Below, in pieces: positions 1 to 64,000 of a stretch of 64,000 nt of DNA. The DNA comes from Sulfurovum sp. UBA12169 (GTDB lineage: Bacteria > Campylobacterota > Campylobacteria > Campylobacterales > Sulfurovaceae), in contig DLUH01000004.1 in the NCBI GenBank assembly GCA_002742845.1, positions 1 to 64,000 of the forward strand. Direction: 5' to 3'. Every line of letters begins with the position of its first letter. Positions within the stretch are counted from its first letter, which is position 1. The position numbers were made by a program, and so were the translations under genes. A model generated the notes under the pieces. The model searched no databases and was not told where the DNA came from. It saw only the letters and a program-made list of their open reading frames with translations.

Positions 1-2
1 TC

Positions 3-479
3 TCTTTTTTGGCATACGCGCAAAATGCTTCTGCCAAAATTTACAATCCCTGCCAACTGTTGACTACAAAAGAGATACAAAGCGTATTTCCCGCTGCAAA
101 CATCACCATAACCCTGCAGGACGATAAAGCTGCAAATCCTCTTGGGACAAGAAGATGCTTTTGGGATGCGAATGAAACCAATATGCAGTTCGTCCAGCTT
201 TCCATCACGTCAGATGCCGAAGCAAAAACGATGCAAACAGCCCAACAGTTTGAAAATAACAAGCAGTATATAGAAAATGTTCAATCCGTACCGAATCTAG
301 GCGACGAGGCTTATTACGGAGGGAGCGGGCTTAAAGCAGGCGCAGGGCTTCATGTTCTGGTAAAAAACAAAGGGGTCCTCATCCATATCGTTGTAGGGCT
401 TGGCTTTGGAAACAAAGACGAGCAAAAACATTTAGAGATTGAAACATCGATCGCAAAAAAAGTAATTGAAAAACTATAG
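3..479 (+). CDS. Exported DUF3558-like protein, 5' end cut off by the window
   Basis: The reading frame is open to the window edge and its first residues (SFLAYAQ) look like the end of a signal peptide, so the true start lies upstream. The mature part has a PCxLLTxxE motif near its start, a single Trp after a second Cys, and a GDEAYY motif about two thirds along. These are reminiscent of DUF3558-type small exported proteins, but that assignment is by eye and weak. The next gene follows after 9 bases, so the two are probably cotranscribed. No function can be given beyond a small periplasmic or lipid-anchored protein. Confidence 0.6.
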   Translation, partial: SFLAYAQNASAKIYNPCQLLTTKEIQSVFPAANITITLQDDKAANPLGTRRCFWDANETNMQFVQLSITSDAEAKTMQTAQQFENNKQYIENVQSVPNLGDEAYYGGSGLKAGAGLHVLVKNKGVLIHIVVGLGFGNKDEQKHLEIETSIAKKVIEKL

Positions 480-488
480 GAAAGAACC

Positions 489-1475
489 ATGCATAAAATA
501 TTGATACTGTTAACCATATTCTGTTTGAATTTTGTTATAGCGCAAACCGGACAAAAAGACATTCCCGGAAGTCAAAACCATCCTATGATATCCAAATATA
601 AAGATTCGGTGATTGTCGGATACGCGTTTCAAGAATACGGAGAATTGACGCTGCCCCTTGGGAAAGCCGTTCTTAACAACAACGTGGCCTACCTTAAGAG
701 TCAGAAGGAAGAAGGGAAGCTTACGCGTCTTCTTTATCTGATACCTCCCAAACGCTCTACGCTTGAAGTATATAAAAACTATGCATTAGAGCTTGAAAAA
801 GCGGGTTTTGAGATTTTATTTACTTGTGCGGGCGACGATGAGTGCGGTACGCTTTTCCATCAAGCTATATGGGCGCCCCAAAGAGCATTGAAAAATTCAC
901 GTGATCTTTCAACGATTTTTGCAATGCCTTCAGAACAACGTCTGCTGGTGGCCAAACTGACCCGCCCTGAAGGCGATGTTTTTGTATCGCTTTATGTTGC
1001 ATCCAATGACCAAAGCGAACCAAAATGGGCATCCAAAAAAGTCACCGCGCTCCTTGAAATTCTTGAAACGATTCCTATGCAAGAAGCGATGGTGAGCGTC
1101 AATGCTGAAACCATGTCAAAAGAAATAAACACGGCAGGACATATCGCGCTCTACGGAATATACTTCGATGTAGACAAGTCGGATATCAAACCCCAATCAA
1201 AACCCGTTCTTGATGAGATAGCAAAGCTGCTAAACGGCAATCCTGCATTGTCGCTTTATATCGTCGGGCATACTGATAGTACAGGTACGTTTCAGCACAA
1301 TATGAATCTGTCGCAAAAAAGGGCTCAGTCTGTTGTCAAATCTCTTGCTTCAGACTACAAAATCAACGCAAAAAGACTTTCCGGGCATGGGGTTGGTCCT
1401 CTTTCTCCTGTAGCAACAAACGATACCGATGAGGGAAAAGCAAAAAATAGAAGAGTGGAACTGATCAAAAAATAA
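489..1475 (+). CDS. OmpA-family outer membrane protein with DUF4892-like N-terminal domain
   Basis: A 328-residue exported protein (signal peptide roughly residues 1-19). The middle part (about 40-195) has the pattern of DUF4892: a G-rich segment, then CAGDDECG, an aromatic/W region and a Q-containing strand. The C-terminal third (about 215-328) is an OmpA-type peptidoglycan-binding domain, seen in YFDVDKSDIKP, VGHTDSTG and the final NRRVEL motif. Such proteins tie the outer membrane to the cell wall. It starts 9 bases after the preceding exported protein, with AGGAAAG upstream of its ATG, suggesting an operon. The role of the N-terminal domain is unknown. Confidence 0.8.
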   Translation: MHKILILLTIFCLNFVIAQTGQKDIPGSQNHPMISKYKDSVIVGYAFQEYGELTLPLGKAVLNNNVAYLKSQKEEGKLTRLLYLIPPKRSTLEVYKNYALELEKAGFEILFTCAGDDECGTLFHQAIWAPQRALKNSRDLSTIFAMPSEQRLLVAKLTRPEGDVFVSLYVASNDQSEPKWASKKVTALLEILETIPMQEAMVSVNAETMSKEINTAGHIALYGIYFDVDKSDIKPQSKPVLDEIAKLLNGNPALSLYIVGHTDSTGTFQHNMNLSQKRAQSVVKSLASDYKINAKRLSGHGVGPLSPVATNDTDEGKAKNRRVELIKK

Positions 1476-1521
1476 TGGCTGCCCGCATACCGGCTGCACC
1501 CTGAAAAATGAGATACAAGAA

Positions 1522-2097
1522 CTATAATTTTTTTGTATCGCTATTTTCATACATATTGTCAAGAATATTTAAAAGAGGCAGATAGATCATCTCCGCTTCC
1601 GAAATATCAAAGCGCGCCATATTGGGAAAAAAGAAATGACTGTTTCTGTTTCTCCTGGTGCGTATGATAAGATAGAATGCTTTGGCTATAAATTGAAACT
1701 TCTCTTTGTCTATGCACAGCTTCTCAAAAGATGCCTCGGCTGCCTTTAACGCGCTTGAGGCTGTTCCCGTGTTGATCTGTGAAATATAAGAAATATGAAG
1801 GTCTTTAAGATTGGTGTCAAGCCACTCATTTTTTAAGGCAGTGACCTTTTCTCCATACTCACAATTCTCACGTCGTTTAAAAAAATTGATGTGATGCTTA
1901 AGCAGCGCGGCTTTAAAAAGGAGCTCACACGCCAAAGCAATATTTCTATAAAAATCTACCGCCAAGTGCGGCTCTTTTAATTCATATTTTTGAAGCGAGA
2001 AAAAACCGTCTTTATAGCTTATGATATTTTCATAAGTTGCCAAATGGATTGCATAGTGATGGTTCTCTTGGGCTAAATTACTGATATCAATCGCCAT
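1522..2097 (-). CDS. Orphan HEPN-like protein
   Basis: A 191-residue, strongly alpha-helical soluble protein without signal peptide or membrane span. An N-terminal helix contains ACELLFKAAL, the ExxxKxxL pattern of HEPN domains, and the C-terminal part contains RNRNSH, which fits the HEPN Rx4-6H motif. HEPN proteins are often RNases in toxin-antitoxin or defence modules, but some are inert. The usual MNT nucleotidyltransferase partner is absent from both sides: the neighbours are an OmpA gene (convergent) and a marR gene (divergent). The start is supported by AAGAGAGAT upstream of the ATG. The HEPN assignment rests on short motifs only. Confidence 0.5.
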   Translation of the reverse strand: MAIDISNLAQENHHYAIHLATYENIISYKDGFFSLQKYELKEPHLAVDFYRNIALACELLFKAALLKHHINFFKRRENCEYGEKVTALKNEWLDTNLKDLHISYISQINTGTASSALKAAEASFEKLCIDKEKFQFIAKAFYLIIRTRRNRNSHFFFPNMARFDISEAEMIYLPLLNILDNMYENSDTKKL

Positions 2098-2165
2098 GAT
2101 CTCTCTTTTGTTTATTGTTTATTGTTTACAGATTTAATTTTAACATATTTAGAAGTTTTTAGATT

Positions 2166-2200
2166 CTTGTCTTGACAAGTATTTAAAAACTTTCTATAAT
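2166..2200 (+). promoter_or_regulatory. marR promoter with overlapping operator-like palindrome
   Basis: TTGACA (2172-2177) and TATAAT (2195-2200) are both perfect sigma-70 hexamers with the ideal 17-base spacer. The -35 box lies inside the perfect inverted repeat CTTGTC-TT-GACAAG (2166-2179). A repressor bound there would block the -35 region, as expected for MarR autoregulation. Binding by the adjacent MarR protein is an inference. Confidence 0.65.
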
Positions 2201-2226
2201 GGTGTAAAAAAAGGAGGGGAATTGAA

Positions 2227-2673
2227 ATGAAATTTGACATGGACAATTCATTGGGGTTTATCTTGAACAAGACCTCTTTGCTTTCAAAAGCAAACTTCAG
2301 CCAACAAATCAAAAAATTTGATATCTCTCCTGAACAGTGGTCTTTGCTGTTTCGGGTTGTAGAAAAAAAAGGCCTTACACAAAAAGAGCTGTCTGATTCT
2401 ACCTATAAAGATCAGGCAAACATCACTAGAAGCATCGATAGACTTGAAAAAAAGGGTTTAATCCAAAGGGTTTCAAACGACTTTGACAGAAGGATTATCA
2501 ATCTGTATCCTACTGATGAGGCAATCACGCTGACAGAAAAAATCATTCCGATATCCGCAGCATTCAATCGGCTTTTAGCCAGAGGTTTTACACAAGAAGA
2601 GTACAAAACGCTTCTTGTGCTGCTAAAAAAAATTTATTCCAATCTAGAAAAAAAGGAACACTATGAATCTTGA
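2227..2673 (+). CDS. MarR-family transcriptional regulator
   Basis: A 148-residue winged-helix protein with the MarR layout: an N-terminal dimerisation helix, the QWSLLFRV segment, the helix pair LTQKELSDSTYKDQANITRSIDRLEKK cut here to its core (ANITRSIDRLE), a DRRIINLYPT wing near residue 90, and a C-terminal dimerisation helix. AGGAGGGG precedes the ATG. Its last 11 bases overlap the downstream SDR gene, so the two form an operon and the regulator probably controls that dehydrogenase together with itself. The ligand is unknown. Family assignment is confident; target assignment is inferred from position. Confidence 0.85.
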   Translation: MKFDMDNSLGFILNKTSLLSKANFSQQIKKFDISPEQWSLLFRVVEKKGLTQKELSDSTYKDQANITRSIDRLEKKGLIQRVSNDFDRRIINLYPTDEAITLTEKIIPISAAFNRLLARGFTQEEYKTLLVLLKKIYSNLEKKEHYES

Positions 2674-3373
2674 AAATAAAATTATTCTAATCACCGGAGC
2701 AAATGGCGGACTGGGAAGAGCATTTGTAGAATATGCCATTAAAAACCATGCAAAAAAAATTTACTGCTGCGCAAAAGATATCGCTGCACTTGAAGATCTA
2801 AAAAACAAAAGCAACGCCATTGAATTATGCAGCTTGGACATTACCGACAAAGAGCAGATTAAAAAACTGGCTTCAACTATCGAAGCTATCGATATTTTGA
2901 TCAACAATGCAGGCGTCAATAGTTCAAAAAAAGTATTTGAAGAATCGGCTATTGATTTTGAGGTTAATGTCTTTGGCACACTCAACGTCTGTCGAACACT
3001 CAATCATAAAATAGCAAAAGAAGGCGCGATCATCAACGTCAGTTCGATCTTGGCATTGGTAAATCTTCCCGTTAACGGCTTATATTGTGCCTCAAAAAGT
3101 GCCCTGCACTCTTTAACGCAGGCAATGCGGGCCGAACTTGCTTCAAGACAGATTGAAGTTTATGAAGTTTTGGCAGGACCTATCGACACCAATATGTCAA
3201 AAGATCAGGAGATGGAAAAATCAAAACCGCAAGACATTGTAAATGGAGTTTTTAAAGAATATGAAAATAAAAATTATGAAATTTATCCTGATGGTTTTTC
3301 ACAAATGATCAAAGAAGGACTCTCCAAAGATCCGCTCTCCGTAGAGAAGAATTTTGCACAATCTGTGCAATAA
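2663..3373 (+). CDS. Short-chain dehydrogenase/reductase (SDR)
   Basis: A 236-residue classical-type SDR. Visible landmarks are the cofactor motif TGANGGLG near the N-terminus, NNAG around residue 82, a catalytic Ser in INVSSILAL, and the YCASK catalytic Tyr/Lys motif. It would oxidise or reduce an alcohol/carbonyl using NAD(P)(H); the substrate cannot be read from the sequence. It overlaps the end of marR, so translation is probably coupled and expression controlled by that repressor. Confidence 0.85.
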   Translation: MNLENKIILITGANGGLGRAFVEYAIKNHAKKIYCCAKDIAALEDLKNKSNAIELCSLDITDKEQIKKLASTIEAIDILINNAGVNSSKKVFEESAIDFEVNVFGTLNVCRTLNHKIAKEGAIINVSSILALVNLPVNGLYCASKSALHSLTQAMRAELASRQIEVYEVLAGPIDTNMSKDQEMEKSKPQDIVNGVFKEYENKNYEIYPDGFSQMIKEGLSKDPLSVEKNFAQSVQ

Positions 3374-3378
3374 GACTG

Positions 3379-3406
3379 CGCAATCACCCGTATGCGGGCG
3401 ATTGCG
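3379..3406. terminator. Hairpin between convergent SDR and Sel1 genes
   Basis: A 12-base inverted repeat with one mismatch (CGCAATCACCCG / CGGGCGATTGCG) and a 4-base loop sits between the two convergent stop codons. There is no T-run next to it, so it may be a weak or factor-assisted bidirectional terminator. Confidence 0.4.
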
Positions 3407-3446
3407 AACTATAGATGGGGGCACTAAACAGCTCTTTTTGCCTCGT

Positions 3447-4208
3447 CTATTCTTGCGCTTTTGGCTCCTTTAATTTTTTGCTCCATTCGCACCCTTCGGC
3501 ATTCCCGCCTTCACAGGCCTTGTCAAAAAGTTCTGCCGCCTTATTTTTATCCTGCTCTGCCCCTTCTCCGTACTGATACATCAATCCAAGCAGAACACAC
3601 CACTCTTCCTCTCCGCTTTCGCAGGCCTTAGCATAGAGTTCTGCTGCTTTTGGTTTGTCTTGCTTCACACTCTCTCCCCACGCATACATATTGCCGAGTT
3701 TGCCGCATCCAAATGCATCCCCGCCTTCACAGGCTTTGGCAAAACACTCCGCTGCTTTGGCTCTATCTTGTTTTACATTTTCTCCCATGTCATACATACT
3801 TCCCAGTCTTGCGCACCCAAAAGAATCCCCCCCCTCACAGGCTTTAGCGTAAAGCTCTTTGGCTTTTTGCTTGTCTTGCTCTTTGTCTTGCGCTGATTCA
3901 TACATAGCGCCAAGCTTTCCGCACCCAAAAGCGTCCCCTCCTTCACAGGCTTTAGCGTAAAGCCCCTTAGCTTTTTGCTTGTCTTGCTTGACACCCTCTG
4001 CAGCTTCATACATAAAACCGAGCTTGCTGCACCCGCGAATATCTGTTTTCTCACATGCTTTGCTAAAAAACTCTACGGCGCTTTGATACTCTTTGTCTTC
4101 ATAGGCCTTCATCCCTTTGTCAAAATCGCTGGTTAAAAGATTGATCCCCAGCACAATACCGGCTGCTGCTATTACAAGTCCTGCTATAATCAATATTATT
4201 TTTTTCAC
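3447..4208 (-). CDS. Cysteine-rich Sel1-repeat protein (Hcp-like)
   Basis: A membrane-anchored or exported protein with one N-terminal hydrophobic segment, followed by about six Sel1-like (SLR) repeats of some 36 residues. Each repeat carries a Cys pair spaced as in ACEGGDAFGC, the hallmark of Helicobacter cysteine-rich (Hcp) proteins that form one disulfide per repeat; a last partial repeat ends the protein. This family is typical of Campylobacterota. I chose the GTG start at 4208 because AAAGGAAA lies just upstream, while the upstream ATG at 4244 has no Shine-Dalgarno. Function is probably protein binding in the periplasm; partner unknown. Confidence 0.8.
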   Translation of the reverse strand: MKKIILIIAGLVIAAAGIVLGINLLTSDFDKGMKAYEDKEYQSAVEFFSKACEKTDIRGCSKLGFMYEAAEGVKQDKQKAKGLYAKACEGGDAFGCGKLGAMYESAQDKEQDKQKAKELYAKACEGGDSFGCARLGSMYDMGENVKQDRAKAAECFAKACEGGDAFGCGKLGNMYAWGESVKQDKPKAAELYAKACESGEEEWCVLLGLMYQYGEGAEQDKNKAAELFDKACEGGNAEGCEWSKKLKEPKAQE

Positions 4209-4265
4209 TAGTTTCCTTTTTTGTACATTTAAAACATTTCTCATTCAAGTGAAAGATCACACCGT

Positions 4266-4940
4266 TTATATAAGCGAAACTTTTCCGATCACCCGACCGA
4301 CAAGATGCAGCTCCAAAAGCTCTTCGCTGCTTATCCGTTCACTGTTGTAGTTTTTGTTATCGCTTATCAATTCGATACTGCCGTCGATCATAAGAGCTAT
4401 TCTTTTTACAAAAAGTCCGGCATTGGTAAAAACTACAAACACACCTCCTTTAGAAATATCGCAAGCCGCCGTATCAAAAAGAATGATTTCTCTGTCATGC
4501 AGCGTAGGTTCCATTGAGTCCCCTGTTACATTAAGTGCTGCCACATGAGAAGGGTTTGGCTGCTTTGTTTTGTAGAGAGAATCCAAAAAAACTTTATCAA
4601 TGCCAAGCATCTCATAATTTTCTTCAAAATTAAAAGCTCCTCCTCCTGCGCTTGCATTTATATTTGAAAAATACTTAATCTTTGCATATTTTTCAGTTTC
4701 CTCTTCAAGCAATTGAGGAAACTGATCAAAAAGCATCCAATTGATCGATATTTTTCTCTTTGCACAAAAAATAGCTATCTGCTCATAGGGAATTGCGCCT
4801 CTTTTTTTGAGGTGGCTTAATGATTCTTTGGACAACCCTAAGACTGCTGCCACATCTTTGTCAAAAACTTTTTTGTTAGGCAGCTCAGAACTGATAACAT
4901 CTTTTATTTTTTCTATAACAGCCTCTATTTCAGCGCCCAT
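4266..4940 (-). CDS. CI/LexA-like repressor with S24 autoprotease domain
   Basis: The N-terminal 65 residues form a phage-CI-type HTH (FDKDVAAVLGLSKESLSHLKK). The C-terminal half is an S24 peptidase: a possible cleavage region NASAGGG, the catalytic Ser in GDSMEPTL and the catalytic Lys in LFVKRI. Such repressors cleave themselves when RecA filaments form, releasing their targets. It is divergent from a Y-family DNA polymerase gene, as umuDC-like or phage repressor pairs are, and a palindromic operator candidate lies between them. The ATG at 4940 fits the usual family start; an in-frame TTG at 5003 would add 21 residues but has no ribosome binding site. Confidence 0.8.
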   Translation of the reverse strand: MGAEIEAVIEKIKDVISSELPNKKVFDKDVAAVLGLSKESLSHLKKRGAIPYEQIAIFCAKRKISINWMLFDQFPQLLEEETEKYAKIKYFSNINASAGGGAFNFEENYEMLGIDKVFLDSLYKTKQPNPSHVAALNVTGDSMEPTLHDREIILFDTAACDISKGGVFVVFTNAGLFVKRIALMIDGSIELISDNKNYNSERISSEELLELHLVGRVIGKVSLI

Positions 4941-5020
4941 ATTATATTTTAAAACCTCATAATTATGATAATGTATAACTATCTTTTTCTCTGCTTCCCG
5001 CAAATAATTGACATTGTATC

Positions 5021-5039
5021 AACTATTTTATAAATAGTT
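5021..5039. promoter_or_regulatory. Palindromic operator candidate between repressor and polymerase
   Basis: AACTATTT-TAT-AAATAGTT is an inverted repeat with perfect 8-base arms and a 3-base centre. It lies in the 154-base divergent region between the S24 repressor and the DNA polymerase, the expected place for an operator controlling both. Binding is inferred. Confidence 0.5.
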
Positions 5040-5094
5040 TCTACTTTAGTTATAGTTTTGTTCATTCAATAAAACACAAAAGAAAGGAGTTTTG

Positions 5095-6384
5095 ATGAAA
5101 ATTCACTTGGATTTGGATTGCTATTTTGTATCGGCAGAAAGAACAAGATATCCTTTTTTGAAAAACCGGTGTGTTGCCGTAGCAAAAGGAAGTGACAAAA
5201 AAATATTTTCAGACAGAAAAAAAGATGGTGTCTTTTTAGATAAAACAGGGGCTTTTAATTCGATGCTGGGATTTAAAAATGATTTTTGGCATCGCTCTCC
5301 TGTATCCGCCTGGAAAAATGAGTTTATTGATGAGGACGGAACCATTCACGGCATTGTCATTGCCAAAAGCTATGAAACGAAACCTTACGGAATCAAAACA
5401 GGGATGCCGCTTAAAGAAGCGCTACTGCGGTGCCCAGAGCTCATAGTGCTGCCGAGCGATCATCTATTCTATCAAGAGCTGTCGGGCAAACTGAAATCAT
5501 TTTTGGAACTTAAAATTCCCCTGCTTGAACAGTATTCTATCGATGAATTTTTTGGCGATTTAGACGGCTGGATAAAAGATGAGGATACAGAAGCGTTTAT
5601 TAAAAACCTCAAAAGTGAAATACTGCAAAAGTTTAATTTGCCTATTACCATAGGCGCAAGCCAATCAAAATGGATTGCTAAACTGATCACAGATAAAATA
5701 AAACCGTTTGGTGCCAAAGCGTTGTCACAAAATGATGCCGATAGGTTTATAGAGCATATCACTATCAATGATTTTCCCGGCATTGGAAAAGCTGTATCAA
5801 AAAAACTGGCCTCCTATGGCGTTAAAACACTTGGTGAAGCCAAAACCAAACCGCAACTTTTTGAATCCTACGGCAAAACAGGAAGAGATCTTTACAAAAG
5901 AATTTGCGGGATTGACAATGAAAAAGTAATACCCTACAGCGACAGACGGAGTATAGGAATCGGCAGAAATTTCAAGGCCGTCTCCGATAGACGAGAGGTT
6001 CGCAGGAGAACGATGATCCTTGCTAGATACCTAAGCCATGCTATACAAAAACTCAAACTCAACCCAACGACATTTTATTTTAAAATCAGATACGAATATG
6101 GTCTGAAAAGTGCTCAATCCGTTACCTGCGATAGGTTTTTTAATGAAAAATTTTTGGTCGATTTGGCTGTCGAGACAATCTCAAAACTGGATAATCATTT
6201 GGGATACAAAATTCATTACATTGCCATCAGTGCATCAAATTTTTCTACCAAACCTCACCCCAAGACATTTTCCGTTTTAGAGTACGACAAAGACAAAAAA
6301 TATGCTGATCTTTCGGCGCATATGCTTAAAATACGAAAAAAATACGGCATAGATATCATCCGGTACGGAAGCGAACGGTTGTAA
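5095..6384 (+). CDS. Y-family DNA polymerase (UmuC/DinB-like)
   Basis: A 429-residue translesion polymerase. The palm starts with MKIHLDLDCYFVSAE, giving the first metal-binding Asp residues, and the second catalytic pair is in YSIDEFFGDL. Helix-hairpin-helix DNA-binding motifs follow in FPGIGKAVSKKL (about residues 225-240), and the little-finger domain forms the C-terminus. It copies damaged DNA with low fidelity. The ATG at 5095 is five bases after AAGGAG; a TTG three bases upstream is less likely. Residues about 38-85 carry an insertion relative to E. coli DinB. It is divergent from the S24 repressor, which probably represses it until DNA damage. Confidence 0.85.
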   Translation: MKIHLDLDCYFVSAERTRYPFLKNRCVAVAKGSDKKIFSDRKKDGVFLDKTGAFNSMLGFKNDFWHRSPVSAWKNEFIDEDGTIHGIVIAKSYETKPYGIKTGMPLKEALLRCPELIVLPSDHLFYQELSGKLKSFLELKIPLLEQYSIDEFFGDLDGWIKDEDTEAFIKNLKSEILQKFNLPITIGASQSKWIAKLITDKIKPFGAKALSQNDADRFIEHITINDFPGIGKAVSKKLASYGVKTLGEAKTKPQLFESYGKTGRDLYKRICGIDNEKVIPYSDRRSIGIGRNFKAVSDRREVRRRTMILARYLSHAIQKLKLNPTTFYFKIRYEYGLKSAQSVTCDRFFNEKFLVDLAVETISKLDNHLGYKIHYIAISASNFSTKPHPKTFSVLEYDKDKKYADLSAHMLKIRKKYGIDIIRYGSERL

Positions 6385-6410
6385 TTCATATTGAGTCTAT
6401 ATTGACCGGC

Positions 6411-6434
6411 TATACTCCTGCGCAAAGGAGTATA
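6411..6434 (+). promoter_or_regulatory. Hairpin enclosing the tolC ribosome binding site
   Basis: TATACTCC and GGAGTATA form perfect 8-base arms around an 8-base loop. The right arm contains the GGAG Shine-Dalgarno of the next gene, whose ATG is at 6437. TATACT in the left arm could also be the promoter -10 box, in which case the transcript would begin beyond the left arm and the hairpin would not form in RNA. Confidence 0.4.
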
Positions 6435-6436
6435 AC

Positions 6437-7729
6437 ATGGTGCGTATCATCTATTTGCTTGTAATAAGCATGCCTCTGCTAGGCGCTACAATGCAAGAGC
6501 TCGTCGACTTGGGTCTCAAACAAAACACCGCAATAGAACAAAGCAGACTGCAAACACAACAGGCTCAACTGCTGCATCAGCAAAGCCAAATTGAGCAATA
6601 CGGCTCGCTGGATTTAGTGGGAGACTTCGTGCATTACAATACTCCAAGGACCCTTGCACCGCTTACCCCGTCTGCCATCGGCAGCGGAACGCCTATTGCA
6701 ACAACCGAAGACCTTTTTTCGGGGGGCTTGACTTACAGCGTCCCTTTATTTACAGGATTTGAACAAACCAGACAAATTCAGATACAGGCGCTTGGGAAGC
6801 AAATAGCACACATCAAACACAAACTAACACAAGAACAGCTTGTTTACAATATCAAATCGCTTTATCTGGCGATCTTAGCACAACAAGAGATCAAAAATGC
6901 ACAACACACCTATACGCAAGCTCTTAAAAAACTTAAATCTCAAATTGCCTACGAAGTAGAATTGGGGAAAAAAGCCAAAATAGATCTGATAAAAGCACAG
7001 TCTGATCTGCGTGCATCGCAAACCCAAGAAGAGATCTTTCAAAGCAATATCACTATCACCAAAGCAACGCTTGCATCGCTTGTAGGCATGGATCAAATCG
7101 TCTCTGTTTCTCCTTTGCACATCAACATAAAAAAGCCTCGCTACAATGCAGATATGCTTTTAGACAATGCCTTGCATCTTGCAAAAATAGAGATCAAAGA
7201 TATGGAAGTCAAAAAAGCAGACAAAACCGTAGAGAAAAATAAATCATCCGCGCTTCCCCAAATCAATCTTTCAAGCTATGTTGGCAAAAACTACGGGAAA
7301 GACGAAACACTTAGCGATTGGGACAATGAAACGCTTTGGCAGGTCGGCGTCAATATAAAATGGAATGTTATGGATTTTGGAAAACGAAAAATAGAGGTGC
7401 AAAAAGCCAAAATAGCCAAAATGGAGGCGACCCTTGAAAAAGAACAGGCAAGACTTGATTTAAAAAAAATGCTTATCGAGAGTATTGAAAAAATCAATCA
7501 GGGGTATGAGGAGTATAGTAGCAACAGCGCTCAAATAACACTTTTAAAAGAGAGTGAAACTATAGAAAAGGTTCGCTATCAAAACGGAGTCTCAACACTC
7601 AATGATCTTCTTTTGGCAAGAAGCAGAACGCATCTTGCGCACGCGCAACTCATTCAAAGCAAATTTGAGTATCAAAAAAATATCTATTATTTGGAATATA
7701 TTATGGAAACAGGGGTACACAATGAATAA
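6437..7729 (+). CDS. TolC-family outer membrane efflux channel
   Basis: A 430-residue protein with signal peptide (roughly 1-17) and the two repeated halves of outer membrane efflux proteins, rich in long coiled-coil helices (for example about 165-215 and 330-385) and beta-strand segments such as LTYSVPLFTGFEQ and GVNIKWNVMDFGKR, the typical TolC strand signature. It would form the trimeric exit duct of a tripartite pump. Its stop codon overlaps the start of the adaptor gene (7722), showing an operon with the adaptor and the RND pump. Confidence 0.85.
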   Translation: MVRIIYLLVISMPLLGATMQELVDLGLKQNTAIEQSRLQTQQAQLLHQQSQIEQYGSLDLVGDFVHYNTPRTLAPLTPSAIGSGTPIATTEDLFSGGLTYSVPLFTGFEQTRQIQIQALGKQIAHIKHKLTQEQLVYNIKSLYLAILAQQEIKNAQHTYTQALKKLKSQIAYEVELGKKAKIDLIKAQSDLRASQTQEEIFQSNITITKATLASLVGMDQIVSVSPLHINIKKPRYNADMLLDNALHLAKIEIKDMEVKKADKTVEKNKSSALPQINLSSYVGKNYGKDETLSDWDNETLWQVGVNIKWNVMDFGKRKIEVQKAKIAKMEATLEKEQARLDLKKMLIESIEKINQGYEEYSSNSAQITLLKESETIEKVRYQNGVSTLNDLLLARSRTHLAHAQLIQSKFEYQKNIYYLEYIMETGVHNE

Positions 7730-8804
7730 AAAAACCGCCATAGCCATTATCGCTATTGTACTCATCGCAGGACTTCTAATAAAAGGAAAAAACGTACTGC
7801 AAGAAAGAAAAGCACAGATTGCCAATGCTTCCTTGCCTCAGAAAGAAGAGATCGGCATCAATCTTATTGAACCAAGACAAGGAACCCTCCAAAACAAAGT
7901 TTCCTATTTAGCACATATCGAGGCAGACAAAAGCATTATGCTTTCCACCAAACTGTCAGGATATATAGAGCATATCACAGTAAAAGAATCACAAAAAATA
8001 CACAAAGGCGATCTACTTGTCCGTATCGACGATAAGGAGTTGCGCTCCGAGATTGACGGACTTGAAACAACCCATGCCCAGCAAAAAAGTGATGCATCCC
8101 TGGCTAAAAGTATCTATGACCGCAATGTCAAATTGTATAAGGTTGGCGGATTGGCACGAGAACAGGTTGATATTTCCCGCGTTACCATGCAAAACAAAGA
8201 GGCTATTGCTGCCAACACGAAACAAAAAATTATCCGGTTGAACCATCAGCTCTCTTATTTGCAAATTCTTGCCCCTTTTAACGGAGTGGTCGATGCAATT
8301 ATGCTCCATGAGGGGGATTTGGCAATCGCAGGGAAGCCGATCCTTAGCCTGAGCAACGGAGAGAAAAAGCTAGTATTTTCTTACGCTCCGGGAAATGTTC
8401 CTGTTAAAGAAGAGCAAAAAGTATTTGTCGGCAAAGAAAAAGTGGGTGAAATAAAAACTATCTATACCACGGCACAAAATGGTTTAATGCGAGCAGAAAC
8501 AGGAAACACCCCCTCCCTCTCTCTTCCCTCGGGGAGCACACTCACTGTCGAGGTGCTTAAAGAAGAATCCCAAGGCTGCATTCTGCCAAATGATACCATT
8601 GTACACAACAAAGAGGGCAACTTCATCATGGCCTATACAGAAGGTAGTTTTACAGCAATGCCGATTAAGCTGTTGATGCAAAACAACAACGAATCCCTTG
8701 TTGAGCCTTGTCCTCATACGCCGGTCGCCCAGGCAAATGAGTCCAAACTGGGGCAATTGCCCTTTTACGGAAAAATAAATATTTCAGGAACAGTTCATGA
8801 GTAA
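7722..8804 (+). CDS. RND efflux periplasmic adaptor (membrane fusion protein)
   Basis: A 360-residue HlyD/AcrA-type adaptor. It has an N-terminal membrane anchor (TAIAIIAIVLIAGLLI), a first biotinyl-lipoyl half (YLAHIEADKSIMLSTKLSGYI), a coiled-coil hairpin of about 60 residues, and the second lipoyl half (LQILAPFNGVVDAI), then a beta-barrel. It bridges the inner-membrane pump and the TolC channel. I place the start at the ATG 7722, which overlaps the end of the tolC gene, because the hydrophobic anchor begins there. The gene ends inside the start of the RND gene. Confidence 0.85.
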   Translation: MNKKTAIAIIAIVLIAGLLIKGKNVLQERKAQIANASLPQKEEIGINLIEPRQGTLQNKVSYLAHIEADKSIMLSTKLSGYIEHITVKESQKIHKGDLLVRIDDKELRSEIDGLETTHAQQKSDASLAKSIYDRNVKLYKVGGLAREQVDISRVTMQNKEAIAANTKQKIIRLNHQLSYLQILAPFNGVVDAIMLHEGDLAIAGKPILSLSNGEKKLVFSYAPGNVPVKEEQKVFVGKEKVGEIKTIYTTAQNGLMRAETGNTPSLSLPSGSTLTVEVLKEESQGCILPNDTIVHNKEGNFIMAYTEGSFTAMPIKLLMQNNNESLVEPCPHTPVAQANESKLGQLPFYGKINISGTVHE

Positions 8805-11800
8805 ACCATCAAGCAGCTGGATAGAAAAAATCCTCAAAAAACCCTATATCATTTTTTCTTTTTTGGCTCTTTTTGTTTTTTCCGGCATAATGGGATACGG
8901 AAAGATTCATCGCAACCTTTTTCCAAATTCCAACTATCCTGAAGTTGCCCTGGTGATTGTAGAGCCCGGCGCTTCAGCTAAAAGTATAGCAAGCAATATC
9001 GCCGTCACGGTAGAAGAAGAACTTTATGCACTTGATGAAATCAGGCGCGCCTACTCCAATACGATCGATGAAGTGACGGTCATTCGTGCAGAGTTTGAAT
9101 ACAGTAAAAATATCGATACCGCGGTAAACGACGTAGCCAACGCCCTTTCGAAAATACGCGCCAAACTCCCTTCGGACATTCAAGAACCGCAAATCATAAA
9201 AATCACCGAAGCAACTGCTCCCGTGCTTGTGGTTGCCATGTCGCCTAAAAACAAAAATATAAACCTAGAGGATATCCGCGATTTAGCAAGCGGGGACATC
9301 AAGCATACACTGCTAAAAACAAAAGGTGTTGCCAATGTCGATATTTTTGGCGGCTATCAAAAAGAGCTGCAAATTATTATAGACAAAAAGAAACTCGACA
9401 GCCTTCATCTTTCTTTAGGGGAAGTTCTTGCTGCTATCCAAAAAAGCGACAAAGAGTATGCAATTGGATTTATGAGCAACGATGAACATCGCTATCTGAT
9501 CAAATCCCAAGGCAAAAGAAAACAGGTAGAAACACTCAAACTCCTCCCTCTTTCACCTGATCTCAAACTTGCTGATGTGGCAGAGATTTATTTTGGCCAC
9601 TATGAAAATAGCGCTTCATATTTTGGAAACGGGAAAGAGGCAATAGCCTTATCGGTACAACGCTCTATCAGTGCGGATGTTATCACAACAATCGAAAAAG
9701 CAGAGCAGCTGATTGAAAAATTTAAAACAAAATATCCGCAAATCAATTTTGAAATATCAGATACGCAAAAAGAAACCATCGCCCAAAGTACACAAAATAT
9801 GCTCGAATCTCTTCGTGATGCCATAGTGATGTCAACACTTGTTGTTTTTTTATTTCTTGCAAGTTTTCGCCAAATTTTAGTTGTTTTGGTCACCATTCCG
9901 TTGGTTTATGCTTCAACCATTGCTTTAATGTGGCTGACAGGGATAGACTTCAACGTCATCACACTCACTGCAATCATTTTGGCTCTTGGACTTTTGCTGG
10001 ATGACACCGTCGTAGTAGTTGAAAACATAGAGCGACACTATAAAGAACTCAACAAGCCCATTCACGATGCTGTTTTTGATGGAACCAAAGAAATTATGTT
10101 TGCAGATTTAAGCGGCTCTATCACGACGATGATCGCTCTTGCGCCTATGCTTTTTGTCGGCGGATATCCCCAAACGGTTTTTGCTCCGCTTGTAGGAACG
10201 TTGCTTTTGGCACTTTTAGCTTCTTATGTCGTCTCTATTATAGCAGTACCCTTGTTGTCTCTTTATATTTTAACAATCCAAAACAGGTTTATCCTAAAAA
10301 TAGAAAATGGTTTTCATAGGGTTACGGGTCAAGCCAACCAAATGATTCATACTTTTTTTTCTTCTATTGTACAAACGGCTGTCACACGCAAAAGTGTAGG
10401 AATAGTTTATTTTGTCCTCCTGCTTGGACTTTTCTTCGCATCTGTTAAATTTGTTATGCCCGTTGTAGGCCAAGAACTCATGCCTCCTATGGATACGGGT
10501 GCTGTAAACATCAAAATCACCACAGACGCAAATCTTCCTATAGAAAAAAGTGAAGTGATTATGAGAGAGACAAACAAAATAATCCAAAAACAGGGCAAAC
10601 TTTTAAGAGTTTCTGGAAGCATTGGAAGCGAGGCAGGAATACTCAGCATCGGAAGCGGAAGCGGGACAGAGCATCTCTCTATCGTAGCAACTTATATAGA
10701 CAGGCACCAAAGAGACAAAACTATCTGGGAGATATCTAATGCATTGCGCAAAGAAATCGTACAAATCCCGTATGTAAAAGATGTTGATATCTCCCCCTAC
10801 GGAGCAACCGGACTTGCCAGCATACGCGCAAGTGTCAATGCCATGCTGAGCGGATCGAATTTTGATATGCTGCACCGCACAGGCGCCAAAGTAGAAGAAG
10901 CCTTACAAAAAACGCAAGGAATAGTTTCTACTTCTGCAACATGGGATATGGATAAAACCGTCTACAATCTTCTCATAGATGAAGCTCAGGCATTGAAATA
11001 CAGACTAACCTCTTCTGAAATAGCACACCAAATACAAACCGCCCTCAGAGGTGCCACAGTCGCTACTTTTTCTAAAAGCAATCATGTGGACTACGGTGTA
11101 AGGGTTTGGCTTCCAAAAGAACAAATCAACACCCTTGACAAAGTTCTTTCCTTATATATAGACACCCCCGAAGGAAAGATACCCTTACATAAAGTAGCCA
11201 CCCTTGCCAAGACAAAAGAGCCTACCATTATTACCAGAGAAGGACTTAACTATACGCTTGAAATCTATGGTCACAGAGAAAAAGAGGCCATTTCGCATGT
11301 TATGGCAAATTTTGAAAAACAGCTTGAAGATGTAGCTTTGCCAAAGGATATAGAACTTGAGCAAATAGGTGACATTAAACACTTTAAAGCCTCTGCAGAA
11401 AGAATGATTGGGGCAATCTCTGTGGCAATTGTATTGATATTTTTGACTCTTATTATCATGTTTAGCAGTATAAAAATCTCTTTAATGATTATCTTTTCTA
11501 TCCCCCTGACAATCATTGGTGCTTCATGGACAATGCTGGGCATGAATTATCACGTCTCCATGCCTTCGATGATGGGATTTATCTTGCTTTCTGGAATCAT
11601 TGTAAATAATGCTATTTTATTGATACATTTTGCACTTGAGCAGATGAAAGAGGGGGTAGACAAAACAAAAGCGATGCTAGAATCCATTAGAATCCGCACC
11701 AGACCGGTTCTAATGACAGCTCTTTCCGTATCGGTGGGAATGCTGCCTATCGCCCAGGGTGCGGCCATAGGACTTGAACGGCTTGCACCATTGGGAGCAG

Positions 11801-11898
11801 TAGCCATTGGGGGTCTTATTATAGGAACACTCATGACTTTGATTTTTATTCCTATCCTATTTATCTGGACTGTAAAAAATAAAGAAGCAATACTCTAA
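8797..11898 (+). CDS. RND multidrug/metal efflux transporter (AcrB superfamily)
   Basis: A 1033-residue inner-membrane pump with the RND plan: TM1 at about residues 15-32, a large periplasmic porter domain, TM2-6 (about 335-490), a second porter domain, and TM8-12 at the end. TM4 carries the proton-relay Asp pair in LALGLLLDDTVVVVENIERH. It exports small molecules by proton antiport together with the adaptor and TolC genes just upstream. Substrate cannot be deduced; the hydrophobe-exporter branch is more likely than the metal branch because no metal-binding cluster is seen. The start overlaps the adaptor stop. Confidence 0.88.
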   Translation: MSKPSSSWIEKILKKPYIIFSFLALFVFSGIMGYGKIHRNLFPNSNYPEVALVIVEPGASAKSIASNIAVTVEEELYALDEIRRAYSNTIDEVTVIRAEFEYSKNIDTAVNDVANALSKIRAKLPSDIQEPQIIKITEATAPVLVVAMSPKNKNINLEDIRDLASGDIKHTLLKTKGVANVDIFGGYQKELQIIIDKKKLDSLHLSLGEVLAAIQKSDKEYAIGFMSNDEHRYLIKSQGKRKQVETLKLLPLSPDLKLADVAEIYFGHYENSASYFGNGKEAIALSVQRSISADVITTIEKAEQLIEKFKTKYPQINFEISDTQKETIAQSTQNMLESLRDAIVMSTLVVFLFLASFRQILVVLVTIPLVYASTIALMWLTGIDFNVITLTAIILALGLLLDDTVVVVENIERHYKELNKPIHDAVFDGTKEIMFADLSGSITTMIALAPMLFVGGYPQTVFAPLVGTLLLALLASYVVSIIAVPLLSLYILTIQNRFILKIENGFHRVTGQANQMIHTFFSSIVQTAVTRKSVGIVYFVLLLGLFFASVKFVMPVVGQELMPPMDTGAVNIKITTDANLPIEKSEVIMRETNKIIQKQGKLLRVSGSIGSEAGILSIGSGSGTEHLSIVATYIDRHQRDKTIWEISNALRKEIVQIPYVKDVDISPYGATGLASIRASVNAMLSGSNFDMLHRTGAKVEEALQKTQGIVSTSATWDMDKTVYNLLIDEAQALKYRLTSSEIAHQIQTALRGATVATFSKSNHVDYGVRVWLPKEQINTLDKVLSLYIDTPEGKIPLHKVATLAKTKEPTIITREGLNYTLEIYGHREKEAISHVMANFEKQLEDVALPKDIELEQIGDIKHFKASAERMIGAISVAIVLIFLTLIIMFSSIKISLMIIFSIPLTIIGASWTMLGMNYHVSMPSMMGFILLSGIIVNNAILLIHFALEQMKEGVDKTKAMLESIRIRTRPVLMTALSVSVGMLPIAQGAAIGLERLAPLGAVAIGGLIIGTLMTLIFIPILFIWTVKNKEAIL

Positions 11899-11976
11899 AA
11901 CATAAACCGATTATTTTCTTGTGCCAAAGAAGATGATTGGATAAATTACATCGCACCTGGTTGGAATTTTCATCAT

Positions 11977-13218
11977 CTATTCGTATTCGATCTCTATCAT
12001 ACTCTTTGTCTTTTTTGAAAATATCTGCCTTTTTACTTTACCGGCGCCCAAATATTTTTTGGCGCCATTATTGTCTTTGTCTAAAATAATATATCTGTTT
12101 TCCTCTTCGCTGATTTCATTTTTGTCATTTTTGATATGCTCTACCCGATAAACTAGCCTTACTGCGTCAACAAAGGCACTTGCCCCTCTGCTCTGCGATG
12201 AGTTTTTAGTCCCATGATGAATGAAAATAATCGTTTTCTTTTCTTTGGTGGCCCATCTGGTAAACAGATTAATAAACATTCGTGCATGAGCATTATTATT
12301 TTCATCCGCACCAAACATCGCTATAAGCGGGTCAAGAATAATTACATCATAAGCACTCAGTGCTCGTTTAAACTGATAAAATTTACTGCTGGTGGATATA
12401 CTCCCCCTGTTCTCTTCTAAAAAATGTATTGTTTCTGCATCTGCTCCTACTATATGCAAATTTTTTTCAAAGACAGAAACATCTGTTTCCAAAATTTGCT
12501 TGGCTATCATTTCAAAGCGGGATCTCGATAACCCCAAAGGATCTTCGCTCAACCACATAAATACCTTAAGCCTCTCATCTCTTACCATTCTCATGGCTGC
12601 CTGCAAAAGCAAAAACGATTTTCCCACTCCCCCTCCTGCACTTACCAAAGAAACGGTGTCCTTGGGAAACGGCAACCAACTTTTGCAAACAAACTCTGCA
12701 TCTTCTGCCTGTATCTCTCCGAAAGAAACAATTTTAAAAAGCTCCCTGCTTCCTTCTTCTGCTTTTTCTATCTCCTTATGGACAAGATGTAAAATTTCAT
12801 CAAAATTCTTCTCTTGATCTACACTTTGCAAAATCTTATGAGCAAGTTGTTTAAACTGCCTTAAGCGGGAATACTCTTTCATTTTCTCTATATAAAAATG
12901 AATATTCGAAACCGGAAGTGCGGCCAATATTTCTAACATTCCGGATTCATCAAATGCTTTGCCTAAATACTCTTTAATGAGGGCTTCTTCTATGATGCTA
13001 TTTTCGTAAAGATGGCCTAATGCATCAAAAAGCGCCCGATGAAAAGGAACATAAAAATCTTCGCTTTTTATTCCTGTATCCAGTACGTCTTTAAATATCA
13101 CAGGCTCATAAATGATTGTACTTAAAACTGCTCTTTCAAAAGCTTCGCTATATATCAATTGTTGCATCTTATCTTCTTCATATGATAGTCTTTTTGCCCA
13201 TTCTAGCTCTTTTTGCAT
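11977..13218 (-). CDS. DnaB-N/RecA-fold ATPase, plasmid-type replicative helicase (RepA-like)
   Basis: Residues about 20-150 match a DnaB helicase N-terminal domain (FERAVLSTIIYEP...DFYVPFHRALFDAL). The rest is a RecA-fold ATPase like RSF1010 RepA/AAA_25, with Walker A AGGGVGKSF, Walker B VIILDPLI, and the IIFIHHG and RGASAFVD segments typical of these hexameric helicases. It lies next to the iteron array and Rep gene, on the same strand, so it probably serves replication of this replicon. The ATG at 13218 lacks a ribosome binding site; an ATG at 13167 is preceded by GAAGAAGATAAG and may be the real start. Confidence 0.72.
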   Translation of the reverse strand: MQKELEWAKRLSYEEDKMQQLIYSEAFERAVLSTIIYEPVIFKDVLDTGIKSEDFYVPFHRALFDALGHLYENSIIEEALIKEYLGKAFDESGMLEILAALPVSNIHFYIEKMKEYSRLRQFKQLAHKILQSVDQEKNFDEILHLVHKEIEKAEEGSRELFKIVSFGEIQAEDAEFVCKSWLPFPKDTVSLVSAGGGVGKSFLLLQAAMRMVRDERLKVFMWLSEDPLGLSRSRFEMIAKQILETDVSVFEKNLHIVGADAETIHFLEENRGSISTSSKFYQFKRALSAYDVIILDPLIAMFGADENNNAHARMFINLFTRWATKEKKTIIFIHHGTKNSSQSRGASAFVDAVRLVYRVEHIKNDKNEISEEENRYIILDKDNNGAKKYLGAGKVKRQIFSKKTKSMIEIEYE

Positions 13219-13260
13219 TACATAGCAAGACTAAAATTTCATAGCATCCTTTTTGTCAAA

Positions 13261-13687
13261 AGAAGTAATATTAGAGTACAAAAGAAGTAATATTAGAGGA
13301 GTTTACTATTCTTCTGGAAGTAATATTAGAGGAGTTTACTATTCTTCTGGAAGTAATATTGGGGGGATCATAATTGTGCTTGCGGAAGCAATCTTAGAGG
13401 TAAAAAGTATATTTTGGAAGCAATATTAGAGTCTATAGGGGAGTTTTTGCTATTTACAGGGTATTTTTATCCTTATCATTGAAAATTTTCGTACCTTTTT
13501 TAAAAAACTTTCATATTTTTTAAAGCTGATATCTATGGCGTGGAAGTAATATTGGGGGGATTATGGCATTTTTATAGCAAACGCGGAGCTAATATTAGAG
13601 GGTTTTGGAAGCAATATTAGAGTATACGGAAGTAATATTAGAGGTAAAAAGCAGCTATTTTAGAGGGTTTTGGAAGCAATATTAGAG
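13261..13687. repeat. Iteron array, about 12 copies of a 16-base repeat
   Basis: Consensus GGAAGYAATATTAGAG. Copies start at 13261, 13283, 13316, 13349, 13384, 13416, 13542, 13585, 13607, 13628, 13650 (degenerate) and 13672, all in the same orientation. The copies at 13349 and 13542 end in TTGGGG instead of TTAGAG, and 13384 has one internal change. Rep initiators bind such iterons to open the origin and to control copy number. Confidence 0.85.
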
Positions 13688-13705
13688 TTTTTCTAAGATT
13701 ATAAG

Positions 13706-13745
13706 ACTCTTTATACAAGAACATTAAGATTCTTGTATAAAGAGT
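13706..13745 (-). terminator. Inverted repeat downstream of rep
   Basis: Perfect 16-base arms (ACTCTTTATACAAGAA at 13706, its complement at 13730) with an 8-base loop. A third copy of the 15-base left arm lies at 13758-13772, inside the end of the rep gene, so alternative hairpins can form. Reading in the direction of rep it could stop transcription before the iterons. Confidence 0.5.
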
Positions 13746-13755
13746 GTGATTTTAA

Positions 13756-14862
13756 TCACTCTTTATACAAGAGAGACTCTAAGTACAATATAACTTCCGT
13801 TTCAAATTCTTCTGAATTAAGTTGATTTTTATTAACGATTCTAAAATTTTTTTGATCATCAGTCTCAACATAAGCTGCACATACAAATGCGCCTTCACTC
13901 TCATACGAAATATTTTTTAACAAAACTTTATTTCCATCAAACAAAATAGCTTCGCCGATCAGATCTTTTGTTGTAATATTTATTGTAGGCTTTTCTGATT
14001 CAACAAGAGGAATACTTGAGTAATTAAATAAAGAAGGAATAAAGCCGACTCCGGAATTACCAAGATAATAAAACATTTCATCATTTTGGCTATAGTCAAT
14101 TCCAAACGATTGTAACTCCCCTACTCTGTACCTGAGCTCTCTTTTTGCAACCTGCAAAGATTTTGGAGAATCAGTAGGAAACCCAAGCGCATCCAAAACA
14201 GTCAACAGTTTAAACCGTGATTCTTTTTTATGCGTAAAGAACCAACGAATGATAGCCTTGGTTAAAGCAGAATCGACTTTAAGTAGTTTTGGCAACTCTT
14301 TTTTGTAGTTAATAGAAAGTTCTCTTTCATAAAATTTTAAATATCGCTTATCTAATGTAATTGAATAGGCTTTGTGCTCTTCTAGATAGTCCAAATGAGA
14401 AATCAAATTAAAGTCAAAAGAATCTCCTTTCGTATTTACATAATTGATAGTAATATCACGGATTTCTTTGATTTTATCCCTAAGCCATTTTGTCTGTTTT
14501 TCCCAAGAGTTGCTTTTTTCTTCTCCGCTATACTCTTTGAGTATTTTTGTCTGACTGAAGATGATTACAACCTCTTCAGTAGGCAGTGGAATAATTTTTG
14601 CCGCATGCGTATAGATACAATCGAGTAAATCCCTATGAACCTGAGTCAAGAGTTTTCGACCTCTTATTTCGACTTTGCCCCAGCTTGTATGAATTGTTCT
14701 GATTCCTCCGTTATTTTTGAATTCTCTGGCGGTCACAGAATTTCCTGAAAGTTTCTGTACGGGAGAAAAAATTGGAATACGCAATTCAGTGATAGTTGAC
14801 GTACTGCTCTCTATTTTTTCCACAACATTAAAAAGGGTGAGTTGTTGATTATCTGTTTTCAT
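13756..14862 (-). CDS. Plasmid replication initiator protein (Rep)
   Basis: A 368-residue protein resembling iteron-binding winged-helix initiators (Rep_3/TrfA-like). Typical traits are the segment WLRDKIKEIRDITINY, ITLDKRYLKFY, and LLKVDSALTKAIIRWFFTHK before the second winged helix. It has no membrane span. It would bind the iterons just downstream of its own gene and recruit the helicase-like protein encoded beyond them. It is divergent from parAB. The ATG at 14862 has no Shine-Dalgarno and lies directly beside a -10 box, so the true start may be further inside. The exact Rep subfamily is uncertain. Confidence 0.72.
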   Translation of the reverse strand: MKTDNQQLTLFNVVEKIESSTSTITELRIPIFSPVQKLSGNSVTAREFKNNGGIRTIHTSWGKVEIRGRKLLTQVHRDLLDCIYTHAAKIIPLPTEEVVIIFSQTKILKEYSGEEKSNSWEKQTKWLRDKIKEIRDITINYVNTKGDSFDFNLISHLDYLEEHKAYSITLDKRYLKFYERELSINYKKELPKLLKVDSALTKAIIRWFFTHKKESRFKLLTVLDALGFPTDSPKSLQVAKRELRYRVGELQSFGIDYSQNDEMFYYLGNSGVGFIPSLFNYSSIPLVESEKPTINITTKDLIGEAILFDGNKVLLKNISYESEGAFVCAAYVETDDQKNFRIVNKNQLNSEEFETEVILYLESLLYKE

Positions 14863-14863
14863 G

Positions 14864-14892
14864 AGTATATTGTACTATGCAATATGTGTCAA
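14864..14892 (-). promoter_or_regulatory. rep promoter abutting the start codon
   Basis: On the minus strand TTGACA (14887-14892) and TATACT (14864-14869) are separated by exactly 17 bases. Only one base separates the -10 box from the ATG at 14862, so the transcript would begin inside the reading frame as drawn. Confidence 0.55.
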
Positions 14893-14944
14893 CACCCTTA
14901 TTTATTTTTTGTTTTCCTTGACTATAGTGTGAGGAGCCAATAAA

Positions 14945-15016
14945 ATGGCGCTTTTCTGGGCAGACAAAATAAAAAAGTTTCGCATGCGAAATAATCTAAT
15001 TGTAAACCAATTATAG
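14945..15016 (+). CDS. Candidate 23-codon leader ORF upstream of parA
   Basis: ATG at 14945 follows GAGGAG at 8 bases and opens a 23-residue frame, MALFWADKIKKFRMRNNLIV plus three residues, that contains the first parS-like palindrome and stops 46 bases before parA. The strong ribosome binding site is the only real support. It may be a leader peptide or chance. Confidence 0.25.
   Translation: MALFWADKIKKFRMRNNLIVNQL
14978..14991. promoter_or_regulatory. parS-like palindrome, copy 1 (between rep and parA)
   Basis: Perfect 14-base palindrome TTTCGCATGCGAAA. It resembles chromosomal parS in its TTTC/GAAA ends but has a CGCATGCG core. The site lies between the divergent rep and parA genes. Confidence 0.7.
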
Positions 15017-15033
15017 TATTATTTGATAATAAA

Positions 15034-15047
15034 TTTCGCATGCGAAA
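15034..15047. promoter_or_regulatory. parS-like palindrome, copy 2 (just upstream of parA)
   Basis: Identical TTTCGCATGCGAAA, 14 bases before the parA ATG and adjacent to its ribosome binding site, where a bound ParB could also repress parAB. Confidence 0.7.
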
Positions 15048-15061
15048 CAAAAGGTGAATGT

Positions 15062-15682
15062 ATGATTATTACCATTGCACACTCAAAGGGCGGAGTAGGA
15101 AAAAGTTTACTTTCATGGCATTTGGCCATCGGCATGAATGTACCCATTATAGATTTAGATTTTCAAAAAACATTGGTCTACACAAACAACCTTAGAAAAA
15201 TAAATGGATATAAATCATTAAAAATTATTCAGCCCGAATCTCCGCAATCATTTGTAGAATTTATGGATAATTGGCCGGAAGAAAAAAATATTATTATTGA
15301 TGTAGGAGGGTTTGACTCAAACCTTAACAGGGCCGCACTTTATATTTCTGATCTTATCATCACCCCTGCTGTTGATCGTGTAACGGAAATGGCAGGACTT
15401 TATAAGTTTCATCAGATTTTGGAAGAACTTTCAAAAAAAATGAAAACACATATCAAGGCAAATATTTTACTCAATGATGTTAATCCGAGTGCAAAAGATT
15501 TTTCAGTTATAGAGGATTTGGTAGACAACCTAAAGCATTTCAGTCTTATGGATACGATTATCGCGCACAGAGCAGATTTTTATAGAACCATGGAGGAAGG
15601 CAGAGGGGTGACAGAATTGGAAAAAAGCAAAGCAAAAAAAGAGATAAAACAGTTAATTAAAGAGATAAAGAGAAAAGGATAA
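15062..15682 (+). CDS. parA: ParA-type partition ATPase
   Basis: A 206-residue Walker-type (MinD/ParA) ATPase. The deviant Walker A is HSKGGVGKSLLSWH right at the N-terminus, Walker A' is PIIDLDFQKT, and Walker B is NIIIDVGGFDS. It lacks the long N-terminal HTH of type Ia ParA, so it is a short type Ib form. It moves replicon copies apart with ParB bound at parS. The ATG at 15062 follows AAAGGTGA in the sequence; the coding frame extends upstream without a better start. parB follows after 3 bases. Confidence 0.85.
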   Translation: MIITIAHSKGGVGKSLLSWHLAIGMNVPIIDLDFQKTLVYTNNLRKINGYKSLKIIQPESPQSFVEFMDNWPEEKNIIIDVGGFDSNLNRAALYISDLIITPAVDRVTEMAGLYKFHQILEELSKKMKTHIKANILLNDVNPSAKDFSVIEDLVDNLKHFSLMDTIIAHRADFYRTMEEGRGVTELEKSKAKKEIKQLIKEIKRKG

Positions 15683-15685
15683 AAG

Positions 15686-16549
15686 ATGGCCAAACGTAAG
15701 ATAAATGCAGCAATGATATTGGCCGCAGGCGAAGATGCACATCTTCAAACCAATGATACAAAAGTTTCGCATGCGAAACAAATAGATGGACAAGAGTTTT
15801 TGGAAATAGATGTTAATAAAATTATAAATAATCCTATGCAGCCACGAATTTCTATCAACAACCAAGAACTTCAAGATCTTATGTCCTCTATAAAAGAACA
15901 CGGGCTTATACAACCTATAGCTGTTATCAGAACGTCAAAAGGCGAGTTTGTGCTTAAAGCAGGACAAAGAAGATGGTTTGCGCATAAAGAACTCGGCCTA
16001 GAAAAGATAAAAGCTATTGTAGAAGATGCAACACATTTTTCCAAAGAAGAAGAAGAAAAAAAACTTTTCGAAGTAGCAATTATGGAAAATACCCATAGAG
16101 ATAATCTTGATCCATTGGAACTTGCTCTTTCTTTAAAGCAGGCTATGGATAAAAATTTCTATACCAATTTAGAAGAGCTAAGCCAGGCCCTAAGCAAATC
16201 GAAATCATATATCAGCAAGGTATTTAAAGTGCTCTCTTTGGAAGAAGAGATTATTCAAGACTTAGAAAAAAATAAATCCATTAATGATATTGAATCGCTT
16301 TATGAAATACAAAAGATTAAAGATCCGCAAGAGCAGGTGAGGGTGTATTTCGATTTTGTAGCTAAAAAATTAGACAGAAAAGCACTTAGAAGCCACAATA
16401 AAATTAAAATTTCGCATGCGAAACAAGAAGTTTTTTTTATTACTAAGCCTAAATTTATAAAATTGGATTTAGATACTACAAAATTGACCGAATCACAAAA
16501 GAAAAATATGATAGAAGAGTTGGAAAAAGTTTTAAAAAAATATTTTTAA
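15686..16549 (+). CDS. parB: ParB-type partition protein
   Basis: A 287-residue ParB. The N-terminal CTP-binding ParB/Srx-fold domain contains NPMQPR, IKEHGLIQPI and KAGQRRWFAH; ENTHRDNLDPLE and the HTH LSKSKSYISKVFKVL follow; the C-terminus is a short dimerisation region. It would load on the parS palindromes and spread. Two of the four palindromes lie inside this gene (codons about 26-31 and 241-246), both read in the same frame and both coding for SHAKQ. It is cotranscribed with parA. Confidence 0.88.
   Translation: MAKRKINAAMILAAGEDAHLQTNDTKVSHAKQIDGQEFLEIDVNKIINNPMQPRISINNQELQDLMSSIKEHGLIQPIAVIRTSKGEFVLKAGQRRWFAHKELGLEKIKAIVEDATHFSKEEEEKKLFEVAIMENTHRDNLDPLELALSLKQAMDKNFYTNLEELSQALSKSKSYISKVFKVLSLEEEIIQDLEKNKSINDIESLYEIQKIKDPQEQVRVYFDFVAKKLDRKALRSHNKIKISHAKQEVFFITKPKFIKLDLDTTKLTESQKKNMIEELEKVLKKYF
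15765..15778. promoter_or_regulatory. parS-like palindrome, copy 3 (inside parB, 5' part)
   Basis: TTTCGCATGCGAAA, here extended to the 16-base perfect palindrome GTTTCGCATGCGAAAC (15764-15779). Translated as VSHAKQ within ParB. Confidence 0.7.
16410..16423. promoter_or_regulatory. parS-like palindrome, copy 4 (inside parB, 3' part)
   Basis: TTTCGCATGCGAAA in the same codon phase as copy 3, translated as ISHAKQ. Confidence 0.7.
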
Positions 16550-16574
16550 AACTAAATTTTTCCAAAACTATCAA

Positions 16575-16763
16575 CTAGGCAAATCGTAAAAAAATACCAA
16601 CTAAAAGAGAAAGAAGAACAGTAAGCAGAAAAGTTAAAATATTGTACCATTTTTCAGGAAATGAAAATTTTTTATTTAACCATTCTGCTATTTTCATGGC
16701 GGGAAAGATCATAAAAAGCAGCATCACAATACTAAAAACTAAGGTTAAAACAAGATCTATCAT
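16575..16763 (-). CDS. Small membrane protein, two TM segments
   Basis: A 62-residue protein with hydrophobic spans at about 3-23 and 42-60 and a short charged linker (EWLNKKFSFPEKW). I recognise no family. It overlaps the end of the upstream 129-residue gene by 4 bases (ATGA), so the two are translationally coupled and probably act together. Nothing in the sequence gives a function. Confidence 0.55.
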   Translation of the reverse strand: MIDLVLTLVFSIVMLLFMIFPAMKIAEWLNKKFSFPEKWYNILTFLLTVLLSLLVGIFLRFA

Positions 16764-17149
16764 TGTTCAATCCCATAAAATTGTTGAATAAAAAGAAGTT
16801 CTTCTTGGTTTTGCAACAAAATAGCGGCTATACTCACATTCTTGTCATCAAGAATGTGCAATTGAGAATTTTCTATTTTAAGATGACTTTTTCCCCATTT
16901 TTTTTCTAAAGTATCGAGTTGGCGAAAAATTTCCACATTACTTGGTTTTTCTTTAAAATCCTTATCGGTTTTGCTTAATATTTGCAGTCCACCAAAACGT
17001 TTGTCTATATAATAGGGGCTGTATTTCTTTATCTCTTTGTAAATTCGCTTGTTTTTTTGTTCGGGCTGACTTTCAAAATAGGCCGAAATAGCTATGGCGA
17101 TAAACCCTATAGCTAAGAAAGCAAATAAATAACTTTTAAAATTTGACAT
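16760..17149 (-). CDS. Membrane-anchored protein of unknown function
   Basis: A 129-residue protein with one N-terminal hydrophobic segment (LFAFLAIGFIAIAISAYF) acting as anchor or uncleaved signal, followed by a soluble domain of about 100 residues without Cys or recognisable motifs. AAAGGAATTTA precedes the ATG. It is cotranscribed with the 62-residue membrane protein downstream. An FNR-type box at 17215-17228 lies 66 bases upstream, and TATACT on this strand at 17187-17192 is in class II spacing from it, so it may share anaerobic control with the divergent gene. Confidence 0.6.
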   Translation of the reverse strand: MSNFKSYLFAFLAIGFIAIAISAYFESQPEQKNKRIYKEIKKYSPYYIDKRFGGLQILSKTDKDFKEKPSNVEIFRQLDTLEKKWGKSHLKIENSQLHILDDKNVSIAAILLQNQEELLFIQQFYGIEQ

Positions 17150-17214
17150 TAAATTCCTTTATATAGCATATGTTAATATATTTATCAGTATAGATATTTT
17201 TAACTAAAAAATGC

Positions 17215-17228
17215 TTGATAAACATCAA
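17215..17228. promoter_or_regulatory. FNR-type box upstream of the nor-region genes
   Basis: TTGAT-AAAC-ATCAA, a perfect FNR consensus. On the plus strand TACCAT with an upstream TG (17251-17256) sits where the -10 of a class II promoter would be; on the minus strand TATACT (17187-17192) does too, so the site may serve both directions. Confidence 0.7.
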
Positions 17229-17288
17229 TTTGAACAGATAAAAAGTATGTTACCATTTTTAATAATTTTTAGAAAATAAGGTGAGGAT

Positions 17289-17654
17289 ATGAAACAGTTT
17301 TTTATTTTGGAAGGGGGATATTTAATCCTTGCATTGTTTGTGGTATTGGTTACAGTGTTTGTAGGAACTCGTCCGTTTGTGTCAAAAAATGCATTAAAAA
17401 AAGGTCTCATGGGTGTTGTGCCTGTTTTGGCTTTATTAATCGGAGGACATTATGCTGTGACAACCAGCCGTATGGCAGAAGTTAAAGCCGCTTTTGAAAA
17501 AGGCCGACCGATTATTTGTGAGAGCCGGATGGTCAGAAAAGCAGCCCAGTCGGTTACTGTTCTGAAATCACAAGAATGGTCTTTAGAGGGAGACAATTTT
17601 GTTTCACCAAGCTATAATAGGCCTTTTCACTCTGCAAGATGTATTGTTAAATAA
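17289..17654 (+). CDS. Two-TM membrane protein near norCB, unknown function
   Basis: A 121-residue protein with TM segments at about 8-26 and 40-58 and a C-terminal soluble part holding two Cys (CESRM... and ARC). AGGTGAGGAT precedes the ATG and an FNR-type box lies 60 bases further up, so it is likely expressed under denitrifying conditions. I do not recognise the family. Its place beside the NO reductase genes suggests an accessory role, which is an inference from context. Confidence 0.6.
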   Translation: MKQFFILEGGYLILALFVVLVTVFVGTRPFVSKNALKKGLMGVVPVLALLIGGHYAVTTSRMAEVKAAFEKGRPIICESRMVRKAAQSVTVLKSQEWSLEGDNFVSPSYNRPFHSARCIVK

Positions 17655-17774
17655 AATACATCTTCTCTTGCAAAATCCGCTTAAAACCGTTATTATAACT
17701 TTTTCAAATAAATATAGGTTATATATCAATAATGTTTAATAAAACCATTAATTAATCTAATTTTCTTCTTTTTC

Positions 17775-17788
17775 TTGATATATGTCAA
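17775..17788 (+). promoter_or_regulatory. FNR-type box of the nor operon
   Basis: TTGAT-ATAT-GTCAA, one base off the consensus in the right half. CATAAT at 17811-17816 is the matching -10 box at class II spacing. A GGCCA-TAT-TGGCC inverted repeat (17830-17842) follows in the leader. Confidence 0.7.
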
Positions 17789-17876
17789 TTGTTTTATTCT
17801 TATATACTGTCATAATTTACTGTGCTCGAGGCCATATTGGCCAGACGGTAAACAAATATTTAAAAGGATACATTTG

Positions 17877-18221
17877 ATGGAACCCTTAATTGTACGACCG
17901 GAAATAGCGGTGGATCAATTCCTTCCTATTTTCATAGAGTCTACTCTTGTATTGGTGTTTGGCGTGGGATATGCAGCATTGATTACTTTAGCAAAAATGG
18001 GATTTTTTTCTAAAAAGTGGATGAATATTGGATATTTGTTTTGGGCATTACAAACTTACTGTTTGTACGATCTTTCTGTATTAATTCAAAGCAGCCACTT
18101 TACAACAAAAGTTTTGATGGTGACGATGGCAGCATATCTGTTTATTCCCCACTTATATTTTCATCTTATAAGTGAATCAGAAAAGCGATATAAAGATACA
18201 GAAACACCGATACAACCATAA
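17877..18221 (+). CDS. Membrane protein upstream of norC
   Basis: A 114-residue protein with three predicted TM segments (about 18-38, 45-65 and 75-97) and a charged C-terminal tail. The ATG at 17877 follows AAAAGGATA; the frame extends upstream, but that part overlaps the promoter. norC begins 17 bases after the stop, so this is the first gene of the nor operon. It may help assembly or maturation of the NO reductase, by position only. Confidence 0.65.
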   Translation: MEPLIVRPEIAVDQFLPIFIESTLVLVFGVGYAALITLAKMGFFSKKWMNIGYLFWALQTYCLYDLSVLIQSSHFTTKVLMVTMAAYLFIPHLYFHLISESEKRYKDTETPIQP

Positions 18222-18238
18222 AAAACAAAGGAGGAAGT

Positions 18239-18910
18239 ATGGATAAGGAAAATTTATCAGTATGGACGAGTATACCATTTTGGCGTCGTTCAGCTGCTTG
18301 GGTAACTGGATTTGCAGTCATGCTGCTTATCTGGCTTAGTTTTGATACGCTAGGACAGATCAGCATGGGAACAGATGAGGATCTCAAAAATGGTATAACC
18401 AAGAGAGTACCCGGACCAACGGTTATCAACTATGAGATTGATTATAAAATGAGCGAAAAAAGAGGCAGCGAAGTACCGGTTATTGGTAAAAAAGAGCTAT
18501 TTTTTGGAAAAGAGTGGAACGAACAAGAAGCTGCTGATTTGCTGCATCTTGGAAAATTGACTTCACAAGCGAAAAACTGTATGAATTGCCATACGCTTTT
18601 GGGTAACGGCGGATATTATGCGCCCGATCTTACTAAAGCTTGGCTAGATCCGGCATGGAGAGAGGGCGGTCCTTTACAGGGGATGACCGGGAAAAATACA
18701 AAAGAAGAAGCGATGGCTGAATTCTTGATGCACCCTTCACAGTATCCTACGCATGCAAGAATGATGCCGGATCTTGGTATTACAGCAGAAGAGGCAAAAG
18801 GATTGGTTGCTTTCTTAAAGCATATGAGTAGTATTGACACGAACGGTTTCCCGAGAAACTTCTCTAAAACCGTAGAACAATTCACAGCAGGAGGCACTAA
18901 TGCTCGTTAG
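18239..18910 (+). CDS. norC: Nitric oxide reductase cytochrome c subunit NorC
   Basis: A 223-residue membrane-anchored c-type cytochrome. One N-terminal TM (WVTGFAVMLLIWLSF) is followed by a periplasmic domain with the heme motif CMNCHTLLGNGGYYAPDL and a distal Met in ARMMPD. The sequence DPAWREGGP and the C-terminal AEEAKGLVAFLKH are typical of NorC. It passes electrons to the heme b/FeB centre of NorB. GGAGGAAG precedes the ATG, and the end overlaps norB by 11 bases. Confidence 0.92.
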   Translation: MDKENLSVWTSIPFWRRSAAWVTGFAVMLLIWLSFDTLGQISMGTDEDLKNGITKRVPGPTVINYEIDYKMSEKRGSEVPVIGKKELFFGKEWNEQEAADLLHLGKLTSQAKNCMNCHTLLGNGGYYAPDLTKAWLDPAWREGGPLQGMTGKNTKEEAMAEFLMHPSQYPTHARMMPDLGITAEEAKGLVAFLKHMSSIDTNGFPRNFSKTVEQFTAGGTNAR

Positions 18911-20345
18911 TATTAAATCAAATTATTTACAAAGTGAATCTAAAAAACTTGGAATGATGTATTTCAGGGTGGCTATTGTGCTTTTTGGCGCACAGCTTCT
19001 TATGGGACTTATCGCGGCAATACAGTTTATTGTGCCTGGTTTTTTGTTTGAAATTTTTGACTTTTCTGTAGCCAGGATGGTACATATTAACGCATTGGTT
19101 GTATGGATGCTTTATGCAATGCTGGGAGCAGTATACTACATGATCCCGGATGAGACCGGAATAGAAACAGTTGGTGTAGGCTTGGGTAAGCTTGCATTCT
19201 GGGTACTTACCGCAGCAGTTACGATAGTAGTTCTTGTTTATATTTTTGTCCAAGTGGGTTCAGGAAGCGAATCTACAATTTGGCTGATTAATGAAGGACG
19301 TGAATATCTAGAGGCACCTAGATGGGCAGACATTGGTATTGTGGTTGTGGTATTGGTTTTTTATTGGAACGTATTTACAACTTTTATGAAAGGGCAAAAA
19401 ACAGGTATTATGACCGTTATGGTAGCAAACCTCATGGCACTTGCAGGTCTTTATTTGGCCGGAATGTTTTATACGGATAATATTTCCATGGATCAGTTTT
19501 GGTGGTGGTGGGTCATCCACTTATGGGTTGAAGCAACATGGGAAGTTTTTGTTGGAACACTTGCAGCCTATGCACTTATTAAGATTATCAATGCAAAACG
19601 AGAAATCGTTGAGATGTGGCTATGGATTGAAGTATTGATGCTTTTTGGTTCAGGAATTTTAGGGTTAGGCCACCACTACTTCTGGATCGGTACGCCTGAA
19701 TATTGGTGGGAAATCGGAGCGCTCTTTTCTGCACTTGAGCCTGTGCCGTTGGTAGCGATGTTTGTACACGTACTTTACGATTGGGGCAAAGAGCAGGGGA
19801 TTGCCGAGCAAGAAGGTCATAAAAATGTGATGAAAAACGGTCCTGCAATGGCATGGATTGTGGCAAATGCATTTGGAAACTTCTTGGGCGCAGGTGTCTG
19901 GGGATTTTTCCACACGTTGCCTCAAGTAAATATCTATACCCATGGTACCCAGTTTACTGCGGCGCACGGCCACCTTGCATTTTTTGGCGCTTATGCAACC
20001 ATCTTGATAGGGATGATGTATTTAGGATTGCAGGGAGCTTATGGGATCAAAACACTTAAAGCAACCTTTAAATCAAAAATGGGGATCGTTTTGATTGTTT
20101 CAGGTGTGCTTGGAATGACAGTAGCATTGACAATTGCAGGATACGAGCAGGTATTGGTTGAAAGAGCTGAGCTTGGCGCAGGCTGGAATGCTTTCTTTGC
20201 GGCGCAGGAACTTCCGTGGTATATACAAGCCCAAATATGGAGGACCATCATGGGGGTGGTGACTTTTGTGGGGTTTGTTTACCTTGTGTGGGATTTGCTT
20301 ACCATCGGCAAGCAAGCTCGCTTGGCACAACAAGCTGAAGCATAA
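18900..20345 (+). CDS. norB: Nitric oxide reductase large subunit NorB (cNOR)
   Basis: A 481-residue, 12-TM member of the heme-copper oxidase superfamily that reduces NO to N2O. Visible features: HINALVVWMLYAMLGAVYY (TM2 with a heme b His), WWWVIHLWVEATWEVFVG with the FeB His and the NorB-specific Glu, GLGHHYFWIG with the two further FeB His, and HGTQFTAAHGHLAFFGAYA with the heme b3 and b His. Length and motifs fit cytochrome c-dependent NorB rather than the quinol type, which has an N-terminal extension. It follows norC. Confidence 0.95.
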   Translation: MLVSIKSNYLQSESKKLGMMYFRVAIVLFGAQLLMGLIAAIQFIVPGFLFEIFDFSVARMVHINALVVWMLYAMLGAVYYMIPDETGIETVGVGLGKLAFWVLTAAVTIVVLVYIFVQVGSGSESTIWLINEGREYLEAPRWADIGIVVVVLVFYWNVFTTFMKGQKTGIMTVMVANLMALAGLYLAGMFYTDNISMDQFWWWWVIHLWVEATWEVFVGTLAAYALIKIINAKREIVEMWLWIEVLMLFGSGILGLGHHYFWIGTPEYWWEIGALFSALEPVPLVAMFVHVLYDWGKEQGIAEQEGHKNVMKNGPAMAWIVANAFGNFLGAGVWGFFHTLPQVNIYTHGTQFTAAHGHLAFFGAYATILIGMMYLGLQGAYGIKTLKATFKSKMGIVLIVSGVLGMTVALTIAGYEQVLVERAELGAGWNAFFAAQELPWYIQAQIWRTIMGVVTFVGFVYLVWDLLTIGKQARLAQQAEA

Positions 20346-20383
20346 AAGGTATATCTAAAAGCCATCCATAGGTGGCTTGATGC

Positions 20384-20412
20384 AGGCTTCGGGCACAAAG
20401 CACCCGAAGCCT
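20384..20412 (+). terminator. Hairpin after norB
   Basis: AGGCTTCGGG and CCCGAAGCCT are perfect 10-base arms with a 9-base loop, followed by CTTTATTA. It probably reduces read-through from norCB into the small gene that follows. Confidence 0.6.
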
Positions 20413-20436
20413 CTTTATTAAAATAAGGAGTATAAA

Positions 20437-20586
20437 ATGTTGTTTGAACCATTTACAGATATAGTGCCAAGTTTTTTTGGCTGGCTAAATCAAGGGCCTT
20501 TAACTTTGACTATCTTTTTGCATACGGTAATTATTTTGCCGATGTTTTGGATCTATGCACAAGAAAAAAAGAAGTTAAAAAAATAA
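20437..20586 (+). CDS. 49-residue single-TM protein downstream of norB
   Basis: A small frame with an excellent AAGGAG seven bases before its ATG (20437) and stop at 20584-20586. It encodes an amphipathic N-terminus (MLFEPFTDIVPSFFGWL), one TM (LTIFLHTVIILPMFWIY) and a Lys-rich tail (AQEKKKLKK). Such short proteins are easily missed by gene callers. By analogy with CcoQ or CydX, it could be a small accessory subunit of the NO reductase; this is inferred from position only. An independent nirS promoter begins 37 bases later. Confidence 0.6.
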   Translation: MLFEPFTDIVPSFFGWLNQGPLTLTIFLHTVIILPMFWIYAQEKKKLKK

Positions 20587-20622
20587 AAAGATGCAACAAT
20601 CTTATTAAATTTGATTGTTTTC

Positions 20623-20636
20623 TTGATTTTGGTCAA
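20623..20636 (+). promoter_or_regulatory. FNR-type box of nirS
   Basis: TTGAT-TTTG-GTCAA, within the longer palindrome CTTGATTTTGGTCAAG. TATCAT with an upstream TGC (20660-20665) is the likely -10, one base from ideal class II spacing. Confidence 0.7.
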
Positions 20637-20748
20637 GAACTTGATAATGCAAAAAGTGCTATCATGATTAAATCAATAAAATTTATGTTTGTTCTAAGTT
20701 AAATTGAACTATACAGCAAATGATTTGATATTTAAAAGGAGGAAAGAA

Positions 20749-22467
20749 ATGAAATGGAATAATATTTTAAGTTTTGCTGCTATCGCTTGCTTAAGTACAA
20801 CAATGGCAACTGCCGGTACATCCACAATGGATTTTGCAGCAAAGTATGAGAAAGAGTGTCAAGGATGTCATGGACCGATTCACCAAGGTGGGGTGGGGTC
20901 GGACTTGAGACCGGAAGCGTTAAAAGAAAAAAATAGAGAAATGTTGGCAGAAAAGATTCTGCACGGTGTTGAAAATACTGCGATGCCTGCATGGGAAAGC
21001 ACCTTTAGTAAAGATGATGCGACGGGCATGATTGATTGGTTGATTGACTGGAAAAATACGGTTGAACTGACGCTTAGCCTTGATGAAGTCAAAAAAACAT
21101 GGACAAAATTGGCAGACAGAGAAGAGCTTGCCAAAAAGTATCCAAATCCAACCGAAGTGAAGTCTGTACTTGATATTACGTTTGCAACAGAAAGAGATGC
21201 TTCTTTGGTTGACTTTATCGATTCAACAAACGGAAAAGTACTTTCTCGCCATAAAGCAGGTTTTGCGGTGCACGTAACAGTGACAAACAAAAAGAACCCG
21301 CGCTATGCTTACTCTATCTCTCGTTCAGGACGACTTACGATGTTTGATATCGGTGCACCGGGACAGCCGGCACTTGCCTCAGTACAAGTAGGCCAGGAGT
21401 CCAGAGGCCTTGCTGTTTCTCCAGATGGCAAATATGTTATAGCCGGTAACTATAACCCGGGTGGAGCAGTACTTTGTGATGCGATGACACTTGAGCCGCT
21501 TAAAGCGTATGACACAAGCCGTGTTATTGACCCTGACGGACAAATTACTCCATCGCGTGTAGCTTCGCTTGCAGATACGCCATATGGGCCTTATTTTGCA
21601 ATGGCGCTTAAAGATGCCGGCCATACGTATATTATCGATTATTCTAAGCCGGGTTTCCCGATCGTTGGAGATGTGCCTAATATTGGTAAAATCCTTCATG
21701 ATGCATTCTTAAATGAAGATGAAGGTGAAGACTTCGGACGCTACTATATGATCGCTTCTCAAGGATCTGACGTAATGGGTATCGTAGACTTTAAAGAAAA
21801 AAATCTTGCTGCAAAAGTCTATACCGGTGATAAATCCAAACCGCACCCAGGGCAGGGAAGTTCATGGTACTCCAAAGGACAAAAGAAACAGCTTCACGCT
21901 ACGGTGAGTATGAATATCGGTTCTGTGGTGATCTGGGACAGCAACTGGAAAGTAGTAAAAAAAGTTGAAACAACCGGAGGCGGTCTTTTCATTGGAACAG
22001 CACATGATACACCATACCTTTGGGCAGATTGTGTGCTGGGAACACCGGAATACTATAATGAAGTGCATTTGATCAATAAAGATACTTTGGAAACAGACCG
22101 CATCATCAAAGTAGGAAAAACAAAAGGGCAGCTTATTGATGCAAAAACCAAAAAAGTACTTCAAGAATGGGACGCAACCCAGTATGAAAAGGTACCTGTC
22201 AACGAAGTTCAGTCTACAGTAAGTAATGAAACGCTTTTGCCTTATCCTGAAAAACTGGGCGCAGCGGTGAAAGAACCTGTACAGCCAAGATTGCTGCATG
22301 CAGAGCCGGCAAATCATGGGGAGTGGACAATGATTTCAGAGTGGACAACCGGAAGAATCGGTATCTATAACTCTAAAACAGGTGAGTTTGTCAAGTATAT
22401 TCAAAATTTGACAACACCTACGTTTACTTATTCAGTTGAGCACAGACAACATATTCCTGGTGCTTAA
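20749..22467 (+). CDS. nirS: Cytochrome cd1 nitrite reductase (NirS-type)
   Basis: A 572-residue periplasmic protein that would reduce nitrite to NO. Signal peptide about 1-23; heme c domain with CQGCH (37-41); then an eight-bladed d1 propeller. The d1 axial His fits FAVHVT and SRVASL matches the usual PRVA segment. KPHPGQG and GGGLFIGTAHDTP correspond to conserved NirS segments, but the usual TSHxGD motif is replaced by LHATVSMNIG and the C-terminus is not the usual one. It may be a divergent campylobacterotal NirS; a NirN-like heme d1 dehydrogenase is the main alternative. The ATG follows AAGGAGG. Confidence 0.75.
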   Translation: MKWNNILSFAAIACLSTTMATAGTSTMDFAAKYEKECQGCHGPIHQGGVGSDLRPEALKEKNREMLAEKILHGVENTAMPAWESTFSKDDATGMIDWLIDWKNTVELTLSLDEVKKTWTKLADREELAKKYPNPTEVKSVLDITFATERDASLVDFIDSTNGKVLSRHKAGFAVHVTVTNKKNPRYAYSISRSGRLTMFDIGAPGQPALASVQVGQESRGLAVSPDGKYVIAGNYNPGGAVLCDAMTLEPLKAYDTSRVIDPDGQITPSRVASLADTPYGPYFAMALKDAGHTYIIDYSKPGFPIVGDVPNIGKILHDAFLNEDEGEDFGRYYMIASQGSDVMGIVDFKEKNLAAKVYTGDKSKPHPGQGSSWYSKGQKKQLHATVSMNIGSVVIWDSNWKVVKKVETTGGGLFIGTAHDTPYLWADCVLGTPEYYNEVHLINKDTLETDRIIKVGKTKGQLIDAKTKKVLQEWDATQYEKVPVNEVQSTVSNETLLPYPEKLGAAVKEPVQPRLLHAEPANHGEWTMISEWTTGRIGIYNSKTGEFVKYIQNLTTPTFTYSVEHRQHIPGA

Positions 22468-22472
22468 TGTTC

Positions 22473-22510
22473 TTTCCCTTCTCTTAAAGCTTTTTTTAAG
22501 GGAAGGGAAA
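22473..22510 (+). terminator. Terminator after nirS
   Basis: A 16-base stem with a single G-U pair (TTTCCCTTCTCTTAAA / TTTAAGGGAAGGGAAA) and a 6-base loop, starting 5 bases after the nirS stop codon. Confidence 0.65.
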
Positions 22511-22569
22511 TTTAAAATCTTATAAAGATAAATCATTAAGAAATTCATACGTTAAAATAAAAAGCATAT

Positions 22570-22602
22570 ACAAAACAATACATCAAGTATGTATTGTTTT
22601 GT
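22570..22602. repeat. Perfect 14-base inverted repeat in the porin leader
   Basis: ACAAAACAATACAT and its complement flank a 5-base loop, 53 bases before the porin ATG. No T-run follows, so it is more likely a leader RNA hairpin or operator than a terminator. Confidence 0.5.
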
Positions 22603-22654
22603 GCAGGACTTGCAGGTTTTGGACGGAAAGTTTATTTAACAAAAAGGGGAAAAA

Positions 22655-23926
22655 ATGAAAAGAACGATAGTGCTATCAATCATAGCATCATCAGTGATGA
22701 TGGCAGGGGGAGAGATCGCACCGGTAGAGCCGGTGGTAGAAACACAGCCTGTGGCTACAAATTTTGGTATTTTTAATGATGTAAAATTCAATGGACAATT
22801 ATTGACACGTTATGAATATGCGGATCAAAGCGGCAATGCGGCGGATGAAGCCAATGCGCTGACAACCCGTTTCGCACTCTCTGTAGGTGCGGGGCTTGGC
22901 GGTATTGAAGGGCTTAGCGTGTTTGGACAAGTGATGGCAGTAACCAACTTCGGGTTTGATGATTATGCTCCTGAAAAACTAGGGTATGATGTTATCAACG
23001 ATCCTGAAAATTCACGTGTGACACAAGCGTTTTTAGACTACAAAACAGGGGATACGCTCTTTAGACTGGGACGCCAGATGATCAATATCGATGATGAGCG
23101 TTTTGTTGGAGCGGTAGGTTGGAGACAAATGCCTCAGACCTTTATGGGATACACCGTTACTAACAATTCTATCGAGGGATTAAACCTTATGGCGTCATAT
23201 CTGACAGACCGTTACGGAATTACTGACGCTCTTACAGGCGGTACAGAAACGGTACTCTTGCATGCAGACTATCAGGTAATGCCTGAACTAAAATTGACCG
23301 GATACGGATATCTGATCGGTTCAGGCCCTACTATTTACGGAAGTGATACATTTGGTGTGATGGCATCAGGAAAAGCCGGAATGATCAACTATGTCGCAGA
23401 AGTGGCAACACAGCAGGATGCCTCCATGGAGTATGAAAATTATGGATTAGGAAAAGATACGGCAGATGCGATGTACTACCGCGTGGATGCAAGTACGGTT
23501 TATAACGGGTTTCTCTTTGGTGCAGCCTATGAGTCGTTTGGCGAAGCGGACGGCAATGCCCACGGATTTAATACACCGTTTGCCACACTGCATAAATGGC
23601 AAGGGTTTGCAGATGTGTTCTTGACATACACCGGGGGAAAAAATACTTATGGTTTGAATGATTTATACGGAAAGATCGGCTATGTAGGCGGTGACTACGG
23701 CAAACTTACGGCGTTCTATCATGTGTTTGGCGCAGAAGATAACAGCTGTGGTTGCGGAAGCGATGATGCGGGAACAGAGTTAGACTTGCTCTACACTTAT
23801 GATTTCTCAAAAGATTTGAGTTTCTTGGCAAAGGCGGCTTTCTTCTCGGGAGAATCAGGTTCTGTAATTCCTGAAGCGACAGCCGACAAAGAAGTCTATT
23901 GGGTTCAGATTGACTACAAATTCTAG
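22655..23926 (+). CDS. Outer membrane porin (beta-barrel)
   Basis: A 423-residue protein with signal peptide (about 1-18), a short linker rich in Pro/Val, and a barrel of alternating strands ending in the C-terminal aromatic signature WVQIDYKF. Strands such as NGQLLTRYEYADQ and DTLFRLGRQMINIDDERFVG recall the OprD/alginate-export-like porins common in Campylobacterota. A CGCG motif near residue 370 (NSCGCGSD) lies in a probable outer loop. It may admit nitrate, nitrite or other small solutes; position after nirS is suggestive only. AAAAGGGG precedes the ATG. Confidence 0.75.
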   Translation: MKRTIVLSIIASSVMMAGGEIAPVEPVVETQPVATNFGIFNDVKFNGQLLTRYEYADQSGNAADEANALTTRFALSVGAGLGGIEGLSVFGQVMAVTNFGFDDYAPEKLGYDVINDPENSRVTQAFLDYKTGDTLFRLGRQMINIDDERFVGAVGWRQMPQTFMGYTVTNNSIEGLNLMASYLTDRYGITDALTGGTETVLLHADYQVMPELKLTGYGYLIGSGPTIYGSDTFGVMASGKAGMINYVAEVATQQDASMEYENYGLGKDTADAMYYRVDASTVYNGFLFGAAYESFGEADGNAHGFNTPFATLHKWQGFADVFLTYTGGKNTYGLNDLYGKIGYVGGDYGKLTAFYHVFGAEDNSCGCGSDDAGTELDLLYTYDFSKDLSFLAKAAFFSGESGSVIPEATADKEVYWVQIDYKF

Positions 23927-23939
23927 TCTAGTGCGTCCA

Positions 23940-23973
23940 AAGCACAAGCAATTTTATGCTTGTGCTTGTTTTT
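23940..23973 (+). terminator. Rho-independent terminator after the porin gene
   Basis: Perfect 10-base arms AAGCACAAGC / GCTTGTGCTT with an 8-base loop, followed by GTTTTT. Confidence 0.8.
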
Positions 23974-23989
23974 GAAGCTTGAAAAAGAG

Positions 23990-24027
23990 AATTTAATAAA
24001 AAGATGTATCGGTCTTTTTATTAAATT
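23990..24027. repeat. Perfect 15-base inverted repeat upstream of the pentaheme cytochrome
   Basis: Arms of 15 bases (core TTTAATAAAAAGA) around an 8-base loop, 31 bases before the GTG start of the next gene. The T-rich right arm could terminate transcription or shape the leader. Confidence 0.5.
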
Positions 24028-24057
24028 ATCCAAAATGGTTTTATTTGGAGAGTAGCT

Positions 24058-25179
24058 GTGAAATATTTTATTTTCTTTCTTTTTTTAATGCTCTCAATTA
24101 TGTCTTGGGCTCAAGAGACAAAATATATGGACAACTACTCATGCAAAGAGTGCCATGAGCAGATCTATGAGGAGTATCAGTCTTCCGCCCATTCGCAAAG
24201 TTTTTTCAGCAATACCTTTCATCAGGATATCGCCAAAGAAGCGCATACGCAAAAGTACGAATGCGCCGTGTGCCATATGCCGATGGCAGACAATCTTCAG
24301 GATTTGATGGAAGGGAAAGCCAAACCCGATATCAACAATAAAACCCATACAGACGGCGTTTCATGTTTTTTTTGCCACACGATCGCCTATGTGAAAAAAT
24401 CCCACCGTTACAACATCAACATTCAAGCGCGCCAGGCCGAAGGATACAAGCCTACACTCTATGGCACATTAGTCAATCCCGACGACAGTGACAAACATAC
24501 CTCGACAACCAATCCGGTCTATACGGCCAATGTGTGCAAGGGGTGCCATTCGCACAAAGTAAATGATAACAACATTACCGTATTTCGCACCATGGAGAGT
24601 GCACAAAACAGCAAAGACTGTATCAAATGCCATATGCCCGAGATTCAAGGCGGGCCTGAAAAGATCGATAAGCGAAGCAGGGGGCATCATGCGAGCCATA
24701 AATTTTTGGGTATTCATGATGAAGCATTCAGGGCAACGGGTGTGGATATAAACCTTTCAGTGGAGAATGAACGGTTAAGCGTTACGCTGACAAACAAAAT
24801 GTCCCATCCACTGATTATCCAAGCAGCCCGTGCTAAATTTTTAAAAATTACGATTGAAAGGGATAGCAAAGAAATTTGGAAAAACTATCAAAAAGAGCCC
24901 GGCGAAGACAAAGCGGGATATTTTGCCTATAGTTTTGCGGCAGACAACCGTCATATCGTCGTGCCTGCTACGGCAACGCAAAGCACGGTACATAATCTTG
25001 GGGCCAAAGAAACAAAGCAGCTGGTGTATGAAATTTTGCCTTTGCAAAAAGAAGACAAAGTAAGCGTATCTCTCTATGTTCAGTTGGCTAGAGATGATTG
25101 TAAAAAAGTAATGAGAGAGGAAGATATCAATCTGAACCAGCCGCTTTTAATGAAAGAAGTAGTATACATTCAAAAATAG
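24058..25179 (+). CDS. Periplasmic pentaheme c-type cytochrome
   Basis: A 373-residue exported protein starting at GTG (signal peptide about 1-19). Five CxxCH heme motifs are visible: CKECH, CAVCH, CFFCH, CKGCH and CIKCH, all in the first two thirds. The context YSCKECHEQIYEEYQSSAHS resembles cytochrome c554/multiheme electron-transfer families. The last third is beta-rich without heme motifs. It probably moves electrons in the periplasm; partner enzyme unknown. It is not NrfA, because no CxxCK motif is present and the length is wrong. It follows the porin but has its own leader. Confidence 0.75.
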   Translation: MKYFIFFLFLMLSIMSWAQETKYMDNYSCKECHEQIYEEYQSSAHSQSFFSNTFHQDIAKEAHTQKYECAVCHMPMADNLQDLMEGKAKPDINNKTHTDGVSCFFCHTIAYVKKSHRYNINIQARQAEGYKPTLYGTLVNPDDSDKHTSTTNPVYTANVCKGCHSHKVNDNNITVFRTMESAQNSKDCIKCHMPEIQGGPEKIDKRSRGHHASHKFLGIHDEAFRATGVDINLSVENERLSVTLTNKMSHPLIIQAARAKFLKITIERDSKEIWKNYQKEPGEDKAGYFAYSFAADNRHIVVPATATQSTVHNLGAKETKQLVYEILPLQKEDKVSVSLYVQLARDDCKKVMREEDINLNQPLLMKEVVYIQK

Positions 25180-25252
25180 CAGCCAAAGGAAAAGGGCAAG
25201 AGTTGATGGGTATATATCGTTTGACGCAAAGACAGGTTGCAGGGATGCAAGA

Positions 25253-26251
25253 GTGAAGAGGATCCGAATCTTTATCAATGGATTTGGACGGATCGGCAGA
25301 AGTGCTGCGAGGATTATATTGGATGATCCCGATTTGGAACTGGCAGGGATCAATGACCTTTACAGTTTTGAGCAAATGGCATATCTTTTAAAGTATGATT
25401 CTCTCTATTCGACGCTTCGTTGTGAGGTAAGGCTTCAAAATGATGAACTCCGCATAGGTCATCAGACCGTAAAACTTTTTTCTCAGTGCGATGCAGCAAA
25501 TATAGATGTCAAATCACTTGATATAGATATTGTTTTGCAGTGCAGCGGAATGTTTTTGACGCTAGAGTCCAATATGCCTTGGATTAAAAACGGGGCGAAA
25601 AAAGTGATTGTTTCTACACCCCCTTCCGATGAGATGCCAACCTATATTTTCGGAGTAAACCACAAAGAATATAAACAGGAAACGATTGTCTCAAATTCCA
25701 GTTGCTCTGCTAATGCCATCGTTCCCATATTTAAAATCATTGATAAGCATTTTGGTATCCGCTCAGCGATGATGAGTATGTACCATAGCTATACATTTTA
25801 TCAAAATCTGCTAGACAACAAGCATTATTCGACTGAGATAAGAAGAACGCGTAGCGCTACACAAAACATCATTCCTCTTGCAAGCAGTGCCGCCAAAGCA
25901 ACAGAATATTTTTTCCCCCATCTTAGAGATCAATTTCATGCTGTGAGCATTAGGGTGCCTATTCCTGCGGTTACGCTTTATGATTTAAGCATAAACCTTA
26001 ATCACACAAGCACCAAACAGGAGATCAACAGACAGCTTATAGAAGAAATAGAGTTTTCTTATGAAAACATCTTAGATGCAACGAACACCCCGGAAGTGTC
26101 AAGTGATTATGTGAAAAATCCTTATAGTGCAACAATAAATCTTCCTTTCACCATGCTTACGGAAGGAAATTTGCTTAGGATTTCTGCATGGCAGGACAAT
26201 GAGTATGGATATGCCAGAAGATTGGTGGATATGGCAAAAGCTCTATCATAA
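25253..26251 (+). CDS. Divergent glyceraldehyde-3-phosphate dehydrogenase
   Basis: A 332-residue GAPDH-family protein starting at GTG. The Rossmann motif FINGFGRIGRSAARI opens the protein; the active-site Cys is Cys151 in SNSSCSAN, where typical enzymes have SNASCTTN; the catalytic His follows in HSYTFYQN; and the C-terminal motif is WQDNEYGYARR instead of WYDNEWGY. The residues needed for catalysis are present, so it may be an active second GAPDH or an erythrose-4-phosphate dehydrogenase relative. It stands alone between a cytochrome and the nrdD operon. Confidence 0.78.
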   Translation: MKRIRIFINGFGRIGRSAARIILDDPDLELAGINDLYSFEQMAYLLKYDSLYSTLRCEVRLQNDELRIGHQTVKLFSQCDAANIDVKSLDIDIVLQCSGMFLTLESNMPWIKNGAKKVIVSTPPSDEMPTYIFGVNHKEYKQETIVSNSSCSANAIVPIFKIIDKHFGIRSAMMSMYHSYTFYQNLLDNKHYSTEIRRTRSATQNIIPLASSAAKATEYFFPHLRDQFHAVSIRVPIPAVTLYDLSINLNHTSTKQEINRQLIEEIEFSYENILDATNTPEVSSDYVKNPYSATINLPFTMLTEGNLLRISAWQDNEYGYARRLVDMAKALS

Positions 26252-26325
26252 CTCTAGGCTAAACAATTGATCTGCCTCAAAAAGTTTAAAAGCTTAAAAA
26301 TTTAAACGAGCGACCTTCATTTACT

Positions 26326-26339
26326 TTGACATAAATCAA
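26326..26339 (+). promoter_or_regulatory. FNR-type box of the nrdD operon
   Basis: TTGAC-ATAA-ATCAA. A perfect TATAAT at 26362-26367 (another overlaps at 26357) gives a predicted start 41.5 bases from the box centre, a textbook class II activator arrangement. Confidence 0.75.
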
Positions 26340-26391
26340 ACTAAAGTTTTTTTAAATATAATATAATTAATTAATACGGGGGCAAAAATAT

Positions 26392-28488
26392 ATGGTAAAT
26401 GTTATAGTAAAAAGAGACGGAAGCACACAAAAGTTTGTTCCTTTCAAGATTGAAGATGTTATCAAAAAAGCATTTCAAAGTGAAGTAAAGGAATATGATA
26501 AAAACGTTTTTACTGATGTAATAGATAGCATAAGAGAGAGAGAGAAGATTAGTGTCGAAGAAGTGCAAGACATTATAGAAAAAGCACTTCACGAGCGAGG
26601 CCATTTTGAGGTAATGAAATCTTTCATGCTCTATCGCCATATGCACAAAATCCAAAGAGAGCATGTTTTAGGGTTAAGCGAAGATACTACCTATATCAAT
26701 TCTACACAAACCATCAAGGAGTATATTGATAAGTCTGACTGGAGGATTAATGCCAATTCTAATACAGGATATTCTCACGCAGGACTTGTCAACAATACAG
26801 CAGGAAAGGTAATTGCCAATTTTTGGCTGGATAAAATTTATTCCAAAGAAGAAGGATATGCCCATAGAGACGGAGACTATCACATTCATGATTTGGATTG
26901 TTTAAGCGGCTATTGTGCAGGGTGGAGCCTAAGAGTACTTTTGGATGAAGGATTTAACGGTGTACGAGGAAGAGTGGAGAGCAAAGCACCTTCCCACTTT
27001 AGAGAAGCATTGGGTCAGATGGCAAACTTTTTAGGAATTTTGCAAAGTGAATGGGCAGGTGCACAAGCCTTTAGTTCTTTTGATACATATCTAGCACCGT
27101 ATGTATTTAAAGATAAGCTTTCTTATGATGAGATTAAAAAAGCAATTATCAGTTTTGTATATAATTTAAATGTTCCTGCTAGATGGGGACAAAGTCCATT
27201 TACCAATATTACTATTGACTGGACAGTACCATCTGATTTAAAAGATCAAATACCTACAAAAAATCAGATACATCTCTTTAGGGGATTACAAGATGAAGAG
27301 CTATTTGAAGAAGCAAAGACAAGAGGTGTTAACTCTTTGGAAAGCATGACATATAAGCATTTTCAAAAAGAGATGAATCTTATCAATAAGGCATACTATG
27401 AGGTCATGACCGAAGGAGATAAGACAGGACAGCCATTTACATTCCCGATTCCTACGGTCAATATCACAGAAGATTTTGACTGGTACGGAGAAAATACAGA
27501 TATTCTTTTTGAAAATACGGCAAAGATCGGATCCTCTTATTTTCAAAACTTTATCGGCAGCCAATATGTTAGAGATAAAGACGGCAAACTGGTGCCTAAC
27601 GAAGAAGCGTATAAGCCAGGACATGTGCGCAGTATGTGTTGCCGTTTACAGTTGGATTTAAGAGAGCTTTTAAAAAGAGGCGGCGGTTTATTTGGAAGTG
27701 CTGAAATGACAGGAAGTATCGGTGTCGTGACTATCAATATGGCGCGCTTAGGCTATCTCTACGCGCAGGAAGAAGAAAAACTTTATGCAAGACTTGCGGA
27801 GTTAATGGAGTATGCCTATTCAACGCTGGAAAAAAAGAGAATATTTGTACAAGAGATGTATGACAGAGGACTTTATCCGTATACGGCGAGATACCTTCCG
27901 GGGTTTAACAATCATTTTTCGACGATAGGTGTAAATGGTATCAATGAGATGATCAGGAATTTTACAAAAGACAAGCATGATATTACCGATGTCTACGGCA
28001 AAAATATGGCAATGCGCCTATTGGATTTTATGCGAGAGAAGCTTAAAGAATTCCAAGAAAGGTCAGGAAATCTCTATAACCTTGAAGCTACGCCTGCCGA
28101 AGGAACTACATATCGTTTTGCAAAAGAAGATATTAAACGATATCCAGATATTATCCAAGCAGGAACACACGAAAATAATTATTATACCAACTCCTCTCAG
28201 ATCCCTGTATTTTATACGGATGATCCTTTTGAGGCATTATCGTTGCAAGATGAACTTCAATGCAAATATACCGGGGGAACAGTATTGCATTTGTATATGA
28301 GAGAAAAGATCAGTTCTGCTGAAGCCGCCAGAAAATTGGTAAAAAATGTTATTACCAATTTCAAACTCCCTTATATCACAGTAACCCCTACGTTTTCTGT
28401 TTGTGAAAAACATGGCTATTTGTCAGGAGAGCATGAATATTGTCCTAAATGTGATGAAGAGATTTTACAAGAGGTGCATGGAGGATAA
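26392..28488 (+). CDS. nrdD: Anaerobic ribonucleotide reductase NrdD, body without glycyl-radical domain
   Basis: A 698-residue class III ribonucleotide reductase that makes dNTPs without oxygen. Residues about 5-95 are an ATP-cone (VIVKRDGSTQKF), followed by the ten-stranded catalytic barrel (for example GVRGRVESKAPSHFREAL and RWGQSPFTN). The C-terminus has the zinc-site region VCEKHGYL...EYCPKC but stops ten residues later. The RVxGY glycyl-radical motif that should follow is absent here and is encoded by a separate gene at 29319. An FNR box and TATAAT precede it, as expected for an anaerobic gene. Confidence 0.93.
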   Translation: MVNVIVKRDGSTQKFVPFKIEDVIKKAFQSEVKEYDKNVFTDVIDSIREREKISVEEVQDIIEKALHERGHFEVMKSFMLYRHMHKIQREHVLGLSEDTTYINSTQTIKEYIDKSDWRINANSNTGYSHAGLVNNTAGKVIANFWLDKIYSKEEGYAHRDGDYHIHDLDCLSGYCAGWSLRVLLDEGFNGVRGRVESKAPSHFREALGQMANFLGILQSEWAGAQAFSSFDTYLAPYVFKDKLSYDEIKKAIISFVYNLNVPARWGQSPFTNITIDWTVPSDLKDQIPTKNQIHLFRGLQDEELFEEAKTRGVNSLESMTYKHFQKEMNLINKAYYEVMTEGDKTGQPFTFPIPTVNITEDFDWYGENTDILFENTAKIGSSYFQNFIGSQYVRDKDGKLVPNEEAYKPGHVRSMCCRLQLDLRELLKRGGGLFGSAEMTGSIGVVTINMARLGYLYAQEEEKLYARLAELMEYAYSTLEKKRIFVQEMYDRGLYPYTARYLPGFNNHFSTIGVNGINEMIRNFTKDKHDITDVYGKNMAMRLLDFMREKLKEFQERSGNLYNLEATPAEGTTYRFAKEDIKRYPDIIQAGTHENNYYTNSSQIPVFYTDDPFEALSLQDELQCKYTGGTVLHLYMREKISSAEAARKLVKNVITNFKLPYITVTPTFSVCEKHGYLSGEHEYCPKCDEEILQEVHGG

Positions 28489-28799
28489 AAGCCGGAGAAG
28501 GGAGATGCGCTGTTGTATTGACTTCTCAGGCAATAGGGTGGTGACTGCCTGTGATTATCAAGGGAGGGGAGAGAAAGAGCCTATCGGTTCAGTATCTTTA
28601 AAAGAAAAAAGAGAGTGTACAAATCATAAGCAAAGAAAATCATAAAAATTATGTAATTTCTGAGAGAATAGTGGGCATTATTTATGATAAAATAAGAAAA
28701 GATATTTTGGTAATTTGCGGTATCCATATCAGCAATGCCTCCAAAGAAGAAATTGATATTTTAGTTAATAATGCACAAAATGTGTTGATATCTTTTTAA
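28478..28799 (+). pseudogene. Small gene interrupted by an apparent frameshift (LpdD-like chaperone family?)
   Basis: Frame one starts at ATG 28478, overlapping nrdD, and ends at 28645 (55 residues, with FSGNRVVTACDYQG and EPIGSVSLKE). A second frame, +1 relative to it, runs to 28799 and ends GIHISNASKEEIDILVNNAQ. Its only usual start is GTG at 28671. Together they resemble one protein of about 110 residues of the prenylated-flavin chaperone (LpdD-like) type, where PHIGavs and GIHIDNaskEEI motifs occur in this order; that match is from memory. An A-run at about 28608-28613 is a likely slip point. It could be a pseudogene, a sequencing error, or two small genes. Confidence 0.4.
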
Positions 28800-28808
28800 G
28801 GGAAACAA

Positions 28809-29291
28809 ATGATTGAGGTTAAAGACTTTAAAACACACGGATACAATGTAACAAATGAACAGGCTGGAATGCTTAATGAGCATTACCACAATCCTAAAAA
28901 TCGTTGGGCTTTACAAGAGTATAATGCCAGAGGCATAGGAAGAAACCCCAGTAATTATGGGCAGTTTGATCTGTTTTTGTTGATTGATGACCAAGGGAGT
29001 ATTGAAAATGTGGGTTATGAATTTAACGGGTGCCCGACTATTTCATTTGTAGCTTCAATCTATACAGAAGAGATGAAGGGCACTTCATTGGAAGAAGCAC
29101 TCAAGACTGCACAGGTTTCTTTGGAAGAGATGGCTGCACAAGATAATTGTGAAGAGTGTACGCAAATGATATTGTTGGCATTTTTGGGAGCATATGAAAA
29201 TTATCAGAATAGAAAAAACAATATAGACGAAGAGTATGGTTTAAAAATGATAGAGAATAATCCTTCATTTGCAAATCAAACATGCGGCTAA
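28809..29291 (+). CDS. NifU/IscU-N-like iron-sulfur scaffold protein in the nrd operon
   Basis: A 160-residue protein similar to the IscU/NifU N-terminal scaffold: HYHNPKNRWAL at the start, FNGCPTISFVASIYTEEMKG (second conserved Cys, Cys75) and NCEECTQMILLAFLGAYENY (third Cys, Cys114 or Cys117). The first ligand, Cys of the CGD motif in IscU, is replaced: NYGQFD has Tyr50. It may build or carry a cluster for NrdG, or be a specialised chaperone. It lies between the two parts of NrdD and AAGGGAAAC precedes its ATG. Family assignment is fairly safe; the role is inferred from the operon. Confidence 0.65.
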   Translation: MIEVKDFKTHGYNVTNEQAGMLNEHYHNPKNRWALQEYNARGIGRNPSNYGQFDLFLLIDDQGSIENVGYEFNGCPTISFVASIYTEEMKGTSLEEALKTAQVSLEEMAAQDNCEECTQMILLAFLGAYENYQNRKNNIDEEYGLKMIENNPSFANQTCG

Positions 29292-29318
29292 AAATCAATC
29301 AATTTAAAAGGGGATAAA

Positions 29319-29492
29319 ATGAATAACGATAAAATCTTAGAGACAAACAAGAAAAAAAGAACAAAATGTATTGTGTATACTAGAGTAATGGGCTACCATA
29401 GACCCGTAGAGAGTTTCAATATCGGCAAAAAAGGCGAACACCAAGAGAGAAAATTCTTTACCGAAAAAACAGCACAATGTGATGTCGCATAA
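29319..29492 (+). CDS. Free-standing glycyl-radical domain of NrdD (57 residues)
   Basis: This short gene encodes the piece missing from the upstream NrdD. Residues 14-50 read RTKCIVYTRVMGYHRPV followed by SFNIGKKGEHQERKFF, matching the C-terminal end of class III reductases, where RVxGY carries the radical Gly (Gly25 here) and FNxGKxxE...R follows. AAAAGGGGATAA lies before the ATG at 29319, and the stop overlaps the nrdG start, so translation is coupled to its activase. It is comparable in concept to the small glycyl-radical protein GrcA, which replaces a damaged PFL domain. It must dock into the NrdD barrel to work. Confidence 0.85.
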   Translation: MNNDKILETNKKKRTKCIVYTRVMGYHRPVESFNIGKKGEHQERKFFTEKTAQCDVA

Positions 29493-30156
29493 ACCGCTTT
29501 ACGATATAACCCCCTTTACTGCCTTGGACTATCCAGATCATTTGGCGGCCATTTTCTGGTTTGCCAAATGCCAAATGCAATGTGTCTATTGCTATAATAG
29601 AGATATTGTATTTGGTGATGGAAAAATTTCTCAAGAAGAAGCGTTGTCGTTTTTAAATAATAGACAAGGACTTCTTGAAGGAGTAGTTTTATCCGGCGGA
29701 GAAGCCACTCTCTATGGAGAGTTGGTAGAGTTTTGCAAACAAATAAAACAGTTAAATTTCAAAATAAAATTAGATACAAACGGTTTGAATCCTAAAATGG
29801 TTTCTGCTCTGGTAGAAAATGATTTGGTTGATTATATTGCATTGGATTATAAAGCGCCCAAGCAAAAATTCGAGGCGATTACCAAAAATAAGCATTTCGA
29901 TAGTTTTTCTGCAACTTTGGATTATCTTATAAGCAAGTCATTTCCCTTTGAAGTCAGAACAACGGTTCATAGCGATTTGCTTCAGCCGGAAGATATCAAT
30001 CAGATTACCGATGATTTATGCAAACGAGGTTATGAAAATAGCTATTATCTCCAAAAATTTGTTTATACTCCGGGCACAATCGGAGAAGTAGAAGAGCAAA
30101 AAAATGCATTTGATACATCAAAGCTCTCTGCTGATTTGAAAGTTATTTGGAGATAG
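29482..30156 (+). CDS. nrdG: Anaerobic ribonucleotide reductase activating protein NrdG (radical SAM)
   Basis: A 224-residue radical SAM enzyme with CQMQCVYCYN, the Cx3Cx2C ligands for its 4Fe-4S cluster, the SGGEATLYGE motif and LDTNG further along. It would generate the glycyl radical on the small NrdD subunit encoded immediately upstream, with which it overlaps by 11 bases. It is longer than E. coli NrdG (154 residues) and closer in size to PflA-like activases. ATG 29482 is preceded by an in-frame GTG at 29479. Its 3' end overlaps a convergent cytochrome gene by 14 bases. Confidence 0.88.
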   Translation: MSHKPLYDITPFTALDYPDHLAAIFWFAKCQMQCVYCYNRDIVFGDGKISQEEALSFLNNRQGLLEGVVLSGGEATLYGELVEFCKQIKQLNFKIKLDTNGLNPKMVSALVENDLVDYIALDYKAPKQKFEAITKNKHFDSFSATLDYLISKSFPFEVRTTVHSDLLQPEDINQITDDLCKRGYENSYYLQKFVYTPGTIGEVEEQKNAFDTSKLSADLKVIWR

Positions 30157-30493
30157 TAGATTTCTTCTTTATCATCCATTTTTTGAAAGGCTGCAGCGAA
30201 CTGATATAGTCAGCCACATTTTTGAACTCTTGATCTGTTAATGGCAATGTCGGCATAGCATTGGCGCTATATCCAAATTCTTCATAATAAGAAGACGGAT
30301 CTTTGCTGTATTTTTCTATCTCTTCTTTGTGCCTAGTGTATGAAACCATATTAAAATCCGGCCCTAGTGCCGACCCGCCGTTTACAGTATGGCATATTGC
30401 ACAGTTTTCAGTATATACTTTTTTCCCAGCTTCAACATCGGCAAATAAAAAACTGTTGATCACGAACAGCCAGAATATTTTTAAGTGATTCAC
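30143..30493 (-). CDS. Small periplasmic monoheme cytochrome c
   Basis: A 116-residue class I cytochrome c with signal peptide, the heme motif CAICHTVNGG, and a distal Met probably in NAMPTLPLTDQE. The C-terminus is Lys-rich. I chose GTG at 30493 because AAAGGATATAGAC lies just before it; an ATG 24 bases upstream lacks a binding site. It could feed electrons to NirS or NorC. A Fur-like box is found about 70 bases upstream. The gene overlaps nrdG at the 3' ends. Confidence 0.75.
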   Translation of the reverse strand: MNHLKIFWLFVINSFLFADVEAGKKVYTENCAICHTVNGGSALGPDFNMVSYTRHKEEIEKYSKDPSSYYEEFGYSANAMPTLPLTDQEFKNVADYISSLQPFKKWMIKKKSTISK

Positions 30494-30563
30494 GTCTATA
30501 TCCTTTTTTTGAAACATATTAAAGATTATATACCAAATAGGATAAAATTAATCTTAATTAAAA

Positions 30564-30578
30564 TGATAATGATTATTG
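30564..30578. promoter_or_regulatory. Fur-box-like palindrome
   Basis: TGATAATGATTATTG matches the 7-1-7 Fur consensus TGATAATNATTATCA at 13 of 15 positions (N counted as a match). It lies between the cytochrome gene (30493) and the end of the TrpD2-like gene, so it could give the cytochrome iron-responsive control. Confidence 0.4.
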
Positions 30579-30588
30579 ATTTGTTGTC

Positions 30589-31506
30589 TCACTGTAATAA
30601 TGCCGGAGAATTTTCTTTCAAGCTTACAAAACCGTCCTCTATTGTCTTGACTTTTCCATGCAAAAAGAGGATGACCGCTGCATTGAGTCGGGCGAGTTTC
30701 CATAGCTCTTCACTCGGATTGGTTGTTAGCTCAACAGAAGTTTCAAGCGTGATGGGGCGTGTAGATTTTTTATACTCAATGCCGAAATCTTTAGGGTCAA
30801 CTTTTATTTCTTTAACAACACCGTTTTTAACAATAAAAATAGAACATTTTGAAAAGATTTCCGGTGTGCCTTCGTTGCCCTTGATGATAACAAGCGTTTT
30901 GTATCTGTTTTTAAAAAGCTGAATGTATTTATCGATAAAAGGTTTATGGAACGCACCGATGATGGCCACATCGCTTTGTGAAATATTCAACAATTTTTCC
31001 AAAGTATTGAACGGGGTTCGTATTCCCAATGTCATTCGAATTTTGGTCAGGCTATGAAGTTCTTTGAAGTATTTCGACCGGTCAAAATAATGAATATTGT
31101 CAGCAAGAGGCACATGCGCGCATATTTCTTTAAGTGTTATGCCTCCTTTTGCCGGTTGCAAATCATCCCCATGCAAGGAGAGCTGAATCCCAAAAGGCTC
31201 AAGATAGCGGGCAGTCAACGGAAAAAGATAAGGATTGTCGGCTTTTCCGTCATATGGATATCCGAATTCAATAGAATCAGGTACAGCATAAGGAATGACG
31301 AATTCGTCAAAAACCTCTATGCTTCCTTCAAGCTCCTCAAGACTTTCCCCTTTGACGCGCCATCCTAAAAGAAAAGCGCTTATTTGTTCGGGCGCCGCAC
31401 TTTGCGTTAAAATCTTTCTTAGTGCGTCTTTTATTTCTTCCTTAGTTAAATTTCTATTGAGTTTTTCACCGGTTCCTACCGCTTTGATATAAGATAAAAA
31501 GTTCAT
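30589..31506 (-). CDS. TrpD2/YbiB-like protein (anthranilate phosphoribosyltransferase family)
   Basis: A 305-residue relative of TrpD. The N-terminal helical Glycos_trans_3N-like region (NLTKEEIKDALRKILT...QISAFLLGWRVKGES) is clear, and the rest follows the phosphoribosyltransferase fold, but the GTGG phosphoribosyl-pyrophosphate motif of true TrpD is not evident (HGDDLQPAKGG is in its region). E. coli YbiB/TrpD2 of this type binds DNA rather than making tryptophan. A perfect FNR box and a TAAAAT -10 precede it, so it is an anaerobically controlled, non-tryptophan protein. Its job is unknown. Confidence 0.65.
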   Translation of the reverse strand: MNFLSYIKAVGTGEKLNRNLTKEEIKDALRKILTQSAAPEQISAFLLGWRVKGESLEELEGSIEVFDEFVIPYAVPDSIEFGYPYDGKADNPYLFPLTARYLEPFGIQLSLHGDDLQPAKGGITLKEICAHVPLADNIHYFDRSKYFKELHSLTKIRMTLGIRTPFNTLEKLLNISQSDVAIIGAFHKPFIDKYIQLFKNRYKTLVIIKGNEGTPEIFSKCSIFIVKNGVVKEIKVDPKDFGIEYKKSTRPITLETSVELTTNPSEELWKLARLNAAVILFLHGKVKTIEDGFVSLKENSPALLQ

Positions 31507-31557
31507 TTTGACCCGCTTGATTTTTTAAAATTTTATCAAAAAGCCTCCCACTCTTTG

Positions 31558-31571
31558 TTGATTTGTATCAA
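31558..31571 (-). promoter_or_regulatory. FNR-type box of the TrpD2-like gene
   Basis: TTGAT-TTGT-ATCAA. On the minus strand TAAAAT (31530-31535) is at class II spacing. No comparable -10 is found on the plus strand, so the site most likely controls the TrpD2-like gene and not the cytochrome at 31745. Confidence 0.65.
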
Positions 31572-31744
31572 TAGCTACAAATGCCGTAACTAAGGGAGAG
31601 GTTTTTACGATTTTGTAAGAAAAGCGGTACATTTTGCAGAAGAAAAACAAAATGATTTAAAGATTTTCTTGGGCTTGTTTTAAATCAAGTTTTAAGGATA
31701 GAAAAATTGTTATAATCTGCCAAGATAAAAAAGAAGGGATCGCA

Positions 31745-32065
31745 ATGGCATTAAAGTTTTTGGTGGTGTTTTTATCGGTATTGTGTGCGGGCAGTACACT
31801 TTATGCAGAAGAAGGGAAGAGAGTTTTTGAGACATATTGCTGGGGATGCCACCATCAAACGGCAGTAGCCTTCGGCCCTTCTTTTGCGCAAATAGCCTCC
31901 AAAAGAAGTGCTGAAGAGATTCGCGGAATGATCGTTGATCCTGCATCAGTCTCCAAAGCTTTCGGATATAAACGCAATGCGATGCCTGCATTTAAACTCA
32001 CAGAAGAAGAGCTTCAAGCAATTACCGACTATATTCTTTCTTATAAACCAAAGGAAGAAAAATAA
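31745..32065 (+). CDS. Small cytochrome c, NirC-like
   Basis: A 106-residue exported cytochrome c with signal peptide (about 1-21), heme motif CWGCHHQTAV and a probable distal Met in NAMPAFKLTEEE. It heads the heme d1 operon and is separated from nirJ by a one-base overlap, as nirC-type cytochromes often are in nir clusters, where they can donate electrons during heme d1 maturation or to NirS. GAAGGGAT precedes the ATG. It resembles the cytochrome at 30143 (shared spacing from the CxxCH to NAMP). Confidence 0.75.
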   Translation: MALKFLVVFLSVLCAGSTLYAEEGKRVFETYCWGCHHQTAVAFGPSFAQIASKRSAEEIRGMIVDPASVSKAFGYKRNAMPAFKLTEEELQAITDYILSYKPKEEK

Positions 32066-33192
32066 TGTTTAGGCTTTCGAATCTTTTAAAAAGCGTTGTG
32101 GAGGGGAAGCCTTCGCGGGCGCTGGATGGAAGCATCGCGATATGGAATTTTACTAATCGCTGCAATTTAAGCTGCTTGCACTGCTATTCAAAAGCAGGTC
32201 TTGATGCAATAGATACGCTTACGACCTTGGATATTATGGATACTTTGCCGAAACTCAAAGCCAACGGCATAAAGTTTTTGATTTTTTCCGGAGGGGAACC
32301 TCTGACGAGAAGGGATTTGTTTGAAATTGCTGAACGCTGCAAAGAATTAGGAATTGTTACCTACCTTTCTACCAACGGACTTTATGTTAAACAGAGCAAT
32401 GCCCAAAAGATACTTGATGCGTTTAATTATATAGGTATCAGTATCGACGGAAGTCCCGAAGTGCATGACAAATTCCGGGGGCTTAAGGGTTCTTTTGCAG
32501 AGTCGATGAAGGCCGTCGATCTGCTGAACAGTTTTGGCAAAACAAAAGTAGGCATCCGTTTTACGGTCACTAAAGATACCTATGATGATTTGGCATTTAT
32601 CTTTGACCTTGCAGAGCAGCACAATATACCCAAAGTGTATATTTCTCATCTTGTCTATAGCGGAAGGGGATTGGATAACCTTGCAATGGACCTAAGCAAA
32701 GAACAGCGTATTGCAGCGGTGAATTACATTCTTGATAAGGCTTTTGAATATTATGAAACCAATAGAGATATCGAGATCGTAACCGGCAATATGGAAATGG
32801 ATGCTATTTTGTTTTATGACAGATTTGTTGAGAAGTATCCGGACTATGCAGACGAAATGAAGTGCAGGCTTTTGGCATGGGGCGGAAACAGTGCGGGACA
32901 AAAGCTATTGAATATAGACAGCGAAGGATTTGTGAAGCCCGATCCTTTTTTCCCGGTTAAGATCGGCAATATTTTGCAGCAGGATTTTTCAGACATTTGG
33001 ACCAACCATCCTGTACCGTTGTTGCAAAAACTAAGAGAGCATCCCAGAAAGCTTTCGGGCAAATGTGCATCTTGCTGCTATTTGGATATTTGCAACGGCG
33101 GCTCACGAAGCAGAGCGTATGCAATCTATGGAGATATGTGGGCAGAAGATCCTTCTTGTTATTTAAGTGAAGAAAAAATCAAAGGAAATTAA
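32065..33192 (+). CDS. nirJ: Heme d1 biosynthesis radical SAM protein NirJ
   Basis: A 375-residue radical SAM enzyme. The N-terminal cluster motif is NRCNLSCLHC (Cys33, Cys37, Cys40), SGGEPL follows, and the C-terminal SPASM-like region has CASCCYLDICNGGSRSRA for a second cluster. NirJ removes propionate side chains from the decarboxylated siroheme on the way to heme d1. Its neighbours NirF and CobA confirm the pathway. It is one base out of phase with the preceding cytochrome gene and directly abuts nirF. Confidence 0.9.
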   Translation: MFRLSNLLKSVVEGKPSRALDGSIAIWNFTNRCNLSCLHCYSKAGLDAIDTLTTLDIMDTLPKLKANGIKFLIFSGGEPLTRRDLFEIAERCKELGIVTYLSTNGLYVKQSNAQKILDAFNYIGISIDGSPEVHDKFRGLKGSFAESMKAVDLLNSFGKTKVGIRFTVTKDTYDDLAFIFDLAEQHNIPKVYISHLVYSGRGLDNLAMDLSKEQRIAAVNYILDKAFEYYETNRDIEIVTGNMEMDAILFYDRFVEKYPDYADEMKCRLLAWGGNSAGQKLLNIDSEGFVKPDPFFPVKIGNILQQDFSDIWTNHPVPLLQKLREHPRKLSGKCASCCYLDICNGGSRSRAYAIYGDMWAEDPSCYLSEEKIKGN

Positions 33193-34287
33193 ATGAAATT
33201 ATTAGTATCGGCATTTTTATTGACGGGCGCCTTGTTTGCTGCAACGCCAAGCGCATCAGAAAAACTGTTTGTGGTAGAAAGAGAATCACAATCGGTAGCA
33301 ATCATTCATCAGGGGCTGGTTAAGTCTAGAATGGAAAATATGCACAATATGAATCACGGAATAATCAAATTCGATGAGAAAGACGGGTATCTTATCAGCC
33401 GAGACGGTTATGTGGTTCGATTTGATCCGGTTCATGAGAAAATATTAAATGAGTATAAAACCAGCAAAAGCGCAATCGGTTTTGTAATCGGGAAAAATTA
33501 TGTGGCCGTAGCCAATTATGATGATAAATCGGTTGATATTTTGACAAGGGATCTAAAGCCTATAGAGAAGATTAAAACGGATTCAAAAAATGTGGGAATC
33601 AAAATTTATAAAGATATGTTGATTTTTGCTCAAATGGATAGCGACAAAGTGACGGTTCTTAAAGACGAAAACGCAGGAAAAGGGTTGCCGAAATTTAAAA
33701 TTTTTAAAGAGTTCCAGGTTGGCGAGATGCCTTTTGATGCAATGATCCAAGATAATGTCTATATTGTAGGATTTTTTTTAACGAAGGCATTTGGGGCTAT
33801 TGATCTAGACAAGATGGAATATTCTCAAATTAAAATTACTGCAGAGGGCAACAAGCCCGTACTTAAAGTGCCTCATTTTGGGTTTTGGAGTTTAAGTAAA
33901 GACAAGACATTCATCCCTGCAGTAGGCGATAATGCGGTGTTGGTTTATGATAAACAATTCAATTTTATTAAAAATATTGCCGTGCAGGGATTGCCGGTAT
34001 TTACTGCATTGAGCCCGGATAAAAAATATCTCGCTGTGACGTTTTCGGGCAAAGATTTTCCTGCGGTTCAGATTATTGATACGCAAACATATGAAATCAT
34101 TAAAACTTTTACATTTCCTGGAAAAGTACTGCACGTAAGATGGTCTGATGCGGATGAACTTTTATATGTTTCGGTTAATGATGCCAACCAAATTAGTGTC
34201 ATCAATACAAAAGAGTGGTTTTTGGAGAGAGAAATATTTCAACTTAAACATCCTTCAGGCATTTTTATCTATCAACACAAGGAGTAA
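33193..34287 (+). CDS. nirF: Heme d1 biosynthesis protein NirF
   Basis: A 364-residue periplasmic protein with signal peptide (about 1-17) and a WD40-like eight-bladed beta-propeller related to the d1 domain of NirS but without a heme c domain. Late blades end in ALSPDKKYLAVTFSG and VRWSDADELLYVSVND. NirF binds heme d1 precursors and takes part in a late step. It begins immediately after the nirJ stop codon (AAAGGAAATTAA before the ATG) and cobA follows 3 bases downstream. Confidence 0.85.
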   Translation: MKLLVSAFLLTGALFAATPSASEKLFVVERESQSVAIIHQGLVKSRMENMHNMNHGIIKFDEKDGYLISRDGYVVRFDPVHEKILNEYKTSKSAIGFVIGKNYVAVANYDDKSVDILTRDLKPIEKIKTDSKNVGIKIYKDMLIFAQMDSDKVTVLKDENAGKGLPKFKIFKEFQVGEMPFDAMIQDNVYIVGFFLTKAFGAIDLDKMEYSQIKITAEGNKPVLKVPHFGFWSLSKDKTFIPAVGDNAVLVYDKQFNFIKNIAVQGLPVFTALSPDKKYLAVTFSGKDFPAVQIIDTQTYEIIKTFTFPGKVLHVRWSDADELLYVSVNDANQISVINTKEWFLEREIFQLKHPSGIFIYQHKE

Positions 34288-34290
34288 AAG

Positions 34291-35031
34291 ATGGGGAAAG
34301 TCTATTTGACCGGCGCAGGTCCAGGAGATATTGAGCTTTTGACTATTAAAGCGCTCCGTGTTGTAAAAGAAGCGGATGTGATTATTTATGACCGACTTGC
34401 CAATCCGGATATTTTAAATGAAGCTAAAAGCGGATGCGAATTTGTTTATGTGGGCAAAGAGGATTCTCACCATACGCTTCCGCAAGAAGAGATTAACGAA
34501 GTGATATATCAAAATGCGCTGAAATATGAAAAAGTCGTTCGGCTCAAAGGGGGAGACCCTTTTGTTTTTGGTCGCGGAGGGGAAGAGGGGATTTACCTCA
34601 AAGAGCGAGGGATAAAATTTGAGTTTATTCCCGGGATTACTTCCGCAATCGCCGTACCGCAGTATGCCGGAATTCCGGTCACACATCGGGGAGTTACCGT
34701 ATCTTTCAGGGTTGTTACAGGACACGAATCGACACATAAAGATCATTCACAAATTCCGTGGGAGAACTATAAAACAGACGATACAATTGTTTTTTTGATG
34801 GGTCTTCATCGTCTGAGACAAATCGCGCAAAAACTTATAGCGATCGGAAAACCAAAGGAGTATCCGGTTGCGGTTATCAGCCGAGGGACAACCAAAGATG
34901 CTAAAACAGTCATAGGAACACTTGAAACAATTTGGGAACTTGCCAAAGATTTGCCCACACCCGCGTTGATTATAGTTGGCGAGGTGGTAAAGTTGAGGGA
35001 ACAGCTTAATTGGTTTGAAGAAAACCAATAA
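34291..35031 (+). CDS. cobA: Uroporphyrinogen-III C-methyltransferase (SUMT)
   Basis: A 246-residue SAM-dependent methyltransferase with the family landmarks GAGPGDIELLT at the N-terminus, RLKGGDPFVFGRGGEE, and the IPGITSAIAVPQYAGIPVTHR motif. It converts uroporphyrinogen III to precorrin-2, the branch point to siroheme and heme d1. It is the stand-alone form without CysG dehydrogenase domains; the dehydrogenase is encoded at 37028. As last gene of the cytochrome-nirJ-nirF-cobA operon, it is dedicated to heme d1 supply here. Confidence 0.92.
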   Translation: MGKVYLTGAGPGDIELLTIKALRVVKEADVIIYDRLANPDILNEAKSGCEFVYVGKEDSHHTLPQEEINEVIYQNALKYEKVVRLKGGDPFVFGRGGEEGIYLKERGIKFEFIPGITSAIAVPQYAGIPVTHRGVTVSFRVVTGHESTHKDHSQIPWENYKTDDTIVFLMGLHRLRQIAQKLIAIGKPKEYPVAVISRGTTKDAKTVIGTLETIWELAKDLPTPALIIVGEVVKLREQLNWFEENQ

Positions 35032-35089
35032 AAGAAGATTCCCCCGTTGCATTTTGCTACATCTTTTTTGAAAATAAATTTCAAAGCCC

Positions 35090-35127
35090 AAAGAAAGTTT
35101 TAAAAGTTTATTTTTTAAACTTTCTTT
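35090..35127 (+). terminator. Hairpin between cobA and the CRP/FNR regulator
   Basis: Perfect 11-base arms AAAGAAAGTTT / AAACTTTCTTT with a 16-base AT-rich loop, 58 bases after the cobA stop. It abuts a TATAAT (35130-35135) that may drive the regulator. Confidence 0.5.
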
Positions 35128-35196
35128 GCTATAATCAGTTACCATTTGATTCAATTTAATAATAAAGAATCTGTTTTATAAATTGAAAGGTATCTG

Positions 35197-35898
35197 TTGT
35201 ACAATTTAACTGATATTCAGCTCTTTTCTAAACTTTCGCCAAACTATCTTGCAGAGATTAGCCAAAATGCCATTCTAAAGAACTATACAAAAGAAAGTAT
35301 TGTTTTTTATGAGGGAGACAGAGGGGAGTATCTCTATATCCTCCTTGAAGGTACCGTAAAACTTTACAAAACAGCCCCCAAAGGGACCCAAATTCAAATT
35401 AATCGTTTTGATGCTCCGGTAATAGTAGGGGAATATGCTTGTTTTGAAAGTCAGCCTTTTCCGGTAAGTTGTGAATTCATAACAGACGGAAAAATGGCAT
35501 TAGTGCATTTTGATTATATTCTTAAAAATCTTGAAAATAAGCAATTTTCTTTGGAATTGATCAAATCTCTTACTTCAAAAATCATGGTTCTTTCGGCATT
35601 GATACATAAGGAGACGATTCTTTCCTCTGAAGCTAAAGTGGCAAAGATGCTTATAGAAAATGTTGAGATCTTTACCAAACTTAAATATAATGAGATCGCT
35701 TCTATTTTAAATCTTACTCCAGAAACACTTTCTCGTATTTTCAAGAAATTAAAAAAAGAACAGATTATCAAGATAAAGACCGGAGAGCATATTAAAATTC
35801 TTAATTATGATGCGCTCGAAGAGATTATTGAAAGCAATAAAGTCAAAAATTGTACAGATTGTTTGGCGCACTTTAAGGCAGAGATGGGGATAAAATAG
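35197..35898 (+). CDS. CRP/FNR-family transcriptional regulator (probable nitrosative/anaerobic regulator)
   Basis: A 233-residue protein: N-terminal cyclic-nucleotide-binding fold (about 15-125), dimer helix, and C-terminal HTH with recognition helix LTPETLSRIFKKL. The E..SR pattern is that of FNR and predicts binding to TTGAT half-sites. The N-terminal Cys cluster of FNR is missing; Cys residues occur at about position 88 and near the end (CTDCLAHF). It is therefore more like Dnr/NnrR or other non-iron-sulfur members that may sense NO through heme. Start is TTG with GAAAGG upstream. It lies amid the denitrification genes whose promoters carry matching boxes. Confidence 0.85.
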   Translation: MYNLTDIQLFSKLSPNYLAEISQNAILKNYTKESIVFYEGDRGEYLYILLEGTVKLYKTAPKGTQIQINRFDAPVIVGEYACFESQPFPVSCEFITDGKMALVHFDYILKNLENKQFSLELIKSLTSKIMVLSALIHKETILSSEAKVAKMLIENVEIFTKLKYNEIASILNLTPETLSRIFKKLKKEQIIKIKTGEHIKILNYDALEEIIESNKVKNCTDCLAHFKAEMGIK

Positions 35899-35900
35899 TT

Positions 35901-36902
35901 TTATCTCCCCGCTATCCTTTGTTCCCATACCTGAAACGCATCGTCAAAATAGACGATACGCTGCTTCTTGAATTCTACAGTCGAATAGAGCTTTCCGTAC
36001 TCTTTTAAGCCCGTTTCTTTGGCTATCTCTTCAATGATTATGTCACACTCTTCTTTTGTTTTGGCATGCACCATCGCAAAAAGATTGTAAGGCCATCCGG
36101 AATAGCTCGGACGCAAATAGCAATGGCTTACCGCAGAGAAGCTTGCTATCTCTTTTCCTATAGTTTCTGCTTGGTTTTCCGGTACTGCCCAGACGCTCAT
36201 GGCATTGGCATTAAAACCGGCTTTTCTGTGGTTGAGGATCGTTGCAAAACGACGCATAACACCGCTTTCAATCAGCTCTTTGGCAATGTCGAAGAACTCC
36301 TCATAGGAGATGCCCAGCTGTTTTACAATGTCCTTAAAGGGCTCCTTGGTGGCTTGGATATCGTTTTGCAGTGCTTTGATAACAGCCATATGCAGAGAAG
36401 TAAGCTCTAAATTTTTATGGGCGGCTTTTTCTACCTTTTCTTTTTTGCTTCTTGTGCCCGTAGTATCCATTTTTACGGATATTTTAAACATCTTAAGTGT
36501 TGGAAGGACGATAAAATCATTTACTCCGGCTTGCTCTGCTAATAGCTGTACGGTTTTTTCCAACCCAAATTTGCTATCAGGAGCTACTGCCAAAGTAAAC
36601 CACATGTTGTAGTCGTGATCACGAAGATAATTATGGCTTACTCCGGGATGTGCATTGATGAGCCCTGAGACTTTATCTATAGTGTCCTTAGGCACCTTAA
36701 ATGCAACCAAAGAAGAAGCGTATCCTAACCTTTTTGTATCAAAAATAGCAGAAGTTTGCCGGATGATTTTTTGCTCTTTGAGATTTTGTACAAGACCAAT
36801 CACCTCCTCTTCCGTGGCATTGAACCCTTCAGCCAAAACCTTAAAAGGTCTTTGGGCGAGAGGAAAAGCATTTTGCATTTGATAAAGCAACTCATTTTGC
36901 AT
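35901..36902 (-). CDS. Fused siroheme decarboxylase NirDLGH (two AsnC-type units)
   Basis: A 333-residue protein built from two tandem AsnC/Lrp-like halves (about 1-155 and 165-330). Each half has an HTH-like N-terminal part and a ferredoxin-like part with a conserved NxWF/GWPYNLF segment; HNYLRDHDYNMWFTLAV and HCYLRPSYSGWPYNLFAM are the paired motifs. In other denitrifiers NirD, L, G and H are separate or partly fused; together they decarboxylate siroheme to didecarboxysiroheme for heme d1. Here one gene appears to supply both unit types. It is convergent with the regulator and has its own FNR-boxed promoter. Confidence 0.85.
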   Translation of the reverse strand: MQNELLYQMQNAFPLAQRPFKVLAEGFNATEEEVIGLVQNLKEQKIIRQTSAIFDTKRLGYASSLVAFKVPKDTIDKVSGLINAHPGVSHNYLRDHDYNMWFTLAVAPDSKFGLEKTVQLLAEQAGVNDFIVLPTLKMFKISVKMDTTGTRSKKEKVEKAAHKNLELTSLHMAVIKALQNDIQATKEPFKDIVKQLGISYEEFFDIAKELIESGVMRRFATILNHRKAGFNANAMSVWAVPENQAETIGKEIASFSAVSHCYLRPSYSGWPYNLFAMVHAKTKEECDIIIEEIAKETGLKEYGKLYSTVEFKKQRIVYFDDAFQVWEQRIAGR

Positions 36903-36960
36903 TCTAGATACCTCGATTATTTATTGAATTATATTATATTAAATTATGGGCTGCTTTTGC

Positions 36961-36974
36961 TTGATGCACATCAA
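36961..36974 (-). promoter_or_regulatory. FNR-type box between nirDLGH and the Met8-like gene
   Basis: TTGAT-GCAC-ATCAA. On the minus strand a perfect TATAAT (36933-36938) stands at class II spacing for the decarboxylase gene. On the plus strand only a weak TACTTT with upstream TG is in the equivalent position. Confidence 0.75.
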
Positions 36975-37027
36975 ATTTATTATGGTAAACTTTTGCTACT
37001 TTCATAGAGAATGACAAAAGGAATATA

Positions 37028-37597
37028 ATGTCTTTTTTTCCAATGTATATGGACATGCAGCATTTAAAAATATTGGTAGTAGGCGGAGGAAAGGTTGCAA
37101 GCGAGAAACTAGAGAAACTTGTTGACTTTACCGAACAGATTACAGTGATCGCCATCAAGACAGATGCCCAGGCGGAATGTCTTATTGAAGAGCATGGTTT
37201 GACACTGTATCAAAGAATGTATAAAGAGGGCGACATAAAAGGGTTTGATATGGTGATTGTGGCAACAGATACCATAGATCTTCATCGGGCGATTTATGAA
37301 GAGTCAAGAGAGAGCAGAATACTGGTCAACAGTGCAGACAATATAGCCTACTGTGACTTTGTTTTTCCATCTTATATCAAACAGGGAGATTTGACTATTT
37401 CTTTTTCAACAGGGGGAGCCTCCCCCGCGTTTGCTAAGCAGATACGTAATTATTTTTTGGATAAAATTCCAAACACAGTAGATGAATTTTTGCAAAAGAT
37501 GAAATTTTTACGTGCTCAAATGCCCAAGGGCAAAGAACGGATGCAGAAATTTGATGCGATGGCAAAAGAATTTATAGAAAAAAACTTTAAGTCTTGA
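37028..37597 (+). CDS. Precorrin-2 dehydrogenase / sirohydrochlorin ferrochelatase (Met8/CysG-N-like)
   Basis: A 189-residue protein with an N-terminal NAD-binding fold: ILVVGGGKVASEKLEKL, then VNSADNIAYCDFVFPSYI and LTISFSTGGASPAFAKQIR, the segment conserved in CysG N-terminal and Met8 proteins. It oxidises precorrin-2 to sirohydrochlorin and may insert iron to give siroheme, linking CobA to NirDLGH. AAAAGGAATATA precedes the ATG. The stop codon overlaps the FNR box of the next gene, so that operon starts separately. Confidence 0.85.
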   Translation: MSFFPMYMDMQHLKILVVGGGKVASEKLEKLVDFTEQITVIAIKTDAQAECLIEEHGLTLYQRMYKEGDIKGFDMVIVATDTIDLHRAIYEESRESRILVNSADNIAYCDFVFPSYIKQGDLTISFSTGGASPAFAKQIRNYFLDKIPNTVDEFLQKMKFLRAQMPKGKERMQKFDAMAKEFIEKNFKS

Positions 37598-37607
37598 CGC
37601 GAGTCAA
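37594..37607 (+). promoter_or_regulatory. FNR-type box of the first DUF2249/12-TM module
   Basis: TTGAC-GCGA-GTCAA. A perfect TATAAT at 37630-37635 gives a predicted start 41.5 bases from the centre. The box overlaps the last four bases of the preceding gene. Confidence 0.72.
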
Positions 37608-37663
37608 CAAGATTAGAAAAAAAGCTGACTATAATGCAATAAATTAAACTATAGGAGATAATA

Positions 37664-38014
37664 ATGAAAACAATTAATAAACCAGACAATGCAGAAGAGT
37701 TTATGCCGCAGGGGGCTACGGTTCCTTTTTTTAAATATCAAATGGGAGAAGATCAAATTATCGAATTTGATACTTCAAGATGCGGACCCCCAGAGCCCAT
37801 GGTGAACGCTATGATAGGTCTTAAAATGGTGGATGAACACACGAAGCTGTTGATGATCAACCACAAAAGACCAATGGGTTTGCTCGAAAAAGTTCAACAA
37901 AATTTTAATCTTGAAGAGGCAGACACAGAAGAAGGAAATGTGCAGCTTCTCTTTTCTCATAAAGCAGGAGAGAGCGAAAAAGCAAATCTTAACGATAGCG
38001 CTTGCCACGGTTGA
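37664..38014 (+). CDS. DUF2249 protein
   Basis: A 116-residue soluble protein. The core (about 33-85) fits DUF2249: IEFDTSRCGPPEPMVNAMIGL then LLMINHKRPMGLLEKV. Proteins of this TusA-like fold are often found beside hemerythrin and NO-related genes, with no known biochemistry. It has one Cys in the conserved SRCGPPEP turn and another in the final ACHG. TAGGAGATAATA precedes the ATG. It heads an operon with the 12-TM protein, DUF59 protein and globin-PsiE protein under an FNR-boxed promoter. Confidence 0.7.
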   Translation: MKTINKPDNAEEFMPQGATVPFFKYQMGEDQIIEFDTSRCGPPEPMVNAMIGLKMVDEHTKLLMINHKRPMGLLEKVQQNFNLEEADTEEGNVQLLFSHKAGESEKANLNDSACHG

Positions 38015-38022
38015 CAGTATAA

Positions 38023-39267
38023 ATGTTTAGTATATCCAAAGAGTATGCCCCGCCGTTTGAAATGATTGCTCCTTTTTTTAAAATGGGAGCGCTTTTTTAC
38101 TTAATAGGGGTGATATTTTTACTTTTTATAGATCCAGGCAGCTCTTATTCGGACATGACTATTGTAGGGTGGACCCACTGGTTTTTATTAGGTTTTATCA
38201 TGATGATCATTTTTGGAGCAATGGCGCAATTGGTGCCGGTGGTCGTAGAGGTGGGGCATTTTTCTGTGGATCTTTATCTTGTGATTTGGCCGCTTTTGAT
38301 GGCGGGAGCAATCATTATGAGTATAGGGTTTATTTTCATACCCGCCGCGTTGCCGTATGGTGGGCTATTGGTGCTTACAGCCATGATCATTTTTCTTTAC
38401 GATACAAGCATGACACTTAGAAGAGTGGAGCACATTTCGTTAACGGTTAAAACAGTAGCGGCTGCAAATCTTTTTTTGCTCTTAGGTATTGTGACAGGTT
38501 TTATTATGTCTTTAGCCATAGGGGAAGGCTTAGATGTTAATATAAACAAATGGCTCGGCGTTCATGTTGTGTTAGTGTTGGGCGGATATGTAACATTGAC
38601 TATCATGGGGCTATCGCTTATACTGTTGCCCATGTTCGGGCTTTCGCATGGGTTTGATGAAACTCCCATCAATCGTGCATTCAAGCTGATGATTGTCGGG
38701 GTGTTGGGCTACTTTTTTTCATCGCTCTTTGGGATCAGCTGGGGAAACATTTTATTTCTTCTTGTGATGTTTGCCTCGGTGAGTTTTTATCTCCAACAGA
38801 TCGTCATTATTTACAAAACAAGAGCACGAAAAGAAAATGATATCTGGGCTAAATCCATGTTCTTTGGATACGGTTCTCTTTCTTTTGCTTTGATTTTGGG
38901 AATTTTATGGCTTTTTATAGATGCCCGGCAGTTATTGCTTGGTTCGGCATGGTTTTTGATAATGGGCTTTTTTGCTTTTTTGATCAATGGCCATCTTTAC
39001 AAAATTATTCCTTTTTTGGTATGGTTTAAGCGTTATAGTCCTTTAGTCGGAAAAGAAAGGGTTCCTATGCTGCATGAAATGTATCCCAAAAAAGAAGCCG
39101 AATATGAGTTCGTTTTTTCTGCATTTGGAGTCGCGATCGCTGGCATAGGAATTTTATTTGGAAGTACCATACTTTTCAAAGCTGGTGTATCTTTTTTAAT
39201 TGTAGGTGCCGGATTTATGTTTTATAGTGTGGTGTGGATGATAAATTATGGAAAAAATAAGGAGTAA
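38023..39267 (+). CDS. 12-TM membrane protein, heme-copper-oxidase-like (paralogue of 53484-54758)
   Basis: A 414-residue protein with about 12 TM segments. His residues within membrane segments could bind heme: THWFLLGF in TM2, GVHVVLVLGGYV in the middle, and the conserved GHLYKIIPFLVWFKRYSP. The late motif VPMLHEMYPKK is also conserved in the paralogue at 53484. The layout recalls heme-copper oxidase subunit I or NnrS, but the canonical CuB/FeB His set is not evident. It lies 8 bases after the DUF2249 gene. A role in NO or nitrite metabolism is inferred from the shared regulation; the reaction is unknown. Confidence 0.6.
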   Translation: MFSISKEYAPPFEMIAPFFKMGALFYLIGVIFLLFIDPGSSYSDMTIVGWTHWFLLGFIMMIIFGAMAQLVPVVVEVGHFSVDLYLVIWPLLMAGAIIMSIGFIFIPAALPYGGLLVLTAMIIFLYDTSMTLRRVEHISLTVKTVAAANLFLLLGIVTGFIMSLAIGEGLDVNINKWLGVHVVLVLGGYVTLTIMGLSLILLPMFGLSHGFDETPINRAFKLMIVGVLGYFFSSLFGISWGNILFLLVMFASVSFYLQQIVIIYKTRARKENDIWAKSMFFGYGSLSFALILGILWLFIDARQLLLGSAWFLIMGFFAFLINGHLYKIIPFLVWFKRYSPLVGKERVPMLHEMYPKKEAEYEFVFSAFGVAIAGIGILFGSTILFKAGVSFLIVGAGFMFYSVVWMINYGKNKE

Positions 39268-39270
39268 ACA

Positions 39271-39591
39271 ATGTGCAATATAACAAAAGAGCAAGTCTAT
39301 GAAGCAATCAGTACGGTCATAGACCCTGAAGTGGGTTTTAATCTTGTTGAGATGGGGCTTATCTATGATGCGCTCATTGAAGAATCTTGTAATGTAAAGG
39401 TGGTAATGACTCTCTCAACACGAGGTTGCCCTTTGCATCAAATGATTACACAATGGGTGCGTGAAGCAGTGGAGCGTCTTGAAGGGGTAGGTGTCGTTGA
39501 AGTGGATGTAGTCTGGGAGCCTGCTTGGAATATTTCAATGGCTGATGATAATGTTAAGGTTGCATTGGGCGGCGGCACTGCGATGTGGTAA
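39271..39591 (+). CDS. DUF59/MIP18-family protein (iron-sulfur assembly factor type)
   Basis: A 106-residue protein with the DUF59 core: VIDPEVGFNLVEMGLIYD at the N-terminus and TLSTRGCPLHQMI with the conserved Cys. SufT and PaaD-type proteins of this family help mature iron-sulfur proteins. It starts 3 bases after the 12-TM gene, so it may mature a cofactor of that module. AAGGAGTAAAC lies upstream of the ATG. The client is unknown. Confidence 0.8.
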   Translation: MCNITKEQVYEAISTVIDPEVGFNLVEMGLIYDALIEESCNVKVVMTLSTRGCPLHQMITQWVREAVERLEGVGVVEVDVVWEPAWNISMADDNVKVALGGGTAMW

Positions 39592-39647
39592 CACTTTGAT
39601 ACTATTTGTCTGGATACGTAAAAATTTTTAAAGAAAAAGAGAGAAAC

Positions 39648-40559
39648 ATGCAGCAGCAATATACCAGTCTCAAAGAGGATTATAAATTTTCGCAAGAAGA
39701 TAATGAATTGCTGCTGAAGCTTAAGCCTAGGATGGAAGAGTTATCTGAAGAGTTTATCGATGAGTTTTATGATTATATTTGGGGATTTGGAGCAACAGCC
39801 TCTTTTTTAAAAAATAAACAAATTATTGCCTATCATCGCGAAAAAATAAAAGAATGGTTTGTAAATCTTTTTTGCGGACAGTATGACATGACCTATTTTA
39901 TGTATTTATACAAGATAGGGGAAGTGCACGTAAGGATCGGATTGCCGACACATTATGTAAATGCTGCGTTTACTTTCGTCCGAACATTTGTCTTGAAAAA
40001 TATTGAAAAGAACGCTTCAGAAAAAGAACGTTATGCTAAAGAAATTATAGCTGTTGAAAAAATTATCGATATGAATCTGGATGTGCTTACCAGTTCTTAC
40101 AGAGAAGAAGAGTTGAGCAAGTTTTTGTCAATGTCAAAATTTGAAAAAACCATTTTATCCGGATTAAAAAAATTTACATCCTATATCAATTTTCTTCTTG
40201 CGGGTGCATTGGCTTTGGTTGCTTTTTTTGCTATAGGCCTGTTTTCATATGATATTTATCTTCTTTTTTTTACTGATATAGGCATGGAAAAAGGTATTCT
40301 TACGGTATTGGGAAGCTTGCTTGTTTTGTGGGCAGCGATAGAGCTGATTCATGAAGAGATCAAACATTTGCAAGGACAGGGATTTGCGATAGGCGCCTTT
40401 ATCATGCTCGCGATGGCCGCACTTATTCGAAAAGTTCTAATCTACTCCCTGTCTACTGAAAAAAGCACAGAACTTTTAATTATAGGGGCCGTCATAGTGG
40501 GCCTGGCAGTCGCCTACTGGCTTGTAGGGATAAAGACAAAAAACTCTTCGGATCTCTAA
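39648..40559 (+). CDS. Globin-sensor / PsiE-like membrane fusion protein
   Basis: A 303-residue protein. Residues about 5-155 fit a globin-coupled-sensor/protoglobin domain, with proximal His94 in the typical motif IGEVHVRIGLPTHYV. Residues about 180-300 form four TM segments with the PsiE-like stretch VLWAAIELIHEEIKHL and AMAALIRKVLIYSLS. The globin would bind NO or O2 and signal to the membrane part; no kinase, cyclase or methyl-accepting domain is present. ATG 39648 has AAGAGAGA upstream. It is the last gene of the DUF2249 module, ahead of nap. Confidence 0.75.
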   Translation: MQQQYTSLKEDYKFSQEDNELLLKLKPRMEELSEEFIDEFYDYIWGFGATASFLKNKQIIAYHREKIKEWFVNLFCGQYDMTYFMYLYKIGEVHVRIGLPTHYVNAAFTFVRTFVLKNIEKNASEKERYAKEIIAVEKIIDMNLDVLTSSYREEELSKFLSMSKFEKTILSGLKKFTSYINFLLAGALALVAFFAIGLFSYDIYLLFFTDIGMEKGILTVLGSLLVLWAAIELIHEEIKHLQGQGFAIGAFIMLAMAALIRKVLIYSLSTEKSTELLIIGAVIVGLAVAYWLVGIKTKNSSDL

Positions 40560-40602
40560 ATAAGACAAATTTTATCCTTAATTATTTCTTAGAAAAATCA
40601 TC

Positions 40603-40648
40603 GTTTAGAGCTAAAATCTTGATTTGAATCAAGATTTTAGCTCTAAAC
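40603..40648 (+). promoter_or_regulatory. 46-base palindrome with the napA FNR-type box at its centre
   Basis: The box TTGAT-TTGA-ATCAA (40619-40632) sits exactly in the middle of an inverted repeat with perfect 21-base arms (left arm starts GTTTAGAGCTAAAATCTTG). TATTAT with upstream TGC (40656-40661) is the likely -10. The palindrome could also form a terminator-like hairpin for the preceding operon. Confidence 0.75.
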
Positions 40649-40739
40649 AAAGTGCTATTATTATCAAGTAAATTTATGTTGTTTTTAAGTTCGATTGAAC
40701 TATCATAGAATGTAAATTATAAATATCAAAGGAGGCTAT

Positions 40740-43556
40740 ATGTCAGTAAGTAGACGAGATTTTTTGAAAAATTCAGCAGCAGTGGCAGCAGCTGGGGCTG
40801 TAGGGATTACTATCCCTGCGGCAGCACAGGAAGCGGCAGCACAAGCAGAGTCGGATTGGAGATGGGACAAGGCGGCTTGCCGTTTCTGTGGAACGGGGTG
40901 TGGAATCATGCTTGCTACAAAAGGCGGAAAGATTGTCGCTGTCAAAGGCGACCCGGCAGCGCCTGTAAACAGGGGTCTTAACTGTATTAAGGGATACTTC
41001 AATGCGAAGATCATGTATGGTGCAGATAGGCTTAAAACACCGCTTTTGAGAATGAACGACAAGGGTGAATTTGACAAAAAAGGTAAATTCCAACCTGTAA
41101 GCTGGAAGCGTGCGATAGATGAGATGGAAACTCATATCAAAAAAGCACTTAAAGCAAGCGGGCCGGAAGGTGTTGCAATGTTTTCATCCGGACAACACAC
41201 AATTATGGAAGGGTATGCGGCTCAAAAGTTATGGAAAGCCGGATTCCGTTCAAATGCTCTTGATCCCAATGCGCGTCACTGTATGGCTTCTGCGGTTGTC
41301 GGATTCTATCAAACGTTTGGTATCGATGAGCCATCAGGATGCTATGATGATATCGAATTGACAGATACCATTGTCTCTTGGGGCTCAAATATGGCAGAGA
41401 TGCACCCTATTCTTTGGTCTCGTGTTTCTGATAGAAAGCTTTCTAGTCCAGACAGAGTAAGAGTAGTCAATATGTCTACCTATACCCACAGAACTTCAGA
41501 CCTTGCAGATATAGAGATTATTTTCTCTCCAAATACAGATGTGGCGATTTGGAACTATATTGCACGTGAAATCGTCATGAGAGACGAAGCAGAAAAAATC
41601 ATTGATTGGGATTTTGTAAACAAACATATGGTTTTTGCCGTGGGGCCGGTTAATATCGGTTATGGATTGAGACGCTCAGACGACAAATCTATCAAAGAGA
41701 ATAAATATAGCGCTCTTGAGATGGAAACAGTTTCTAAAGAAATGGAAAAGACTATTTCAGCAAAAGAAGCACCTGCGCTTGAGCCATACGGATACAAAGA
41801 AGGTGATGTAATGAAAAACATCCCCGGTACACTTGCGCACTGGGAAATTTCTTTTGAAGAGTACAAAAAATCACTTGAACCCTATACGCTTGAGTATACA
41901 GCAAAGATTGCAAAGGGTGATCCAAACGAAGATATTGAGCAGTTCAAGAAAAAACTTCAAGCGTTGGCAAACCTTTATATTGAAAAAGACAGAAAAGTGG
42001 TTTCTTTCTGGACAATGGGTATGAACCAGCACACTAGGGGAACTTGGGTAAATACGCAGTCATATAACGTACACTTTATGCTTAACAAACAAGCAAAACC
42101 TGGTTCAGGGGCATTCTCGCTTACCGGTCAGCCCTCAGCTTGCGGTACGGCAAGAGAAGTAGGAACATTTACTCACAGATTGCCGGCGGATATGATGGTT
42201 GAAAACCCAAAACATAGAGAGATTACTGAAAAAGGCTGGAATGTGCCGCTTGGTACTATCAACCCCGTAGGTGATCAGCATATTATGAAAATTCATAGAG
42301 ATATTGAAGACGGTGTTGTAAAATTTGCGTGGGTGAGCGTATGTAATGCGTATCAAGATTCTGCAAGCGCGCACCACTGGATCAATGCAGCCAGAGAAAT
42401 GGATAACTTTATCGTTACGTCGGACGGATATCCGGGAATTTCTGCAAAAGTTTCCGACCTTGTGCTTCCTTCAGCAATGATCTATGAAAAATGGGGCGGT
42501 TACGGTAACGCAGAGAGACGTACGCAGCTTTGGAGACAACAGGTGGTTCCGGTAGGTGATGCGATGAGTGATACTTGGCAAATGGTTGAGCTCTCTAAGA
42601 GATTTAAAGTCAAAGATGTTTGGGGTGAGTATACTCTCAGAAGCGGGACAAAGCTTCCAAATGTGATCGAAGAAGCTAAAAAGATGGGCTTTACTGAAGA
42701 GTCAACAATGTTTGATATTCTTTTTGCAAACGAAAGAGCAAAATCTTATAAAGCGGACCCAAATAAATTCCCGCAACAAGGATATGACAACACGGAAGTG
42801 TTTGGTGACAACAGAAACGTAAAGGGATCTGACGGAGAAGTATTTAAAGGGTATGGCTTTATGCTTCAAGAATATCTTTTTGAAGAGTATGCAAGCTTTG
42901 GTAGAGGGCATGGCCATGACTTGGCTCCGTTTGAAGTATATCACCAAGTTAGAGGACTTAAATGGCCGGTTGTTGACGGAAAAGAGACGCAGTGGAGATT
43001 TAACGTTAAATATGATCCTTATGCGGCTAAAGCAGCTAAAGAAACAGGAGCAGACGATTTTGCATTCTATGGCACATTGGCAAAAGCATTGCCGCAGGGT
43101 GACTTGAGAGGCATTAAAGACCAGACTGCAAAACCATTACCAAATAAAGCAAAAATATTTGCAAGACCTTACATGGATCCACCGGAAATGCCGGATGAAA
43201 ACTATGATATGTGGTTGTGTACCGGACGTGTGCTTGAGCACTGGCATTCAGGTACGATGACCATGAGGGTTCCTGAACTTTTCCGTGCGGTTCCTGAAGC
43301 GCTTTGCTACATGCATCCCAATGATGCTAAAAACAAAGGATTTAAACAGGGCGAATTGATCTGGGTGGATTCAAGAAGAGGAAAAGTAAAAGCAAGGGTG
43401 GAGACTAGAGGACGTAACAGACCGCCTCAAGGTTTGGTATTTGTGCCTTGGTTTGATGAGAAAGTATTTATCAACAAAGTTTGTCTTGATGCAACTTGTC
43501 CAATGTCTAAACAGACAGACTATAAAAAATGTGCGGTAAAACTGTATAAAGTTTAA
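40740..43556 (+). CDS. napA: Periplasmic nitrate reductase catalytic subunit NapA
   Basis: A 938-residue molybdoenzyme that reduces nitrate to nitrite in the periplasm. It has a twin-arginine signal ([16 protein letters not shown]), the 4Fe-4S motif [12 protein letters not shown]...GLNCIKGYF, and bis-MGD binding regions through the chain; a Cys in [12 protein letters not shown] is in the position of the Mo ligand. The length of about 930 fits Campylobacterota NapA. AAGGAGGC lies upstream of the ATG. It heads the operon napAGHBFL-PAS-napD, controlled by the FNR-type box in the preceding palindrome. Confidence 0.97.
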
Positions 43557-43567
43557 TAGGAACAATT

Positions 43568-44419
43568 ATGAAGGATACTACTAAAAAATCTCAAATTAGT
43601 GAAAGACGAAAGTTTTTCACTAACATTGCACACAATGCAGGATTGGGCGTAATGGGTGGATTATTGTGGGCTGGCTATGCTGATAAAGCAAAGGGTTCGA
43701 CTTTGACACTTAGGCCTCCTGGTGCACTGAAAGAAGAGGATTTTTTAAGTGCATGTATTAAATGCGGGCTTTGTGCTGAAGCATGCGTAAATCGGCCATC
43801 CAACATAAACAAGCAGACGGGTAAACCAAGACCAGGAACGCTTAAGATGGCAAAAGCAAAAGATGATGTTACTATCGGTACGCCTTTCTTTATTGCAGCT
43901 GACATCCCTTGTTATATGTGCGAAGATATTCCTTGCGTGCCTGTGTGTCCCACCGGAGCTTTGGATATTGCGTCGTTGACAAATAAAGACAGTGAACTTG
44001 ATTTTAGATTGATGGATATGGGTATTGCGGTGGTTGATCCAAACTCTTGTATCGCTTTTTGGGGAATACAGTGCGATGCCTGTTATCGCGCTTGCCCTTT
44101 AATGGATGAGGCGATCAAACTTGAATATGACAGAAACGAGAGAACAGGCAAACACGCGTTCTTGAAACCTGTTATAGTAATGGATGTCTGTACAGGATGC
44201 GGGTTGTGCGAAAAAGCTTGTGTTACAGAGAAGCCGGCCATCTTCATTCAGCCTAGAGAAATTGCGCTTGGAAAGCCGGGGGATCATTATGTTAAAGGAT
44301 GGGACAGCAAAGATGAGCAAAGAGCTGTCAGCCAGGAAGTTAAAGATGTTACAACAAAAACAGAGAGAAGCGAACAAGGTGCGGCTGACTATCTGAATGA
44401 AGGAGTAGATTTTGAGTAA
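43568..44419 (+). CDS. napG: Quinol dehydrogenase ferredoxin subunit NapG
   Basis: A 283-residue iron-sulfur protein with a Tat-type N-terminus (SERRKFFTNIAHNAG) and four ferredoxin-type 4Fe-4S motifs: CIKCGLCAEAC, CYMCEDIPCVPVCP, CDACYRACP and CTGCGLCEKAC. With NapH it takes electrons from menaquinol to NapB/NapA. It lies between napA and napH, the usual order in Campylobacterota, which lack NapC. Confidence 0.93.
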   Translation: MKDTTKKSQISERRKFFTNIAHNAGLGVMGGLLWAGYADKAKGSTLTLRPPGALKEEDFLSACIKCGLCAEACVNRPSNINKQTGKPRPGTLKMAKAKDDVTIGTPFFIAADIPCYMCEDIPCVPVCPTGALDIASLTNKDSELDFRLMDMGIAVVDPNSCIAFWGIQCDACYRACPLMDEAIKLEYDRNERTGKHAFLKPVIVMDVCTGCGLCEKACVTEKPAIFIQPREIALGKPGDHYVKGWDSKDEQRAVSQEVKDVTTKTERSEQGAADYLNEGVDFE

Positions 44420-45212
44420 TGTTAAATATCTCATCCTAAGAAGGATCAGTCAGATTACACTTTTGGTTCTTTATTTTGGTGCCAATGCATATGGGTGGAA
44501 GATGCTTGCCGGTACCATGTCAAGTTCTTCTGTGTTAGGGAAAATACCATTGAGCGATCCGTTTGCAGTACTGCAAATGTTTGCGGCAGGTGCAGTGCTT
44601 ACGTTTGACATAATTTTGGGCGCAATGATCATTGTGTTGTTTTATGGGATTATCGGAGGACGTGCTTTTTGTTCTTGGGTATGTCCTGTCAATATGGTCA
44701 CGGATGCTGCAAATTGGCTGAGAAGAAAACTCTACATGGATAAAATAGAACGAAAAGTATGGATGAGCCGTAATATCAGATATTATATGATCATTCTTGC
44801 CTTAATTGTCTCTTTTGTGAGCGGATTGGCTGCGTTTGAGATTATCTCTCCCATCACGATTTTAAATCGCGGGGTGATATTTGGTTTTGGTGCCGGAGCG
44901 GGATTGCTTGTGGCTATCTTTCTGTTTGATCTTTTTGTGCTTAAAAACGGATGGTGCGGGCATATCTGTCCTTTAGGAGGAGTGCATTCTATTATTGGTA
45001 AGTACAGTCTGCTAAGAGTAAAACACAACAGCGACAACTGCACGCTTTGTATGAAGTGTAAAGAGGTGTGTCCTGAAGTGCAAGTGCTTGATATGATAGG
45101 TAAGCGCAGTGAGTTTGTTGTAAAACAAGAGTGTACCAACTGCGGAAGATGCGTTGATGTGTGCAATGATGATGCGCTTAGCTTTAATATACGAAATTAT
45201 TTAAAACAGTAA
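44412..45212 (+). CDS. napH: Quinol dehydrogenase membrane subunit NapH
   Basis: A 266-residue membrane protein with four TM segments, CxxxCP motifs after TM2 and TM4 (CSWVCP and CGHICP) and two C-terminal 4Fe-4S clusters (CTLCMKCKEVC and CTNCGRCVDVC). It oxidises menaquinol and hands electrons to NapG. It begins at TTG, six bases after AGGAG and inside the end of napG, so the two are translationally coupled. Confidence 0.93.
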   Translation: MSNVKYLILRRISQITLLVLYFGANAYGWKMLAGTMSSSSVLGKIPLSDPFAVLQMFAAGAVLTFDIILGAMIIVLFYGIIGGRAFCSWVCPVNMVTDAANWLRRKLYMDKIERKVWMSRNIRYYMIILALIVSFVSGLAAFEIISPITILNRGVIFGFGAGAGLLVAIFLFDLFVLKNGWCGHICPLGGVHSIIGKYSLLRVKHNSDNCTLCMKCKEVCPEVQVLDMIGKRSEFVVKQECTNCGRCVDVCNDDALSFNIRNYLKQ

Positions 45213-45226
45213 TCTGGAGGAAGAAA

Positions 45227-46189
45227 ATGAACAAAATGATAAAACTAGCAACATTGGGCGTGTTGGTTGCTGCTCCTACTCTTTATGGAGCAAGTGTAGC
45301 CGCATGTGTGGGGTGTCATGGACAGCAGTTTGAAAAAGCTGCAATGGGTAAGTCAAAGATCGTTAAGGATATGGCAAAAGAAGAGATCATCGCATCGCTA
45401 AAAGGCTATAAAGACGGTTCTTATGGCGGCGCAATGAAAGGGTTGATGACAGGACAGGTTGCCTCATTGGATGATGCAAAAATTGAAGCAATTGCCGCAT
45501 TGATTAAGGGGGGTGCCGCCGTAGCTTCCGATAAAGCTACAGAACATGCGGCTGCATCTGCAGTGGCTGAAGCGAAAGTAATTGATATCAATGAAAAAGC
45601 ATGTGATCCTGAAAGAATAAAAGCCGAAGACCTTGCAGCTAAAAAGAATTTATCTGCAGATGAGATAGGGCTTAGAAAAACGGCTCTATTTGAAGAGGGA
45701 GATGAGACAACAGGCGTAAAAACAGACTATGAAAGACCGGCTCCCGGACAATCGACAAGGTTTGAAAGAGCGTATATGAATGCTCCGCCGATGGTTCCCC
45801 ACAGCATTGAAGGAATGGAACCTATTACAAAAGAAAATAATCAATGTTTGGGTTGTCATATGCCAGAAGTTGCTACAGGCATAGGCGCGACACCACTCCC
45901 GGTGACACACTTTACAAACTACCGGCCAGAGACGGTTATGAAAGGGAATGAAGTGCTTATGGAAGGCAAGGTCGTAGGAACAGAGCTTAAAACCGTTGGC
46001 GATATTAAATTGGCCAAAACAAGACAGACAGACGAGATATATCAAGGAAGATTTAACTGTACACAATGTCATGCTCCGCAAGCCAATGTTGATACTGCTG
46101 TTGCCAATACGTTTACGCCTGACTTTAAAGACGGCAAAGGTGAAACTGCTTCCAGTTTGATGGATGTAATGAATGAGGGTGTTAGATAG
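45227..46189 (+). CDS. napB: NapB with an extra N-terminal cytochrome c domain (three hemes)
   Basis: A 320-residue exported protein. After the signal peptide comes a cytochrome c553-like domain (about 24-92) with heme motif CVGCHGQ (27-31) and a helical end DDAKIEAIAALI. A linker follows, then the normal NapB part with ERAYMNAPPMVPHSIEG, CLGCHMPEVATG (about 207) and CTQCHAPQ (about 278). Typical NapB is 150-180 residues with two hemes. The extra domain would add a third heme to the electron path into NapA. GGAGGAAG precedes the ATG. The stop overlaps napF. Confidence 0.88.
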   Translation: MNKMIKLATLGVLVAAPTLYGASVAACVGCHGQQFEKAAMGKSKIVKDMAKEEIIASLKGYKDGSYGGAMKGLMTGQVASLDDAKIEAIAALIKGGAAVASDKATEHAAASAVAEAKVIDINEKACDPERIKAEDLAAKKNLSADEIGLRKTALFEEGDETTGVKTDYERPAPGQSTRFERAYMNAPPMVPHSIEGMEPITKENNQCLGCHMPEVATGIGATPLPVTHFTNYRPETVMKGNEVLMEGKVVGTELKTVGDIKLAKTRQTDEIYQGRFNCTQCHAPQANVDTAVANTFTPDFKDGKGETASSLMDVMNEGVR

Positions 46190-46731
46190 TGGCATCACGT
46201 CGTGATTTTTTAACAGCATTTAGAAAACCACTCAAGAATATCAGTGAGGAGTCTGCCCTAGTGGTAAGGCCTCCTTATTGCTATAGCGAATCTCTTTTTC
46301 AGAGTGAGTGCCCGGCTTGTGAAAGTAAAGCCTGTGTTGCTTCCTGTGATGAAAAGATTATTTTGATACGGGCGGATGGAACACCTATGCTCAATTTTAC
46401 GAAGAGCGGATGTACATTTTGTGAAGAGTGTGCGAAAGCCTGCCAAATGAATGAAATGGATGTTTTAAGTTTGGACTATGAACATACCAAAGAGAAAGTG
46501 AATGCAATCTTTCGCATCTCAACCGAAGCGTGTGTGGCGCACCATGGGGTGGTTTGCTTTTCCTGTAAAGAGCCATGCATAGATAATGCGATATTGTTTA
46601 ATGGAATGTTTAATCCTGTAATTGATATGGATAAGTGTACAGGATGCGGCTTTTGTCTAGGAAGATGTCCGACAAAAGCGATCAATTATTTTGCAACACA
46701 GATTGTGCGAAATCCGAAGGATGAAGAATAA
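46189..46731 (+). CDS. napF: Ferredoxin-type protein NapF
   Basis: A 180-residue cytoplasmic iron-sulfur protein with repeated 4Fe-4S motifs: CPACESKACVASC, CTFCEECAKAC, CFSCKEPC and CTGCGFCLGRCP. It starts at GTG overlapping the napB stop. NapF interacts with NapA before export and helps its iron-sulfur or electron supply. The N-terminus (SRRDFLTAFRKP) looks like a remnant of a Tat motif, as is common in NapF. Confidence 0.9.
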   Translation: MASRRDFLTAFRKPLKNISEESALVVRPPYCYSESLFQSECPACESKACVASCDEKIILIRADGTPMLNFTKSGCTFCEECAKACQMNEMDVLSLDYEHTKEKVNAIFRISTEACVAHHGVVCFSCKEPCIDNAILFNGMFNPVIDMDKCTGCGFCLGRCPTKAINYFATQIVRNPKDEE

Positions 46732-46774
46732 AATGAATTTGCAATTTTTTAGATACCCAAAAAAGGAGGCTTAA

Positions 46775-47734
46775 ATGCTCAAAACAATATTGGCGGGGTT
46801 GTTTGTCTGTCTGTCTATAGCGCATGGCGTGGAAACATACGCACCTGTGCAGCAGATAAAGCTTAACGGAACCGCAAAAGATATAGTACTTCATGAAGAT
46901 AGGCTTTTTATTGGTACGGAACAGGGTTTTTTGCAAGTGTATGACTATACGGCTCAAAAATTTACATACGCTATCGAGCTTCCAAAAATCAAAGATTTTG
47001 TAGGTGATATGGTTCCTCCCAGAGTGTTCAGTGTGGATTTTAGTGATGGGAGATATGTTCTTTTGAGCGACAGCGGCCAAGGAGGATTTACCAACATGTG
47101 GATTCACGAAAACAACACAACAACACAACTTATCAGCCCAAAAGATAAAAAAGCATTAGTGAAAGCACGTTTTATTGATAAAGAGCATCTAATGCTTGCA
47201 TATTTGAGCAATGAGGTGGCTCTTTTTAATATAGAAACAAAAAAAGAACTGTACCGTGTTCAGTTGAGTGAGTCTAAATTTTCTGATTTTGCCCTTAATG
47301 AAGATAGAACCATTGTTGTTTTTAGTTGTGAGAGCGGTGTATTAAATGTGATTGATGTTTCCGCCGGAAAAGTTTTAAAAGAATTAAAGGGCGTAAACCT
47401 TGACAATGTTTACAAGGTAGACTTCAAAAATGGTATTGTTTCGGGAGCAGGGCAAGACAGAAGAGGCTCACTTTATGATGCTGAAAGCGGAAGGGGCGAT
47501 TATATTGAAGGAAATTTTCTTATTTATGCTACAGGCTTAAGTCCAAGTGCGTCAAAAGTGGCATTCGCTATGGATGAGCATAATGATATTTCTGTATATG
47601 ATGTTGCCACAAAATCTAAAATAGCACTACTTCAAGGACAAAAAAGTACACTAAATACCATTATTTTCAAAGATGAAAAAATACTATTTTCCACCAGCGA
47701 AGACAATACGGTCATGATGTGGGAGTTAAAATAA
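46775..47734 (+). CDS. napL: NapL-type periplasmic beta-propeller protein
   Basis: A 319-residue exported WD40-like propeller (signal peptide about 1-18), with blades ending in patterns like LNEDRTIVVFS and KVAFAMDEHNDISVYDV. napL is a nap gene found chiefly in Campylobacterota, where its loss lowers nitrate reduction; its exact job is unknown. AAAGGAGGCTTAA lies before the ATG and it follows napF by 43 bases. Confidence 0.85.
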   Translation: MLKTILAGLFVCLSIAHGVETYAPVQQIKLNGTAKDIVLHEDRLFIGTEQGFLQVYDYTAQKFTYAIELPKIKDFVGDMVPPRVFSVDFSDGRYVLLSDSGQGGFTNMWIHENNTTTQLISPKDKKALVKARFIDKEHLMLAYLSNEVALFNIETKKELYRVQLSESKFSDFALNEDRTIVVFSCESGVLNVIDVSAGKVLKELKGVNLDNVYKVDFKNGIVSGAGQDRRGSLYDAESGRGDYIEGNFLIYATGLSPSASKVAFAMDEHNDISVYDVATKSKIALLQGQKSTLNTIIFKDEKILFSTSEDNTVMMWELK

Positions 47735-47798
47735 ATCGTTTGGTTTAATGTCAATGTGTTGTTGACGCCAGTAATTTACTAAAATTTAAGGAGATGCA

Positions 47799-48275
47799 AT
47801 GGATACCTCATTTGATATGTTTATAGAAACAGAAGTACCGGAAAATGAATTAATCATTTCAAGAACAAGTTTGAGTGGTGTTATTACTTATGCTAATGAA
47901 ACATTTGCTAAAATAAGCGGCTATGAAGTAGAGGAGCTGATCGGCAAACCTCATAATATAGTAAGGCATCCTGATATGCCCAAGTCTGTTTTTAAAGAGG
48001 TATGGGATACTCTTGCGCTTGGAAAAAATTGGCAAGGTTTTGTTAAAAACAGACGCAGTGACAATGGGTATTATTGGGTGCATGCGGATATCTCAGGTGT
48101 TTACAAAGACGGGAAGCTCGTTGAATATAAATCGCTTCGTTCTCCTGTTGACCGAGAAACCAAAATAAAAATGCAAAACCATTACGATGCGCTCCGAAAA
48201 ACCGAAGAAAAAAGCTCACGCGTTGTGCTTTATCTAACCGATGAGCAAATCGAAGCAATCACCAAGATCATCTGA
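47799..48275 (+). CDS. Aer-type PAS domain protein
   Basis: A 158-residue protein that is essentially one PAS domain: GVITYANETFAKISGY, then HNIVRHPDMPKSVFKEVWDTL and WQGFVKNRRSDNGYYWV, as in the FAD-binding PAS of Aer. There is no TM, HAMP or signalling domain; a short helical tail follows. It sits between napL and napD with AAGGAGATGCA at its start. It may pass redox information to a chemoreceptor or act in Nap control; this is inference from family and position. Confidence 0.8.
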   Translation: MDTSFDMFIETEVPENELIISRTSLSGVITYANETFAKISGYEVEELIGKPHNIVRHPDMPKSVFKEVWDTLALGKNWQGFVKNRRSDNGYYWVHADISGVYKDGKLVEYKSLRSPVDRETKIKMQNHYDALRKTEEKSSRVVLYLTDEQIEAITKII

Positions 48276-48328
48276 TCACTTTTTTAGTGATAGGATCGGG
48301 TTACACTAGACAAAAAAAGGAAGAATAA

Positions 48329-48679
48329 ATGAATATATCAAGTATTGTGGTTCAGGTAAGATCAGAAAGATATGATGAAGTCAAAGACGCACTGGAAGCA
48401 AGCGGTTTGTGTGATTATCATTTTGGGGATAAAGAAAGAGGGAAAATCATTATCACAATTGAGGGTGAAAATGTTGAGGAAGAGATAAAAAAGTTAAAAG
48501 GCATCCAGGCAATTCCCGGAGTTATTGCGGCGGATATGATGCAAACCTACCAAGAAGAGCTTGATGTAGCGATTAAGGCGCTAGAGGCCGCTGATAGTGT
48601 ACCTGATATTTTACAAGATGAAACGATAGACATTCGAGATATTGTCTACCATGGCGATCTTAGAAAAAAAGATTTATAA
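48329..48679 (+). CDS. napD: NapA maturation chaperone NapD
   Basis: A 116-residue protein with the NapD ferredoxin-like fold: ISSIVVQVRSERYDEV at the N-terminus and IPGVIAADMMQTY near residue 75, followed by a longer acidic tail. NapD binds the Tat signal of NapA and holds back export until the cofactor is in place. It is directly followed by a 98-residue gene without a gap. Confidence 0.85.
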   Translation: MNISSIVVQVRSERYDEVKDALEASGLCDYHFGDKERGKIIITIEGENVEEEIKKLKGIQAIPGVIAADMMQTYQEELDVAIKALEAADSVPDILQDETIDIRDIVYHGDLRKKDL

Positions 48680-48976
48680 ATGTCAGGTCTTATAGCTTCA
48701 ACCATAAAGACAAATCCGATGGGGCGTTGGTATATTGAAATCAGTGACACCTCTAAACCGGAGAAAGTTGAAATATGTTTTGATATTGTTGAGTATGAAG
48801 AGAAAATTGCCGCGATGGGTAAAGAATATGACGGAAAAATCGAAGTTGTATGGTCGGCAGATACTGATGTTACTCCTACGCAAATCCATGAAATCAGACA
48901 ACAGATAATGGTCTATGAATCCGAACAGGATGCGATCGATAACAGTCTTTCTGAAAACAAAGATCAATTGTTGTAA
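48680..48976 (+). CDS. Unknown protein coupled to napD
   Basis: A 98-residue soluble, acidic protein starting one base after the napD stop codon. I recognise no family. It has beta-rich segments (GRWYIEISDTSKPEKVEICF) and a helical C-terminus. As last gene of the nap operon, before a terminator, it may be a further Nap assembly factor; that is inferred from its position only. Confidence 0.65.
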   Translation: MSGLIASTIKTNPMGRWYIEISDTSKPEKVEICFDIVEYEEKIAAMGKEYDGKIEVVWSADTDVTPTQIHEIRQQIMVYESEQDAIDNSLSENKDQLL

Positions 48977-49006
48977 TCTTGAAAATTTTTTTCAGAGAGA
49001 TTTATG

Positions 49007-49026
49007 GAGCGGGAGCGCTCTTTTTT
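49007..49026 (+). terminator. Rho-independent terminator of the nap operon
   Basis: GAGCG-GGAG-CGCTC followed by TTTTTT. Confidence 0.75.
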
Positions 49027-49031
49027 ATTAC

Positions 49032-49178
49032 ATGAAATATATTATCCTTGTAGGGTGGCCTGTCCTTTATTTTGGACTTGACTATAAGCCGAATTTTATT
49101 ATGCATGGGGTATGGTTTTACTGTTTTGTTTTAATGATAAAAGATTTTATATTAGTATTTTTTTCAAAGAAACCATAG
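49032..49178 (+). CDS. Small membrane protein, 48 residues
   Basis: ATG 49032 opens a short frame coding for two hydrophobic stretches (YIILVGWPVLYFGL and GVWFYCFVLMIKDFILVFF) with a KKP tail. There is no good ribosome binding site and the start lies just after the nap terminator, so its expression is doubtful. The amino acid pattern is membrane-protein-like and not a shadow of another gene. Confidence 0.35.
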   Translation: MKYIILVGWPVLYFGLDYKPNFIMHGVWFYCFVLMIKDFILVFFSKKP

Positions 49179-49328
49179 GTTGTGCAAAAGAGCGCCGCTG
49201 CAATAAAATATAATTCTGATACGGTATGCAAAAAAAGTGTAAGCGATAGTTTTATCTGCGTATCAGTGCATCTTCAAGAGGGTTGTTAAAAATTTGATTT
49301 CGTTAAAATGTATGTTCAAAAAAGATAA

Positions 49329-51818
49329 ATGATGGTTCTAAAAAAATATGTTGATTTTGTGACACGCCATTTTAAAGGCGTTTTACTTTTTATGTTTATT
49401 GCAACAGCAATTTTTTCATATTATTCGCGGTATTTAACTATTGATGCTTCAGCAGAAACGCTGTTGTTGGAAAATGATGCTGATTTGAAATTGACGCGTG
49501 AAGTGCATGGACGGTATATCAGTCCGGATTATCTGGTCATCGCGTTCAGCCCGAAAGAGCCTATGCTGTCTGATGCGACTCTCACTGCAATAAAATCTTT
49601 TAAAAAAGATCTTTTAAAGATCGAGAGCGTCGAGAGCGTTACTTCTTTGCTAGACGTTCCTTTGCTTCAAAGTCCGCCGATGGAAATTTCAGAAGTGGTC
49701 AAAAATGTCCGTACTCTTTCTTCTGCGGATATAAATTATACGCAGGCCCAAAAGGAGTTGACTACCAGTCCGCTCTATGCAAACAATCTTGTCAGCAGTG
49801 ATTTTAAAACGACCGCCATCACGGTCAATCTCAAAGAAGATGCCAAATATACGGAGCTTCTTAGCAAAAGAAATGCATTTCTTGATCTAAAAGATAAAAG
49901 AGCTTTGAACGGAAAAGAAAAAAAAGAGTATGAAGTTGCAAAAAAAGCGTTTAAGGCATATGTAGACAGCACCAAAGACGATACGCACAAGCTTATAGAA
50001 GAGGTACGATCGGTACTGGATCCGTATCGCCAAAGCGGCGAGCTCCACTTGGGCGGAGTGATGATGATCGCAGATGATATGATAAGCTTTGTCAAAGATG
50101 ATATCGCTATTTACGGAACTGCCATTTTGGTGATTATGATCTTGATGCTTTGGGTTATATTTAGACAGGTACGGTTTGTTGTGCTGCCTATCGTTATCTC
50201 GTTTTCCGCGGTAGTGATGACAGCCGGCATCATCGCCTTGATAGGATTGGAAGTTACGGTTGTCTCATCAAATTTTGTGGCGATGCAGCTCATTACTACA
50301 CTCTCTTTGGTGATTCACTTGATAGTTTCCTACCGCGAAGAATATGCCCTGTTTCCCCGCTATAGCCAAAAAGAACTCATCGAGATCACTTTGAAGCGGA
50401 TGTCTGTTCCCTCGGTGTTTATCGTTCTTACTTCGGTAGCGGGGTTTGTCTCGTTGATGACGTGCGATATTCTGCCCATTATCGATTTGGGCACGATGAT
50501 GAACATAGGGGTTACCGTTTCGCTTGTCGCTGCTTATCTTATCTTCCCGTCAGTAATGATGCTTTTGCCGAAAAAAGAGCCTGTGTATATTTTTGACAAA
50601 GCCTTTACGCTCAATAAAAAGTTTGCCTATATTGTCGAAAATCACGGCAAAAAGATACTTTTGACTGTGGTGGCGATCCTTGCGTTCAGTTATTACGGTG
50701 TTACAAAACTGATTGTAGAAAACAGCTTTATCAATTATTTTAAAGAAGATACGGAAATATACAAAGGAATGCAGGAAATCGACAGCAATCTCGGCGGTAC
50801 GACACCTTTGGAAATCATTGTAAAATTTCCCGATACACAGGAAAAAAACAATCCAAGCTCAGAAAATACACAAGAGGGCGACGAGCTGAGTGAATTTGCA
50901 GAAGAGTTTGAAGAAGACGAAAATAATGCACAGTATTGGTTTACCGACGAAAAGAGGCAAACCATTTTAAAGGTGCATGACTATCTTGAATCTATCCCGG
51001 AGATAGGCAACGTATCATCGCTGGGCACCCTGTATAAAGCGGGAAGAATACTCAAAGAGGGCGAAGATTTTGACGGCCTTGAGATGGCGCTGATGTATAA
51101 TGAATTGCCGTTAGAATACAAAAAGATTCTTTTGCTGCCTTATGTCAATACAGACAACAATGAAGCAAGATTTGTTGCGCGCATTATGGATTCCAATAGT
51201 GAATTAAGACGCGATGCGCTGCTTAAAAAAATCAAACAGGAACTCCAAACAGAAGTCGGACTTGACCCGGAAAACTTTAAACTTGTGGGCATGATGGTAC
51301 TGTACAACAATATGCTTCAATCATTGTTTGATTCTCAAATATCGACGTTGGGGCTTGCGCTTTTGCTGCTTGGCGGAATGTTTTTATTTTTATTCCGCTC
51401 ACTTAAAGTGGCGATGGTGGCGCTGACTGTAAACTTGGTGCCAATCAGCGTTATTTTTGGCATCATGGGAGTGATGAACATCCCGCTTGATATTATGAGC
51501 ATTACGATTGCTTCCATCGCACTTGGCATTACCGTCGATAACACGATTCACTACTATTACCGTTTCAGAGAGGAATTGCAGTCTGACGGAGATTACCTGG
51601 CTTCGATGCATAGGGCGCATTCAACCATCGCATTTGGGATGTTTTACTATTCGATCGCAACGATTGTCGGGTTTTTGGTTTTGGTCACGTCAAACTTTAT
51701 CCCGACGCTTATTTTTGGGCTGTTGACAGTGATTGTTTTGCTTGTGGCGATTGTGTCGGATCTGCTTTTCTCGCCTTATCTGGTGCTGCTTTTTAAGCCC
51801 TTTGGCACGAAAAAGTAG
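49329..51818 (+). CDS. RND-superfamily (MMPL-type) transporter
   Basis: An 829-residue membrane protein with two repeated halves: TM1 at about 15-33, a periplasmic domain, TM2-6, then a second periplasmic domain and TM8-12. The periplasmic loop in the second half contains an acidic stretch near residues 515-535 (EGDELSEFAEEFEEDENN). The late TM has ITVDNTIHYYYRFREE, typical of MMPL/HpnN-like exporters. Such proteins export lipids or hydrophobic compounds. It stands alone and no partner gene is adjacent. Confidence 0.8.
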   Translation: MMVLKKYVDFVTRHFKGVLLFMFIATAIFSYYSRYLTIDASAETLLLENDADLKLTREVHGRYISPDYLVIAFSPKEPMLSDATLTAIKSFKKDLLKIESVESVTSLLDVPLLQSPPMEISEVVKNVRTLSSADINYTQAQKELTTSPLYANNLVSSDFKTTAITVNLKEDAKYTELLSKRNAFLDLKDKRALNGKEKKEYEVAKKAFKAYVDSTKDDTHKLIEEVRSVLDPYRQSGELHLGGVMMIADDMISFVKDDIAIYGTAILVIMILMLWVIFRQVRFVVLPIVISFSAVVMTAGIIALIGLEVTVVSSNFVAMQLITTLSLVIHLIVSYREEYALFPRYSQKELIEITLKRMSVPSVFIVLTSVAGFVSLMTCDILPIIDLGTMMNIGVTVSLVAAYLIFPSVMMLLPKKEPVYIFDKAFTLNKKFAYIVENHGKKILLTVVAILAFSYYGVTKLIVENSFINYFKEDTEIYKGMQEIDSNLGGTTPLEIIVKFPDTQEKNNPSSENTQEGDELSEFAEEFEEDENNAQYWFTDEKRQTILKVHDYLESIPEIGNVSSLGTLYKAGRILKEGEDFDGLEMALMYNELPLEYKKILLLPYVNTDNNEARFVARIMDSNSELRRDALLKKIKQELQTEVGLDPENFKLVGMMVLYNNMLQSLFDSQISTLGLALLLLGGMFLFLFRSLKVAMVALTVNLVPISVIFGIMGVMNIPLDIMSITIASIALGITVDNTIHYYYRFREELQSDGDYLASMHRAHSTIAFGMFYYSIATIVGFLVLVTSNFIPTLIFGLLTVIVLLVAIVSDLLFSPYLVLLFKPFGTKK

Positions 51819-52043
51819 GCTTTTTTTGGGTGTTTGTTGTATCTCATGCAGGCATAAGAAACGCTCAAATCGTTGTTAAAATTTTTCGGGACATTATGTA
51901 ACTCACATTGATAAAGCCTTGGAAGCCGCAAAGCGAAGCTATCCTAGTTTATTGTTTTATTATAAGCCAGTCCCCATGGAATGTAAAGTATGTTATAATT
52001 TTTTTATATAGAAAGCACACAAAGAAAAGGGTGGGGGATAATT

Positions 52044-52757
52044 ATGGAGCTGAACGCATGTGAGATTAATACCATAGATACCAGTGCGCTGAATTTTGTT
52101 CCTGATAAAAAAAAGTACATATTCTTAGCCAAAAAAGACAAAATCGATTTCATCTACAACACTGCTGCCTTGGAAGGGAATATGATGACCTATCCCGAAG
52201 TAGAAACGCTTTTGGAAGGGATTACTGTCGGTGGACATAAACTCAGTGACGAACAGCAGATACTTAATCAAAACCGAAGTATCAATCTATTGTTTTCCAT
52301 GCTCGAAGAAAACTCTTTTGGACTGGATAAAAAAACGCTGTGTTCTCTCCATGCTGAAGTGGCACGGGAAGAGGCGCTCTCGTGGGGGGTATTTCGCGAT
52401 GGAAACGTCAATATCGGCGGAACAGAGTATCTCCCTCCTTCGCCGAACGAACTTGACAGGGTGTTTGACGAGGGGATTGCACAGATCAGACAGATACAAC
52501 ATCCGGTTCTAAGAGGTTCGACTTATTTTCTTTTTGGTGCCAGATCACAGTTTTTTTATGATGGAAATAAGCGGGTTTCGAGACTGATGATGAACGGCAT
52601 TGTGCTCTCTGAGGGCTATCCGATGCTTAATATCAAAGTCAAAGACAAGTTGGAATTTAACAAGCAGATGATTGCATTCTACGATACCGCAGACTACATT
52701 AGTGCTTTGATCTACCTGCGTGATTATTATATCCGACAAAACAGCCGACTGAAGTAA
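52044..52757 (+). CDS. Fic-domain protein with Gln in place of the catalytic His
   Basis: A 237-residue Fic/DOC-family protein. An N-terminal inhibitory motif TAALEGN (residues 40-46, Glu44) is of the [S/T]xxxE[G/N] kind. The flap region contains EYLPPSP. The active-site loop reads QFFYDGNKRVSR, where the family has HPFxxGNGRxxR, so the catalytic His is Gln169. Fic enzymes usually add AMP to proteins; without the His this one may be inactive or act differently. The codon is CAG, one base from CAC or CAT. A frame of normal length argues against decay. Confidence 0.75.
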   Translation: MELNACEINTIDTSALNFVPDKKKYIFLAKKDKIDFIYNTAALEGNMMTYPEVETLLEGITVGGHKLSDEQQILNQNRSINLLFSMLEENSFGLDKKTLCSLHAEVAREEALSWGVFRDGNVNIGGTEYLPPSPNELDRVFDEGIAQIRQIQHPVLRGSTYFLFGARSQFFYDGNKRVSRLMMNGIVLSEGYPMLNIKVKDKLEFNKQMIAFYDTADYISALIYLRDYYIRQNSRLK

Positions 52758-52906
52758 CTGTATGTCCAGAAAACCGAAATTTTTTAAATTATCTATATCA
52801 AACTATTTTTTGTACTGTTTAAAAAAAACAAGGAAACTCTACTAATTTAAGTTAAAACCATAGCGTCAATATAGATAAAAAAACCAAACGGTCTTCAAAC
52901 AGAATG

Positions 52907-53356
52907 TTATAATTTTTTTTCAAGTATCGCTTTTGTTTTTTGATGGCGGTATTTAAACATGCTTTGAATATCAAGTTCGATCAATGGTTCAAATAGTTTA
53001 CCTAATACCCCAAAGGGCAATTCAAACTCAATGATGTCTTTGAGTTCGCATAGATTTCCTTGTTTACTGAACAGATGCAGATGTTTCCAAAATTTAAAGG
53101 GTGATTTTATGGCTATATCCACTAGAGCATCGGGTTTTTGGAGTTTTTCGATTTTTACTTCCCAATAGATAGGGATGAAAAATTTGGTAATCTTGATTTT
53201 TATGATTTTGCCTTCATATGTTTGGGTATCTTGATCTACAAGTTCTACTTTGATATTTTGAGGAGTGATTTTGATGATATTGTTTGAATCGAGATGAAAA
53301 TCAAACATCTCTTCCAAAGTACAATTTATCAAGGAGGTGTGTATGATAGTTTTCAT
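52907..53356 (-). CDS. SRPBCC-family (START-like) protein
   Basis: A 149-residue soluble protein with the START-like fold features: a strand-helix start (TLEEMFDFHLDSNNIIKITP), IPIYWEVKIEKLQKPD, the SPFKFWKHLHLF segment and a long C-terminal helix. SRPBCC proteins bind hydrophobic ligands or lipids. AAGGGGAATAAAAATG at its start supports the ATG at 53356. No link to the neighbouring genes can be seen. Confidence 0.7.
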   Translation of the reverse strand: MKTIIHTSLINCTLEEMFDFHLDSNNIIKITPQNIKVELVDQDTQTYEGKIIKIKITKFFIPIYWEVKIEKLQKPDALVDIAIKSPFKFWKHLHLFSKQGNLCELKDIIEFELPFGVLGKLFEPLIELDIQSMFKYRHQKTKAILEKKL

Positions 53357-53483
53357 TTTTATTCCCCTTCTTTTTTTGTTCTAATTTGAAATGATTTTTA
53401 TTTTTGATTATGCCATATTTTGGATAGATTGTGTATGGATGCAGCATTAAAATTGGTTTACTGAAGCTTTCGGTTCATATGTT

Positions 53484-54758
53484 TTAATAATTGAATTTCT
53501 GTCCCTCTTTTTGGGTTTTAACGTAAAGATAATGGGCATGGATAATTTGATAGCCCATCCATCCAAAGGAAAGCATTGTCAAAAGCGAGGCAAGCAAAAT
53601 GAGTTGAGGCACCACAAGAGAGAGGATGACTGCAGCTATCATGCTGCAATGTATCCAAAAATGTTTTTTTGCGGTTTTGGGATGAATGATCTCATGCATC
53701 ATCGGTGCGGTAAAGTAGCCTTGGCTGCTTAAATGAAACCATGTAAGAAAAGGTATGATCTTGTAAAACATCGCAAAAACAATGCTGAGTGCAAAAGCGC
53801 CGAACCATAGATATGCCAGCGTATGAACCCATGCCGTCTGAACAAAAAGCCCGAGCATAAAGCAGAGCATACTGACAATCAAACCTCCCAGCCCCAGCCG
53901 CCAAAACCATACGGTAGCATCACTGATGGGGCGTTTGCGCTGTGAAAGCCTTTTTAGCGTGACTGCGGCATAGGCGACTAAAAACAGTGCTAAGACAAGA
54001 TGGCAAACAATCCAGACATCAGGCAGAAAAAAAGACAGTATTGAAGCTGCGGCCAATAACAACAGGATGCCGCCGGAGAAATACCTGCCCATTACGCTCG
54101 GATAGGGCGGCGTAACGTAAAACATCTCGATCACCTGAAAAGAGATGGAGACGATCAATACGGCAATCCATCCAAACAGCCCGAACGAATAGTGCGCGGT
54201 TTTGATTTCAACATAGTGCACTCCTTCATTGTAGCCTCCGAGTGCTGCGGTAAGATACAGCGCAGCAATTATCAAGAGCACCAACGAAAACAGTGCAGCG
54301 GTAATGCCTTTTGATGAAGAGGTGTGGTTGGGAACTTGCAGCAGTTTTTTGATCATTTCAAAAGCGATAAACAGCAGTGGCCCCCCAAGCAGCAGCGAGG
54401 CGAGCAGATAAAGCCAGGCAATTTTGCCCAAATGAAATGCAAGCAAAAGCAAAACAATGCCTGCAATAAGAGGATACTGTACCCAGTTTGCTTTTTTTAC
54501 GGGCGAGGTAAGCTTGACACCCGCAATTACGGGAAGCATTTGAAAGAGCGCAGCCAGCATAAAAGAGAGCATAATGCCTAGCGTAAAGACATGCGTCAGT
54601 ACAAGCGCACCGTTTGATGCCGGATCAAAAATCCCGTTTTGATAGATTGCCAGCAAAATTCCTCCGAGTATACCGAAAAGTGCTCCTTGCAAAAAGAATC
54701 TGAAAACAACAGAGATCGGAGGCGCCTGGTCTAGCGAGAGACCTTTTTGACTAAACAA
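53484..54758 (-). CDS. 12-TM membrane protein, heme-copper-oxidase-like (paralogue of 38023-39267)
   Basis: A 424-residue protein with about 12 TM segments. It shares the layout and key motifs of the protein at 38023: THVFTLGIM...AALFQMLPVIAG in TM2, AHYSFGLFGWIAV in the middle, and YKIIPFLTWFHLSSQ with APMMHEIIHPK near the end. The conserved His in membrane spans suggest heme binding. It is the last gene of the FmdE-like / hemerythrin / DUF2249 operon and overlaps the DUF2249 gene by 8 bases. Its reaction is unknown. Confidence 0.6.
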   Translation of the reverse strand: MFSQKGLSLDQAPPISVVFRFFLQGALFGILGGILLAIYQNGIFDPASNGALVLTHVFTLGIMLSFMLAALFQMLPVIAGVKLTSPVKKANWVQYPLIAGIVLLLLAFHLGKIAWLYLLASLLLGGPLLFIAFEMIKKLLQVPNHTSSSKGITAALFSLVLLIIAALYLTAALGGYNEGVHYVEIKTAHYSFGLFGWIAVLIVSISFQVIEMFYVTPPYPSVMGRYFSGGILLLLAAASILSFFLPDVWIVCHLVLALFLVAYAAVTLKRLSQRKRPISDATVWFWRLGLGGLIVSMLCFMLGLFVQTAWVHTLAYLWFGAFALSIVFAMFYKIIPFLTWFHLSSQGYFTAPMMHEIIHPKTAKKHFWIHCSMIAAVILSLVVPQLILLASLLTMLSFGWMGYQIIHAHYLYVKTQKEGQKFNY

Positions 54759-55002
54759 AGAGATACTCCTTCAGATCGACCGAAGGGTTTTTTGTTATCA
54801 GGATATGCCAAATTCCTTCGGTATCTTCGCGGCTGATTACCTGAAAATTATGTTCTTGAGCAAGGTCAATAAGCGGAATAGGATTTTTTCGATGAATCAT
54901 ATAAAGATAATCGTCCTCCTCCAGAGCTCTTAATATATTGATAGCCATTGCCAATGGTTTGGGATGTTCTAATTCTCTAGCGTCAAGTGTAATTTTTTTC
55001 AT
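54751..55002 (-). CDS. DUF2249 protein (second copy)
   Basis: An 83-residue protein with the DUF2249 pattern: LDARELEHPKPLAMAINILRAL and YLYMIHRKNPIPLIDLAQE. I place the start at the ATG 55002, which overlaps the hemerythrin gene by four bases; the upstream extension of the frame lies in that gene. Like the copy at 37664, it directly precedes a 12-TM protein gene, so the pairing is conserved within this genome. Confidence 0.75.
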   Translation of the reverse strand: MKKITLDARELEHPKPLAMAINILRALEEDDYLYMIHRKNPIPLIDLAQEHNFQVISREDTEGIWHILITKNPSVDLKEYLFV

Positions 55003-55439
55003 AATTCCGTATGTTTCATTGTCTCCAGGGTTTCTTCTTTGATTGCAGCGGGAAGAATGTTGTCGCACATGGCATACAGCATCTGTTCTTCTTTCATATT
55101 GTGCTGCTGCAGCAAAATCATCATCGATTCAGCCAACGAAAGACAAGCATCCATGTCCTCATCAATAATGGCTGAAGCCATTTTTCCGATCAACCCTTTG
55201 ACTTGTTCGTGTTCATATCTCATGACCGCCGTAGGTCCTTCTGTGCTTCCTGTTTGTTTTTCAAAAGCAGGGAAAAGCACCTCTTCCTCTTTTTTAAAAT
55301 GCTGAAGCGTTTCGTGCGCAAAAATTTCAAATTGTTTGGTTGCTTCCTCCCAATCTTTTTTTGATGCAGCCTCTTCTGCTTTGGCAAAATAATCGTCGCA
55401 CAGCCTGTGTTCGCCTTTCATGTAGTGAGAAATATTCAT
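54999..55439 (-). CDS. Hemerythrin-like protein
   Basis: A 146-residue four-helix protein with HHE-type iron ligands: GEHRLCDDYF, HETLQHFKKEEEVLFPAFE, MRYEHEQVKGLIG and QHNMKEEQMLY. Bacterial hemerythrin-like proteins bind O2 or NO at a di-iron site and some repair nitrosatively damaged iron-sulfur clusters (YtfE type). It lies between an FmdE-like gene and a DUF2249 gene in an FNR-boxed operon, which suggests a role under NO stress. Confidence 0.85.
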   Translation of the reverse strand: MNISHYMKGEHRLCDDYFAKAEEAASKKDWEEATKQFEIFAHETLQHFKKEEEVLFPAFEKQTGSTEGPTAVMRYEHEQVKGLIGKMASAIIDEDMDACLSLAESMMILLQQHNMKEEQMLYAMCDNILPAAIKEETLETMKHTEL

Positions 55440-55464
55440 GCGCTATCCTTTATCGTGTGAAATT

Positions 55465-56067
55465 TTAATGTATCGTAATCATTTGATCCCACAACTCTTT
55501 TGTGAGAAGTATTTTGCTGACGCGTTCTTGCCATAGCTGCCCGAAAAGTTTTTGTTCTTCTTGGGAGGCAGCCTTGCTAAGACATTTGCCCATAAGCGGC
55601 ATCATGTTTTTATCGCCGGGTACCATGGACGGATTATAGCTAAGAGAAACTGATTGGTTGGTGTCTAGTCTTGTGAGCGTAACTTCTCCTTGCATCGGTT
55701 TGTTAAATGCCACGAGATTGTTTCTGCTAAAATTGCCTTGGATTCCTTTAAAGCCGCCAACCCCGCTTGCCCCTACAATAAAAGAGATTACGTTGGCAAT
55801 GACGCCTTCTACCCCTTCTTTTTCGTCTTCTTTCATGGCAACATGGATATTGCCTCTTTGGGGAAGCCCCTGGGGATAAAGGGTTGCAAGACCTTTGAGC
55901 GCCATCAGATAGGCTCCGGCTACGGTTGGACAGGAGTGTCCTGCCAATTTGACGCAGTCTAAATAGGTAATTTCAACCTCTCCGTTTTCTACGGCTCCCA
56001 AAAAATTGCTTAAAGCATCATACAGCTGTATGGATTGAACATTGTCGTAAAAATCAGGATATTTCAT
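55465..56067 (-). CDS. FmdE-like protein
   Basis: A 200-residue soluble protein. The segment KLAGHSCPTVAGAYLMALKGLATLYP matches the GHxCPG...A...AL motif of FmdE-type proteins when cut to its core (GHSCPTVAGAYLMA), where His and Cys bind metal. No C-terminal zinc finger is present. FmdE-like proteins outside methanogens have no settled function. It is the first gene of the hemerythrin/DUF2249/12-TM operon and its promoter carries a perfect FNR-type palindrome. Confidence 0.65.
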   Translation of the reverse strand: MKYPDFYDNVQSIQLYDALSNFLGAVENGEVEITYLDCVKLAGHSCPTVAGAYLMALKGLATLYPQGLPQRGNIHVAMKEDEKEGVEGVIANVISFIVGASGVGGFKGIQGNFSRNNLVAFNKPMQGEVTLTRLDTNQSVSLSYNPSMVPGDKNMMPLMGKCLSKAASQEEQKLFGQLWQERVSKILLTKELWDQMITIH

Positions 56068-56130
56068 TTTGTTTTCCTAAGTTATTTGATATTTTAATGT
56101 TTATTATAGTCAAAAGAGCTTTTTTTTTGA

Positions 56131-56144
56131 TTGATATATATCAA
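56131..56144 (-). promoter_or_regulatory. FNR-type box of the second DUF2249/12-TM module
   Basis: TTGAT-ATAT-ATCAA, a perfect palindrome. On the minus strand a perfect TATAAT (56103-56108) is at class II spacing. No comparable -10 is found towards the plus-strand gene at 56282. Confidence 0.75.
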
Positions 56145-56281
56145 TTCTTTGTTTAAAATAGTTTGATAAAGATTTTGCGGCAAAAAGTTTTGATTTGCCA
56201 AAACAGAGATTCTTGTTTGAGATCAAAGGATACCTCAAATAAAAAGTATATAATTCTTAAAATTGATAAAAAAGGGTGCAG

Positions 56282-57265
56282 ATGAGTGAGTTTTTGGGGA
56301 ATGATATGTTTTCTGTTTTGCCGGAGGGGCATCCGGCAAAAGTTTATATAGAAGAAAATGCATTGACAAGAGAGTTGATCGGCAAGCTAAGAGATGTCAA
56401 CATACAAAGCCAAAAGGAAGAGTTTGCAGAGCTATTAAAAAAGTTGATGCTTATCGAAAAGCATTTTGCCAGAAAGGAAAACCAGCTTTTCCCGTATCTG
56501 GAAAAATACGGCTGGACAAGCCCCAGCCAAAATATGTGGGCGTTTCATGATCAGATCAGAGATGAGATAAAAGCCGTACGCAAAGCGATAGAGTCAGACG
56601 ATATGGTTTTGGCCTCTCAAAATCTCGCGCAAGTGTTTCGAAGTTTGGAGCATTTGATGATCGTCGAAGAGAACAGGCTTTTGCCCAATGCGCTTTCTAT
56701 GCTTAGCGAGGAAGACTGGAAAGAAATGCGAGAGGGTGACGAAGAGATAGGATGGATGTTCGATGCTCCGCCTGTTGCTTATCCTGCACCAAGCGAAGAA
56801 GCCTATATTCACCCCAGCAAAGATACCAAAAAACGAAACCTTCCTTTTTCTATCGAAGACAGAATCAAATTGGACGAAGGGTACATGCTTCCCGAGCAGA
56901 TCAATCTTTTGCTGAAATTCATGCCGGTTGATATTACCTATGTAGATGAAAACGACATGGTTATTTTTTACAATCGGGGAGAGGATCGGGTTTTTCCCAG
57001 AAGCGCAGGCATCATCGGACGCGAAGTGAAATTTTGCCATCCTCCCAAAAGCGTCGATCAGGTACTGATGATACTCAGGGAGTTCAAAGCCGGAAGAAAA
57101 GATGAAGCGGAATTTTGGATAGAGTTTAAAGGAAAGTTTATCCATATAAGATATTTTGCGATACGCGATGAAGAAGGGGCCTATAAAGGCGTCATAGAGG
57201 TAAGCCAGGATGTAACGCACATAAGAAGTCTCAGCGGAGAGCGAAGACTTTTGGATTGGGAGTAA
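56282..57265 (+). CDS. DUF438 protein: hemerythrin-like domain plus PAS domain
   Basis: A 327-residue soluble protein. The N-terminal half (about 15-150) is hemerythrin-like: LIEKHFARKENQLFPYLEKYG, FHDQIRDEIKAV and HLMIVEENRLLPNALS. Residues about 205-320 form a PAS domain (MPVDITYVDENDMVIFYNRG ... GVIEVSQDVT). This is the DUF438 architecture, thought to sense O2 or NO through iron or heme. ATG 56282 is five bases after AAGGG; an in-frame GTG at 56276 is less likely. It is followed 3 bases later by a MOSC gene. Confidence 0.8.
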   Translation: MSEFLGNDMFSVLPEGHPAKVYIEENALTRELIGKLRDVNIQSQKEEFAELLKKLMLIEKHFARKENQLFPYLEKYGWTSPSQNMWAFHDQIRDEIKAVRKAIESDDMVLASQNLAQVFRSLEHLMIVEENRLLPNALSMLSEEDWKEMREGDEEIGWMFDAPPVAYPAPSEEAYIHPSKDTKKRNLPFSIEDRIKLDEGYMLPEQINLLLKFMPVDITYVDENDMVIFYNRGEDRVFPRSAGIIGREVKFCHPPKSVDQVLMILREFKAGRKDEAEFWIEFKGKFIHIRYFAIRDEEGAYKGVIEVSQDVTHIRSLSGERRLLDWE

Positions 57266-57268
57266 ACG

Positions 57269-57979
57269 ATGAATATGAATGGCATAGCAGCAGTATTGTC
57301 CGTACAGATCGGAAGCGTCACTAAAGAGGGTGAAGAAAACAGCAAAGAATTTCTTACAAAAACCTATGAGACCGCTTCGTATAAGCTTCCTGTCTCTTGC
57401 GGTGTAAGGGTGACAAAAAACGGGATAGAGGGAGATTTTGTTGCCGATACAGTCCATCACGGAGAGGTTGACAAGGCGGTATTTGCCAACAGTTTTAAAA
57501 ATTATGAAAGCTGGAAAAATTTTTTGGGGCTGGATGCCTTAGCATTTGGCGCTTTGGCTGAAAACCTAACGTTTGATGCCATAGACGAAACCGACGTATG
57601 CATTGGCGACGTGCATAAGATAGGCTCAGTGATATTGGAAGTTTCCCAGCCCAGAAAACCTTGCTGGAAAATTTCCAGAAGATGGCAAAACAAACATTTT
57701 ACCAAAGAGATTTACGACACCGGGAAAACCGGATGGTACTATCGGGTGATACAAGAAGGGATGATGGCCAAAGGCGACAAGGTCGAGCTTATCAGCAGAC
57801 AAAACGTTTTGGTGAGCATTCAAGAAGCCAACGAAGCTTTTAAAGACCCCGACGAGCATCCTGATACGGTTGAAAAACTTATGCAGCTTGATGTGCTGGC
57901 GCCTGCCTGGAAGAGAGGGCTTGAAAAAAGAGTCGCCAACAAGAATGAAGTTTTAGAATATATGAAGATTGATGATTAG
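57269..57979 (+). CDS. MOSC-domain protein (YiiM-like)
   Basis: A 236-residue protein with the MOSC beta-barrel landmarks: GIEGDFVADTVHHGEVDKAVF, FGALAENLTF, VCIGDVHKIG, and the conserved Cys in QPRKPCWKISRR, followed by a three-helix C-terminal region as in YiiM. MOSC proteins bind molybdenum cofactor; YiiM reduces N-hydroxylated compounds. It is cotranscribed with the DUF438 protein. A role in detoxifying hydroxylamine-like or nitrosated products is a reasonable but untested inference. Confidence 0.8.
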   Translation: MNMNGIAAVLSVQIGSVTKEGEENSKEFLTKTYETASYKLPVSCGVRVTKNGIEGDFVADTVHHGEVDKAVFANSFKNYESWKNFLGLDALAFGALAENLTFDAIDETDVCIGDVHKIGSVILEVSQPRKPCWKISRRWQNKHFTKEIYDTGKTGWYYRVIQEGMMAKGDKVELISRQNVLVSIQEANEAFKDPDEHPDTVEKLMQLDVLAPAWKRGLEKRVANKNEVLEYMKIDD

Positions 57980-58056
57980 TGTTTTTGCCCTAAGCGTTAT
58001 CTGTTTTATTTTAATTATTGTAAATTTATTTTTTAAATAATTAATTTTCCAAATTA

Positions 58057-58086
58057 TTGTGTAATTTTATCTTGTTTAAGTATAAT
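58057..58086 (+). promoter_or_regulatory. Probable iorA promoter
   Basis: TTGTGT (58057-58062) and a perfect TATAAT (58081-58086) with an 18-base spacer, 29 bases before the iorA ATG. Confidence 0.5.
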
Positions 58087-58115
58087 TTTCAAAATATTAT
58101 AGCGGATAGTATACG

Positions 58116-59948
58116 ATGAAACAAACATTAATGGGAAATGATGCGATTGCGTGGGGGCTTATCCATGCAAATGTGGATATGGTCAGCGGATATCCCGGAA
58201 CGCCTTCGAGCGAGATATTGAGCGGGGTTCAGAAGATCAAAAAGATGCTCAGCCTTCCGGTCTATGCGGAGTGGGGAGCCAACGAAAAGGTAGGGTTTGA
58301 GGTGGCCTATGCAGGCGCGATTGCAGGGAAAAGAACGTGTGCCACGATGAAACAGGTAGGGCTCAACGTGGCAAGCGATGCATTGATGAGTGCGGCATAT
58401 ATCGGCAATCTAGGAAGCATGCTGCTCGTTTCTGCCGACGACCCCGGATTTTACTCCTCCCAGACAGAGCAAGACAGTCGGGTGTTTGCAAAATTTGCAA
58501 GAATTCCCGTGCTCGATCCTTCAACACCCCAGGATGCGTATGATTTTACAAAACTCGGAGTGGAGCTTTCTGAGAAATTCCAAATCCCCGTCATGCTTCG
58601 CCCGGTCATGCGCGTATGTCATGCGAGAGAAATTATCGAAATGGACGATGCCACAGAATTTAAGCCAAACGCGGGCAAGTTTGTACGCGATGTGCCAAGA
58701 TGGGGCGCAGTGCCCAGAGACGGCAGGTTTGTTCAAGGATTGGATCAGCTTGAGCGTGTTGAGACGATAGCCAAATACAATTGGGAGCATTTTTTAAAAC
58801 CGCAATTTGAGGCATACCAGGGCGGCGGACTGCTTATCATCACAAGCGGCACGGGGTACGGGTTTACGCAGGAGACGCTTAAAGATTTGGGTCTTGAAGC
58901 AGACGTTGTGAAAATCATCATGCCTTATCCTCTTCCGGCAAAAGAGATTCAAGCCCGTTTTGATGCCTACGAAAAGGTGCTTGTCGTCGAAGAGCCGTAT
59001 CCTTGCATCGAAGAACAGATCGCTCATCCCAAAGTTTACGGCAAAAATACAAATACTGTTCACAAAATCGACGAGATGAAAAAAGAGGAGATACTAAAAG
59101 CGCTCCAAAAGATAGAGTTTTACAAGGGTGAAAATATCTATGAAGCGCCAAAGATCGATTTGGGCTTTAGCGTTCCTGCGCGTCCGCCTGCCCTTTGTCC
59201 CGGATGTCCACATAGGGATGTTTATTATGCGATCATGAAGGTGTTTAAAAGAAAAAAATCCATCTATCCTTCAGATATCGGATGCTACACGTTAGGCATC
59301 GCACAAGGCGCGATCGATTCACTCTTGTGTATGGGCGCTTCGGTGGCTATGGCAAGCGGCTTTGCGCTGGCAGACCCTACCAAAGACGTGGTGGCAACGA
59401 TCGGGGACGGTACGTTTTTCCATTCGGGTATCCCGCCTCTTTTGAACGCGATCTATCAAGGACACAGATTTGTGCTGGTGATTTTGGACAACTCGACCAT
59501 TGCCATGACAGGAAGACAGGTAACCCCAAGCCGAGTCCACCGCCCTATCGATATTAAAAAGATCGTTGAAGGAATGGGGGTCGAGTGCATGGAGCATCAC
59601 TATAGTTATAAGATGCACGAAAATGTCGATTTTTTCAAAAAAGTCAAAGCAAAATATGAGGCAAATACTTCCGGTCCGACGGTTGTGGTGGTACGGGAGT
59701 TTTGTATTCTCGATGCGGAACGTGCGCCTGATTTCGTTCCCAGCATTTACGTGAAAGTGGATGAAGAGTTGTGTGTGGCATGCGATCAGTGTACCACCGT
59801 GTATAAATGCCCTCCTATGTCTTACAACGAAAAAGGCAAAATCGAGATAGATCCTTTCTTGTGTGCAGGATGCGCAGGATGCCTTGAAGTAGTCTGTCCT
59901 ACGGATGCATTTATCGTTGATGAAAATTATCTCAAAAAGGGGATGTAG
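58116..59948 (+). CDS. iorA: Indolepyruvate ferredoxin oxidoreductase, alpha subunit
   Basis: A 610-residue thiamine-diphosphate enzyme that oxidatively decarboxylates aryl pyruvates to aryl-acetyl-CoA with reduction of ferredoxin. The N-terminal pyrimidine-binding domain begins MGNDAIAWGLIHANVDMVSG; the TPP motif is GDGTFFHSGIPPLLNAIYQG; and the C-terminus carries ferredoxin clusters (CVACDQCTTVYKCPP and CAGCAGCLEVVCP). The beta subunit and a phenylacetate-CoA ligase follow, so the operon handles aromatic amino acid carbon skeletons in one or the other direction. Confidence 0.93.
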   Translation: MKQTLMGNDAIAWGLIHANVDMVSGYPGTPSSEILSGVQKIKKMLSLPVYAEWGANEKVGFEVAYAGAIAGKRTCATMKQVGLNVASDALMSAAYIGNLGSMLLVSADDPGFYSSQTEQDSRVFAKFARIPVLDPSTPQDAYDFTKLGVELSEKFQIPVMLRPVMRVCHAREIIEMDDATEFKPNAGKFVRDVPRWGAVPRDGRFVQGLDQLERVETIAKYNWEHFLKPQFEAYQGGGLLIITSGTGYGFTQETLKDLGLEADVVKIIMPYPLPAKEIQARFDAYEKVLVVEEPYPCIEEQIAHPKVYGKNTNTVHKIDEMKKEEILKALQKIEFYKGENIYEAPKIDLGFSVPARPPALCPGCPHRDVYYAIMKVFKRKKSIYPSDIGCYTLGIAQGAIDSLLCMGASVAMASGFALADPTKDVVATIGDGTFFHSGIPPLLNAIYQGHRFVLVILDNSTIAMTGRQVTPSRVHRPIDIKKIVEGMGVECMEHHYSYKMHENVDFFKKVKAKYEANTSGPTVVVVREFCILDAERAPDFVPSIYVKVDEELCVACDQCTTVYKCPPMSYNEKGKIEIDPFLCAGCAGCLEVVCPTDAFIVDENYLKKGM

Positions 59949-59949
59949 T

Positions 59950-60474
59950 ATGAAGTATCAAATCGTCATCGCCGGATTCGGCGGGCAAGGGGTGGTTTTT
60001 TTGGTCAAAGTGCTTGCCATTTGTGCGGGAAATCGGGATATTGCCTTTTTGGGCACAGAAAATCACGGAATGAGCCAAAGGGGAGGGGCTGTCAGCTGCG
60101 ATATCAAAATCGGCGATTTTACAAATCCGGTTATTGATAAAAACCAAGCCGACGTCATCATAGGGCTTGATTCCAACGAGAGTTTAAGAAATATTGCCTT
60201 TTTGAAAACCGGCGGTACAATGGTCGTGAATGCCAAACCGGACTATCCTTCTTTGCCTTTTGCTGTCGCAAGAGCGGATGCCAATGCAAAGGCGTTGCAA
60301 GGAGCGTTCCCCATCCAGGGGCTGAACGTGTATATGCTCGGGGTTGCTTTGGCCGGGGTGAAGGATTTTCCGTTCAGCGTCGAAGAGGTAGAAAAAGCTA
60401 TTGCACAGATGAATCCAAAAGTTGCGCAGCAAAATATTGAAATTTTGCAGATGGCGATGAATGATTGTAAATGA
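59950..60474 (+). CDS. iorB: Indolepyruvate ferredoxin oxidoreductase, beta subunit
   Basis: A 174-residue gamma-type oxidoreductase domain: VIAGFGGQGVVFLVKVLA and ENHGMSQRGGAVSCDIKIGD are the conserved motifs. It completes IorA. The ATG at 59950 lies two bases after the iorA stop and AAAAGGGGATG lies before it. Its stop codon overlaps the start of paaK. Confidence 0.92.
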   Translation: MKYQIVIAGFGGQGVVFLVKVLAICAGNRDIAFLGTENHGMSQRGGAVSCDIKIGDFTNPVIDKNQADVIIGLDSNESLRNIAFLKTGGTMVVNAKPDYPSLPFAVARADANAKALQGAFPIQGLNVYMLGVALAGVKDFPFSVEEVEKAIAQMNPKVAQQNIEILQMAMNDCK

Positions 60475-61802
60475 TGGGGGACACAAAAGAGATGATTTGG
60501 AATAAAATTGAAAGCAGTCCAAGAGAAACGATTGAGCAGCTTCAGCTGTCGCGGCTAAAAGATACCGTGCAAAGAGTATACACTCTCACGCCTTTTTATT
60601 GTCAGAAATTTGAACAATCGGGCATAAAGCCAGAAGATATCACCTCTTTAAGCGATATCAAAAAACTTCCCTTTACCACCAAAAAAGATCTGCGCGCACA
60701 CTATCCGTTCGGACTTTTTACCGTTCCCATGAGCGAGGTCGTTAGAATTCACAGTTCGAGCGGAACAACCGGAAAGCCCACCGTCGTAGGATATACACAG
60801 TCGGATATGGAGGTTTGGGACGAGGTCATGGCAAGAGTATTTACAATGGCCGGAACAACCGCAGAAGATATTGTCCACAACGGATACGGCTATGGACTTT
60901 TTACCGGAGGCCTGGGAATGCATAACGGCGTGCAAAAAGTGGGCGCAACGATCGTTCCTGCCAGCAGCGGTTTTACGGAAAGGCAGTTAATGCTGATGAA
61001 AGATTTTGGCGCAACGATTTTGGCGGTGACGCCTTCTTTCGCACTGCACATGGCCGAAGTTGCAAAAAAAGCCGGATCTGATTATCTGAAGGATTATAAA
61101 CTCAAAGCGGGTGTCTTCGGCGCGGAACCTACTTCAAAAGGGTTGAAAGAAGAAGTAAGCAAAGCATGGGGGATAGACTATCACGAAGTATACGGGCTCA
61201 GCGAGATTATCGGACCTGGCGTTGCGTGCAGCTGCAAAAAGTCCGACCTTTTGCATGTCTTTGAAGACCATTTTTTTGTCGAGATTATCGATCCGGCAAC
61301 GGGAGAAGAAGTACCCGAAGGCCAAAGGGGAGAACTGGTGATCACCCCGCTTACCAAACAAGCGCTGCTGCTGTTAAGATACAGAACGGGCGACATTACC
61401 TCTATCACGAAAGAACCATGCCGATGCGGCAGAACGATGTTAAGAATGGAGTCTATCGTAGGAAGAACAGATGATATGCTCATCATCGGCGGCGTGAACG
61501 TCTATCCTTCTCAGATTGAGCATGTCATTTCCAATGCGTATGGCGTGACGTTGAATTATCAGATTATCGCCGATAAAAAAGGCTACCTGGACAAGCTGGA
61601 AATTCATATCGAAGTGAGCGATGAGATCGTATGCGATAATGTTGCCCAGATGGAAAATATCAAAAAAAGTATCCAGGCGGCGTTGTTGAACAATCTCTAC
61701 ATCAATGCGACCGTCAGGCTGGTAGAGCCAAGAAGCATAGAGCGCAGCATGGGCAAAGCAGTAAGAATTATTGACAAAAGGAAATCCGATGAGCAAAATT
61801 AA
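60471..61802 (+). CDS. paaK: Phenylacetate-CoA ligase family protein
   Basis: A 443-residue AMP-forming ligase. The adenylation motif is HSSSGTTGKPTVVGYT, followed by YGLSEIIGPGVA, YRTGDIT and the C-terminal GRTDDMLIIGGVNVYP. It activates aryl acetates as CoA esters. In iorAB operons it can run with Ior towards aryl pyruvates (assimilating phenylacetate or indoleacetate) or back. It overlaps iorB by four bases and the ACT gene by 14 bases. Confidence 0.9.
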   Translation: MMGDTKEMIWNKIESSPRETIEQLQLSRLKDTVQRVYTLTPFYCQKFEQSGIKPEDITSLSDIKKLPFTTKKDLRAHYPFGLFTVPMSEVVRIHSSSGTTGKPTVVGYTQSDMEVWDEVMARVFTMAGTTAEDIVHNGYGYGLFTGGLGMHNGVQKVGATIVPASSGFTERQLMLMKDFGATILAVTPSFALHMAEVAKKAGSDYLKDYKLKAGVFGAEPTSKGLKEEVSKAWGIDYHEVYGLSEIIGPGVACSCKKSDLLHVFEDHFFVEIIDPATGEEVPEGQRGELVITPLTKQALLLLRYRTGDITSITKEPCRCGRTMLRMESIVGRTDDMLIIGGVNVYPSQIEHVISNAYGVTLNYQIIADKKGYLDKLEIHIEVSDEIVCDNVAQMENIKKSIQAALLNNLYINATVRLVEPRSIERSMGKAVRIIDKRKSDEQN

Positions 61803-62208
61803 GCAGCTTTCCGTTTTTATGGAGAACAAAAAAGGAGAATTGAGCGACGTCATGACTCTCCTTTCGCAAAACAACATTTCGATCAAATCGATCAATCTGG
61901 TGGATTCGGCTGATTTTGGAATTTTAAAGCTGATCGTGGATGAGGAACAAAAAACAAAGCATATCTTGGATGAAGCCGGATTTTCGGTAAAAATCGTTGA
62001 TGTTTTTGCCGTTGCCATAGATGATCATGTGGGCAGTTTTCACGAGGTTGTCTCGGCGCTTTCGCAAAATGATATCAACATCGAGTATACCTATACTGTC
62101 AACAACGGCCAAAACGGTGCATTCGTTTTTAAAGTGGGTGCCGGCGATTTTCAAAAAGCAACAGAAGCGTTAAGCAAAGCAGGCGTACAATTGCTGCAAA
62201 AAATATAA
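61789..62208 (+). CDS. ACT-domain protein
   Basis: A 139-residue protein of two tandem ACT units (KIKQLSVFMENKKGELSDVM at the N-terminus, and VFAVAIDDHVGSFHEVVSAL from about residue 70). Stand-alone double ACT proteins follow paaK in many iorAB operons and probably bind an amino acid to tune the pathway. The ATG at 61789 lies inside the end of paaK. Confidence 0.85.
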   Translation: MSKIKQLSVFMENKKGELSDVMTLLSQNNISIKSINLVDSADFGILKLIVDEEQKTKHILDEAGFSVKIVDVFAVAIDDHVGSFHEVVSALSQNDINIEYTYTVNNGQNGAFVFKVGAGDFQKATEALSKAGVQLLQKI

Positions 62209-62219
62209 GCGGGGATCCT

Positions 62220-62642
62220 TTGGACAAAAGCGAAGTAGAAAAAGAAGATATCGATTTTTTGCAGCATATCGGCGGAGAACTTATCAATTTAAGCGACGGG
62301 TATGCGGAAGTTGCCTTTGAGATACAGCCTTATCATAAGCAGCATCACGGTACCGTGCACGGCGGAGCTATCGCAACGCTGGCGGATCATACAGGGTGGT
62401 ATGCGGTCATCTCCGAAATACCCAGCGGCTTTAGCAGCGTGACGATAGAACTGAAGGTAAACTATCTCAAGCCTGCCGCCGGAGAAGTGCTCAGTGCGCA
62501 AGCAAAAGTGATCAACCGGACAAAAAGAACGGCGTTTGCCACGATAGAGATTTTTGCAAAAGACACATTGATTGCTTATGCAACGGGGACATACGCCGTT
62601 TTTCAAGAGAGAGAAAATGCTCACACCCAAAGAGATAAGTAA
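62220..62642 (+). CDS. PaaI-type hotdog thioesterase
   Basis: A 140-residue hotdog-fold protein with HGTVHGGAIATLADHTGWYA, in which the GG and Asp are the PaaI active-site motif, and KVNYLKPAAGEVLSAQAKV. It would hydrolyse aryl- or acyl-CoA, preventing CoA from being trapped in the PaaK/Ior pathway. Start is TTG with GGGGAT upstream. The end overlaps the following gene by 26 bases. Confidence 0.85.
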   Translation: MDKSEVEKEDIDFLQHIGGELINLSDGYAEVAFEIQPYHKQHHGTVHGGAIATLADHTGWYAVISEIPSGFSSVTIELKVNYLKPAAGEVLSAQAKVINRTKRTAFATIEIFAKDTLIAYATGTYAVFQERENAHTQRDK

Positions 62643-63051
62643 ACTGTTTGAAGTACAGGTCAATACGCTGTACAATTGGCAAAAAACAAAACCAAAACTG
62701 TATCGGTATTTGCAAAATGCAGACTACAACATCCAAAAAAATGATGAGATCAACGTTTTGCTGCAAGAATACGCAGTGACGGTACAGTTTAATTTCACTA
62801 TAGAAGAGATCCTTTATCTGGTACATTCCAAGACGGAACTTTTGTCGATAGAGGACATTAAAAATTTTGAAAAGATATTTATGGGGGCAGAGTATAAAAA
62901 CATTCCCGAAAATCCGATCCTCTTTTCTATCTATGATAAAATTTTGGGATTAAATATCATCGAAAAGTATATTTTTTATAAAAAAATCTACAAATACAGA
63001 CAGTCGCCTGATATCAAGATCCATGAATTTTTTAGCGAGTTTCTTGCGTGA
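62617..63051 (+). CDS. Unknown protein with HTH-like N-terminus
   Basis: A 144-residue soluble, Lys-rich protein. The N-terminus, MLTPKEISKLFEVQVNTLYN, looks like a helix-turn-helix of the MerR/terminase small-subunit kind; the rest is alpha-helical without recognisable motifs. The ATG at 62617 lies inside the thioesterase gene, and its stop overlaps the exporter gene by four bases, so it is expressed with the ior operon. It may regulate that operon, by position only. Confidence 0.55.
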   Translation: MLTPKEISKLFEVQVNTLYNWQKTKPKLYRYLQNADYNIQKNDEINVLLQEYAVTVQFNFTIEEILYLVHSKTELLSIEDIKNFEKIFMGAEYKNIPENPILFSIYDKILGLNIIEKYIFYKKIYKYRQSPDIKIHEFFSEFLA

Positions 63052-63662
63052 TTTTCTCTTTTATAGAAGGTTTTTTGCTGGGAGCCGGCGCAGCTGTTCC
63101 GCTTGGTCCGATCAATCTTTTGATCATGAATGAAGCTATCAGAGAGTATAAAAACGGCGTGATGATAGGTCTGGGCGCTATGAGCGCAGACATTACCTAC
63201 CTGCTTTTCATTTTATTTGGAATCATCGCCTATCTCAATCAGCCCTTTGTACTCAATGTTATTTCGTTGGCAGGAGGAATATTTTTGCTCTATCTTGCCT
63301 GGAATATTTTCAAAGGCAGAAAAAAGCCTCTAGCGGACATTGCGGCGGATACGGCGCAAAAAAATGCATTGAAGCTGTATATAAAAGGGTACCTTTTGAC
63401 GTTGTTAAATCCCTATACTATCGCTTTTTGGCTAAGTGCTGCAGGGTATGTTGCAAGTAAAAATCTGGATTTTTTCATTACATTTTTTGGCTTGTTTAGT
63501 GCTATCTTTCTTTGGATAACACTGATGCCGCTCATTATCTATAAGACAAAACATAAAATCTCCCATACTCTTTCCCATAGGATTCATCTTGTCTCTTCGC
63601 TTATTCTTTTTGGATTTGGAACGATGATGCTGATGAATTTTGTTTCTCATTTTCACGTTTAA
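63048..63662 (+). CDS. LysE/RhtB-family exporter
   Basis: A 204-residue membrane protein with six TM segments and the LysE signature GAGAAVPLGPINLLIMNEAI near the N-terminus and LLTLLNPYTIAFWLS around residue 115. It exports amino acids or related compounds. It starts at GTG overlapping the preceding stop codon. As the last gene of the ior operon, it may export amino acids made or spared by that pathway. Confidence 0.85.
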   Translation: MIFSFIEGFLLGAGAAVPLGPINLLIMNEAIREYKNGVMIGLGAMSADITYLLFILFGIIAYLNQPFVLNVISLAGGIFLLYLAWNIFKGRKKPLADIAADTAQKNALKLYIKGYLLTLLNPYTIAFWLSAAGYVASKNLDFFITFFGLFSAIFLWITLMPLIIYKTKHKISHTLSHRIHLVSSLILFGFGTMMLMNFVSHFHV

Positions 63663-64000
63663 AACTTTTGTGCAGGTTTCTCTTTTTTGCATCGCGAATG
63701 ACAGAGATACTTTTATATATTGCTATGAAATACTACGCTGCATATAGTGGAAAGTGTGAGAACGGCAAAAACTAACCCATTAACATTGAGGCGGTATTCG
63801 CCTACAATTATAAAAATCCATAGGAAACCAAAGATGACACAACAACAAATAAGTAAACTTTTAGACTTGCCGGAGAGAATACTAAGAGATTGAAACTTGC
63901 CTCTTTCAACATGTTTAATCAAAAATTGTTCTAGCAAGACAAAATATGTCTAATCGTTTTATTATAATTTTTAAAATAATAGGACATTTTTGACAGAATT
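63663..64000. other. Gene-poor right end of the window
   Basis: No convincing gene is seen in these 338 bases. A minus-strand frame (63713-63937) codes for a possible two-TM peptide but has a TTG start without a ribosome binding site. A TATAAT-like sequence at about 63961-63967 (TTATAAT) may be the promoter of a gene beyond the edge. Confidence 0.5.

Follow-up and report, generated by a model that had tools for sequence, protein, structure and literature searches.

In the 64,000-nucleotide stretch of Sulfurovum sp. UBA12169 DNA analyzed here (the window), four close-packed open reading frames were read on the plus strand at positions 37664-40559. They encode a DUF2249-like protein, a protein with 12 transmembrane segments (12-TM), a DUF59 protein and a protoglobin-PsiE protein. 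The locus is flanked by heme d1 genes and nap, and its first three genes are separated by 3-8 bases. The initial annotation had reported these four genes between heme d1 genes and nap, together with an upstream box and a TATAAT element, and all were found as described there. Elsewhere in the window, on the minus strand (53484-55068), lies another pair of 12-TM and DUF2249 genes, paralogous to the first. The features are as follows.

37594-37607, plus strand: FNR/DNR-type box TTGACGCGAGTCAA, palindrome TTGAC-N4-GTCAA (read directly; similar boxes at homologous loci)
37630-37635, plus strand: -10 element TATAAT (read directly)
37664-38014, plus strand: DUF2249-like small protein, possibly with a SirA/TusA-like fold (Pfam score below cut-off, conservation, model, structural neighbors)
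38023-39267, plus strand: 12-TM protein with a predicted heme-copper-oxidase fold (AlphaFold, structural alignment, CcoN profile match, conservation)
39271-39591, plus strand: DUF59 (SufT/PaaD/MIP18-type) Fe-S assembly-family protein (PF01883, TIGR02945, conservation)
39648-40559, plus strand: protein combining a protoglobin sensor domain with a PsiE membrane domain (both Pfam families above cut-off)
53484-54758, minus strand: second, paralogous 12-TM protein, paralogue B (sequence comparison, His pattern)
54751-55002, minus strand: DUF2249 partner of the second 12-TM protein, in a reading frame open to 55068 (PF10006, 41-43 bits)
56131-56144, no strand assigned: FNR-type box TTGATATATATCAA (box scan)

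If transcription starts 6-7 bases past TATAAT, the box upstream of the four genes is centered at about -41.5, a spacing that fits a class II activator site. Boxes were scanned in the window and in the homologous loci retrieved. A TTGA-N6-TCAA box precedes the genes at 75 of the 84 homologous loci, which is above chance because dinucleotide shuffles gave a mean of 1.25 and a maximum of 4. This conserved site bears out the FNR-type control that had been proposed for the operon. The box-binding protein is probably a regulator of the FNR/DNR family, and such an activator would turn the operon on at low oxygen in the presence of nitrogen oxides.

The DUF2249-12TM-DUF59 triad is the conserved core of the locus. 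It recurs across Campylobacterota, is unbroken in almost every one of the 80 loci recovered, and is also intact around divergent homologues in other families (26-36% identity). The globin-PsiE gene was found at the triad locus solely in the closest relatives (L003-L005, L133 and L134); its distribution among relatives is patchy and often free-standing, and it is absent from most triad loci. The globin had been counted as an integral member of the module. We rejected it as a core part because the unit conserved across related loci is the first three genes; judged by its distribution it appears to be optional in Campylobacterota and a local addition to this operon. In this lineage, the putative gas sensor would be an addition at the operon end. 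Both of its domains scored above cut-off (PF11563, 94 bits; PF06146, PsiE, 73.7 bits), the ATG at 39648 is a likelier start than the TTG at 39606, and the predicted domain content corresponds to the definition of a globin-coupled sensor (protoglobin plus an output or membrane domain). A literature search on globin-PsiE returned nothing relevant.

The 12-TM protein gave no match in Pfam or NCBIfam, with neither PF00115 nor PF05940 matched at Pfam E values up to 1. Its AlphaFold model (pLDDT 91, pTM 0.90) aligned with CcoN of cbb3 oxidase (8smr_E, Z 35.5) and with cNOR (4xyd_A, Z 33.5) at an rmsd of 3.0-3.3 across 372-388 residues, and the top Foldseek matches were all heme-copper oxidases (HCO) or NO reductases (NOR). 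A profile of the family matched CcoN at E 7e-7. The protein is thus predicted to have the fold of the heme-copper-oxidase superfamily, while its identity to CcoN/NorB is only about 12%.

Just two ligand-type His residues are kept, H52 in TM2 and H181 in TM6, and neither varies among the 77 relatives aligned, which include those from Thermus, Haloprofundus and Sinorhizobium. In profile comparisons, one of them with 20 sequences, units 1 and 2 of the protein match CcoN TM9-11, and H52 and H181 fall on the second His of the TM10 HxH motif, which in CcoN is a low-spin heme ligand. Near the periplasmic face of the modeled protein, H52 and H181 would most probably coordinate one heme b. No conserved His was found in TM7 (214-235), so that the CuB/FeB His pair is absent, and in the profile alignment S308 and W310 occupy the positions of the TM10 HxH. 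Because the TM7 pair and the TM10 HxH are missing, we rejected a canonical oxidase or NO reductase; with the fold of an HCO and no ligands for CuB and high-spin heme, the protein would be neither a respiratory oxidase nor a normal NO reductase. The suggested resemblance to heme-copper oxidases with an incomplete ligand set therefore agrees with the model.

Three further His residues, H79, H209 and H324, are conserved within the core 12-TM family. Among the 77 relatives, 64 have H209 and H324 together and 11 have neither, with one discordant protein each way. The pair is nearly restricted to triad-type 12-TM proteins: one or both residues are lost in copies outside a triad (L092 and L093) and in paralogue B, which retains just the two universal His (H56 and H189). 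A search for plasmid homologues of paralogue B found none.

NnrS (PF05940), a family of heme proteins that occurs in NO regulons, shares 12 TM and the superfamily with the protein described here, and the initial annotation had offered an NnrS-type label. We rejected this membership because PF05940 was not matched, the profile-profile similarity was weak (E 8e-4, probability 24%) and the genome encodes a separate NnrS (226 bits). A literature search combining NnrS and Sulfurimonas yielded nothing relevant, and a search for spectroscopy, activity or mutants found none for members of this 12-TM family. A closer counterpart is the HCO-homology (HCOH) group that Pei, Li, Kinch and Grishin reportedly described in 2014: three-unit proteins with 12 TM, one heme and two conserved His, whose repeated units are said to be most like the last HCO unit and which were reportedly linked with DUF2249 and denitrification. 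The units of the 12-TM protein resemble HCO unit 3 and carry two conserved His, so by sequence it fits this one-heme group as reportedly defined. The locus differs from that group in its fixed triad with DUF59, FNR box, tracking of cd1 NirS and H209/H324 pair.

The DUF2249-like protein aligned with almost the full PF10006 domain at 19.5 bits (E 9e-4; cut-off 29.5), and we regard it as a distant relative scoring under the gathering cut-off. C40 (83%), H67 (99%) and C114 (97%) are conserved. Its model (pLDDT 93) placed TusA/SirA-family chains first among structural neighbors, at Z 6.5-7.7 over 70-75 residues; Foldseek returned weak, mixed matches only. The iron-sulfur assembly-type partner named in the initial annotation was recovered, as the DUF59 protein scored 68.3 bits against PF01883 (cut-off 23.5), and its Cys53 and His56 (CPLH) are invariant. 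It shares a Cys-containing Fe-S assembly-type domain with SufT, PaaD and MIP18, but scored under the NCBIfam cut-offs for SufT, SUF_assoc and PaaD (TIGR02945, 91 bits) and is encoded beside a membrane heme-type protein rather than suf or paa genes. A literature search on DUF59 and denitrification returned nothing relevant.

Close orthologues of the 12-TM protein co-occurred strongly with cd1 nitrite reductase among 249 genomes (32 with both, 2 and 5 with one alone, 210 with neither; p 1e-32 in a Fisher test that ignores phylogeny), and the genus-level test agreed (12/2/3/38; p 8e-8). A tie to nitrate reduction in general was rejected: NapA was found in 214 of the 249 genomes, and therefore nitrate reductase cannot be the discriminator. 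The wider 12-TM family is present in 67 of 76 NosZ genomes (p 2e-28), and cNOR was found in 31 of the 34 genomes with the 12-TM protein that is tightly linked to cd1 NirS. A triad-type 12-TM protein of some kind is encoded in 94 genomes, 22 of which have no NirS, NOR or NosZ, and four genomes with cd1 lack such a protein; it is therefore not limited to NO producers, and NO production does not require it. Heme d1 genes and nap are neighbors of the operon in many relatives; the Haloprofundus relative lies in a nirK cluster with three DUF2249 genes, and the Sinorhizobium relative adjoins a DUF2249 gene and a gene read by eye as NnrS-like. Co-occurrence with an NO-producing enzyme, gene context and relatives together suggest a role in NO handling. 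Of the nitrosative or anaerobic respiratory module originally envisaged, the link to denitrification was thus retained; its globin part and NnrS label were not.

We tentatively favor a denitrification-accessory cassette: NO or electrons would be taken up by a heme in the membrane, and the two partner proteins would shield or restore Fe-S clusters and other metal sites. What we observed is the set of genes, the box in the promoter, their conservation, the predicted fold, the His pattern and the cd1 linkage; from these we infer heme binding, NO as ligand, the regulator, and Fe-S protection or repair. While cd1 nitrite reductase makes NO, the heme would bind it (or pass electrons), and the DUF2249-like and DUF59 proteins from the same operon would act at the cytoplasmic face of the 12-TM protein on sites hurt by NO. 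We know of no proven part of DUF59 or DUF2249 in NO repair. The role would be NnrS-like protection with dedicated cytoplasmic partners rather than that of an energy-conserving enzyme, and would probably help sulfur-oxidizing, nitrite-to-NO-respiring Campylobacterota to cope with nitric oxide. Since the triad tracks cd1 nitrite reductase across the phylum and has the same type of promoter as that enzyme, it may well be a denitrification component hitherto overlooked in vent and sediment Campylobacterota, for which it is a strong candidate, and its fixed partners and H209/H324 pattern make the role of one-heme oxidase-like proteins and DUF2249 testable.

It is rather unlikely, though worth weighing, that the 12-TM protein and its partners form a maturation module, which would serve the assembly of NirS, NosZ and Nap/Nar by transporting sulfur, iron or heme through the membrane or along it instead of handling NO. 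The Fe-S assembly family of DUF59, the co-occurrence with NosZ and the position beside heme d1 genes and nap are consistent with such a role, as is the phenotype of Thermus drp mutants, in which NarG protein is made with little or no nitrate reductase activity (PMC6282519). The DUF2249-like protein also resembles sulfur carriers of the TusA/SirA family, with the TsuB domain from a thiosulfate uptake complex as the best match, but its Z of 7.7 falls in a range that unrelated matches also reach. Against a maturation role, the triad persists in several genomes that have no NirS, NOR or NosZ and is missing from some that have cd1 or NosZ, and the oxidase fold and His pair suggest a heme protein, not a transporter.

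It is improbable that the membrane heme protein is instead a sensor of NO, nitrate or redox state whose signal reaches denitrification regulators by way of DUF2249. Such a role was proposed for Thermus DrpA and DrpB, DUF2249 proteins that alter nar and dnr expression (PMC6282519). Their genes adjoin a homologous 12-TM gene: the T. thermophilus nar-drp cluster brings together drpA, drpB, a protoglobin, the 12-TM protein and DUF59, matching all four component types of the locus here, so that a sensor globin accompanies both, independently. It differs in that its 12-TM protein is about 30% identical with Met in place of H324, its globin is without a PsiE domain, and it adds a 4-TM COX1-like gene and a DUF1858-DUF2249 protein. 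Against signaling, the triad has no output or DNA-binding domain, DUF59 is unsuited to such a role, and the globin is missing from most loci.

Least probable is a non-canonical NO-metabolizing enzyme with the HCO fold, a heme at H52/H181 and a second, cytoplasmic-side metal or heme site around H209 and H324 (joined by H79 in core-family members), loaded and maintained by dedicated DUF2249 and DUF59 proteins and performing NO or sulfur-nitrogen chemistry unlike that of any known oxidase or NO reductase: the joint retention of H209 and H324, their loss outside the triad and the linkage to cd1 NirS favor it, but most genomes with the cd1-linked protein already have cNOR, and no such site is known to us in any enzyme of the HCO fold.

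The module's chemistry had been called undescribed, which holds in that, to our knowledge, no reaction is known for the HCO-homology membrane families or DUF2249/COG4309. The families and the links of DUF2249 had nonetheless been published: COG4309 was tied to NO reductase (nor) operons in 2005 (PMC1274295) and DUF2249 to Thermus nitrate respiration in 2018 (PMC6282519), and a passage of PMC11218638 connects DUF2249 to the heme-copper oxidase superfamily by citing Pei et al. 2014.

In the paralogous minus-strand pair, the DUF2249 gene (54751-55002) passes the PF10006 cut-off, and the TTGATATATATCAA box sits between a group of FmdE, hemerythrin, DUF2249 and 12-TM genes and a divergent hemerythrin-PAS gene.

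The 12-TM protein is a heme-copper-oxidase (HCO)-homology protein whose DUF2249 and DUF59 partners are fixed. It is encoded in an operon of four genes in the same direction, with CysG-like and heme d1 genes on one side and nap on the other:

DUF2249-like protein, 116 aa
12-TM protein, 414 aa
DUF59 protein, 106 aa
protoglobin-PsiE fusion

Within the heme d1 cluster, a single gene on the opposite strand (35901-36902, minus) encodes a fusion of AhbA and AhbB (siroheme decarboxylase).

The window derives from a Sulfurovum-like bacterium of the phylum Campylobacterota, and the closest public loci carried the 12-TM gene at 85-92% identity. The DUF2249-12TM-DUF59 order (the triad) was preserved in nearly all 80 loci from other genomes. 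Because divergent triads (12-TM identity 26-36%) were present in other Campylobacterota families, some adjoining purine genes, the triad is a self-contained unit. On an Aliarcobacter butzleri plasmid (NZ_CP104333, 36501-38374) it lies between a recombinase/Tn3 transposase and IS21, a setting in which it may be mobile. In another relative (L088, 6055-7287), an in-frame TAG splits the 12-TM gene. The globin-PsiE gene was at the triad locus in the closest relatives only; elsewhere in the genus it was solitary. Its patchy distribution over unrelated sites (L135-L141, 76-81% identity) points to mobility or frequent loss.

The AlphaFold model of the 12-TM protein was confident (pLDDT 91, pTM 0.90), and its best structural neighbours were CcoN (Z 35.5, 3.0 A over 388 residues) and cNOR (Z 33.5). 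Among solved structures, a profile of 61 relatives matched CcoN only (E = 7e-7, unit 1 against TM9-11). The initial annotation had proposed an HCO resemblance without the full ligand set, and this is supported: where CcoN has an HxH in TM10, the 12-TM protein has S308 and W310 in the profile alignment, and TM7 contains no conserved His. H52 (TM2) and H181 (TM6) were invariant in 77 of 77 aligned relatives, including the Thermus, Haloprofundus and Sinorhizobium proteins, and in the repeat comparison each aligned to the second His of the CcoN HxH. The helix boundaries, together with the many charges in loops 8-9 and 10-11, place the N-terminus and loops 2-3, 4-5, 6-7, 8-9 and 10-11 inside. On this predicted topology, H52 and H181 are nearer the periplasmic face, and H79, H209 and H324 are nearer the cytoplasmic one. 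We infer from the three-fold pseudosymmetry that, if H52 and H181 hold a heme, it would sit in the pore that is heme-free in true oxidases. H209 and H324 were both present in 64 of the 77 relatives and both absent in 11, with one discordant each way. One or both were missing where the 12-TM gene has no DUF2249 or DUF59 gene beside it (L092, L093) and likewise in paralogue B, the second 12-TM protein in the window. This joint pattern may be due to phylogeny alone.

In the DUF59 protein the CPxH motif was invariant, and the protein scored under the NCBIfam cut-offs for SufT, SUF_assoc and PaaD. C40, H67 and C114 were conserved in the DUF2249-like protein, whose model (pLDDT 93) was nearest to TusA/SirA-family chains, at an indecisively low Z. 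By our reading, C40 is offset by two residues, on the N-terminal side, from where TusA has its active Cys, and therefore a sulfur-carrier role is only hinted at.

Relatives were also found in other phyla. In Thermus thermophilus, the genes downstream of a plasmid-borne nar operon are drpA, drpB, a 4-TM COX1-like gene, a protoglobin gene, the 12-TM homologue and DUF59, so that all four kinds of component of the study operon recur there. Adjoining the 12-TM homologue on Thermus plasmid NC_017273 (L128, 4521-4955) is a gene for a protein of 144 aa, part of which is COX1-like with an HVHAG motif; it resembles one repeat unit of the oxidase fold standing on its own. A Haloprofundus plasmid carries nirK and three DUF2249 genes, together with a relative of the 12-TM protein for which PF00115 does give a match. 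In Sinorhizobium, a DUF2249 gene precedes the 12-TM gene, with an NnrS-like gene nearby. Pei et al. 2014 reportedly described a one-heme HCO-homology group. COG4309 corresponds to the DUF2249 family. COG4309 has been tied to nor operons (PMC1274295), and DUF2249 has been linked to Thermus nitrate respiration (PMC6282519) and to haloarchaeal denitrification (PMC11218638), the last study citing Pei et al. 2014 on the connection with the HCO superfamily.

Close 12-TM orthologues and cd1 nitrite reductase occurred in 34 and 37, respectively, of 249 Campylobacterota genomes: 32 had both, 2 the orthologue only, 5 cd1 only and 210 neither (p = 1e-32; genus-level table 12/2/3/38, p = 8e-8). The distribution of cNOR was similar, with 31 genomes carrying both. 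Divergent triads went instead with NosZ (31 of 44) and qNOR. NapA, present in 214 of the 249 genomes, did not discriminate. Because exceptions occurred in both directions, the module is an accessory rather than an essential part.

Upstream of the operon, the box TTGACGCGAGTCAA and TATAAT were found where the initial annotation had placed them. Eight more TTGAY-N4-RTCAA boxes occur in the window, preceding the norCB region, nirS, an anaerobic ribonucleotide reductase gene, the heme d1 genes, cysG, nap and the second 12-TM group; from these sites, the module appears to be regulated together with the surrounding denitrification genes. A TTGA-N6-TCAA box was upstream of 75 of 84 homologous loci (mean of 1.25 in shuffles), usually 60-75 bases from the start codon. 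Upstream of napA, a long palindrome (40603-40648; GTTTAGAGCTAAAATCTTGATT-TG-AATCAAGATTTTAGCTCTAAAC, 22-base arms and a 2-base centre) includes a complete FNR box, TTGATTTGAATCAA. It is unusual as a simple regulator site, and no T-run lies downstream of it.

Four points are well supported: the gene set, the promoter box, the predicted fold of the 12-TM protein and the association with respiration that produces NO. Beyond these, we infer that the module would be concerned with heme, NO and Fe-S protection; the triad may instead have a role in maturation, or in signalling.

The second 12-TM group in the window comprises:

53484-56067, minus: 12-TM/DUF2249 pair, hemerythrin and FmdE-like gene
56131: FNR-type box between this group and the divergent genes
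56276-57979, plus: hemerythrin-PAS and MOSC genes, divergent from the group

Its 12-TM protein, paralogue B, has the two universal His only. Elsewhere, the source genome (G000) contains a gene for a second protein resembling NorB, with 42% identity to cNorB (C1, 9674-10987), and two NosZ genes (C4, 80670-82463; C1, 229461-231254).
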